Assembly: GCA_011046365.1 (NCBI GenBank)
Contig: DSAS01000142.1
Location: 1-36,160 of the forward strand
DNA: 36,160 bases
From: Fidelibacterota bacterium
GTDB taxonomy: Bacteria; Fidelibacterota; UBA2242
Direction: 5' to 3'
Made by a program: the position numbers and the translations under genes. Below the pieces are notes generated by a model, which saw only the letters and a list, made by a program, of their open reading frames with translations, made no database searches and was not told the DNA's origin. This document shows, piece after piece, positions 1-36,160 of the stretch (position 1 is its first letter; every line of letters begins with the position of its first letter).

Positions 1-1467
1 CCCCGGGAACTGCTCCTGGGCATCTTTCAGGACATCAGCGAACGCAAGAAAGCCGAAAATATCCTGCAAAAAAGCGAGGAGCGTTATCGCGCCTTTATCA
101 ACGCCACCCAGGATATGGTCTTTATTAAAGATGAATCTTTTCGCTATGTAATGGTTAACCGCGCCAATCAGGAGTTTTTCGGCAAACCGGAAGCGGAAAT
201 CATCGGAAAGACGGATTTTGAGCTGATGCCGCCGGAAGCTGCCCGGCGCTGCCGGCAGACCGACGAACAGGCGCTGCAATCCGGAGACATCATCATCAGC
301 ATTGAAAAAGTGGATAAAAAAATCTACGAAACCCGGAAATTTATAGTGCCCATCGGCGACCGCAAAGGGGTCGGTGGGTTTATTCGGGATATAACCGAAA
401 TTCGCACCGCTGAAAAAAATTTGCGGTTTCAGGCGATGCTGCTGGACCAGATTCACGACGGTATTGTCGCCACCGACCTGGAGGGCAATATCACCTATGC
501 CAATGCGACAGAATTGGAGATTCTGGGAAAATCTCTGGATCAGGTGGTCGGGACCTCGGTCAGGTTTTTCGGCGACGATCCCCAGCGGGGTCCCACCCAG
601 GAGGAGATTATCGCCGAAACTCTGCAAAAAGGTTGCTGGCGCGGCGAAGTGGTCAATTTTCCCGCCGGCGGAAAACCGGTCATCTGGGACAGCCGGGTGC
701 AACTGATCCGGGATAAAAACAACCAGCCCCAGGGAATGATTGGAATCAGCACTAACATCACCGAACGCAAAGAATTTATCAGTAAACTGGAAAAATCGGA
801 AACAAGCCTGCGGGCGCTCGCCGGACACCTGCAAAGTATCCGTGAAGAGGAGCGAATCACCATTGCCCGGGAAATCCATGATGAAATCGCTCAGATCATA
901 ACCGCTCTGAAAATTGACCTGTCCATTCTGGTGTCCGATTTCAGACTTCAGTTTCCGGAATTCCTGGAAAAGCACACACCCGACATTACCGGCATGACCG
1001 ATATGCTCGACGAGGGCATCCGCAAAATCCGTCATCTGATCCGCCGCCTGAGACCTGAAAAATTGGAAAACATGGGATTGATTGAGGCTGTCCGTTCCCA
1101 GCTGGAGGAGGTCCGTCAGACCGGCGGTCATAAAATCAGCTTTCATTCCAACCTTCCCGACATTCATCTAAACGATGAACAGCGGCTGGCTTTTTACCGC
1201 ATTTTTCAGGAGGCACTGACCAATATCAGGCGCCATGCCGAAGCTGATCACATTGCTGTTTCAATCAACCGAAAAAATGAGCGCGTCATCTTGACAATGC
1301 GGGACAACGGCATCGGCATTGACCCGGCGCACATGGAAAAACCGGAAAGCTATGGCATCATCGGCATGCAGGAACGGGCGATTTTCCTGGGCGGGACGCT
1401 GACAATTCAGGGGCAGCCCGGCGCCGGGACAACAGTTATTCTGGAGATTCCGGAAAACCATAAATGA
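1..1467 (+). CDS. PAS-domain sensor histidine kinase, NarL/HisKA_3 class (5' end outside window)
   Basis: The frame is open from base 1, so the true start lies upstream; the first in-window ATG (115) falls inside a PAS domain. Visible order: the tail of one PAS/PAC unit ending D-I-S-E-R-K-K, a full PAS domain, a second PAS/PAC ending N-I-T-E-R-K-E, a dimerisation and phosphoacceptor helix (R-E-I-H-D-E-I-A-Q, His codon 877-879), then a HATPase with N box (E-A-L-T-N-I-R-R-H), D-N-G-I-G-I-D and G-I-I-G-M-Q-E-R-A. The H-D/E-I-A-Q pattern is typical of HisKA_3 kinases that pair with NarL/FixJ regulators, and such a regulator follows 49 bases downstream. No membrane segment is visible in this part; one could lie upstream. 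The input signal is unknown. Confidence 0.93.
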   Translation, partial: PRELLLGIFQDISERKKAENILQKSEERYRAFINATQDMVFIKDESFRYVMVNRANQEFFGKPEAEIIGKTDFELMPPEAARRCRQTDEQALQSGDIIISIEKVDKKIYETRKFIVPIGDRKGVGGFIRDITEIRTAEKNLRFQAMLLDQIHDGIVATDLEGNITYANATELEILGKSLDQVVGTSVRFFGDDPQRGPTQEEIIAETLQKGCWRGEVVNFPAGGKPVIWDSRVQLIRDKNNQPQGMIGISTNITERKEFISKLEKSETSLRALAGHLQSIREEERITIAREIHDEIAQIITALKIDLSILVSDFRLQFPEFLEKHTPDITGMTDMLDEGIRKIRHLIRRLRPEKLENMGLIEAVRSQLEEVRQTGGHKISFHSNLPDIHLNDEQRLAFYRIFQEALTNIRRHAEADHIAVSINRKNERVILTMRDNGIGIDPAHMEKPESYGIIGMQERAIFLGGTLTIQGQPGAGTTVILEIPENHK

Positions 1468-1516
1468 AAAAAACCCTGTTATCTTTCACATTTTTCTTTT
1501 ATAACTTTCAACTATA

Positions 1517-2149
1517 ATGATCAAGGTCCTCATAGCAGATGATCATAGCCTGATTCGGGAGGGATTCAAGAAGATCATCGCCCGGGAATCCGACATCACG
1601 GTGGTCGGCGAAGCCGCCGATTCATCCGAAGTGATGGGATTTCTCGAAAAACAGTCTTGCGACATCGTCGTACTGGACATCACCATGCCCGGCAAAAACG
1701 GGCTGGATATTTTAGGCGATATCCGGTTGCGGTATCCCGATCTAAATGTCCTCATCCTCAGTATGCACGCTGTGGAGCATTATGCTCTGCGGGCTCTGAA
1801 AAACGGCGCCCGGGGCTACCTCACCAAGGAGAGCGCCCCGGACGAACTGATCAAGGCAATTCGCAAAATTAATGGTGGCAGAATGTATATCAGCCAGGAG
1901 GTCGCCGAGCAACTGGCGTACAATATCGGCGGAAAATCCGAAAAGATGCCCCATGACAATCTCTCCGACCGCGAATTTCAGGTCCTCCAGCTCCTGGCTA
2001 AAGGCAAAACCATTTCCGAAATCGGCGAAATGCTCGCCATCAGCGCCAGCACCGTCAGCACTTACCGGCAGCGGATTCTGGAAAAACTGAATTTGAAAAA
2101 CACGTCGGAGCTGATCCTGTACGCGGTAAACAACCGCCTGATCGAATGA
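1517..2149 (+). CDS. NarL/FixJ-family response regulator
   Basis: A 210-residue two-domain regulator of normal family length. Receiver domain about residues 1-120: acidic pair D8-D9, phosphoacceptor D54 in V-V-L-D-I-T-M-P-G, and conserved Lys in Y-L-T-K-E. LuxR-type helix-turn-helix about 147-205, starting L-S-D-R-E-F-Q-V-L and including T-V-S-T-Y-R-Q-R-I. It follows the HisKA_3 kinase in the same direction and is almost certainly its cognate partner. The 49-base gap is AT-rich with no clear Shine-Dalgarno sequence. It ends 10 bases from the convergent end of aroA with no obvious terminator between them. Target genes cannot be deduced from the sequence. Confidence 0.94.
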   Translation: MIKVLIADDHSLIREGFKKIIARESDITVVGEAADSSEVMGFLEKQSCDIVVLDITMPGKNGLDILGDIRLRYPDLNVLILSMHAVEHYALRALKNGARGYLTKESAPDELIKAIRKINGGRMYISQEVAEQLAYNIGGKSEKMPHDNLSDREFQVLQLLAKGKTISEIGEMLAISASTVSTYRQRILEKLNLKNTSELILYAVNNRLIE

Positions 2150-2159
2150 CCGGACCGGG

Positions 2160-3446
2160 TCATGCGGCTATTTTTTTAAGAATCTTAAAAAATTCCGGAA
2201 ACGAAATTCCCACGCAATCGGCGTCCCGAATCACCGATTCACCATCGGCGAGACAGGCGGCTACCGAGAGCGCCATCGCAATCCGGTGATCATCATAGCT
2301 GCGGCAGACCGCACCGTGCAACGGCGTCGGACCCTCCACGACAAAACCGTCTTCGGTTTCTTCAATTTCTGCGCCCATCTTTTTCAACTCGCTGGCAATC
2401 GCCGCAATCCGGTCGCTTTCCTTGATCCGTAATTCCAGGGCATCACGGACAATCGTTTGTCCCTGTGCCTGCGTCGCAATGACGGCGATCAGCGGCAGCT
2501 CGTCAATCAGCTTCGGGATCAGGCTGCCGCCGATCTCAGCGGCTTTCAGCGGTGCCGACGTAACCCGGATATCCGCCAGCGGTTCATTGGCAACCAGCCG
2601 TTCATTTAGGAGTTCCGGCGCGGCACCCATCTGCCTGAGGACGGATAGCAGCCCGGTGCGCGTCGGATTGACACCCACATCGTGTAGAGTCAACCGGCTG
2701 CCCGGGACCATTAGTCCCAGGGCGATGATAAACGCCGCCGAGGAAATATCTCCGGGAATCTGAAAATCCCGCGCCGTCGGTTGACGATTTTTACCGAGAG
2801 AGATAACTGCGCCGTCCCGTTGCACCTCCACGCCGCAAAATGTCAGCATCCGCTCGGTATGATCCCGGCTCCTGACCGGCTCTATGACCTGTACATTTCC
2901 AGTGGCATAGAGACCAGCCAGCAGGACCGCCGACTTGACCTGGGAGCTGGCGACCGGCAATTCGTAGTTCACATCAGATAATGACGTTCCCCGAATAAAA
3001 AGCGGTGCGAGTCGGTTGGCTTGGCGTCCGTAGATTTCCGCGCCATTCTGGACCAGCGGTTTGATAATCCGATCCATGGGGCGCCTTCGCAGACTGGCGT
3101 CACCGGTCAGGACAGTCGCAAAATTCTGCCCTGCCAGCAGACCGCAGAGCAGGCGCATCGTCGTCCCGGAATTTCCGCAATCCAGAACATTTCCGGGTTC
3201 GCTTAGCGACCAGCGTCCTTTTCCATGAATTTCAACTTCGGAACCGCGGCTTCGAATATCCGCCCCCAGACGTTGCATACAGTTCAGGGTGGACTGGCAG
3301 TCAATTGCCGAGGAGTAATTCCGGATATGGCTGATTCCCTCACTGACGGACGCCAGCATCGCCGCCCGGTGTGATATGGACTTATCACCCGGAATAATGA
3401 CATCGCCCCGCAGACGTGTAATTTGTGACAAAGAGATGTCCGCCAT
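2160..3446 (-). CDS. aroA: 3-phosphoshikimate 1-carboxyvinyltransferase (EPSP synthase)
   Basis: Transfers the enolpyruvyl group of PEP to shikimate 3-phosphate, step six of the shikimate pathway, in the cytoplasm. The 428 residues match the family length. Visible motifs: P-G-D-K-S-I-S-H-R-A near the N-terminus, G-N-S-G-T-T-M-R-L-L (PEP site) near residue 92, R-D-H-T-E-R-M, K-E-S-D-R-I, and D-D-H-R-I-A-M near the C-terminus. It is the last gene of the aromatic operon: its ATG directly abuts the TGA of aroF, indicating coupled translation. It converges on the response regulator gene with only a 10-base gap. Confidence 0.98.
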   Translation of the reverse strand: MADISLSQITRLRGDVIIPGDKSISHRAAMLASVSEGISHIRNYSSAIDCQSTLNCMQRLGADIRSRGSEVEIHGKGRWSLSEPGNVLDCGNSGTTMRLLCGLLAGQNFATVLTGDASLRRRPMDRIIKPLVQNGAEIYGRQANRLAPLFIRGTSLSDVNYELPVASSQVKSAVLLAGLYATGNVQVIEPVRSRDHTERMLTFCGVEVQRDGAVISLGKNRQPTARDFQIPGDISSAAFIIALGLMVPGSRLTLHDVGVNPTRTGLLSVLRQMGAAPELLNERLVANEPLADIRVTSAPLKAAEIGGSLIPKLIDELPLIAVIATQAQGQTIVRDALELRIKESDRIAAIASELKKMGAEIEETEDGFVVEGPTPLHGAVCRSYDDHRIAMALSVAACLADGESVIRDADCVGISFPEFFKILKKIAA

Positions 3447-4460
3447 TCAGATACTCCGACCGACGGCTTTGGCAATCGTGCTCAGCTCTTTCATCAGTTG
3501 TGCAAAATGCTCGAAAGTAATCGATTGATAGCCGTCGGATAGCGCCTTATCGGGAAAAGGGTGCACCTCGACCATGATCCCGTCTGCACCGGCGGCAATG
3601 GCGGCTTTGGACAGCGGAATAATCATATCCCGGCGACCGGAAGCATGGCTGGGGTCCACCAGCACCGGCAGGTGGGATTGCTGCTTCAACTCGGGAATGC
3701 TGCTGATATCCAGGGTAAAACGGGTATAATCATTAAATGTGCGGATGCCCCGCTCACAGAGGATGACGTTATAATTGCCACCGGACATGATGTATTCAGC
3801 CGCCAGCAGAAATTCGTTAATCGTGGCGGAAATGCCGCGTTTGAGCAGAATCGGTTTTTTAGCCCGTCCCGCCCGTTTCAGCAGGGAGTAGTTCTGCATG
3901 TTGCGCGCCCCGATCTGAATCAGGTCTACATACTCTTCCACCAGGTCAAAACTCTCCGTATCCACGGCTTCGGAAACCACCGGTATGCCGATCAGCTCCC
4001 GGGCATCTGCCAGAATTTCGAGTCCCCGTTTACCCAATCCCTGGAACGAGTAAGGCGAAGTGCGTGGCTTAAAGGCACCGCCCCGGACTAAATCCGCACC
4101 CAGCATCTTCAGCAGACGACCACCCTCGTTGGTTCCCTCCACGGTTTCGACGGCGCAGGAACCGGCGATGATCGTCAGCTTTTTTCCGCCGATAGCGACC
4201 TTACCCACCTTCACAACCGTATTTCTTGCCTTCATTTCCCGGCTGCCCAGTTTGTAAGGCTTTTTTACATTATCAATATTCTTGACGCCGGGCATTTTGG
4301 CGATTTGTTCCCGATCCAGTCCGGCATGATCGCCGGTCACCTCCATGGTGCCGGTGGAACCCTTGGGAAGATTGTGCACATCACCTCCCATTTTTTTAAT
4401 CAATTCGGTAACCCGCATAATCTCCTTTTTGGTTGCCGAATCGTCCATTGTAATGACCAT
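3447..4460 (-). CDS. aroF: 3-deoxy-7-phosphoheptulonate (DAHP) synthase, type I with ferredoxin-like N-terminal domain
   Basis: Condenses PEP and erythrose 4-phosphate into DAHP, the committed first step. The first ~70 residues (M-D-D-S-A-T to about K-P-Y-K-L-G) form a small ferredoxin-like regulatory domain as in the Thermotoga-type enzyme, where Tyr/Phe feedback acts on it. The barrel follows, with [18 protein letters not shown] and [10 protein letters not shown]. At 337 residues it fits that subclass. It lies between aroQ (15-base gap holding a GAGGAG ribosome site) and aroA (0-base gap). Enzyme feedback would add a second control layer below the operon attenuator. The symbol aroF is conventional; aroG would serve equally well. 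Confidence 0.97.
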
Positions 4461-4475
4461 TTTAATATTTCTCCT

Positions 4476-4913
4476 CTACAAAGCATTTATATTACGAATA
4501 AAATATTCTATCGCCAGAATATATCCGAGATACCCCAGCCCGCTGATTTGACCCCGGCATACCGGCGCAATCAGCGAGGTCTGCCGGAAGCTCTCCCGGG
4601 CTTGAATGTTGCTCAGATGAACCTCGATCACCGGTACCGCGACCGCCTCAACGGCATCCCGGATCGCTACGGAACTATGGGTAAATCCGCCGGGATTTAA
4701 AACAATCCCGGTCAGCCCTCCCGATTGCTGAATGGCGTCAATAATTTCGCCTTCATGATTACTCTGAATGATATCCACTGTTACGTTTTTTGACTTTGCA
4801 AAGCTGGCGATTTTGGCATTGATTTCAGCCAGAGTCAGCGTGCCGTAATGCTCCGGCTTACGCTGCCCCAGCAGATTCAAATTTGGTCCATGAATGATCC
4901 GAAATGCTGCCAT
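4476..4913 (-). CDS. aroQ: 3-dehydroquinate dehydratase, type II
   Basis: Dehydrates 3-dehydroquinate to 3-dehydroshikimate. The 145 residues are typical for the type II dodecameric enzyme. Visible: H-G-P-N-L-N-L-L-G-Q-R at the N-terminus, the active-site loop Tyr in P-E-H-Y-G, Q-S-N-H-E-G-E-I-I-D, N-P-G-G-F-T-H-S-S-V, and E-V-H-L-S-N with the catalytic His. The start at 4913 is backed by AAGGAG six bases upstream, which lies inside the 3' end of aroKB. The genes overlap by 37 bases in different frames, so translation is probably coupled. Confidence 0.97.
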   Translation of the reverse strand: MAAFRIIHGPNLNLLGQRKPEHYGTLTLAEINAKIASFAKSKNVTVDIIQSNHEGEIIDAIQQSGGLTGIVLNPGGFTHSSVAIRDAVEAVAVPVIEVHLSNIQARESFRQTSLIAPVCRGQISGLGYLGYILAIEYFIRNINAL

Positions 4914-6472
4914 GTCATCTCCTTTATGTTACTTTGTCCAATTGCTGACAGGAGGGGAATTTTCAGCTTTCCGTCCGCTAATTTTTTATCCTGCTGCAAA
5001 TACTCACGCAATTGCCCGGGTTCGAGTCCCGCCGGCAGACTTGCCGGCAGCCGGTAACGCCGGATTGTATGGACGATCCTTTTAACATCGGTCTCCGGCA
5101 ATCCGGATATTTGACGCGTAATCTGTGCCTCCACTGCCATTCCGATCGCCACCGCCTCGCCGTGTTTTAATTTGCGGTAGTGGCATCCGGCTTCGATTAT
5201 ATGACCGATGGTATGCCCGAAATTCAGCAGAGCTCGCAGCCCGGATATTTCCTTTTCATCCGCCTGAACAACTGCCCGCTTAATCTCAACACAGCGGCGA
5301 ACGATGCGAGCTAAAAGCTCATTATCGCGTGCCAGAACTGCTTCCGGATTTTTTTCCAGCAATTCAAACAGTTCCCTGTCCCGGATCAGGGCGGTTTTAA
5401 GCACCTCCGCCAGACCGTTACGGAATTCCCGCCCGGATAGTGTTTGCAATAGCTCAATATCCGCCAGCACCAGCTCCGGCTGGTAGAAACTGCCGATCAG
5501 ATTCTTACCGCTGCGATGATTTACGCCCGTCTTGCCACCCATGCTGGCGTCCACCTGCGCCAGCAGCGTCGTGGGAATATTTATCAGCCGGCAACCCCGC
5601 TTCAGCGTCGCCGCCACAAAGCCGGCAATATCGGTTACCACGCCGCCGCCCAGCCCGACAATCAAATCGCTACGGTCGAATTGATGTTCCAGAAGGGTGT
5701 CGTAAATTTTCGAAACCGTCTTCAGTGATTTAAAGCGCTCGCCGTCGGGAATAACGACATGTAAGACGGAAATATCATCAGCCGCAAGTAGCGTGGTTAG
5801 CCGGTCCAGCAGCAGCCCGCCCACCAGCGGATTGGTGATAACCGCACAGCGTCGGGGAATTTTACGCAGCAGCTGCAGCAGCGTGTCCAGAATTCCGGTA
5901 CCGATCTTAATCTGGTATTCGTCGCCCGCCGTTTTTACCGGTACGGTGGTGGTTCGGAATGCTTTGGACTTGTCGATTCCAGGACGCGCCTGCCGGATGA
6001 TTTTTTCGGCAATTTCCACCGGTGTCAAAACGTCGGTATCAATCGCGACACTTGCAAAGTCATACATCCCGCGGCGCTCTGCCAGCAATTTCTCCACCGC
6101 ACCAGGCTGTTTCAGGAGGGGACGGGTTTCATCACCCTTTAACCGCTTTTTTACCGTATCGGCAGTCACTTTCAATTGTACAACTGTGCCCAGTTGTGCC
6201 AGACGCTTCCGGTTCAGCGGGTTCTGGACGATGCCGCCGCCGGTCGCGAGGACGATATTTTGCAAACCGCGGAGTGAAGCCAGCATTTTGCGCTCGAGCC
6301 GGCGGAAATAGACTTCACCGCTCTCTTTAAAAATGGTGCTGATGCTGCGCTTTTCCGCCAGTTCGATCATCCGGTCGGTGGACAGAAAACGCAGACCGCT
6401 GCGCCGGGCGATTTCACGTCCCACACTGTCTTTGCCACTGCCCATGAATCCGATCAGAATCAGATTTTGCAT
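4877..6472 (-). CDS. aroKB: Bifunctional shikimate kinase / 3-dehydroquinate synthase (AroK-AroB fusion)
   Basis: One 531-residue chain carries two pathway enzymes. The N-terminal ~170 residues are a shikimate kinase with P-loop G-F-M-G-S-G-K-D-S-V-G, shikimate-binding D-R-M-I-E, and G-G-G-I-V lid-side motif. From about residue 185 comes a dehydroquinate synthase: G-D-G-E-R-F-K-S and G-G-G-V-V-T-D in the NAD site, K-T-G-V-N-H-R-S-G-K-N-L-I-G-S-F, then the zinc ligands in L-L-N-F-G-H-T-I-G-H-I-I-E and K-L-K-H-G-E-A-V-A. It catalyses steps five and two, so the fused activities are not consecutive. The same fusion is known from Thermotoga. It overlaps aroC by 13 bases and aroQ by 37. Confidence 0.96.
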   Translation of the reverse strand: MQNLILIGFMGSGKDSVGREIARRSGLRFLSTDRMIELAEKRSISTIFKESGEVYFRRLERKMLASLRGLQNIVLATGGGIVQNPLNRKRLAQLGTVVQLKVTADTVKKRLKGDETRPLLKQPGAVEKLLAERRGMYDFASVAIDTDVLTPVEIAEKIIRQARPGIDKSKAFRTTTVPVKTAGDEYQIKIGTGILDTLLQLLRKIPRRCAVITNPLVGGLLLDRLTTLLAADDISVLHVVIPDGERFKSLKTVSKIYDTLLEHQFDRSDLIVGLGGGVVTDIAGFVAATLKRGCRLINIPTTLLAQVDASMGGKTGVNHRSGKNLIGSFYQPELVLADIELLQTLSGREFRNGLAEVLKTALIRDRELFELLEKNPEAVLARDNELLARIVRRCVEIKRAVVQADEKEISGLRALLNFGHTIGHIIEAGCHYRKLKHGEAVAIGMAVEAQITRQISGLPETDVKRIVHTIRRYRLPASLPAGLEPGQLREYLQQDKKLADGKLKIPLLSAIGQSNIKEMTWQHFGSFMDQI

Positions 6473-7599
6473 ATTCGTTTCCGATATTGTTGAAAATTGG
6501 TTTTAATATCTTCGATGGCGTCGCCCCCGAACTTTTGAACGATGGCATCGGCGAGCGTCAGCGCCAGCATGGCTTCACCCACGACGCCCGCCGCCGGTAC
6601 GACGCAGACATCCGCCCGCTCTTTCTGAGCCGCCACCGCTTCGCCGGTACGGATATCGGCGGATTGCAACGGCGTTCGCAGCGACGGCAATGGTTTAATC
6701 TGGATATATACGACAATATCCTCGCCATTGCTCATGCCGCCCTCGATTCCGCCGGCGTGATTGGTTTTCCGGTAAAAACCGTCTGTATTGCTGTAATAAA
6801 TCTCATCCTGAGCCGCTGAACCCGGTCTGGTGGCAATATCCCGGTCGCCGATGATCACGCCCTTGACCGACGGAATTGACATCATTGCTGCGGCGATTTT
6901 TGCGTCCAGGCGCTCATCCCCCTGGGTGTAAGTTCCCAGACCGGGACAAATCCCCCCTGCACGGATTTCCGCAACCCCGCCCAGTGTATCGCCCTTTTGC
7001 GCCGCCGCATCAATCCGCTCCAGCATGAGCTTCTCTCTCTGTGGATCGGCACAGCGCAATGGCGACTCTTCCGTCTCATCCGCTGTCCGCGTTTTTTGGT
7101 CAATTTCGATATCGGCAATGGCAATGGTCTGCGACGAAAGACGAATTCCAAATTCCCGGAGAAAAAGTTTCAACAGTGCACCGGCAGCCACCCGTGCGGC
7201 GGTCTCCCGGGCGCTGGCGCGTTCCAGAACATTGCGAACGTCCCGAAACCCGAATTTTTGCACACCTGCCAGATCGGCATGCCCGGGACGCGGCGCGGTT
7301 ACCGGTTCGTCAACAGTCAGTTTTGCCACATTCATCCGCCCCTGCCAATTGACGTAATCCCGGTTTTGAATCCAGAGGGCGATAGGTGTTCCAAGAGTCT
7401 GACCGTCCCGAACGCCGGATAAAATTTCCGCTTTATCGGCTTCGATCTGCATCCGCTGACCGCGACCGTAGCCCTGCTGGCGCCGCCGGAGTTCGGCATT
7501 GATAAAGGCAATATCCACCGGCAGTCCCGCCGGAAAACCGTCAATTATAACGCTCAGTCCTTTGCCGTGCGATTCGCCGGCGCTCATTATTCTAATCAT
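6460..7599 (-). CDS. aroC: Chorismate synthase
   Basis: Converts EPSP to chorismate using reduced FMN, the last step of the common pathway. The 379 residues fit the family. Visible signatures: S-A-G-E-S-H-G at the N-terminus, R-R-Q-Q-G-Y-G-R-G-Q-R-M, T-A-P-R-P-G-H-A-D, R-A-S-A-R-E-T-A-A-R, and G-G-I-E-G-G-M-S-N-G. The start overlaps the end of aroE by 8 bases and the end overlaps the aroKB start by 13, so it is embedded in a translationally coupled chain. Confidence 0.98.
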   Translation of the reverse strand: MIRIMSAGESHGKGLSVIIDGFPAGLPVDIAFINAELRRRQQGYGRGQRMQIEADKAEILSGVRDGQTLGTPIALWIQNRDYVNWQGRMNVAKLTVDEPVTAPRPGHADLAGVQKFGFRDVRNVLERASARETAARVAAGALLKLFLREFGIRLSSQTIAIADIEIDQKTRTADETEESPLRCADPQREKLMLERIDAAAQKGDTLGGVAEIRAGGICPGLGTYTQGDERLDAKIAAAMMSIPSVKGVIIGDRDIATRPGSAAQDEIYYSNTDGFYRKTNHAGGIEGGMSNGEDIVVYIQIKPLPSLRTPLQSADIRTGEAVAAQKERADVCVVPAAGVVGEAMLALTLADAIVQKFGGDAIEDIKTNFQQYRKRICKI

Positions 7600-8371
7600 G
7601 ATTCATTCCTAACGCTTTTTGCATGACTGCCACCGGAGCTTTTTCACCGGTAAAAATCTCAAAGGCTCTGACGCCCTGATAGAGCAGCATTTCCAGACCA
7701 TTGATGCAGCGGATGTTGCCATGCCGCCGCAAGGGAAATTTGTAATTCAGGTCCAGATACAACGAACCCCTTTGCATGAAAGGGGTTACGTCGTCCTGAA
7801 AATCAACCGGGCTGGCATTGATCACCATGGCAGTGTTATTAAGAGTGGTCTGAAGAGCATCGGCGGGAATGACTGTAGCCGCATCAAAGCGCGACGCCAG
7901 TGCTTCCGCTTTGGCTCTTTCAATATCATGGACGTAGAGCCGGTCAGGCTGGTACTGTTTCAGCACCCAGGCGGCGGCTTTCGCCACACCGCCGGCACCG
8001 ATCATGAGCACATTTTTGCCCTGCAGATCAATATCCGCATGTTCCAGCAGGACCCGGAAACCGTAGACGTCGGTGTTGTACCCGGAAAGACCATCTTCGT
8101 CGAAAACGACCGTATTGACGGCACCCACCTCCTGCGCTTCTTTAGATATACGATTGAGAAAGAGCAATACCGTTTCTTTGTGTGGGTTTGTAACGTTCAC
8201 TCCCCTGCAGCCGATCACTCCCAGGGCGTCCAGGACATCCTTTAAGCGGGTCGGTTCTACAGGTATCCTGAGATAGACACCGTCAATTTTTTTCGCCCGA
8301 AACGCCGCAGTATGCATGCGGGGCGAATAGGTCGTCTCCAACGGATAGCCGATAATGCCGGTAATCAGCAC
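7592..8371 (-). CDS. aroE: Shikimate dehydrogenase
   Basis: NADP-dependent reduction of 3-dehydroshikimate to shikimate. 259 residues, normal for the family. Substrate-domain motifs: S-P-R-M-H near residue 16 and N-V-T-N-P-H-K-E with the catalytic Lys. The nucleotide-binding loop is G-A-G-G-V-A-K-A, with D-I-E-R-A-K downstream. The start codon is GTG (8371-8369), three bases after the tyrA stop; the ribosome site AAAGGAG lies across the end of tyrA, which favours this start over later ATGs. The gene overlaps aroC by 8 bases. Confidence 0.96.
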   Translation of the reverse strand: MLITGIIGYPLETTYSPRMHTAAFRAKKIDGVYLRIPVEPTRLKDVLDALGVIGCRGVNVTNPHKETVLLFLNRISKEAQEVGAVNTVVFDEDGLSGYNTDVYGFRVLLEHADIDLQGKNVLMIGAGGVAKAAAWVLKQYQPDRLYVHDIERAKAEALASRFDAATVIPADALQTTLNNTAMVINASPVDFQDDVTPFMQRGSLYLDLNYKFPLRRHGNIRCINGLEMLLYQGVRAFEIFTGEKAPVAVMQKALGMNHD

Positions 8372-8374
8372 GCT

Positions 8375-9490
8375 CTACTCCTTTCCTGAGCTTTCCGCTC
8401 TGTTCAACCACTCCTTTGACCTGCACATGCTCTGAACGAAACGCTCCGGTTGATCATTCAAAACACAATCTACGAGCGCGGTCATAGCCTGTTGCATCTG
8501 CTCGTAGAGCTCCTTTTTAAAAGGATTATATTTCTGAATTAAATAATAGAGCTCCGGATTTTCATTGATAACGCTGGAAGCCGTGGCCATTTGTGACAGA
8601 AAGGTTGTACTGGCAATGGCTCGCAATTCGTTATACCGGAACCCGCTGCCCGCCAAAATTTTCATGTAGATAATATTGCTGATATGTGAGAGTCCCAGCA
8701 CGTAGGAAATCGCCCGGTCGTGGGTGTCCAGTGCCAGATCAACACTCCGGGCGGCGGTGTCTCTGAAAAAGGCTTTTGCCCGGTTTAGCGCTTCCCGGCT
8801 ACCGCAATTACAGTAGCAGACCACCTTGTCGGAAAGGGTGCGTACACTTGGTCCGAACATGGGATGAATACTGGTAATCAGGAGTCCCCGCTGCCGGGCT
8901 TTTCCGATCGCCTCTCGCAGGTGTCCCTTGATGCTGGCAATGTCGAAAACCAATCCCCGGAAATTCAAGTCCGCAATGCGTCCGATCATTTCCGGAACCG
9001 CATCCAGCGAAACCGAAATCACCGCGCTGCTGGCGCGCGCCAGCCCCTCTCCGAGCGTCGCCACCGCCTGAAATCCCGGCGCCGTTTCCACAATATCATA
9101 GATCAGCACCTCATGTCCCTGCGTCTCAAAAAAAGAGGCGAGCCAGCGTCCCATCTCACCGGCGCCGCCGACAATCAGGATCGTCTCCTTATCACCGCTG
9201 TAGGCGCTGTAATGCAGCCGCTCCTGCTGCATCCGGGACTCGCCGATCAGCAGCTGCATGACCGCTTTGACGAAATCCGGCGACAGATTCAGATCCCGGG
9301 CGACTGCCCCGGCATTCTCGATGACCGCCTTTTCCACCTGATAATTCAAAAGCGGCAGACCGGCGGCTTTCTTAATCTGTCCAATGGTGTGAGTCAGTTC
9401 GAGTCGCTTGCCCACCAGCCGAATAATCTCCCGGTCTACCCGGCGCACTTCTTCGCGCATCTCTTTCAGTTTTTCCATCTTCTCTTTCAT
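8375..9490 (-). CDS. tyrA: Chorismate mutase / prephenate dehydrogenase fusion (T-protein)
   Basis: Chorismate to prephenate, then oxidative decarboxylation to 4-hydroxyphenylpyruvate, the Tyr branch. Residues 1-90 are an AroQ-type mutase helix bundle (R-R-V-D-R-E-I-I-R-L-V, Q-V-E-K-A-V-I). From about residue 105 comes a Rossmann domain (I-L-I-V-G-G-A-G-E-M-G) followed by H-P-M-F-G-P, characteristic of prephenate dehydrogenases. The 371 residues match the E. coli T-protein layout. It is the first structural gene of the operon, starting 15 bases after the attenuator hairpin. The ATG at 9490 has no strong ribosome site; an in-frame ATG four codons later is preceded by AAAGAG and is a plausible alternative. 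Confidence 0.95.
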   Translation of the reverse strand: MKEKMEKLKEMREEVRRVDREIIRLVGKRLELTHTIGQIKKAAGLPLLNYQVEKAVIENAGAVARDLNLSPDFVKAVMQLLIGESRMQQERLHYSAYSGDKETILIVGGAGEMGRWLASFFETQGHEVLIYDIVETAPGFQAVATLGEGLARASSAVISVSLDAVPEMIGRIADLNFRGLVFDIASIKGHLREAIGKARQRGLLITSIHPMFGPSVRTLSDKVVCYCNCGSREALNRAKAFFRDTAARSVDLALDTHDRAISYVLGLSHISNIIYMKILAGSGFRYNELRAIASTTFLSQMATASSVINENPELYYLIQKYNPFKKELYEQMQQAMTALVDCVLNDQPERFVQSMCRSKEWLNRAESSGKE

Positions 9491-9505
9491 TTGTCATTAA
9501 AACCA

Positions 9506-9533
9506 AACCGCGGGTCTTTTCAGGCCCGCGGTT
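9506..9533 (-). terminator. Attenuator terminator hairpin before tyrA
   Basis: Inverted repeat AACCGCGGG / CCCGCGGTT (9 perfect pairs) around a 10-base loop containing CCTGAAAAG, followed on the minus strand by TTTGGTTTT. It lies 15 bases before the tyrA ATG and 21 bases after the leader stop, as expected for segments 3:4 of a transcription attenuator. The T tract is interrupted by two G bases, so it may be a moderate terminator. Confidence 0.85.
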
Positions 9534-9644
9534 CTTATTCTATTTCTAATTTGCTTAATGGTTTCGAATCCGCGGACCTGGCTCAATCTGCCCATTAAAA
9601 TAGTAATAGGTGGTATAATTCAGAGGCATATTGATCGGTTCGCG
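9506..9644 (-). promoter_or_regulatory. Tyr-responsive attenuator of the tyrA-aro operon (segments 1-4)
   Basis: Segment 1 (9637-9644, CGCGAACC on the minus strand) can pair with part of segment 2 (GGTCCGCG) with one mismatch. Segment 2 (9570-9580, CAGGTCCGCGG) can pair over 11 bases (one G-U) with CCGCGGGCCTG in the 5' half of the terminator hairpin, which would prevent termination. Segments 1 and 2 lie inside the leader ORF on either side of the Tyr codons. This is seen directly in the sequence; the regulatory reading follows classical leader-peptide attenuation. Confidence 0.85.
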
Positions 9645-9653
9645 CTTCATCAT
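9555..9653 (-). CDS. Tyr-rich leader peptide of the tyrA-aro operon (31-32 residues)
   Basis: A short ORF with two adjacent ATGs (9653 and 9650), ending TAA at 9557-9555. Its middle reads N-Y-T-T-Y-Y-Y-F-N: four Tyr and one Phe codon within seven, very unlikely by chance directly before a tyrosine-biosynthesis operon. A longer open frame exists upstream from a GTG, but the promoter falls inside it, so only this short form is likely to be made. No ribosome site is evident; the -10 box ends 6 bases before the first ATG, so the transcript may be leaderless. The peptide itself probably has no function beyond ribosome timing. Confidence 0.85.
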   Translation of the reverse strand: MMKREPINMPLNYTTYYYFNGQIEPGPRIRNH

Positions 9654-9659
9654 ACACCA

Positions 9660-9687
9660 AATATAGGCTTGAAAATCTTTAGTGCAA
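9660..9687 (-). promoter_or_regulatory. Predicted promoter of the tyrA-aro operon
   Basis: Minus-strand TTGCAC (9687-9682), a 16-base spacer, and TATATT (9665-9660). The trp unit has the same spacer length and an identical -10 box. Predicted initiation is at or within a few bases of the leader ATG. Confidence 0.6.
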
Positions 9688-9743
9688 AGAATTTTTTTCA
9701 AAGACCGATAAATCACAGGAGGTTCAGACGGAGGTAGTAATAA

Positions 9744-9786
9744 CACTTTGCGATCTCTGCGGAATTCTTTGCGTCTGTGCGGTTAT
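9744..9786. repeat. Two imperfect copies of a CCGCA-AGA-CGCAAAG phrase
   Basis: On the minus strand, two adjacent units CCGCACAGACGCAAAG and CCGCAGAGATCGCAAAG lie in the non-coding stretch between the trpB end and the tyr promoter. Phrases of this kind recur as intergenic debris in many bacterial genomes. The flanking 9790-9870 is low-complexity AT-rich sequence in which I see no gene. Confidence 0.5.
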
Positions 9787-9880
9787 CTGAAAATCCCAAA
9801 TTCCAATCTTCAATTACCAAAACCGGTATTTGTTTTAAAACTGGCGGTTCTGGCGTGATTTTTTTCCTTTGATTTGTGCA

Positions 9881-9922
9881 TAACCTGAGCCGGCATCGGC
9901 AGCTGCGCACCGGCTCAGGTTA
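9881..9922 (-). terminator. Strong hairpin downstream of trpB
   Basis: Perfect 13-base inverted repeat TAACCTGAGCCGG / CCGGCTCAGGTTA around a 16-base loop, starting 10 bases after the trpB stop. There is no T run directly after it on the minus strand, so it is either a Rho-assisted end or a 3' stabilising structure. It separates the trpB unit from the tyr promoter. Confidence 0.65.
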
Positions 9923-9931
9923 AAAATTCAC

Positions 9932-11299
9932 TCATTTCCCATTCAACGGCAGATGCTTGAGCGCCGCCCGGATTTTTTCCTCGGGATATTCGTAATCCTC
10001 CAGCTTTCCGGACAGATAGGCGTCGTAAGCCGCCATATCCACATGCCCGTGACCGCTCAAGCCGATCAGGATCGTTTTCGTCTCGCCGGATTCTTTGCAT
10101 TTCAGGGCTTCATCAATGGCAACCCGTACGGCATGGTCGGTTTCCGGTGCGCAGATGATCCCTTCATTGCGTGCAAACTGCAGCCCGGCTTCGAAGGTTC
10201 CCAGCTGGTGCACCGCCGTGGCTTCCACCAGTCCCAGTTTATGCAGATGAGTAACAATCGGCGCCATGCCGTGATAGCGCAGCCCGCCCGCATGCACCGG
10301 CGGCGGCATGAATTCATGCCCCAGGGTGAACATTTTCAGCAGGGGTGTCATGCCGGCTTCGTCACCGTAATCATAGGCGTACAATCCCTTGGTCAGCGTT
10401 GGGCAGCTGGTGGGTTCCACATTGATAATCCGCAGGTCCGGTTTCTTTCCATCCAGTTTGTCCTTTAAAAAAGGCAGATAGAGTCCCGCAGCGTTGGAGC
10501 CGCCGCCGACGCAGCCGATAATGATATCGGGATAGTCGCCGATATCTTCCATCAGCGTTTTGGTTTCCTGCCCGATAATCGTCTGGTGCAGCAGCACATG
10601 ATTCAGCACGCTGCCCAGAGAATAATGGGTGTCATCCCGGGAAACCGCATCTTCCACTGCCTCGCTGATCGCCAGACCGAGACTGCCGGGGCAATCCGGG
10701 TCCTCTGCCAGGATTTTCCGCCCCACAGCTGTTTCCTCGCTCGGGCTGGGTACGCAATTGCCGCCCCAGGTCTCCATCATGATCCGGCGGTAAGGCTTCT
10801 GGTAAAAGCTGCACTTCACCATATAGACTTTGATTTCCAGCCCAAACAGCGCTCCGGCAAAGGAGAGGGCGCTGCCCCACTGACCGGCGCCGGTTTCCGT
10901 GGTGATCCGCTTGATGCCCTCTTTTTTATTGTAATATGCCTGCGCCACGGCGGTATTGGGCTTGTGGCTGCCGGGCGGGCTGGTGCCCTCGTATTTGTAA
11001 TAGATTTTTGCCGGCGTGTCCAGCGCCTTCTCCAGACGGTGGGCGCGGTAGAGCACCGTCGGACGCCACAGCCTGAAAATATCCTGCAGCTCCTCGGGAA
11101 TCTCAATATAGCGCTCGGAACTCATCTCCTGTCTGATCAGCTCCATGGGAAAAAGCGGTGCCAAATCCTCCGGCCCCAGCGGCTGTTTGGTGCCCGGATG
11201 CAACGGCGGCGGCAAGGGATCCGGCAGGTCCGGCAACACATTATACCAGTGCGTCGGCATTCGTTTTTCTTCCAAAATGTACTTCGTCTGTTCCATCAT
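9932..11299 (-). CDS. trpB: Tryptophan synthase beta chain, TrpB2 type
   Basis: PLP enzyme condensing indole with L-serine to tryptophan. 455 residues with the long N-terminus ([10 protein letters not shown]) that separates TrpB2 from ~400-residue TrpB1. PLP Lys in G-S-H-K-P-N-T-A, catalytic Glu in [11 protein letters not shown], phosphate loop [11 protein letters not shown]. Ribosome site AAAGGAG precedes two consecutive ATGs; the second (11296) has better spacing. No trpA is adjacent, consistent with TrpB2 enzymes that work alone or salvage indole. Transcription starts behind a Trp-rich leader and attenuator. The hairpin at 9881-9922 closes the unit. Confidence 0.95.
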
Positions 11300-11348
11300 T
11301 CACTCCTTTTTTGATTTATGGATTTCCTCTGACTGTTATAAAACAAAA

Positions 11349-11374
11349 ACCGCGGCTCTTTTCAGGTCCGCGAT
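11349..11374 (-). terminator. Attenuator terminator hairpin before trpB
   Basis: Stem ATCGCGG / CCGCGGT (seven pairs, one G-U) around a 12-base loop containing CCTGAAAAGAG, followed on the minus strand by TTTTTGTTTT. It lies 23 bases past the leader stop and about 50 bases before the trpB start: segments 3:4 of the attenuator. The T tract is better than in the tyr copy. Confidence 0.85.
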
Positions 11375-11484
11375 CTATTTTGCTATGGTTTTTTGACTTA
11401 TTGTTGCTGACCGATCGGCAAACCTGAAAAGCTATCCACCCGGTGCCACCACCAGTTCCAGGTATTGTTTATTGTCAGGTTCGC
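11349..11484 (-). promoter_or_regulatory. Trp-responsive attenuator of trpB (segments 1-4)
   Basis: Segment 2 (11418-11431, CTTTTCAGGTTTGC on the minus strand) can pair with segment 3 (11358-11371, GCGGACCTGAAAAG) over 14 consecutive positions including two G-U pairs, sequestering the 5' arm and loop of the terminator. Segment 1 (11475-11484, GCGAACCTGA) can pair with segment 2 over 10 positions (one G-U). Segments 1 and 2 flank the Trp codons inside the leader ORF. All four elements of a classical attenuator are visible. Confidence 0.9.
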
Positions 11485-11490
11485 TCGCAT
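11398..11490 (-). CDS. trpL: Trp-rich leader peptide of trpB (30 residues)
   Basis: ORF of 30 codons from ATG 11490 to TAA 11400-11398, too short for standard gene calling. Its centre reads N-N-T-W-N-W-W-W-H: four Trp codons (11460-11446) in five positions, immediately upstream of a tryptophan synthase gene. This is the textbook sign of a trp leader peptide. No ribosome site precedes it; TATATT ends 8 bases before the ATG, so a leaderless start is likely. Stalling at the Trp codons would leave segment 2 free about 14 bases downstream. Confidence 0.92.
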   Translation of the reverse strand: MRANLTINNTWNWWWHRVDSFSGLPIGQQQ

Positions 11491-11498
11491 CGGCAGTT

Positions 11499-11526
11499 AA
11501 TATAAACCGAAAATCCAAAAACACAA
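11499..11526 (-). promoter_or_regulatory. Predicted promoter of the trpL-trpB unit
   Basis: Minus-strand TTGTGT (11526-11521), 16-base spacer, TATATT (11504-11499). The -35 match is weak, but the -10 box, spacer and distance to the leader ATG mirror the tyr promoter at 9660-9687. Confidence 0.55.
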
Positions 11527-11544
11527 AAGAAAATTTCCGTGACC

Positions 11545-11611
11545 AACCTTCGGAAGGTTTTAGAATGTCTCTGTTTATATCAAATCGGTTCTAAAATAAA
11601 TTCCGAAGGTT
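11545..11611. repeat. Interrupted inverted repeat between the divergent trpB and secreted-protein units
   Basis: Outer arms AACCTTCGGAA (11545-11555) and TTCCGAAGGTT (11601-11611) are perfect complements, and inner arms TTTTAGAA (11558-11565) and TTCTAAAA (11589-11596) are too. The left arm is itself part of the odd palindrome AACCTTCGGAAGGTT (11545-11559). It may be an operator pair, a 5' UTR stem-loop of the downstream gene or a small mobile-element relic. The remaining bases 11612-11738 are AT-rich with no gene seen. Confidence 0.55.
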
Positions 11612-11738
11612 GTACAAAAAAATCTTGCATTTTTTCGGTTTTTTTACATATTTCACAAGGAGAAATCGAAATATTTATTCCTTCCGGGAAAAATTACAGG
11701 AAGAGGTTTTATTCATTTTTTTTAAAGAGGGGGAAACA

Positions 11739-13763
11739 ATGAAAATGACCATGTATGTACCGTTGGTAGCCGGATTGCTCATCGCCCTGAGCGGGATGGT
11801 GTGGGGGCAAGGGAGTGAATCATTTACAAATCTTAACGCAAGTGCATCAAGTTATGGTGATGGACAATTTATTGGAAATAACAGTATTGAATGGATATAT
11901 TCTCAAGCACGAAAAGTAACTGATACAAGTTATTGCATTACTGATCCTTCCTGTGGTTTTAAAGACACAGGAACTAGGTATATAAAAGCCAACATTTCCG
12001 GCGGAGTTGGTGATTTAACCTATAAAACACGTTCGTATTTTACCAGTGGTAGTGCTTCCGATAGAACTATCCAAACTTATGTTGGTGGCACTCTTGTAGA
12101 AGAATTTACTCTTGAAGCTATGGATAAAATATATACAAGAACAATAAATAATATAAATATTACAGGGAATGTTGAAATAAAGTTTGTCTCAACAGGAAGT
12201 AAACAAATAATTATTGATGATATTGAATGGACAGGATATGCTGATGGTGAACCTGATCCAGAACCCTCCAATCATGTAAGTGATTTTACAGCAAATGCAA
12301 ATGGCTATAGTGCCATTGACCTTACCTGGTTAGATAACGATGGCGCTAATGTTGCTTCCGGATTTCTTATTTTGGCAAACACTAGCGGTTCTTTTACTGA
12401 TCCAATTGATGGAACCCCCCAGGCAGATGACACCGATCTTAGCGACGGTTCCGGTGTAAAAAATATTGCCCATGGTGTTGAGTCACATACATTCACTGGA
12501 TTAACGGCAGAAACAACTTATTATTTCAAAATTTATCCTTATAGTAATATAAGTGAAAATATTGATTATAAAACGGATGGACCTGTACCAACGGCAAACG
12601 CAACTACTGATGAAGAGCCGGAATCACCAAAGCTAATAATTTCAGAAGTGGCTGATCCAAAAGACGTCCCATACGCAAGATTTATTGAAATATATAATAA
12701 TAATGGTAACACGATAGATTTTTCATCCCAAATATGGTATATCAGCAGACAGGCAAATGGAGGCAATTGGGCAGATGCACAATTAATAGGATCTATAGAT
12801 CATGGACAGACTTTCGTAATATCATATAGTACAACTTCTTTTAAATCAGCATTCGGATTTGACTCGGATCAAAACGCTGGATCTGTTGTTACTGGTAATG
12901 GTGATGATGGATATTTTCTCTATTGCGGCGGAGATCATACTAGTGGAACCCTTGTAGATGCTTATGGTGTGATTGATGTGGATGGAACGGGAGAACCTTG
13001 GGAGTATGAAGACTCTCGCGCTGTACGTGGTCTTAACCAAACCGTATCTCAAGGTAATCCAATCTGGACGGCATCAGAATGGACTATTTCGACAGCCAAT
13101 GTTGCCGATTGTACTCCCGGTGAGCTTGATCAAGACCAATCTCTCCCCGTCGAACTGAATGGTTTCAACGCCATTCCCGGCAACGGCAAGGTGACGCTCT
13201 GCTGGACCACGGAGTCCGAGACGGAGAATCTGGGGTTTATTGTAAGTAGAAAGTCCAAAGATGAAAGTTCAAAGTGGGAAGAGATTGCGAGTTATTTGAC
13301 CGATGGAGCGCTGCAGGGGCACGGCAGCACATCTCAAGCGCATGAATATTTCTACACCGACGCCCAGGTCGTGCCGGGCGCAACCTATTTCTACCGTCTC
13401 GGCGATGTGGATTATACCGGGAATATCACCTGGCACAAGGAGCTGGAGGTGACACTCCCGCAGAACGATAGTGCGGTTCCGGCAAAGTTTGTTCTGCATA
13501 AAGCCTATCCTAATCCCTTCAATCCGGAAACCACTTTTAAGTTTGAGCTGGGTGAAGCCGCCGATGTGCATGTCCGGGTCTTTGATCTGCTGGGCAACCT
13601 GGTGACGACATTGACCGATGCGCGCTATCAGGTCGGGCGATACAACTTGCACTGGAATGGATGCGATGACCGGGGACGCTTGTCCTCCACCGGCATCTAT
13701 TTCATTCATATCAGCAGCAGCACCGGTTTTACGAACACGCAAAAGGTTATCTTTCTGCGCTGA
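11739..13763 (+). CDS. Secreted multidomain protein: beta-sandwich, Fn3-like, lamin-tail and FlgD-like sorting domain
   Basis: The chosen start gives 674 residues beginning with a signal peptide (M-K-M-T-M-Y-V-P-L-V then a hydrophobic run to V-W-G-Q) and has AAAGAGGGGG upstream; a longer frame from 11610 lacks both. Domains: about 24-165 an all-beta module seen with secreted nucleases of Bacteroidota; about 178-285 an Fn3-like repeat; about 295-455 a lamin-tail domain (L-I-I-S-E-V to E-Y-E-D-S-R); about 467-674 the FCB C-terminal region with Y-P-N-P-F-N-P-E near 588. The last part resembles type IX-style sorting domains, so the protein is probably surface-bound or released. No catalytic motif is seen. 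Bases 11820-13130 are strikingly AT-rich against the GC-rich C-terminus. Confidence 0.85.
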   Translation: MKMTMYVPLVAGLLIALSGMVWGQGSESFTNLNASASSYGDGQFIGNNSIEWIYSQARKVTDTSYCITDPSCGFKDTGTRYIKANISGGVGDLTYKTRSYFTSGSASDRTIQTYVGGTLVEEFTLEAMDKIYTRTINNINITGNVEIKFVSTGSKQIIIDDIEWTGYADGEPDPEPSNHVSDFTANANGYSAIDLTWLDNDGANVASGFLILANTSGSFTDPIDGTPQADDTDLSDGSGVKNIAHGVESHTFTGLTAETTYYFKIYPYSNISENIDYKTDGPVPTANATTDEEPESPKLIISEVADPKDVPYARFIEIYNNNGNTIDFSSQIWYISRQANGGNWADAQLIGSIDHGQTFVISYSTTSFKSAFGFDSDQNAGSVVTGNGDDGYFLYCGGDHTSGTLVDAYGVIDVDGTGEPWEYEDSRAVRGLNQTVSQGNPIWTASEWTISTANVADCTPGELDQDQSLPVELNGFNAIPGNGKVTLCWTTESETENLGFIVSRKSKDESSKWEEIASYLTDGALQGHGSTSQAHEYFYTDAQVVPGATYFYRLGDVDYTGNITWHKELEVTLPQNDSAVPAKFVLHKAYPNPFNPETTFKFELGEAADVHVRVFDLLGNLVTTLTDARYQVGRYNLHWNGCDDRGRLSSTGIYFIHISSSTGFTNTQKVIFLR

Positions 13764-13779
13764 TTATCTGGCTTGTTAG

Positions 13780-13799
13780 CCCCCCGGTTTTTTCGGGGG
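13780..13799 (+). terminator. Hairpin after the secreted protein gene
   Basis: CCCCCG / CGGGGG stem around a T-rich loop, 17 bases after the stop codon. It stands directly before a second, stronger hairpin. Confidence 0.6.
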
Positions 13800-13810
13800 T
13801 GACTATACAC

Positions 13811-13842
13811 AACGCTTCCGGCTAAGTCCGGGGGCGTTTTTT
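13811..13842 (+). terminator. Rho-independent terminator
   Basis: AACGCTTCCGG / CCGGGGGCGTT stem of 11 pairs (two G-U) with a 6-base loop, followed by a run of T. It closes the first secreted-protein transcript. Confidence 0.85.
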
Positions 13843-13870
13843 ATGACCATGATGATTTTTTGTCCCTGAT

Positions 13871-13885
13871 AACCTTCCGAAGGTT
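13871..13885. promoter_or_regulatory. Odd palindrome AACCTTCCGAAGGTT upstream of the nuclease gene
   Basis: Seven-base arms around a single C. The same sequence with a central G lies at 11545-11559, upstream of the preceding secreted-protein gene. It could be an operator shared by the two genes; no regulator is identified. Confidence 0.4.
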
Positions 13886-13972
13886 TGCCCATCCTGTGAC
13901 AAAAATCGTTTTATCTCAGTAAAAATCGTGGTAAACTCTACCATTGAAATCAAAGAACATCCAAAGGGGCTC

Positions 13973-15844
13973 ATGTCAATCAAAAAAATTCTCTCGTTCA
14001 GCACCGGCATTCTGCTGCTTTTATCAATTGCCACCGAGGCGCAGATACCCGCCGGCTACTACGACGATGCTGTGGGTAAAACCGGCGCGGAGCTGAAAAC
14101 AGCGCTGAACGCCATCGTAAATACCGGCTTGAATAGAATATCCTATGGAGATTCCAGATATATTTTGGATGAAACCGATCAAGACCCGGCTAATCCTGAT
14201 AATGTAATTTTAGTTTATCGTGGAACTTCCGTAAGCGGGGACTGGGACGGCGGGGTAACATGGAATCGTGAACACGTCTGGCCTCAATCTCTACTTGGAG
14301 TAAATGTTGTGACACAAGATAAAAATGTTGGAACGGATCTTCATAACTTAAAACCAGCAAATCCCAGCGAAAACAGTAGTCGAAGTAATAAATATTATGA
14401 CAACCAAACCACATCATCTAGCTATGCTCCAAGAGATGCCGTCAAAGGCGATCTTGCCAGGATTTTATTTTATATGGTTGTTGCATATGAAGAATATCCT
14501 CTTGACCTGGAGCTTGTCAATCACGAACCATATCTATATCAAATGGCAATGCTTGATGTTCTGCTGAAATGGCATGAACTTGATCCTGTGGACTCTTTTG
14601 AACAAAATAGAAACGAAGTTATCTATAGTTATCAACACAACCGCAACCCCTTTATTGATCACCCGGAATATGTTGCGCTAATCTGGTCTGAGAATCCGCC
14701 GCCGCTGGCGCCATCCAACCTAATGGCAATAGACACCGCACAAACCGCACTGCTGCTCAGCTGGAGCGATAATTCCACCGACGAAAGCGGCTTTTACATT
14801 TACCAAAACAGCGCCCGCATTGACAGCGTCGCCGCCGATTCCACCCGCTACCAGGTGACGAATCTGCTGCCCGGCACCCTTTACAGTTTCGCCGTCACCG
14901 CTTATAATGCCTTCGGCGAGTCCGCCGCCGCTACGCTGGAAATCACCACCTTGCCCGACGATTCAAGCGGAGCAATTCCGGATTCGCTCTTTTTCTCCGA
15001 GTATATCGAGGGCAGCGGCTTCAACAAAGCCCTGGAAATTTATAACGCCTCCAGTCACTCTGTAAACCTCTCCAACTATGCCATTCTGGCTAATTCCAAT
15101 AACAGTTCCTGGTACCAGACTCATTACAGCTTTCCCGCCGGGACGGTTCTGGAACCCGGCGCCGTCTGGGTCATCATGAACTCCGGTTTCGATTCGACGT
15201 ATCACTCTATTGCCGACGAACTGACCGCCGCCGCAGTGGTTAATTTCAACGGCAACGATGTCCGCGCGCTGGTGAAATTCAATGCCGGTGATACGACTTT
15301 CCTCGATGTGATCGGACTCTACAACGATACTGCCGAAGTCAAAAGTTGGTCCGTCGCCGGAATCGCCGACGCCACTGAGAATCATACCCTGGTGCGCAAA
15401 TCATCGGTAAAATGCGGCAATCCCGACTGGCTCAGCAGCGCCGGATCGTATTCCGCTGACTCCGAATGGATCGTTTACGCCAGCAATACCTTCGATTTTC
15501 TCGGCTACCATGTCGTTGATACAGTCAGCGCTATTGGGATTTGCACTGTGACACCTGTTGTCGAACATTTTCGGCTCTACAGCTGCTACCCTAATCCCTT
15601 TAATCCCACGACGAAAATCCGCTATGATCTCGAAAAGACCACCACCGTGACGCTACAAGTCTTTGATCTGCGCGGGGTCCTTATCAAGACCCTGGTCCAC
15701 GCCCGGCAGCAACCGGGACACTACAGTATACTCTGGGACGCCCGGGATCAGCAGCGGCGCAGCGTTCCGGCGGGCGTCTATCTCTACCGGCTGCAGACCG
15801 CCGACGGTTTTGGGCAGACCGGCAAAATGATTTACCTGAAATAA
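13973..15844 (+). CDS. Secreted endonuclease I (EndA/NucM family) with Fn3, lamin-tail and sorting domains
   Basis: An extracellular DNase-like protein of 623 residues from the ATG at 13973, chosen over the ATG at 13928 because it directly precedes a signal peptide (M-S-I-K-K-I-L-S to T-E-A-Q) and has AAAGGGG upstream. Residues about 30-235 are the nuclease domain: W97-N-R-E-H-V-W-P-Q-S carries the catalytic His101, and T-D-L-H-N-L-K-P-A followed by N-S-S-R-S-N-K-Y-Y-D completes the signature. Then an Fn3 domain (~245-325), a lamin-tail domain (~335-510) and a C-terminal domain with Y-P-N-P-F-N-P. The nuclease part is more AT-rich than the flanks. Likely role: use of external DNA or biofilm DNA. 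Confidence 0.9.
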   Translation: MSIKKILSFSTGILLLLSIATEAQIPAGYYDDAVGKTGAELKTALNAIVNTGLNRISYGDSRYILDETDQDPANPDNVILVYRGTSVSGDWDGGVTWNREHVWPQSLLGVNVVTQDKNVGTDLHNLKPANPSENSSRSNKYYDNQTTSSSYAPRDAVKGDLARILFYMVVAYEEYPLDLELVNHEPYLYQMAMLDVLLKWHELDPVDSFEQNRNEVIYSYQHNRNPFIDHPEYVALIWSENPPPLAPSNLMAIDTAQTALLLSWSDNSTDESGFYIYQNSARIDSVAADSTRYQVTNLLPGTLYSFAVTAYNAFGESAAATLEITTLPDDSSGAIPDSLFFSEYIEGSGFNKALEIYNASSHSVNLSNYAILANSNNSSWYQTHYSFPAGTVLEPGAVWVIMNSGFDSTYHSIADELTAAAVVNFNGNDVRALVKFNAGDTTFLDVIGLYNDTAEVKSWSVAGIADATENHTLVRKSSVKCGNPDWLSSAGSYSADSEWIVYASNTFDFLGYHVVDTVSAIGICTVTPVVEHFRLYSCYPNPFNPTTKIRYDLEKTTTVTLQVFDLRGVLIKTLVHARQQPGHYSILWDARDQQRRSVPAGVYLYRLQTADGFGQTGKMIYLK

Positions 15845-15857
15845 AGGAGAGCCTCGT

Positions 15858-16736
15858 ATGAATATCCTGGATAAGGCTAAAAGCACCGGACTCCTGTTCG
15901 ACGGCGCCATGGGTTCCATGTTGATGGCAAGCGGCATGCCGGCGGGGATGGCGTCCGAACTGATGAATATCGAAAAACCGGACACCGTTCTGGAGATTCA
16001 TAAAGCCTATCTCGACGCCGGTTCCGATGTCATTACTACTAATACTTTCGGCGGTTCGCCGATCAAAATGAAAAGCGCCGGTATCGCCCACCTGGCTGAA
16101 GAAGCCAATCAAATGGCTGCCCGGATTGCCCGGCAGGCTGCCGGTGCCGAGCGGTATGTAGCCGGCGATATCGGTCCCATGGGTGAAATGCTGGAACCGC
16201 TAGGGCTTATTACCGCCAGCGAGGCAGAGGATAATTTTTCCCGGCAGGCGGAAGTGTTAGCGCACAACGGCGTTGATCTCTTTATTGTCGAGACTATGTT
16301 TGATATTAATGAATCGCTGGCTGCGATAAGGGGTATCCGGGATGTCTCCGATCTGCCGGTTTTCGCCACATTGACTTTCGAAAAAGGTCCGCTGGGCTTC
16401 GCCACAATTATGGGCAACCGGGTGGATGAAAGCATGCACGCCCTTGTTGATGCCGGCGCGGTCGCTGTCGGTGCCAATTGCTCCATCGGCAGTGATCTGA
16501 TGATTGAACTGGCGGCGGAAATCCGCCGCTGTGTCACCGTGCCGGTCATTATTCAATCCAATGCCGGTCTGCCGGAGACCCGGGATGGTCGGCTGGTCTA
16601 CCCGGAAACGCCGGAGCGCTATGCGGCAAATGTGGCGAAAATCAGGGCGCTGGGCGTCACAATCATCGGCGGCTGTTGCGGAACGACACCGGAATATATC
16701 CGGGAAATCCGTGACCTGATTCAAAAATATCCTTAG
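15858..16736 (+). CDS. Homocysteine S-methyltransferase domain protein (MetH N-terminal module alone)
   Basis: A 292-residue zinc-dependent homocysteine-binding barrel. Visible: L-F-D-G-A-M-G-S-M-L near the N-terminus, T-N-T-F-G-G, and the three Cys zinc ligands C208 (G-A-N-C-S) and C273-C274 (G-G-C-C-G-T-T), with the spacing of Thermotoga MetH. It lacks the folate, B12 and reactivation modules of full MetH, so it needs partners elsewhere or uses another methyl donor such as betaine or S-methylmethionine. The ribosome site AAAGGAG overlaps the stop of the nuclease gene 13 bases away; cotranscription is possible but functionally unexpected. Part of its 3' end recurs at 17695-17750. Confidence 0.92.
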   Translation: MNILDKAKSTGLLFDGAMGSMLMASGMPAGMASELMNIEKPDTVLEIHKAYLDAGSDVITTNTFGGSPIKMKSAGIAHLAEEANQMAARIARQAAGAERYVAGDIGPMGEMLEPLGLITASEAEDNFSRQAEVLAHNGVDLFIVETMFDINESLAAIRGIRDVSDLPVFATLTFEKGPLGFATIMGNRVDESMHALVDAGAVAVGANCSIGSDLMIELAAEIRRCVTVPVIIQSNAGLPETRDGRLVYPETPERYAANVAKIRALGVTIIGGCCGTTPEYIREIRDLIQKYP

Positions 16737-16799
16737 TTCAAGGCATTGGTTTTTTCCAGCAGCGCGCCTAAATTGTGAACAGAAAAAACCGGAGATCCC

Positions 16800-17654
16800 A
16801 TGGCAACCGGCAAAGACCTGTCAGCCCTGATCATCCGCCAGCGTTACAACCGCGCCAAGCGCGTTCTGAAGCCGTTTTTCATCCCCTTCGATCATTATGT
16901 GACCTTTCACGGTCTGAAAAACATTGTCCGGGAAGGTCCTAACCTGATCATCGCCAATCATCCCGGAATCGGACGCGACGTCGCCGGGGTGATAATCGCC
17001 TATAAACGCAAGCTGCATTTTTTGACAGCCCATTACCTGTTCGACAAAGATATCTTGCTGGAAAATCACATCCGCCCGGTACTTGGCCCTTTTTTCTATA
17101 AATTACTTTACCCTGGGGCAATCCGCTTTTCCCGTTTTCTGGAGAAAACATTAAAAGAGCAGGAGATGATTCCGATCAACAAGGATTATTCCGTCAAACG
17201 GGCGGAATTCGCCCGAAATCTGCGGAGTGCTATCGAACAAGCAAAAAATTATCTTTTACAAGGGCGGGCGGTCGTCATCTTTCAGATCACTTACAATATT
17301 CTCGAATCGATCGGTCATCGAACAATTATCAATAAGGAACCCAGCCGGTTTCACGATTACATTCCCCGCTTCAATCCGACTTTCGGTAAAATCGCCTGGG
17401 AACTCTATCGCGACCACAATCTGGATATCCCAGTGACGCCAATTGCAATTTACGGTGCCGAAGGACTGAATCCCTTTCACCGGATGGTCCTGAATATCGG
17501 CAAGTCCCTCAAAATCTCTGCCTGTCTCGACCAGCAGCCCGGTCATGATCCGGTTATCCTGTTTACCAACTACCTGGAAAGCCGGATCGCAGAATTATTG
17601 GTGGAATCCGGGTGTCAGCCGCAATCCGTGACTGGATTACCGAACAATTTTTAA
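16800..17654 (+). CDS. PlsC-like (lysophospholipid) acyltransferase-fold protein
   Basis: 284 residues, ribosome site GGAGAT five bases before the ATG. The N-terminal half resembles 1-acylglycerol-3-phosphate acyltransferases: N-L-I-I-A-N-H-P-G-I-G-R-D at about 50 corresponds to the catalytic N-H-x4-D box, and I-P-I-N-K-D with A-V-V-I-F-Q and V-T-P-I-A-I-Y-G match later blocks in position. The first box has five residues between His and Asp rather than four, so activity is uncertain. No membrane segment is obvious, which suits a peripheral enzyme. It sits between the methyltransferase gene and that gene's duplicated tail, which may mark an insertion or deletion event. Confidence 0.7.
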   Translation: MATGKDLSALIIRQRYNRAKRVLKPFFIPFDHYVTFHGLKNIVREGPNLIIANHPGIGRDVAGVIIAYKRKLHFLTAHYLFDKDILLENHIRPVLGPFFYKLLYPGAIRFSRFLEKTLKEQEMIPINKDYSVKRAEFARNLRSAIEQAKNYLLQGRAVVIFQITYNILESIGHRTIINKEPSRFHDYIPRFNPTFGKIAWELYRDHNLDIPVTPIAIYGAEGLNPFHRMVLNIGKSLKISACLDQQPGHDPVILFTNYLESRIAELLVESGCQPQSVTGLPNNF

Positions 17655-17694
17655 AAGTTTCTTATTACGTCTCCTCTATGATAAGTATCAAAAT

Positions 17695-17781
17695 GCGCTG
17701 GGCGTCACAATCATCGGCGGCTGTTGCGGAACGACACCGGAATATATCCGTAAAATTCGCACAATCCTCCCGAAAAACTAA
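17695..17781 (+). pseudogene. 3'-end relic of a second homocysteine methyltransferase gene
   Basis: Bases 17695-17750 are identical to 16647-16702 (56 bases) and encode the same I-I-G-G-C-C-G-T-T-P-E-Y-I-R zinc-ligand segment in frame. The reading then continues as K-I-R-T-I-L-P-K-N to TAA at 17779, different from the intact copy's ending. No start or upstream homology is visible. It looks like the tail of a former tandem paralogue. Confidence 0.8.
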
Positions 17782-17878
17782 AATCACCATACAAAGCATT
17801 TGAATGTTGCGGCGGGATTCCGTACTTTATTTCTGCTGTGAAATACATACCCAACGATAAAATTTCCGGAAGGTTGAG

Positions 17879-19909
17879 ATGAAAAAGTTATTTCTGCTTA
17901 TAACCGTTTTTTTGACCAGAATAAGCGCCCAGCATTTTCCCGGTCCCTCGGAGATTTTCCGGCTGCCATCTTTCTATGGCGATACGCCGGAACAGATTTG
18001 CTGGTCGCCCGGCGATTCTGCTGTGGCTTTCCTCTGGAATAAAAACGGCTACCCCGACGGCGATATCTGGCTCGCCCGGATTCCATCCGCCAAGCTCCGC
18101 CAGGTGACTTGTTTTAATGACGACGGCGGCGGTCATCCGCTCACGGAGCTACAGTGGTTTCCCGACCGGCAACGCCTACTCTTTGTCCGGAATGGCGATA
18201 TCTATACCCTGCAACCCGGCACCCAGGACGAACCCCTCGCACTGACGATTACGCCGTCACCGGAACTCTTTCCGAGAATTTCCCCTGCCGGGCGCTATGT
18301 CTCCTTTATCCGGGATAATACCCTGCACCTGATTGACGTCAAGGCGGGGCGCGAAATTCAGCTGTCCGACGATATTCCCGCCGACTGGCACGGACTCAGT
18401 CTCCATTGCCGGGATAATCGCCGGGCGCCCTACTGCTGGCTGCCTGACGAAAGCGCCCTTGTCATGCCGGCTTATGAAGGGCATCTCGCCGGTCATTTGT
18501 ACCGTTTTGATCTGGCAAATCAGGAAACCGCCCTGATTCCTCTCTCCGGAGCCAAAAAAGTCCTGGTCCGTGACGTAATCTGCATTCCTGGAAAAAACCT
18601 GCTGGCGGTTGACTACCTCGCCGAAGACCTGGATGCCCGGACAATCGTCACTGTCAATTTGCAAAGTGCACAGGTTGATACTATTTACCATTATCAGAAG
18701 GATTTGTGGTGCAGTAACTTCGGTGCGCAACTCTTCTGGTTGAATTCCCGGGAGAAACTGTTATTCGGCGACCTTCAAAACGGTTATCAGCACATTTTCA
18801 TTACCGGGCTGGATCACAGGGCGCCGATTGCCATCACCCGTGGTAAATGGCACGTCTTCGATTATCACGTCAACCCGGCTGACGATCAGCTGTACTTCTC
18901 TGCCAATAAAGACAATTATCACGAAAAACAGATCTACACAATTGATCAAAAAACCGACAAGGTGTTGAATCTCTCCTACCTGCGCGGCTGTCACAATTTT
19001 ATCTTGTCGGCTACCGGTGGTTACATTGTTGATATTTACTCCACGCCGTCTACCCCGCCGCAGCTCTACTTGACCCGCACCTTCCCGGTCAGCAAAGCAA
19101 AACTTTTTATAAAACCCGACAGTCGCATTCCCAATGCCGACCATCTGAACACCGCTCTGGATAGGGCAATTACAGACCCGGTGACCGGCTGGGCAATTCA
19201 TTACAGACTCTGGTATCCGTCCGACCGGCTGGGTGCCGATAAATACCCGCTGATCCTCTTTCTAAATCGAGCTGGCGGTCCGGTCAACGGGTTGCACGAG
19301 TGGAAAATCAACAATCTGATCAGCCAGTGGCTCAGCAGCCGGGGCTACGTCGTCGCTGAAATTGACATTCCCGCTCTCGCGCTGATTCCCTACCTGAATT
19401 CCACCGCCGATTCGCTGGCACCCCGGGACCGCCAGCTGCAACAAATCGGTGCGGTCATTAATGAACTGGGACAAAAGGAATTTATTGATATGAGCCGCAT
19501 CGGCGTCACCGGCTTCGGCTACAGCGGCTATCTCAGCATCATGGCGCTGCTGAATGCGCCGGAATATTTCAATACCGGCGTTGCCGTCACTCTGGGCAGC
19601 TGCTGGGAACCGGACTGTGCACTTTATGAACAGATTCTCTACGCACAAATCCGTAAGCGGAATCTCAGCCCAGAGCTGGCATCACCGGAAACGGTCAGCC
19701 GGTTGCGCGGCAAACTGCTGCTGTTTTACGGCGAAAACCCTCTTCTCATGCCTCTGGTTGACAGCGCCGCGCTGATCCGGCAGATGGTGGAACATGAGAA
19801 GCGGATTGATTTTATTCATTACCCCTGGGAACACACAATAATTAACACTGCTCAGACCTATGTAGACCTGTTCTATAAACTGCTGGAATATTTTGATCGG
19901 TTTTTGTAA
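17879..19909 (+). CDS. DPP-IV-like S9 family protein, probably catalytically impaired
   Basis: 676 residues with a signal peptide (K-K-L-F-L-L-I-T-V-F-L to I-S-A-Q) and a GGAAGG ribosome site. Residues ~25-430 form the beta-propeller typical of dipeptidyl peptidase IV, with repeated W-S-P-G-D and W-F-P-D-R blades; ~445-676 is the alpha/beta hydrolase. The nucleophile elbow, normally G-W-S-Y-G-G-Y, reads G-F-G-Y-S-G-Y: Gly547 stands at the Ser position and a Ser (549) is displaced by two. The Asp loop (G-x-x-D-D-N) reads G-E-N-P-L-L-M with no Asp. His652 in Y-P-W-E-H-T-I is kept. It may be a pseudoenzyme or use a shifted triad. Periplasmic or secreted. Confidence 0.85.
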   Translation: MKKLFLLITVFLTRISAQHFPGPSEIFRLPSFYGDTPEQICWSPGDSAVAFLWNKNGYPDGDIWLARIPSAKLRQVTCFNDDGGGHPLTELQWFPDRQRLLFVRNGDIYTLQPGTQDEPLALTITPSPELFPRISPAGRYVSFIRDNTLHLIDVKAGREIQLSDDIPADWHGLSLHCRDNRRAPYCWLPDESALVMPAYEGHLAGHLYRFDLANQETALIPLSGAKKVLVRDVICIPGKNLLAVDYLAEDLDARTIVTVNLQSAQVDTIYHYQKDLWCSNFGAQLFWLNSREKLLFGDLQNGYQHIFITGLDHRAPIAITRGKWHVFDYHVNPADDQLYFSANKDNYHEKQIYTIDQKTDKVLNLSYLRGCHNFILSATGGYIVDIYSTPSTPPQLYLTRTFPVSKAKLFIKPDSRIPNADHLNTALDRAITDPVTGWAIHYRLWYPSDRLGADKYPLILFLNRAGGPVNGLHEWKINNLISQWLSSRGYVVAEIDIPALALIPYLNSTADSLAPRDRQLQQIGAVINELGQKEFIDMSRIGVTGFGYSGYLSIMALLNAPEYFNTGVAVTLGSCWEPDCALYEQILYAQIRKRNLSPELASPETVSRLRGKLLLFYGENPLLMPLVDSAALIRQMVEHEKRIDFIHYPWEHTIINTAQTYVDLFYKLLEYFDRFL

Positions 19910-19924
19910 ACCGCCGATCAGCGC

Positions 19925-20248
19925 TTAGTTCGGCAGACTGCTCTTCGGAGGTGGCTGAAATCCGAAGGGGGTATTGCCGCTTTTATCCGGTAGCTTTATT
20001 GCCCCGAATTTATCTTCGAATTTTTTGATATTATCCTGCAAAGTATAGAGCAATGTTTTGGCGTGAATCGGGGTCATTATGATCCGGCTCTGTACGACGG
20101 CTTTCGGCGTACCGGGCATAATCCGCGCGAAATCAATCACAAACTCGGCTCCGGAATGAGAAATGACCGTAAAATTGCTGTAATTCCCCTCAGCCCGGTT
20201 TTCTGGTAGTTCAATTTTCAACTGCTTGCCTGTCTCTTTGTTATTCAT
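19925..20248 (-). CDS. DUF3467 family protein
   Basis: 107 residues from the ATG at 20248 (AGGTGA six bases upstream); a GTG three codons earlier is less likely. The core (L-P-E-N-R-A-E-G-N-Y-S-N, H-S-G-A-E-F-V-I-D-F, P-x-x-A-K-T-L-L-Y-T-L-Q-D-N) is characteristic of the small cytoplasmic DUF3467 family of unknown function. The C-terminal tail is Pro-rich. It follows the zinc-ribbon gene by 40 bases in the same direction and ends 15 bases from the convergent S9 gene. Confidence 0.85.
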   Translation of the reverse strand: MNNKETGKQLKIELPENRAEGNYSNFTVISHSGAEFVIDFARIMPGTPKAVVQSRIIMTPIHAKTLLYTLQDNIKKFEDKFGAIKLPDKSGNTPFGFQPPPKSSLPN

Positions 20249-20288
20249 AAAAATCACCTATTGCATAATGGCGTTTTGCACCGCTTTT

Positions 20289-20711
20289 TTAATAATCGTC
20301 CCGGTCCTCGAAACCGTCGTCTTCTAAGTCGTCGAGGTCGTCCTCTTCCAGAACTTCGGGATCAATAATATCCCAGGCTTCTTCTTCGATGTCGCTGTCT
20401 TCCGCCAAGCCTTCATTCAATTCAATATCGTCCTCAAATTCATCCCAGACCTCTTTGCGCTTCTCGAATTTGGAGGGGTCAATGTCAGGTTCGTCATAAT
20501 CCTCCCGTTCATCCTTCAGGATCTCTTCGCCATACAGACTCATATCAAAGAAATCAATATCATCAACGACATCGTTATAAACCAGCAATTCGAGGAAATC
20601 GATATACTTCGGATTCCGCAGTTTTGTTTTGCAATGTTTGCATACCAGATTCTCCCGCAAGTCCGCTTCATTTAAGGCGGCACCACACTCGGGACAAACC
20701 AAATCTTCCAT
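20289..20711 (-). CDS. Acidic zinc-ribbon protein of unknown function
   Basis: 140 residues. The N-terminus is a zinc ribbon with C6-x2-C9 and C24-x2-C27. After a short hydrophobic patch (Y-I-D-F-L-E-L-L-V-Y) the remainder is extremely acidic, ending in near-uninterrupted Asp/Glu. No catalytic motif is visible. Such ribbon-plus-acidic-tail proteins are often small adaptors or nucleic-acid mimics, but nothing here decides the function. It is probably cotranscribed with the DUF3467 gene. Confidence 0.7.
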   Translation of the reverse strand: MEDLVCPECGAALNEADLRENLVCKHCKTKLRNPKYIDFLELLVYNDVVDDIDFFDMSLYGEEILKDEREDYDEPDIDPSKFEKRKEVWDEFEDDIELNEGLAEDSDIEEEAWDIIDPEVLEEDDLDDLEDDGFEDRDDY

Positions 20712-20818
20712 TGAATCTCCTCCTACTTAGCGGCGGTAAATATAAAGCGATAGAGCGCCAGCGTCAAGGAAAATTTTTAGAATAAAATAATCCCGCTGAT
20801 CCTTATCCATTTTGTAAC

Positions 20819-21346
20819 TCAGAGCAGACCCGTGTCGCGCACCAAATCCAGCATAATCCGGTACGAGGATTCGATGGGATCGGACACCTTTTTAGAAATC
20901 TGAATATTATAAAAATGGTCAGAAAATTCCGTCAGAAAACCGATTCGCTTGGCGGCGGAGCTTTGCAGAACCGCGGCGGCATTATAGGGGTGCAACTCCG
21001 GGTTCAGGTCCAGCGCCATGGCGAAGCGGAAGCGGCGCAGCTGGCGGCTGATATTTTCATCCAGCAGCGGCTCTTTCAGAATATTTTCCGGCAATGTCAA
21101 CAGCAGCAGCTTTTCAGGCGGAATATTCGCCAGTACCTGGTGTCCTGATTCCACAATCAGACTGCAGGATTTCACCGTTGGTGATTTCAAAACCGGCGCA
21201 AAGACCCGATAGGCGATATTCTGCTGCTGCTCATCGAAGGGAAAAGCCAGCAGAATTGCATCGGCGACAGCTTGTTCCGTCGAATCGGCTTGATTCCGCC
21301 GGCAATCCCGCAATATCTTTTTCAAAATCCGGTTGGTGATTTCCAT
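20819..21346 (-). CDS. Unrecognised protein, possible glycosyltransferase-9-like fragment
   Basis: 175 residues with no signal peptide or membrane segment. The stretch M-A-L-D-L-N-P-E-L-H-P-Y followed by A-A-A-V-L-Q-S-S-A-A-K-R-I-G-F resembles the early region of heptosyltransferase-like proteins, but the length is about half that family and no C-terminal nucleotide-sugar domain follows. It starts 18 bases after the POT transporter stop and is probably in that operon. Treat the resemblance as weak. Confidence 0.55.
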   Translation of the reverse strand: MEITNRILKKILRDCRRNQADSTEQAVADAILLAFPFDEQQQNIAYRVFAPVLKSPTVKSCSLIVESGHQVLANIPPEKLLLLTLPENILKEPLLDENISRQLRRFRFAMALDLNPELHPYNAAAVLQSSAAKRIGFLTEFSDHFYNIQISKKVSDPIESSYRIMLDLVRDTGLL

Positions 21347-21364
21347 AGGAGTATGTTACTCGTC

Positions 21365-23029
21365 TTATTCGGATTCCTTTGGTGTCAGGAATTTGTTGTA
21401 GAGAAACAGCCCGATGATGGTCACAACGCCGATCAGGGAAAAGATCAGCCAGAGCGTACGCGGTTGCTGCAGACCGTCCACAAAATGGACATAGAGCTTC
21501 GCCCCCACAATGGCACCGATAGACGAGCCAATCACACCGTAGAGAAAAATATAGCCCATAAAGGTCGCCAACCGCTCTTTCGGGGCGGTCTGCCCGATGT
21601 AACTGATAAATTTCGGATGGGCGGTCATTTCGCCGATAGAGAAAATCACGATACCCGCCATGAAAACCCAGATGCTGGTGTTGATTGCCAATATCGCCAT
21701 TCCCAGCGTCCCCAGCCCGATCGCCACCATCATGGTAGGCAGCGCCTTGGTGTTTTTCACCAGCATGGAGATGAAAATCTGCAAAATAATAATAGTCAGC
21801 GCATTAATCACCGTAACGTGCTCAATATCGAAATGCCATACATAGCCGATTCCCAGAAACGCCAGCATCCGGTTCACGGCGTTATCCAGACTGGCGGCAT
21901 CCACATAATCATTCACATACCAGAGCACCGAATCGAACATCTGGAAATAGAGTACCCAGAAACCGGAGTAGATGCAGATCAGCAGTAAAAATTTAAAATA
22001 ATCAACAAACTTCACCGGCTCCGCCGAATCAATCTTGAACAGGGCAAAGACGGTCAGGAAAATCACCGAGGTCACAATCCGTGAATAGAGCGTCAGTCCC
22101 GGTAGCAGCCAGAGAATCAGGCCGCCAACCAGCAGCAGCATGATGGCTGCCCGCGTGTGGCTACAGGCTTTGAAAATCCCGCAGCGGGATTTAACATTCA
22201 GAATGAAAAAACAGCCCGCTGTCAGCAGCGTGATATACAACAGGAAAAAGGAATTTTTAGCAATCAGCAGGTAAATCGCCAGCAATGCCAGCAAGCCCGT
22301 GATACCGTAGATCAGCCGGGCATTGCGCAATGCTGATTGCGCTTTCAGAAAGAGCAGCACAATGGGACTGTAGATGATCTCAAAGGCATTGGCAATCGTC
22401 TGCAGCAGATCGGTTTCATGCTCCTTCCTGCGCTCGGGCATCGGCGGCTCTTTGTACAGAAAAAAGGTGGGAATCAGCATAATGCCCGTTCCAATCGCCG
22501 AGGCGATAATCACCCAGCGCCAGCTGGGATCGGCGGATTTCAGGAAAGGCACCAGAAACATCGGAAAGAGAAAAGCCCCCAGATTGATACTCCAGTAAAA
22601 AATTCCAAATCCCAGCGACGAATTCGATTTGTCCGTCACTCGGGCAATGGTACCGGATATGATCGGCTTGAAAGTTCCGGCACCCAACGCCATGATACAG
22701 AGCGCCAGAAAGACCGCCGCATAGCTGGTCATCTGACTGGTAATCAGGTAGCCGACGCCCAGGAGTGTAAAAGCCACCGTCAGCGCCCGCCGATACCCGA
22801 AACGGTCAGCCAGCGCACCGGAGATGATCGGCAGAAAGTATAAAATCGGCTGAATCGTACCCTTGATTAATCCGACACTCTCCTTGGCAAACCCCAGTTT
22901 CTCCGTCATATAAACCGACAGAATACTCATCATCCCGTAATAGGAACCGCGTTCAAAAAACTCCATAATAACCGCCAGCCAGTAGGTGGGCGGAAATGAC
23001 CGGAAAGTTCCTCTTTTCTGTTCACTCAT
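21365..23029 (-). CDS. POT/PTR2-family peptide transporter
   Basis: 554 residues, many hydrophobic helices, inner membrane. The family signature E-x-x-E-R-x-x-Y-Y-G appears as E-F-F-E-R-G-S-Y-Y-G near residue 25, and A-D-R-F-G-Y-R-R-A-L is the MFS loop 2-3 motif. An inter-domain stretch around residues 205-300 includes extra helices, as in bacterial POT members. It probably imports di- and tripeptides with protons. GAGG precedes the ATG. Divergent from the VanX-like dipeptidase 192 bases away, suggesting a shared peptide-handling role. Confidence 0.88.
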   Translation of the reverse strand: MSEQKRGTFRSFPPTYWLAVIMEFFERGSYYGMMSILSVYMTEKLGFAKESVGLIKGTIQPILYFLPIISGALADRFGYRRALTVAFTLLGVGYLITSQMTSYAAVFLALCIMALGAGTFKPIISGTIARVTDKSNSSLGFGIFYWSINLGAFLFPMFLVPFLKSADPSWRWVIIASAIGTGIMLIPTFFLYKEPPMPERRKEHETDLLQTIANAFEIIYSPIVLLFLKAQSALRNARLIYGITGLLALLAIYLLIAKNSFFLLYITLLTAGCFFILNVKSRCGIFKACSHTRAAIMLLLVGGLILWLLPGLTLYSRIVTSVIFLTVFALFKIDSAEPVKFVDYFKFLLLICIYSGFWVLYFQMFDSVLWYVNDYVDAASLDNAVNRMLAFLGIGYVWHFDIEHVTVINALTIIILQIFISMLVKNTKALPTMMVAIGLGTLGMAILAINTSIWVFMAGIVIFSIGEMTAHPKFISYIGQTAPKERLATFMGYIFLYGVIGSSIGAIVGAKLYVHFVDGLQQPRTLWLIFSLIGVVTIIGLFLYNKFLTPKESE

Positions 23030-23221
23030 ATAAACATCCTCTTGTTTTGTTCAATGGCAGGAAAAATACAATTTTCAACCTAAATTCCAAACATTAATTC
23101 GGAAAGTTGGGCAAATTCTCAAATCCTGATCTTTCAATCCACTAAAATGTACTGATTTTTTCCGGTATCTTGTTAAATTTACCAGTCAATAAATCCATAT
23201 TTAACATCAGGAAATCACCCC

Positions 23222-23848
23222 ATGCAACGAAATCCAAATTTATCAATCAGGATGTCCAGTCTGGCATTCCTGATTTTGCTGGGCGCCTGCCAGCCCAAAC
23301 CGTCCCATAACCTTGTCGAGCTGAAAAAAATAATCCCGGATATCGTGCTGGACATTCGCTATGCCACCACCAATAATTTCGTCGGCGAAGTGCTCTATCC
23401 CAGTGCCCGCTGCTTTCTGGCGAAAGAACCGGCAATGGCGTTGAAAAAGGTTCAAGCCGACCTGAAAAAGCAGGGCTACCGCCTGAAAGTCTTCGACGGC
23501 TATCGCCCCCTGGCGGTCCAAAAACGCATGTGGGACATCTTACCCGACAACCGCTATGTCGCCGATCCGGCTACCGGCTCCAATCACAACCGTGGCCACT
23601 CGGTGGATGTTACCCTGCTGGACCTGGAGGGCAACGAGGTGTTGATGCCCTCGGAATTCGACGACTTTTCCGAGCGAGCCCATCTCGATTATATGGATTG
23701 TCCGGCAGAAGCCATCCGACACCGCCGGATTCTCCAGGAAACCATGGCGCGCCACGGCTTCAGCGGCATTGACTCCGAATGGTGGCATTTCAATTACAGA
23801 GGTTACCGTGACCAGCCGGTGCTGGACATTGATCTCGACCAGTTATAA
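23222..23848 (+). CDS. D-alanyl-D-alanine dipeptidase (VanX/DdpX family) lipoprotein
   Basis: 208 residues. Lipobox L-L-G-A-C around residue 22 indicates an exported lipoprotein. Zinc site: S-N-H-N-R-G-H-S-V-D-V gives His and Asp ligands, and the late E-W-W-H-F-N-Y gives the catalytic Glu and third ligand. D-G-Y-R-P carries the conserved Arg. VanX removes D-Ala-D-Ala inside the cell in resistant enterococci, but periplasmic DdpX-type enzymes of Gram-negatives release D-Ala for nutrition; the lipoprotein form here suits the latter. The gene is followed after 21 bases by a beta-lactamase-like gene. Confidence 0.92.
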   Translation: MQRNPNLSIRMSSLAFLILLGACQPKPSHNLVELKKIIPDIVLDIRYATTNNFVGEVLYPSARCFLAKEPAMALKKVQADLKKQGYRLKVFDGYRPLAVQKRMWDILPDNRYVADPATGSNHNRGHSVDVTLLDLEGNEVLMPSEFDDFSERAHLDYMDCPAEAIRHRRILQETMARHGFSGIDSEWWHFNYRGYRDQPVLDIDLDQL

Positions 23849-23869
23849 CCACTCCCCAAAGGAGCCAAT

Positions 23870-25078
23870 ATGTATCCGAAAATCTATCCCGCTATTTGCA
23901 TCATTTTCCTGGCACTATTTGCCGGCTGCGGACGCCAACCCGAATCCCCGGTCTTGCGGCGCGGTTCACCGGGTAGCGTTGGTATGGACGCAACCAAACT
24001 TGCGCAAATTGATGATCTGATCGTCACCGAAATCGAAAAGCAGAACCTGCCTGGCGCGGTACTGCTCGTCGCCCGGAAAGGTGTTATAGTCCTCCACAAA
24101 ACCTACGGCAATGTACAGGTTTTTCCCGATACACTGCCGATGACTGAAGATATCATCTTCGACATGGCGTCAGTCACCAAACCGGTCGCCACCGCCACAT
24201 CCATCATGATCCTGGCGGAGCGCGGTCAACTGCGCCTCATGGACACCGTAGAAAAATTTATCCCTGAATATACCCGCTTCATCCCCGCTGACGGCACAGC
24301 GGCGGAACCGATCCGCCTCTATCATTTGCTGACCCATACCTCCGGTCTGCCGCCTTACACCGACGTTGCCGCCCTGAAAGCCGAATTCGACACACCCTGC
24401 CCGAAGGCAGTAATCCGGCACATTGCCACTATCAAAAAACAGAATCCGCCCGGCAAGCACTTTGCCTACAGCTGTCTCGGTTTTATCACCCTGGCGGAAA
24501 TTGTCCGGCGCGTGTCGGGCATGGAGATCGGTGAATTCGCCCGGGTCAATATCTTTGAACCCCTGAACATGCACCACAGTATGTTCACACCACCGGACGA
24601 GTTGCTCCCGCAAATCGCTCCTACGGAAGTGTTTAACGGCGTCCCACTGAAAGGCTTCGTTCACGATCCCCTGGCGCAACTTCTGAACGGTCAATCCGGC
24701 AACGCCGGTCTGTTCTCCACCACCGGCGATCTGGCAATCTTCGCCCAGATGATGCTGAGCGGTGGTATCTACAAGGGCGTACGAATTCTGTCTCCCCTGA
24801 CAGTTCGTGCCATGACCAGCCTCTATCCCGAACTGAAATTTGCCGGACGCGGACTGGGCTGGGACATTCGCTCTGCCTATGCTTCCAATATGGGTGATAT
24901 TTTCCCCACATCCTCATACGGGCACACTGGTTTTACCGGTACCTCGCTCGTGATTGACCCGGAAACCGAGACTATTGTGATTTTATTGAGCAATCGCGTT
25001 CACCTGCCTCACGGCGACGTGATTGCCCTACGCAGCAAAGTGGCAAATATAGTGGCAGCGAGTATTATTGAAAAATAA
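23870..25078 (+). CDS. Class C beta-lactamase-like serine hydrolase, lipoprotein
   Basis: 402 residues, ribosome site AAAGGAG, lipobox F-A-G-C-G near residue 20. Catalytic S-V-T-K (S-x-x-K) about residue 103 and H-T-G-F-T-G-T-S near the C-terminus match the family. The second motif, usually Y-x-N, reads Y-S-C-L-G-F, so Cys replaces Asn. Members act as D-aminopeptidases, carboxypeptidases or esterases; substrate cannot be assigned. Its pairing with the D-Ala-D-Ala dipeptidase argues for peptidoglycan peptide trimming rather than drug resistance. Confidence 0.88.
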   Translation: MYPKIYPAICIIFLALFAGCGRQPESPVLRRGSPGSVGMDATKLAQIDDLIVTEIEKQNLPGAVLLVARKGVIVLHKTYGNVQVFPDTLPMTEDIIFDMASVTKPVATATSIMILAERGQLRLMDTVEKFIPEYTRFIPADGTAAEPIRLYHLLTHTSGLPPYTDVAALKAEFDTPCPKAVIRHIATIKKQNPPGKHFAYSCLGFITLAEIVRRVSGMEIGEFARVNIFEPLNMHHSMFTPPDELLPQIAPTEVFNGVPLKGFVHDPLAQLLNGQSGNAGLFSTTGDLAIFAQMMLSGGIYKGVRILSPLTVRAMTSLYPELKFAGRGLGWDIRSAYASNMGDIFPTSSYGHTGFTGTSLVIDPETETIVILLSNRVHLPHGDVIALRSKVANIVAASIIEK

Positions 25079-25093
25079 TCAATGCTGCTATCT

Positions 25094-25178
25094 GTCATTG
25101 CGAGCCCGGTTCACCGGGTGAAGCAATCTGTCAGGAGCAATCCTGCCGGCGGAACAGATCGCTGCGCCCGCGATGACC
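25094..25178. repeat. Palindromic intergenic repeat of the GTCATTGCGAG type
   Basis: Begins GTCATTGCGAG, contains GTGAAGCAATCTG and ends CGCCCGCGATGACC, so the two ends are imperfect inverted copies, with an inner GCCCGGTTCACCGGGT hairpin. Elements with these words occur between convergent genes in many unrelated bacterial genomes; here it fills the gap between two convergent genes. Confidence 0.7.
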
Positions 25179-25186
25179 GGTTTGGA

Positions 25187-26134
25187 TCAGTCTTTCTTCA
25201 ACTCCACACTAGTCGCACCCCAGCCGCCGCCGCTACCGTCCGCCGTTTCAAAGGACTCAACAAGCGGCGACTTCGTCAGGACTGACTGCACAATCCGCCG
25301 CAATGTACCGGTACCCTTGCCATGAATGATCCGCACCGAAAAGATTCCCTTTTCCCGGCAGGTAGTCAAATATTCCGGCACCAGGTCCTTCACCTCCCGG
25401 GGATTAAAGGTGTGCAGGTCCAGGATCCCATTGATCGGAATATTAGGCGGTGGGATTCCCTGCAATTGCGAAAATGCCCGACGGGCTTCAGTCACAAAGC
25501 GGACGACCTTTACGCGGTCTTTGCGACCGTCCGGCGCTTCCACACCCGTATGTGCACCAACACCGTCCGGCTTGACAAACATAACGGCTTCATAGACATT
25601 CTCCGGGTTCAGACCGCCGGCTAATATAAGCGGTTTCGGTGAATGCTCTGCCAACTCCCGGCTGATCCGCCAGTCGTGAGTTTTGCCGGTGGCGCCGGAA
25701 GCGCCCCTGACCGGATCAAAGGTATCGGTGATAAAGGCGTCTACCAGCGGGCTGAATTGCTCCATTTCCCTTATTAACTGATCGCGGTTGTCTGCCTGAA
25801 CAACCAGGCTTTTGATAATTTTCAAATCCGGTCGCAATCTCTTTATTTTTAGTAATTCCGGCACGGAAATCGGTCCGTGGAGCTGCACTATGCCACCGTC
25901 CAATTCGGTGCAGAATTCGACGATTTCACCGGCTTCATCGAGATAGGTGATCAATACCGCACAGGAAGGGTCCGGCAAACAGCGGATAATCTCCGCGGCT
26001 TCCGCTTCACTCAAATCTTCCCTGTGCACCGCCAGCCGCAGGGGAAAACCGAGCAGGTCCGCGCCACAGTTAATCAGCATCCCGGCTTCCCGAAGATTAA
26101 TTATTCCGGCGATCTGGACAATCTCATTAAACAT
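25187..26134 (-). CDS. TrpF-like (phosphoribosylanthranilate isomerase-fold) protein fused to a Smr domain
   Basis: 315 residues from the ATG at 26134, whose first 8 bases overlap the end of the pseudouridine synthase gene; a longer start inside that gene is unlikely. Residues 1-225 follow TrpF: G-A-D-L-L-G-F, Q-L-H-G, T-D-T-F-D-P with Asp137 at the catalytic acid position, G-A-S-G-A-T-G-K-T-H-D-W, L-A-G-G-L-N-P-E-N-V and H-T-G-V-E. The catalytic Cys of the usual K-I-C-G motif is Ala9 (Q-I-A-G). Residues ~236-295 are a Smr domain (L-D-L-H-T and I-I-H-G-K-G-T-G-T-L-R), a nuclease or nucleic-acid-binding module. Function unknown. Confidence 0.88.
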   Translation of the reverse strand: MFNEIVQIAGIINLREAGMLINCGADLLGFPLRLAVHREDLSEAEAAEIIRCLPDPSCAVLITYLDEAGEIVEFCTELDGGIVQLHGPISVPELLKIKRLRPDLKIIKSLVVQADNRDQLIREMEQFSPLVDAFITDTFDPVRGASGATGKTHDWRISRELAEHSPKPLILAGGLNPENVYEAVMFVKPDGVGAHTGVEAPDGRKDRVKVVRFVTEARRAFSQLQGIPPPNIPINGILDLHTFNPREVKDLVPEYLTTCREKGIFSVRIIHGKGTGTLRRIVQSVLTKSPLVESFETADGSGGGWGATSVELKKD

Positions 26135-26780
26135 ATTCACACCAGTATTTCGGCACATCGCAGCTGACAATCAACGGTTCCTGCCGGATCGGATGAATAA
26201 TATGCAACGACCGGGCATGCAGGGCGATAGAGCGGTTGGGAAATTTTATTTTCGAACCGTAGCGAAAGTCCCCCAGCAGCGGGAAGCCCCGACTGGCAAA
26301 CTGGACCCGAATCTGATGATGCTTTCCGGATAGTAGCTGCACCTCCGCCTGCGACACACCCGCTTTGAATTGCAACCGCTTAAAACACAGCACCGCATTG
26401 GGTTCACCCGCACTGATGACACTGGTTACGCCGTGCCGCTCGATCCGGTCCAGCCATTCGCCGTTGAGAGGTATTTCGCCCTCTGCCAGACAGTGGTATA
26501 TTTTCCCGATTTGCCGCTGCTGAAACTGCTTCATCAGGCGCCCGGCTGCCTTTGAGGTGCGGGCAAAAACAATCACTCCCGAAGCCGGTCGGTCCAGGCG
26601 GTGAACCAATCCCAGATAGGCATTGCCGGGCTTGTTCGATACCTTTTTAATATAGGCTTTTGCCATCTCCAGCAGCGTCGGGTCGCCGGTCTGATCGCCC
26701 TGAACCAGCATCCCGGGAGGCTTGCAAAGCACCAGCAGGTGATTATCTTCATAGAGAATTTTTAGTTGGTCGAAATTCAT
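26127..26780 (-). CDS. RluA-family pseudouridine synthase without S4 domain
   Basis: 217 residues. The catalytic motif V-H-R-L-D-R-P-A-S-G-V-I-V-F carries the nucleophilic Asp near residue 62; G-K-H-H-Q-I-R-V-Q-F and L-G-D-F-R-Y-G are later family blocks. No N-terminal S4 RNA-binding domain, so it resembles RluA/TruC-sized enzymes acting on rRNA or tRNA uridines. It lies 8 bases after the CHASE8 sensor gene and overlaps the TrpF-Smr gene by 8 bases. Confidence 0.93.
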   Translation of the reverse strand: MNFDQLKILYEDNHLLVLCKPPGMLVQGDQTGDPTLLEMAKAYIKKVSNKPGNAYLGLVHRLDRPASGVIVFARTSKAAGRLMKQFQQRQIGKIYHCLAEGEIPLNGEWLDRIERHGVTSVISAGEPNAVLCFKRLQFKAGVSQAEVQLLSGKHHQIRVQFASRGFPLLGDFRYGSKIKFPNRSIALHARSLHIIHPIRQEPLIVSCDVPKYWCEYV

Positions 26781-26788
26781 CTGAATCG

Positions 26789-28015
26789 TTAAGCCTGGTA
26801 CTCTTTTAGATCGGACAGACCAGACCCGGAGGGCTCGTCGGACAGCTGAAAAATGAATACGGTACCGGATTTCTCACCGAAAAGCGTCCGGATCGGCACA
26901 ATGTTTATACTCAGCCGCTTTTCCCGTGATTGGGAATCCAAAATGGTTAAATAAGCGCTGTTTTCGCCGGTCTGTTCCCGGATAAATTCATGAATTGTCT
27001 GGGCGGTTTTCTGGTGACGCGGAGAAGCCGGCAATTTCAGAATATCAGCGACAAGTTTGCCGATAGCATCAATTTCATTCCAGCCGGTAATTTCCGCAGC
27101 AACGCGGTTGATGATGCTGACCCTGTTTTCCAGATTGGTAATAATAACCGCTTCACTGATTTTCCTAAGCATTGTTATCAGTCTGATCCGTTCTGCCGAC
27201 AGCTCCCTTTCAATTTTTTTTCGCTCTGCCAGTTCCGCTGTCAGTTGCACATTCGTCAGGCGCAACGCCGCCGTCGGGGATTCGACGCGGATTTCCAGCT
27301 CCTCATTCAAATCGTCCAGCTTCCGATAAGCCGCCGACAGGCGCTCCATCATATTGTCAAACTCCCTTGCCAGGAAACCGATTTCATCGTCGGTGTTAAT
27401 CTTCATCCGCTCCTCGAGATTTCCGGCAATGATTTGCTCCACCGTTCTGACCATCCGTTTCAGCGGACGGGTAAATATGCGACTAAGTATTGTAATTGCG
27501 ACGACACCAAACAGAAACAGGCTTACACTGATCAGCGCGATTCGGAACCGGGAAAGTCGCACTTCCGCCTCTAACGTTTTTAATGAAAAGCGGGTGCAGA
27601 GCTGACCGATCTTGCGGTCATTGTATTCCATCGCCTGAACCACCGTTAAAAACTCCGGCGGTGACGATGGTTTTTGCAATTTGATTTCCGCTGCGTTGTC
27701 CGGCTGACGCCGATATTCGACAAAAACTGTGGAATCGGGGCGTAAAACCTGAATCCACAGCAGCTCTTCGTATTGCAACAGCGCCGCAAAAATCTCGTTC
27801 AGGGCGTCCCGGTCTTCAAAATAGAGCGCCGGGGTGGCACCGTAAGCGATCACCCGGCTGATCTGCTGAGCCTTGGTCTCCATGGAACTCATCTGGACTT
27901 TTTCCAGCCTCGTCGGGAAATAGATATAGATAAATACCGAAATCACACCAATCAAACCGGCGACAATCAGAACCAGTTTCGTCCGCAGTGTTGTTTTTAA
28001 AAGCTGATTTACCAT
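26789..28015 (-). CDS. Membrane sensor with CHASE8, HAMP and PAS domains but no output domain
   Basis: 408 residues. TM helix ~13-33; periplasmic ~34-165 resembling CHASE8 of YfiN (Y-G-A-T-P-A-L-Y-F-E-D-R-D-A-L-N-E followed by a strand-rich half); TM helix ~168-190; HAMP ~190-245; coiled coil to ~280; PAS ~285-400 (V-I-I-T-N-L-E-N-R-V-S-I-I-N). The chain then stops, exactly where a HisKA, GGDEF or other output module would normally begin, and the next gene starts 8 bases on. The preceding gene encodes a YfiR-like protein, the known periplasmic partner of a CHASE8 sensor. Either a truncated kinase or a sensor that works through a partner. Confidence 0.85.
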   Translation of the reverse strand: MVNQLLKTTLRTKLVLIVAGLIGVISVFIYIYFPTRLEKVQMSSMETKAQQISRVIAYGATPALYFEDRDALNEIFAALLQYEELLWIQVLRPDSTVFVEYRRQPDNAAEIKLQKPSSPPEFLTVVQAMEYNDRKIGQLCTRFSLKTLEAEVRLSRFRIALISVSLFLFGVVAITILSRIFTRPLKRMVRTVEQIIAGNLEERMKINTDDEIGFLAREFDNMMERLSAAYRKLDDLNEELEIRVESPTAALRLTNVQLTAELAERKKIERELSAERIRLITMLRKISEAVIITNLENRVSIINRVAAEITGWNEIDAIGKLVADILKLPASPRHQKTAQTIHEFIREQTGENSAYLTILDSQSREKRLSINIVPIRTLFGEKSGTVFIFQLSDEPSGSGLSDLKEYQA

Positions 28016-28027
28016 TCGACTTTATTC

Positions 28028-28630
28028 TCAATTTATAATTGTAACCAGGTGCAACAAACGGGAGCTGAAATCGGCGCCCTCATGTTTGGCGCTCTTTTGA
28101 TTGATCAGGATTTCCGGCGTCGCGCCTTTAATGTTCAGGTTTACCGACACCCCGTGTTTCTGATATTCCGGCACTCCGCTCAGGGATAAAACCCGCAGCT
28201 CCCGGGTCAGTGCCGTAATGTCGCTCACCGCCACCGCCCGCAGGGGACCAATGTAAACCACATCAATTTTTTCCGCAACTAGAAATTTCCGCAATTCTGG
28301 GATCGTTCCCAGATGATGACGCCGGACAGCTAAAGGCAGATTTTGTATCCGCAGTGACTCGTCAGCGGCGGCTTCCGCCAGAAAGCTCCTGGCGGTTCGA
28401 TCCGACTGACGCCAGCCACTCTGGCAGACCACTGCCAGCCGCAGCGAATCATCGGTCTGCTTTTCCAGATTTTTATCAAAGGAGAGAATTTTGACGAAGA
28501 GCTGAAACTGCAATTTGACTGGGACCGGTATCTCCTGAGCCTCGCCGTAATTCAGAAACAGCAGAAGCAGCGCAAGGACAGCAACCCATTTTGTATTTAA
28601 TGACAAATGCAGATTGTTCCGCGTTACCAT
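28028..28630 (-). CDS. YfiR-like (DUF4154) periplasmic protein
   Basis: 200 residues with a signal peptide (W-V-A-V-L-A-L-L-L-L-F to G-E-A-Q). The mature part has the family pattern: a start with L-Q-F-Q-L-F-V-K-I-L-S-F, a central I-D-V-V-Y-I-G-P-L, and the ending G-A-T-P-E-I-L-I-N-Q-K-S-A with F-S-S-R-L-L-H-L. In Pseudomonas YfiR is a periplasmic repressor of YfiN. Here the gene sits between a TonB receptor and a CHASE8 sensor, so it may relay ligand information from the outer membrane to the sensor. Confidence 0.82.
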   Translation of the reverse strand: MVTRNNLHLSLNTKWVAVLALLLLFLNYGEAQEIPVPVKLQFQLFVKILSFDKNLEKQTDDSLRLAVVCQSGWRQSDRTARSFLAEAAADESLRIQNLPLAVRRHHLGTIPELRKFLVAEKIDVVYIGPLRAVAVSDITALTRELRVLSLSGVPEYQKHGVSVNLNIKGATPEILINQKSAKHEGADFSSRLLHLVTIIN

Positions 28631-28642
28631 CCTGAATTTTTC

Positions 28643-30602
28643 CTAACGGGAATAGCTAACCACGACACCAATATACCGGCGGGGTTGCACAATCAGCTCC
28701 AGTTCGTGTTCATAGGCAGCCGGGAGCATAATCCCGGTATCGAAAAGATTCTTCACCCGCAGCGAACAGCTGAGTCTTTTCCGGATCCGTGTGACTTTCA
28801 ACCCGGCATTGCATAAAAAATAAGCCGTCGTTTTTGTGTCCCGGATGGAATAGCGACCGCTTTCGTAAATTCCTTCGGAATACAGATATAGCCGAGACAG
28901 GAGCGGCAAAGAGACCCCTGCTTTCAGGATTAATCCCGGTGAATTGGAAAGTGGCTGCCCGGATTCAAAATCGGCTGCCCTTTGCACATTCAGATTAATA
29001 TAAGCATACCAACCCTTTTTCAGGTTCGCCCGGAGGTCCCATTCGACGCCATAAGCCCGGACTTCAGCCAGATTGCGGAATTGCAGCAGTGAATCAGCGG
29101 GGTCCAGCATCTGATCAATCAGATTTTCCATAGAATAGTAGTAAAGCGCCATTTCAGACAGCAGCCCCGCCGAGATGGCCTGCTCCCAGATCAGTTCGCT
29201 GGTGGTGATCTTTTCCGGTTTCAGGGCGCTGTTGCCTTTTGCCAGATAGGGGTCTTCGTAGTAAGTTTCATAAACGTTGGGAGCGCGAAAAGCGCTGCCG
29301 TGGAGTAGCTTCAGGGTACTTGTTGGAAAGGGATTCATGAACAGTCCCAGGCGGGGTGACAAGCCGCCTTTTGAACGGGAGTGCTGATCGTAGCGCATCC
29401 CGGTAATCATTGCGAATTTGGAAGATACCTGGAGTTCATCCTGAAGAAAGACTGCTCCGATTGAATAGGGAAAATTATTGTCGAAATAGACCGTATCCGC
29501 ATCCCAGGATTTGTAGGTTGCCGCCAGATGCTGCTGATATTCGATTCCGCAAAACAGCCGATTTTGGGCATTGATATCCCGGCGGAGCTGTCCTTCAGCG
29601 CCGACCCAGTGACAATTGTTGACATCCCGCCAGTCACTCTCTTCATAGAGATAGATGCCGGTATAGGCGTAGTGATTATAAAACATCCGCAGTGACATCC
29701 GGCTGGCGTGGTCAATCTCCTGATCAAAAATAAGGCAGAGCATCCCCAGGCGGTCCCGGGATTGAGCGGCGTCATCGTTGAACTCCATGCCCCAGGCTGC
29801 CGTCGGGATACCCTTCCAACGATCATTGTAAAGGGCTTCCAGTGTCCATTCCCAGAGGGTCAGCACCGTGTGAAAATTAACAAACTGTTCCCAATCCAGA
29901 CCCCGGGCGATCCCCTCCGAGCCGGCGCGGTCATATTCAGCAAAATATAGGTCCTCGCCGTCGCTGCAGCCAGCTTGTACGGACAGCAACAAATCCAGCT
30001 CCCGACGGGTGGTTGTACCCAGCGTGGCGGCTGCCCGTTTGGTGTTCCACGATCCGGCTTCACAATTCAGATCGAAACCATCAACACCGCGCCCTTTTTT
30101 GGTAACGATATTGATCACACCGAACATGGCATTGCTGCCGTAGAGTGCTGACGACGGTCCGCGCACAAACTCGATCCGCTCCACACTTTCCAAGCCGATA
30201 CCCAGATCATTCCCGATAAACGCCGAACCATAAAAATTCTCATTCAGACGCTGCCCGTTAAGTAAAAGCAGGGTGCGGTTATCGTTATCGCCGGGACGGC
30301 TGAAGCCCCGAATTCCCAGATATTCGTAATTCCGGTCGCTCCGCAGATAGACCCCCCCGCATACTCTGCAGCGCTTCGCTCAGGGTCGTATAGCCGAAGC
30401 GACTGATATCGTCAGCCGTAATGATGCTGATTGACGCCGGCGAATCTTTCGCCCGCTGCGCATACTTCATCGCCGAACTGATCCTGATATTCAGCAACGA
30501 ATCCAGCGTGATCAGCTCCTCCGAATAGTCATCGGCAAGCGCCGGATTCAAGCCCAAAACCAACACCCCAAGCAGCAGATTTACTTTACAGTGCCATTCC
30601 AT
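28643..30602 (-). pseudogene. TonB-dependent outer-membrane receptor, frameshifted at a run of seven G
   Basis: A signal peptide and plug start are encoded from ATG 30602 (A-D-D-Y-S-E-E-L-I-T-L-D-S-L). At seven G (minus strand, 30358-30352) the frame shifts and soon ends at a TGA near 30285. Removing one G continues the expected plug: G-V-Y-L-R-S-D-R-N-Y-E-Y, G-I-R-G-F-S-R-P-G-D, N-G-Q-R-L-N-E, then V-E-R-I-E-F-V-R-G-P-S-S-A-L-Y-G and a beta-barrel to an aromatic C-terminal strand. The restored product would be about 650 residues, normal for this family. The shift may be an assembly error, a phase-variable tract or a true lesion. The substrate is unknown; YfiR and sensor genes follow. Confidence 0.85.
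30352..30358. repeat. Homopolymer tract at the receptor frameshift
   Basis: Seven C on the plus strand (seven G in the coding sense). A tract of six restores the receptor frame. Located in the plug-domain coding region. Confidence 0.85.
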
Positions 30603-30886
30603 CACTCACAAACCTATTTTTTTAGCGATAACAACAGTTACTCTGGTGCAATGATAAATATGCATATCCGATTCTCTGAAAAACGTTATTAAATGTACAA
30701 AAAAATATGGTTAGTCCTTGGGAAAATATCACCTTTCTGCGGTCCGTTCATAAAAATTTAATTGACATTACAGAAATTAATTAACAATTTCACCAACAAA
30801 ATTGGCGGGATTTTTATGTCAAAGAAATATCTTTCGGTAACCTATTGGTTTTGGTGTGTTCTCAATCAACTCATTTGCCGGATGTT

Positions 30887-31768
30887 ATGAACGACTACGA
30901 TACCCTTACCAAGGCGGAATTGATCACTGAAATTCAGAAACTGCGGCAGGCGCTTTCCGCAAAAATCGCTGACACCGCCGATCTTACCCTCATCAACAAA
31001 ATCGGTGGAGCAGTTATCCAGAAAGAACCGATTGCCGATATATTTATGACTCTTTCCAGGCAATTTACAAAAATTTTTAATACCCACGGCATCGGCGTCT
31101 ATCTTCTGGCAAACGACGGGACGCATCTCGTCATGCAGGCAAGCACAATTCCGGCAAAAACCATTCAGTCGGTAAAAAACATCCTCGGTCTCAAGATACC
31201 GGAGGTCGTCATACCCGAAACTCCTGAAAGCCTCTATTTCGCAACTCTCCGCTCCGGCAAGCCGGCAATTTTAAATGAATCCGATAACATTAGCCGCCTG
31301 ATCGGCGAATTCATCACCAACAAACGATATAAAAAATTCATTCCGGCTATCCAGAAGGTACTGGAAATCAAACATGTCGTTATTTTCCCCTTGATTTCCA
31401 GCGACACCGCGCTGGGGATTCTGGATATCTCCAGAAAATCCGCCTTTACGAATCAGGAAATCGAACGTATCCATAATATTACTTTACAGGTTACCGAGGC
31501 TATTTTATATCATAAAGCGGTTCTGGAAAAAGAATCCCTGCTGCGGGAGCTGCAGGAAGCCTATAATAAATTAAAGAAACTCAGTGGTCTGATCCCGATC
31601 TGTTCGCACTGTAAAAAAATCCGCGATGATAACGGTTTCTGGAACCAGGTGGAACAATACATCAGCGAACATACAGACGCCGTCTTTTCCCACGGCATCT
31701 GTCCCGACTGTATGAAAAAACTGTATCCCGATTATTTACTTAATCCGAAAGAACGCAAAAAACCGTGA
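30887..31768 (+). CDS. GAF-domain protein with C-terminal Cys4 motif
   Basis: 293 residues from the ATG at 30887; a TTG-initiated extension is possible but less likely. A short N-terminal coiled coil, a GAF domain ~45-215 (I-F-N-T-H-G-I-G-V-Y-L-L, V-V-I-F-P-L-I-S-S, G-I-L-D-I-S-R-K-S-A-F-T), another helix, then a C-terminal zinc-type motif: I-P-I-C-S-H-C-K-K-I-R-D-D-N-G-F-W and H-G-I-C-P-D-C. That tail is found at the end of many bacterial PAS, GAF and receiver proteins; its role is not established. No kinase or cyclase domain is present. The upstream 281 bases separating it from the receptor gene contain TTGACA at 30762 but no convincing -10. Confidence 0.82.
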   Translation: MNDYDTLTKAELITEIQKLRQALSAKIADTADLTLINKIGGAVIQKEPIADIFMTLSRQFTKIFNTHGIGVYLLANDGTHLVMQASTIPAKTIQSVKNILGLKIPEVVIPETPESLYFATLRSGKPAILNESDNISRLIGEFITNKRYKKFIPAIQKVLEIKHVVIFPLISSDTALGILDISRKSAFTNQEIERIHNITLQVTEAILYHKAVLEKESLLRELQEAYNKLKKLSGLIPICSHCKKIRDDNGFWNQVEQYISEHTDAVFSHGICPDCMKKLYPDYLLNPKERKKP

Positions 31769-31773
31769 ATCCA

Positions 31774-31804
31774 AGAGGGGCTTACCCAGCGGATAAGCCC
31801 TTCT
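31774..31804. terminator. Bidirectional terminator between the GAF gene and ppdK
   Basis: Stem AGAGGGGCTTA / TAAGCCCTTCT (11 pairs, one G-U) around CCCAGCGGA, placed between two convergent genes. T-rich bases follow on the plus side. Confidence 0.75.
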
Positions 31805-31825
31805 GTTCGATACCTTTACCAAATA

Positions 31826-34549
31826 CTATTTATCTTCTTCAATCACCGCCTGAGCAGCCGCCAGACGGGCAATCGGTACCCGATAGGGCGAACAGGAGAC
31901 ATAGTTCATCCCGACTCTGTGACAGAACTTTACGGAGCTCGGTTCGCCCCCGTGTTCGCCACAGATACCGACTTTCAAATCCGGTCTGGTGCTGCGTCCC
32001 TTCTTGGTGCCCATCTCCACCAGCTGTCCGACACCGACCTGATCCAGCACCTGAAAGGGATCAACTTCCAGGATACCATTATCAAGGTAGATAGACAGGA
32101 ATTTACCGGCGTCATCGCGGGAATAGCCGTAGGTCATTTGGGTCAGATCGTTGGTACCAAAGGAGAAAAACTCGGCGGCTTCCGCCACCTCATCGGCGGT
32201 CAGCGCCGCCCGGGGAATCTCGATCATCGTCCCCACCAGGTAGTCAATTTTAGCACCCTTTTCCGCAAAGACCTTTTCAGCCGTGGCGCGGATGATTTCC
32301 TCCTGTTTCACAAATTCCGCCTTGGTACCGATGAGGGGAACCATAATCTCCGGAATGGCATTAATGCCGCGGGCTTTGCAGTTCAGCGCCGCCTCAATGA
32401 TCGCCCGGGCTTGCATTTCCGTAATCTCCGGATAGGTAATTCCCAGCCGGCAGCCGCGGTGTCCCAGCATGGGATTAAATTCCGCCAACGATTCGACCTT
32501 CTGCTTGACCTCTTCCACCGAAACGCCTAATTCTTCCGCCATCTCTTTCTGATTAGCCTCTTCATGGGGCACAAACTCATGCAGCGGCGGGTCCAACAGA
32601 CGAATGGTCACCGGCAAACCGTCCATGGCTTCAAAAATACCCTCAAAGTCACTGCGCTGCATCGGTAGAAGTTTCTCCAATGCTTTCCGCCGACCCTTTT
32701 CGTCATCCGCCAGAATCATCTCCCGCATCACCTTGATGCGGTCACCTTCGAAAAACATATGTTCGGTGCGGGTCAGACCGATGCCCCGGGCACCGAAATT
32801 CCGGGCTACCTGCGAATCCTGGGGTGTATCGGCATTGGTGCGGACATACATCCGGGTGTACTTGTCGCAGAGATCCATCAGTTTGCCAAAGTTGCCGCTG
32901 AGTTCGGGGTCCTTCGTTTCGACTTTCCCTTCCATGACTTCGCCGGTTGAGCCGCTCAGCGAAATCCAGTCGCCCTCTTTATAGGTGTGACCATCTACTA
33001 TCATGGTACGGGTTTTATAATTGATATTAATACTGCCGGCACCCGACACACAGCATTTGCCCATGCCCCGCGCAACGACCGCGGCGTGGGATGTCATTCC
33101 GCCCCGGGCTGTCAAAATACCTTTGGCGGCATGCATACCAGCCAGGTCTTCAGGTGAGGTTTCAATCCGCACCAGAATGACCTTCTCACCCCGGGATGCC
33201 CATTCCTGGGCTTCATCGGCAAAGAAGACGATTTTGCCGGTGGCTGCACCGGGAGATGCCGGTAAACCCTTGGCGATCACCTTCGCTTTGGTCAGCGCCT
33301 CGGTAGCAAAAACCGGGTGCAGCAGCTCGTCGAGCCGATTCGGTGCAACCCGCATGACGGCGGTTTTTTCATCAATCATGCCGTCTTCCAGCATGTCAAT
33401 GGCAATCTTTACCATTGCCGCGCCGGTACGTTTGCCGTTGCGGGTCTGGAGTAGCCAGAGTCTGCCATCCTGAATGGTAAACTCCAGGTCCTGCATATCT
33501 TTATAATGATTTTCCAGTTTGGTTTCGATTTCACAAAGCTGTTTATACACCTTCGGCATTGTCTCTTCCAGAGACGGATATTTGGACTTGCGCTCTTCCT
33601 CGGATACATTGGCTAACTGCGCCCAGCGCCTGGAACCTTCCAGGGTAATCTGCTGCGGCGTCCGAATCCCGGCGACGACATCCTCACCCTGAGCGTCAAT
33701 CAGATATTCACCATTAAAAATGTTTTCACCGGTTCCGGCATCCCGGGTAAACGCCACACCAGTGGCGGAGTTTTTACCCATATTCCCGTAGACCATCGCC
33801 TGTACATTCACGGCGGTACCCCAATCATCCGGAATGCCTTCCATGCGACGATAGACAATCGCCCGCTCATTATTCCAGGAACCGAAAACGGCGCCGATCG
33901 CACCCCAGAGCTGATCCCAGGGGTCGGTGGGAAAATCGTGACCGGTGAAATTTTTAACCGCGGCTTTAAATTTTTCCACCAATTCCTTCAGGTCTGCCGT
34001 GGTCAATTCGGTATCCAGCTCGACGCCTTTTACCTCTTTCAAGGATTCAATAATTTCCTCAAAGGGGTCCACGTCCTCTTTGCTCTCCGGCTTTAGCCCC
34101 AGTACCACATCGCCGTACATCTGGACGAAACGCCGGTAAGAATCCCAGGCAAAACGTTCGTTGTTGGATTTCTTTGCCAGACCGACAACGGTTTCATCAT
34201 TTAATCCCAGATTCAAAACGGTATCCATCATACCGGGCATCGAAGCACGCGCACCGGAGCGGACCGACACCAGCAGAGGATTTTCCTTGTCGCCAAATTT
34301 GGCATCCATAATTTTTTCAATATGCCTGACACCGGCTTCCACCTCTGCCTCTATCAGGGCAGCGGCTTTTTCCGCGCCCTCTTTTGTCCAGATGGTACAG
34401 GCTTCCGTCGTAATTGTAAATCCAGCGGGAACCGGAATTCCGATGCGGTTCATTTCAGCCAGGTTGGCACCTTTGCCGCCCAACAGATTTTTATCGGTGG
34501 CTTTTCCTTCGGCTTTGCCGGCACCGAACATGTACACATATTTAGACAT
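31826..34549 (-). CDS. ppdK: Pyruvate, phosphate dikinase
   Basis: Interconverts pyruvate, ATP and phosphate with PEP, AMP and pyrophosphate; cytoplasmic. 907 residues, full length. N-terminal ATP-grasp domain (K-N-L-L-G-G-K-G-A-N-L-A-E-M, S-V-R-S-G-A-R-A-S-M-P-G-M-M-D-T); swivelling phosphohistidine domain with G-G-M-T-S-H-A-A-V-V-A-R; C-terminal PEP barrel with S-F-G-T-N-D-L-T-Q-M-T and G-I-C-G-E-H-G-G, including the catalytic Cys. It stands alone, with no ribosome site beyond AGAGG-like bases. It could supply PEP for DAHP synthase or run glycolytically with pyrophosphate; direction cannot be told from sequence. Confidence 0.98.
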   Translation of the reverse strand: MSKYVYMFGAGKAEGKATDKNLLGGKGANLAEMNRIGIPVPAGFTITTEACTIWTKEGAEKAAALIEAEVEAGVRHIEKIMDAKFGDKENPLLVSVRSGARASMPGMMDTVLNLGLNDETVVGLAKKSNNERFAWDSYRRFVQMYGDVVLGLKPESKEDVDPFEEIIESLKEVKGVELDTELTTADLKELVEKFKAAVKNFTGHDFPTDPWDQLWGAIGAVFGSWNNERAIVYRRMEGIPDDWGTAVNVQAMVYGNMGKNSATGVAFTRDAGTGENIFNGEYLIDAQGEDVVAGIRTPQQITLEGSRRWAQLANVSEEERKSKYPSLEETMPKVYKQLCEIETKLENHYKDMQDLEFTIQDGRLWLLQTRNGKRTGAAMVKIAIDMLEDGMIDEKTAVMRVAPNRLDELLHPVFATEALTKAKVIAKGLPASPGAATGKIVFFADEAQEWASRGEKVILVRIETSPEDLAGMHAAKGILTARGGMTSHAAVVARGMGKCCVSGAGSININYKTRTMIVDGHTYKEGDWISLSGSTGEVMEGKVETKDPELSGNFGKLMDLCDKYTRMYVRTNADTPQDSQVARNFGARGIGLTRTEHMFFEGDRIKVMREMILADDEKGRRKALEKLLPMQRSDFEGIFEAMDGLPVTIRLLDPPLHEFVPHEEANQKEMAEELGVSVEEVKQKVESLAEFNPMLGHRGCRLGITYPEITEMQARAIIEAALNCKARGINAIPEIMVPLIGTKAEFVKQEEIIRATAEKVFAEKGAKIDYLVGTMIEIPRAALTADEVAEAAEFFSFGTNDLTQMTYGYSRDDAGKFLSIYLDNGILEVDPFQVLDQVGVGQLVEMGTKKGRSTRPDLKVGICGEHGGEPSSVKFCHRVGMNYVSCSPYRVPIARLAAAQAVIEEDK

Positions 34550-34650
34550 AAAATACCTCTTTAATTAATGGTTAATCCCTAGTTACATCAGCATAAAAGT
34601 TATCATATTTATTGGCAACATTCAAGTAATTGCTCGCCCTGCGGTGCCCC

Positions 34651-36159
34651 CTAGTAATAGTACCAGATTGTCCGGTACTCGTCAATATTTTCACCCCGTT
34701 TACGCAGCATTTTCAGATAATCGTAGATGGGAACATCGCGGTGTACGTAGGTGGGAGCAAGCTTAATATTCTTCTCCCAGGGTAAAAAGCGATAAAGCCG
34801 GCGACCGTCGGGTAGAATCGCCAGCAGCTGGTGATCCTGCCCGGCGCGGAGGTGATTTTTCCCCAGCCGGGGCACATTAAAGACCGGTTCATCAGTCCGG
34901 TCCAGACCGGGCATCAGGCGGGCTTCCTCTTTACGCTCCTGCAACAGGCGGGCGATCGGCACCCGGTAAGCGCGGGTTTCCTCTTTACCTTTGGCGTTGA
35001 AGGTATAATAGGGGTCTACACCCGCCAGCCGCAGCTGCCGGCGCAGGGCAACCAGTTCAAACCGGCGGCTGTTCTCAAAAGTAAACACCGCCTGGTTATA
35101 AACCCCGATGCCTTTTTTGCGAATCTTTTCGATTGCGGCGACAGCCTCGGGAGTAATTTCCCAGACATGTTCAAAATGGCTTACAACAGCGACTTCCCGT
35201 TTTCCGAATTCGTGATACTCACCCAAAATATCCACCAGCCTGTCAGTAAAGCGCTGGGGCAGCACTACCGGCATGCGCGTGCCGATCCGGATCCGTTGAA
35301 TGTGATCAATGGCGGCAAAGCGCTCTAAAAGAGCATGAATCTTGGCGTCGCTCATAACCAGCGGGTCACCACCGGTAATCAGGACCTCCTGGATAGTCGG
35401 GTGTGACTCAAACCATTGCAGCGCCGCTTCTACCGTCTCAGACCGGGCAAAAGCGTGCGGGTCCAGCACCTGGTTAATTTCCCAGTTACGCTGACAGTAA
35501 ACACAGATCTGGGCGCAGGTATTATAAGGCTTCAGAATGGCGATCTGCGGATAGCGCCGCGTGACCAGCTGAATCGGCGAGGTGTCATGTTCACCCATAA
35601 AATCAAATTTTTCCGACCGGGCGGCACGGTTTTCCGCGACTGTCTGGGTATAGTGGAGCGGCGGAATTACCTGTGCGCGCACCGCATGGTCCCGTTTCCG
35701 CGACGGGTTTTTATCCATTAAGGAGACATAATACGGAGTAATTCCAAAAGGAATCCGGTTTTGATTAGCCAGCCGGATCGAACGCTCCTCCTCCTCAGTC
35801 AGATTGATGATCTCTTTCAATACATCGGCTTTACGGATGACATGTTTCAGCTGCCATTGATAATTTTGCCAGTCAGCCTCACTGGCATTAAAAAACCTCA
35901 GAACTCTCCGCTTGTGCCGCTGGCGGTCCTGAATCACTTCCGGCTCCATACCACTGGGATATCTGCTTAGAAAGTCATCTATCTGACGAACCTCCCGGTC
36001 CAGGGTGCGGGAACGTTGAACTGCCGCCTCGCGCCCTCTTTTCTGCTGAAAATTCAGCCCTTCGTCCAGCTCCTCCGAATGACTGTACACATTCGACCGC
36101 CCTTCGATAGCCCGGAACAGATGGGCGAACTCCAAAATGAATCCCTCTGATACATCCAC
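34651..36159 (-). CDS. KamA-family radical SAM aminomutase-like protein (5' end may lie outside window)
   Basis: At least 502 residues. The iron-sulfur cluster motif C-A-Q-I-C-V-Y-C-Q-R-N (C-x3-C-x2-C) lies near residue 240, followed by I-T-G-G-D-P-L and R-I-G-T-R-M-P-V-V, typical of lysine 2,3-aminomutase relatives. The C-terminal V-P-R-L-G-K-N-H-L has a Lys in the place of the PLP Lys. The N-terminal ~170 residues are longer than in short KamA enzymes. The only in-window start is a GTG at the last bases, so the true start is probably further upstream. Substrate (lysine, glutamate or other) cannot be settled here. Confidence 0.88.
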   Translation of the reverse strand: MDVSEGFILEFAHLFRAIEGRSNVYSHSEELDEGLNFQQKRGREAAVQRSRTLDREVRQIDDFLSRYPSGMEPEVIQDRQRHKRRVLRFFNASEADWQNYQWQLKHVIRKADVLKEIINLTEEEERSIRLANQNRIPFGITPYYVSLMDKNPSRKRDHAVRAQVIPPLHYTQTVAENRAARSEKFDFMGEHDTSPIQLVTRRYPQIAILKPYNTCAQICVYCQRNWEINQVLDPHAFARSETVEAALQWFESHPTIQEVLITGGDPLVMSDAKIHALLERFAAIDHIQRIRIGTRMPVVLPQRFTDRLVDILGEYHEFGKREVAVVSHFEHVWEITPEAVAAIEKIRKKGIGVYNQAVFTFENSRRFELVALRRQLRLAGVDPYYTFNAKGKEETRAYRVPIARLLQERKEEARLMPGLDRTDEPVFNVPRLGKNHLRAGQDHQLLAILPDGRRLYRFLPWEKNIKLAPTYVHRDVPIYDYLKMLRKRGENIDEYRTIWYYY

Positions 36160-36160
36160 C

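Follow-up and report, generated by a model that had tools for sequence, protein, structure and literature searches.

A putative Tyr/Phe-responsive transcription attenuator ahead of a tyrA-aro operon in an uncultured Candidatus Neomarinimicrobiota genome

An open reading frame (ORF) that encodes a tyrosine-rich leader peptide, followed by mutually exclusive RNA helices, precedes an aromatic biosynthesis operon in the window (the whole stretch of 36,160 nucleotides that was analysed). It is very probable that ribosome-mediated transcription attenuation controls this tyrA-aroE-aroC-aroKB-aroQ-aroF-aroA operon. The element possesses, at the level of sequence, the features of the trp/phe attenuator class, and, as judged also from modelled folding, it is best described as a real, conserved attenuator that would respond to Tyr and Phe. 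Attenuation at aromatic codons is textbook knowledge for E. coli trpL and pheL, and discussions of control over the whole shikimate pathway usually centre on repressors (TyrR, TrpR) and on DAHP synthases subject to feedback inhibition. In the window, all enzymes of the common pathway, together with the only AroQ-type chorismate mutase found, appear to be gated by translation of a single test peptide. The host is an uncultured member of Candidatus Neomarinimicrobiota known from a metagenome-assembled genome (G000; 2.68 Mb, 89% complete), of which the window is contig C15. In a collection of named genomes, a TyrA query located loci on two contigs of one genome alone, 80-81% identical, and these bear the name of this phylum.

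Leader, competing helices and predicted switching

The leader sits on the minus strand in the gap of approx. 440 nt between trpB2 and tyrA (Table 1). The run Tyr-Thr-Thr-Tyr-Tyr-Tyr-Phe, to which the initial annotation had drawn attention, is indeed present and lies inside an ORF of 31 codons; a second in-frame ATG at position 9653 is not conserved. The annotation had also proposed that a leader segment pairs with the terminator hairpin before tyrA. This pairing was located as an 11-bp helix, with one G-U, between CAGGTCCGCGG and CCGCGGGCCTG; it starts 19 nt past the last Tyr codon, and the duplex with its flanks amounts to -26.8 kcal/mol. The CAGGTCCGCGG stretch can alternatively be sequestered by positions 9645-9624 in a protector helix (-22.6 kcal/mol), and computed folding gives -24.1 for the antiterminator hairpin versus -18.3 for the terminator. 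The folding of the leader region as a whole beats that of 200 out of 200 dinucleotide shuffles (z = -3.6).

Table 1. Positions of the operon genes and of the annotated or predicted regulatory features in the window
Feature	Position	Strand	Remarks
tyrA, chorismate mutase-prephenate dehydrogenase fusion	8375..9490	-	leads the operon; ATG 9478, used in relatives, is a possible start
aroE, shikimate dehydrogenase	7592..8371	-
aroC, chorismate synthase	6460..7599	-
aroK-aroB fusion, shikimate kinase / 3-dehydroquinate synthase	4877..6472	-
aroQ, type II 3-dehydroquinate dehydratase	4476..4913	-
aroF, DAHP synthase	3447..4460	-	one found in the assembly
aroA, EPSP synthase	2160..3446	-
trpB2, TrpB-like PLP enzyme	9932..11299	-	TIGR01415; between the Trp attenuator and the Tyr/Phe attenuator
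Putative leader promoter	9660..9688	-	TTTGCA 9688-9683, 17 nt, TATATT 9665-9660; conserved in 7 genomes
Leader peptide ORF, MKREPINMPLNYTTYYYFNGQIEPGPRIRNH	9650-9555	-	ATG 9650, TAA 9557-9555; 31 codons; kept in 7 genomes
Regulatory codons Tyr-Thr-Thr-Tyr-Tyr-Tyr-Phe	9617-9597	-	final Tyr-Phe invariant in 7 genomes; stall scan
Segment 1, 5' half of the protector helix	9624..9645	-	pairs with 9593-9571; moderate support
Segment 2, CAGGTCCGCGG	9580-9570	-	partner is segment 1 or segment 3
Segment 3, CCGCGGGCCTG	9531-9521	-	3' half of the antiterminator, 5' arm of the terminator
Intrinsic terminator	9499..9533	-	stem-loop 9533-9506, tail TGGTTTT to 9499
Trp attenuator of the same build, before trpB2	11342..11490	-	leader MRANLTINNTWNWWWHRVDSFSGLPIGQQQ with its stop codon (11490-11398), then terminator; covariance model; conserved

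The predicted transcription start lies at approx. 9654-9652, 0-4 nt 5' of the leader ATG. Since one match to the promoter consensus is expected by chance, it is conservation that argues for this promoter: the -35 and -10 boxes are kept in all 7 genomes that carry the leader, and the distance from the -10 box to the leader ATG is 9 nt in the window and 8-9 nt throughout. A TATATT-like box is also found 7-10 nt 5' of the ATG in most other leaders detected in this analysis, the exceptions being those of G007 and G008 and a few super-operon leaders (see below). Because the -10 boxes stand so close to the ATGs, the leader ORFs are probably leaderless.

In the proposed mechanism, transcription would begin at or beside the leader ATG. 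As long as Tyr- and Phe-tRNA are charged, the ribosome would reach the stop codon and partly cover CAGGTCCGCGG, and the hairpin formed by segments 3 and 4 would terminate transcription 8 nt before tyrA. Upon scarcity of charged Tyr-tRNA (and probably of charged Phe-tRNA), the ribosome would stall at Tyr-Tyr-Phe and break the protector helix; CAGGTCCGCGG, thus released, would engage the terminator's 5' arm, and the operon would be transcribed. Without a ribosome, the protector helix would form and transcription would terminate.

This scheme was modelled by a stall scan, an equilibrium calculation in which a ribosome of assumed footprint is placed on each codon. In the window, the calculated probability of the antiterminator is 0.65 at Tyr16, 0.92 at Tyr17, 0.90 at Phe18 and up to 0.99 at Gly20; it is approx. 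0 from Ile22 to the stop codon and 0.10 without a ribosome. Antitermination is predicted only for stalls at about Tyr16-Gly20, and termination for a ribosome at the stop codon or for none, so that, in the model, the leader behaves as a classical attenuator does. By equilibrium folding, a clear switch is seen in three of the seven genomes (the window, G003 and G001); the switch is weak in G013 and G011 and absent in G005, and G002 is predicted to be antiterminated even without a ribosome.

It may be argued that the hairpin simply terminates the trpB2 unit, that the short ORF is a product of chance and that tyrA has a promoter of its own; trpB2 does lie upstream on the same strand, and intergenic terminators are common. 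However, the hairpin is found approx. 400 nt past trpB2, and its tail ends 8 nt before the tyrA ATG at 9490, which therefore leaves no room for a promoter past the hairpin; a transcript start downstream of it, considered in the initial annotation, is thus not supported. Moreover, the leader ORF, the promoter position and the antiterminator are co-conserved with the hairpin in seven genomes, and in G005 both the Tyr/Phe leader and the hairpin are retained, while no trpB2 was found nearby. A trpB2 terminator is accordingly a very unlikely explanation.

Operon content and the amino acid signal

The operon behind the leader provides the seven common-pathway activities on six genes (aroK and aroB being fused) plus the chorismate mutase-prephenate dehydrogenase fusion, and it covers the Tyr branch up to prephenate dehydrogenase. 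The TyrA fusion is the sole domain match to PF01817 in the assembly, and exactly one AroQ-type chorismate mutase, fused to TyrA, was found in each of 6 genomes searched (a search confined to the AroQ type, with AroH outside it). The pheA gene encodes a lone prephenate dehydratase and is located away from the operon; no leader or attenuator was found ahead of it. A second match to PF00793 scores far under the DAHP-synthase cut-off and adjoins a CTP-synthase-like gene, and for both reasons it is taken as KDO8P synthase, which makes the DAHP synthase single. Given a single AroQ-type chorismate mutase, a single DAHP synthase and a pheA gene elsewhere, the operon would feed prephenate to Phe as well as to Tyr.

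This bears on what the leader senses. It had been proposed at the outset that a tyrosine-sensing switch controls all seven common-pathway activities and the Tyr branch; the operon content and the predicted attenuator agree with this proposal, except that Tyr is not likely to act alone. The attenuator probably senses Phe besides Tyr, because the Tyr-Phe codon pair is invariant and the operon holds the only AroQ-type chorismate mutase found; such a pair fits an operon that supplies prephenate for both amino acids. Nor can sensing of Tyr be assumed, since the AroR leader of C. glutamicum, which carries Phe-Tyr-Phe, is reported to respond to Phe and not to Tyr (PMC11802643). By analogy with AroR, and with the same attenuator in place, the effective signal could be Phe (or translation generally) instead of Tyr. 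The invariant Phe codon right after the last Tyr codon and the Phe-rich leader cores of G005 (FFSYYFF) and G011 (FFSYYF) speak for this reading, as does the reported reaction of AroR to limitation of Phe but not of Tyr. On the other hand, the window leader has four Tyr codons versus one for Phe, the antiterminator is predicted to be freed by stalls at Tyr16, Tyr17 and Phe18 alike, and it is the Tyr branch that belongs to the operon, with pheA elsewhere. A signal without Tyr thus appears possible but rather unlikely, and joint sensing of Tyr and Phe is preferred.

Conservation and a predicted Trp attenuator nearby

The TyrA fusion has relatives in seven other genomes of the family. Six of these have an assembled upstream region, so that, with the window's own, seven leaders are available; the six relatives encode MKRELTYMPINYTLYFTGHIYTGPRIQNQ, MKRNLKYMPFNYTLYFIGHICTGPRIHR, MKRELTYMPFNYTLYFIGHIHSGPRIQNQ, MKTNLKHTLIYNLYFTGRNRLGPSILKH, MKTDRKNMTNFFSYYFFSGYNRSGPLILN and MKTNRKNMTNFFSYYFSGYNRSGPSILN, and the gene order after the leader is identical wherever it is readable. 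A comparison of this kind had been suggested from the window sequence, and the relatives with the same operon do keep Tyr codons as well as the competing pairings. One Tyr codon and the TTT (Phe) codon that follows it are invariant, and the number of Tyr codons falls to two in G013. In the seven-genome alignment, 89.5% of the antiterminator cells are paired, versus 28-41% when the helix is slid by 1-3 columns, and three of its pairs have changed on both sides. The main stem of the terminator is paired in 95% of cells. The protector is less strictly kept, with 88% of cells paired in its core helix and 60-73% in the outer helices. Shuffle controls for covariation were not significant with these seven closely related sequences. 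Overall, comparative conservation at the sequence level is the strongest evidence against a chance assembly of parts.

The distribution of insertions and deletions also bears on whether the leader is translated. Those in the leader coding region measure 6, 3 and 3 nt and all keep the frame, and those past the stop codon are not restricted to multiples of three. A T-box, or another leader RNA that binds tRNA or a metabolite independently of translation, would likewise be expected to exert control by Tyr via a terminator/antiterminator pair, but frame-keeping changes argue against it, as does a leader of only approx. 150 nt whose 5' half is nearly all coding. Neither the window nor eight related loci gave a match to any Rfam family at gathering score, the T-box and Trp/Phe leader families included, with the exception of one tRNA; on these grounds the T-box was rejected, and translation-independent leader RNAs of this kind as a whole are scarcely credible here.

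The conserved C-terminal GPRI/GPSI stretch of the peptide could point to a nascent chain of the TnaC type that arrests the ribosome upon sensing free tyrosine, rather than to sensing of tRNA charging. The same stretch is, however, accounted for at the RNA level, since it is encoded by the pairing segment CAGGTCCGCGGATT, and the aromatic core is free in length and order between families, which fits the counting of codons and not the recognition of a peptide. Peptide-mediated arrest is therefore judged improbable, to about the same degree as a trpB2 terminator, and attenuation by tRNA charging remains the preferred reading.

A phylum-wide search with covariance model R2 yielded no more members of the window's leader family beyond its taxonomic order. 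The weak matches L056-L061 and L041 (G014) proved to be ordinary terminators after unrelated genes, and the pattern CAGGT...CCTGAAAAG gave mainly chance matches apart from the known leaders.

Ahead of trpB2, the covariance model of the Tyr leader matches positions 11342-11490 at E ~6e-4, and the corresponding sites of relatives at values down to 2e-6. The leader at this site has the core WNWWW, a terminator of its own and a CAGGT/ACCTG pairing. The window would thus hold two attenuators in tandem, one for Trp and one for Tyr/Phe. Trp leaders of this type stand before trpB2 in G000, G001, G002, G003, G011 and G013; leaders with Trp runs are found before trpE in G005 and G008 and before trpB in G016 and G017. 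The Tyr and Trp twins are alike chiefly in the terminator region; of 20 pairs compared, 19 have a local alignment that scores above every one of 200 shuffles. From these sequences it is plausible that the Tyr/Phe switch arose from a Trp attenuator by duplication and codon exchange; convergence on one pairing core could also account for the likeness. In G005, the Trp attenuator is kept (L063; G005:C160:13795-13943) and no trpB2 was found between it and the Tyr/Phe attenuator; an ATG after the Trp attenuator resembles a trpB2 start, and the gene has perhaps been lost or broken.

Known attenuators and aromatic leaders across the phylum

In E. coli trpL (trp) and pheL (pheA), as in the window, protector, antiterminator and terminator compete and the leader ORF carries codons for the end product. 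Each of these leaders serves one terminal branch, whereas that of the window combines Tyr/Phe codons with control over the common pathway and is predicted to be leaderless. The E. coli ilvGMEDA and thrABC leaders each sense several amino acids with codons that match the products of their operons; they concern the branched-chain and Thr families, in contrast to the aromatic Tyr-Trp-Phe combination described below. In Sinorhizobium meliloti trpL, the 5' end of the transcript is the leader ATG itself (PMC7298713), as predicted here, but this alphaproteobacterial leader has Trp codons and precedes the trpE(G) operon. The nearest known Tyr/Phe system is AroR, ahead of the C. glutamicum aroF operon (Neshat et al. 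2014, via PMC11802643). As far as it is described in that source, AroR likewise has a short leader, with Phe-Tyr-Phe, before a common-pathway gene, and stalling of ribosomes at Phe/Tyr codons raises transcription; the same logic would apply here. The window, with a Tyr/Phe leader and a DAHP synthase in its operon, is likened to AroR from the published description. AroR belongs to another phylum and differs in sequence, and its operon as described there holds aroF, whereas seven common-pathway activities, chorismate mutase and prephenate dehydrogenase lie behind the window's leader.

Putative attenuators ahead of tyrA supraoperons were listed by Song et al. in 2005 (PMC1173090, Table 7), including one such cluster attached to the trp operon in Desulfovibrio vulgaris. 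They come from a terminator/antiterminator database, and the parts of that paper available describe no leader peptides or Tyr codons and leave the mechanism open. The initial annotation regarded Tyr-codon attenuation of a complete aro operon as no standard arrangement, which is a fair judgement, with AroR and the supraoperon attenuators of 2005 as precedents; the predicted arrangement also recurs in several families of the phylum. In Flavobacterium, leader-peptide attenuation of amino acid operons has been suggested (PMC9723704). A literature search that covered few subscription journals found no paper pairing leader-peptide attenuation with Marinimicrobia and no description of a Tyr-Trp-Phe leader.

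For a survey of the phylum, DAHP synthase loci were located and 60 surrounding regions taken. G007 and G008, which belong to the window's own family, have a differently ordered operon aroF-aroB-aroD-aroE-aroA-aroC-pheA-tyrA (that of G008 being split over two contigs) behind the leader cores YYYNYYFF (L148) and YFFYYFYF (L151), respectively; both leaders are unrelated to the window's, and their antiterminator segment extends into the stop codon. In family f7, the operon tyrA-pheA-aroF-aroA-aroE-aroC follows leaders with YYFF or YYYF. In G028 and G070, an AroH-type chorismate mutase gene and aroF are preceded by YFYFFRFYY and YYYYYYSY, respectively; the Tyr/Phe-rich leader of G028 (L205) has a tRNA gene immediately 5' of it. 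Super-operons of the order trpEGDCFBA-pheA-tyrA-aroF-aroA-aroE-aroC occur in G063 (gene content checked with Pfam), G244, G080, G239, G129, G104 and G069, with leaders such as YYWWFFY, YYWWF and FFYYWWF. There is one leader with Tyr, Trp and Phe codons per super-operon (L233 in G063, and L236, L242, L246, L247, L248 and L249; for example, CYYWWFFYGG). Clusters of trpEGDCFBA with aroF (f5, f10) have the leaders NYWWYY, YYWWYYY, FWFWYY and NYWFWWRY.

Competing pairing was tested in 29 leaders beyond the window's type as the best pairing of the stretch past the regulatory codons with the 5' arm of the terminator, and it was significant in 20 (p <= 0.02 vs shuffles) and not in 9. An aromatic short ORF with a terminator precedes 28 of 109 aromatic gene heads, a fraction lowered by the operon-internal genes among the 109, versus 1 of 164 other heads. 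When all residue triplets were ranked in the gene-head scan, Phe-Trp-Tyr came fourth; the higher ones all hold Phe and Tyr, and therefore the signal is one of Tyr/Phe, to which Trp is added before trp genes. Trp codons in the leader core track trp genes (22/22 vs 4/20, p = 3e-8) and at least two Tyr/Phe codons track tyr, phe or aro genes (33/33 vs 1/9, p = 8e-8); both p-values count related genomes as independent, and as the leaders were gathered for overall aromatic content, only the separation of Trp from Tyr/Phe is informative.

These sequence patterns suggest that the window element belongs to a set of leaders, spread over the phylum, whose codons correspond to what their operons make. We somewhat favour the broader view of a modular, phylum-wide system of aromatic attenuators without a 5' untranslated region, in which the mix of codons follows operon content and a single Tyr-Trp-Phe leader stands before super-operons for chorismate and all or most aromatic amino acids, and in which the Tyr/Phe switch of the window's lineage may be a recoded duplicate of the neighbouring Trp attenuator. 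With leader codons that change together with the genes behind them, the phylum would offer a natural series on the rewiring of attenuator specificity, which also bears on how one leader weighs three amino acids and on leaderless coupling of translation and transcription. Such leaders could, moreover, serve as a metabolic read-out for uncultured organisms.

In this survey, no such leader was found before the aro genes of the sister genera G010 and G014 or of lineages f2-f4 and f8, nor before the aro operons of G016, G017, G018, G019 and G022. One f8 locus (L206, G085:C140) has two tandem DAHP synthase genes. Leaders with His codons and this promoter spacing were also sought, but no convincing series emerged. 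A single match that combines promoter, ATG and His run (G020:C4:3341-3378, ATGTGCACCATAAAACATCATCAT) might be a histidine leader.
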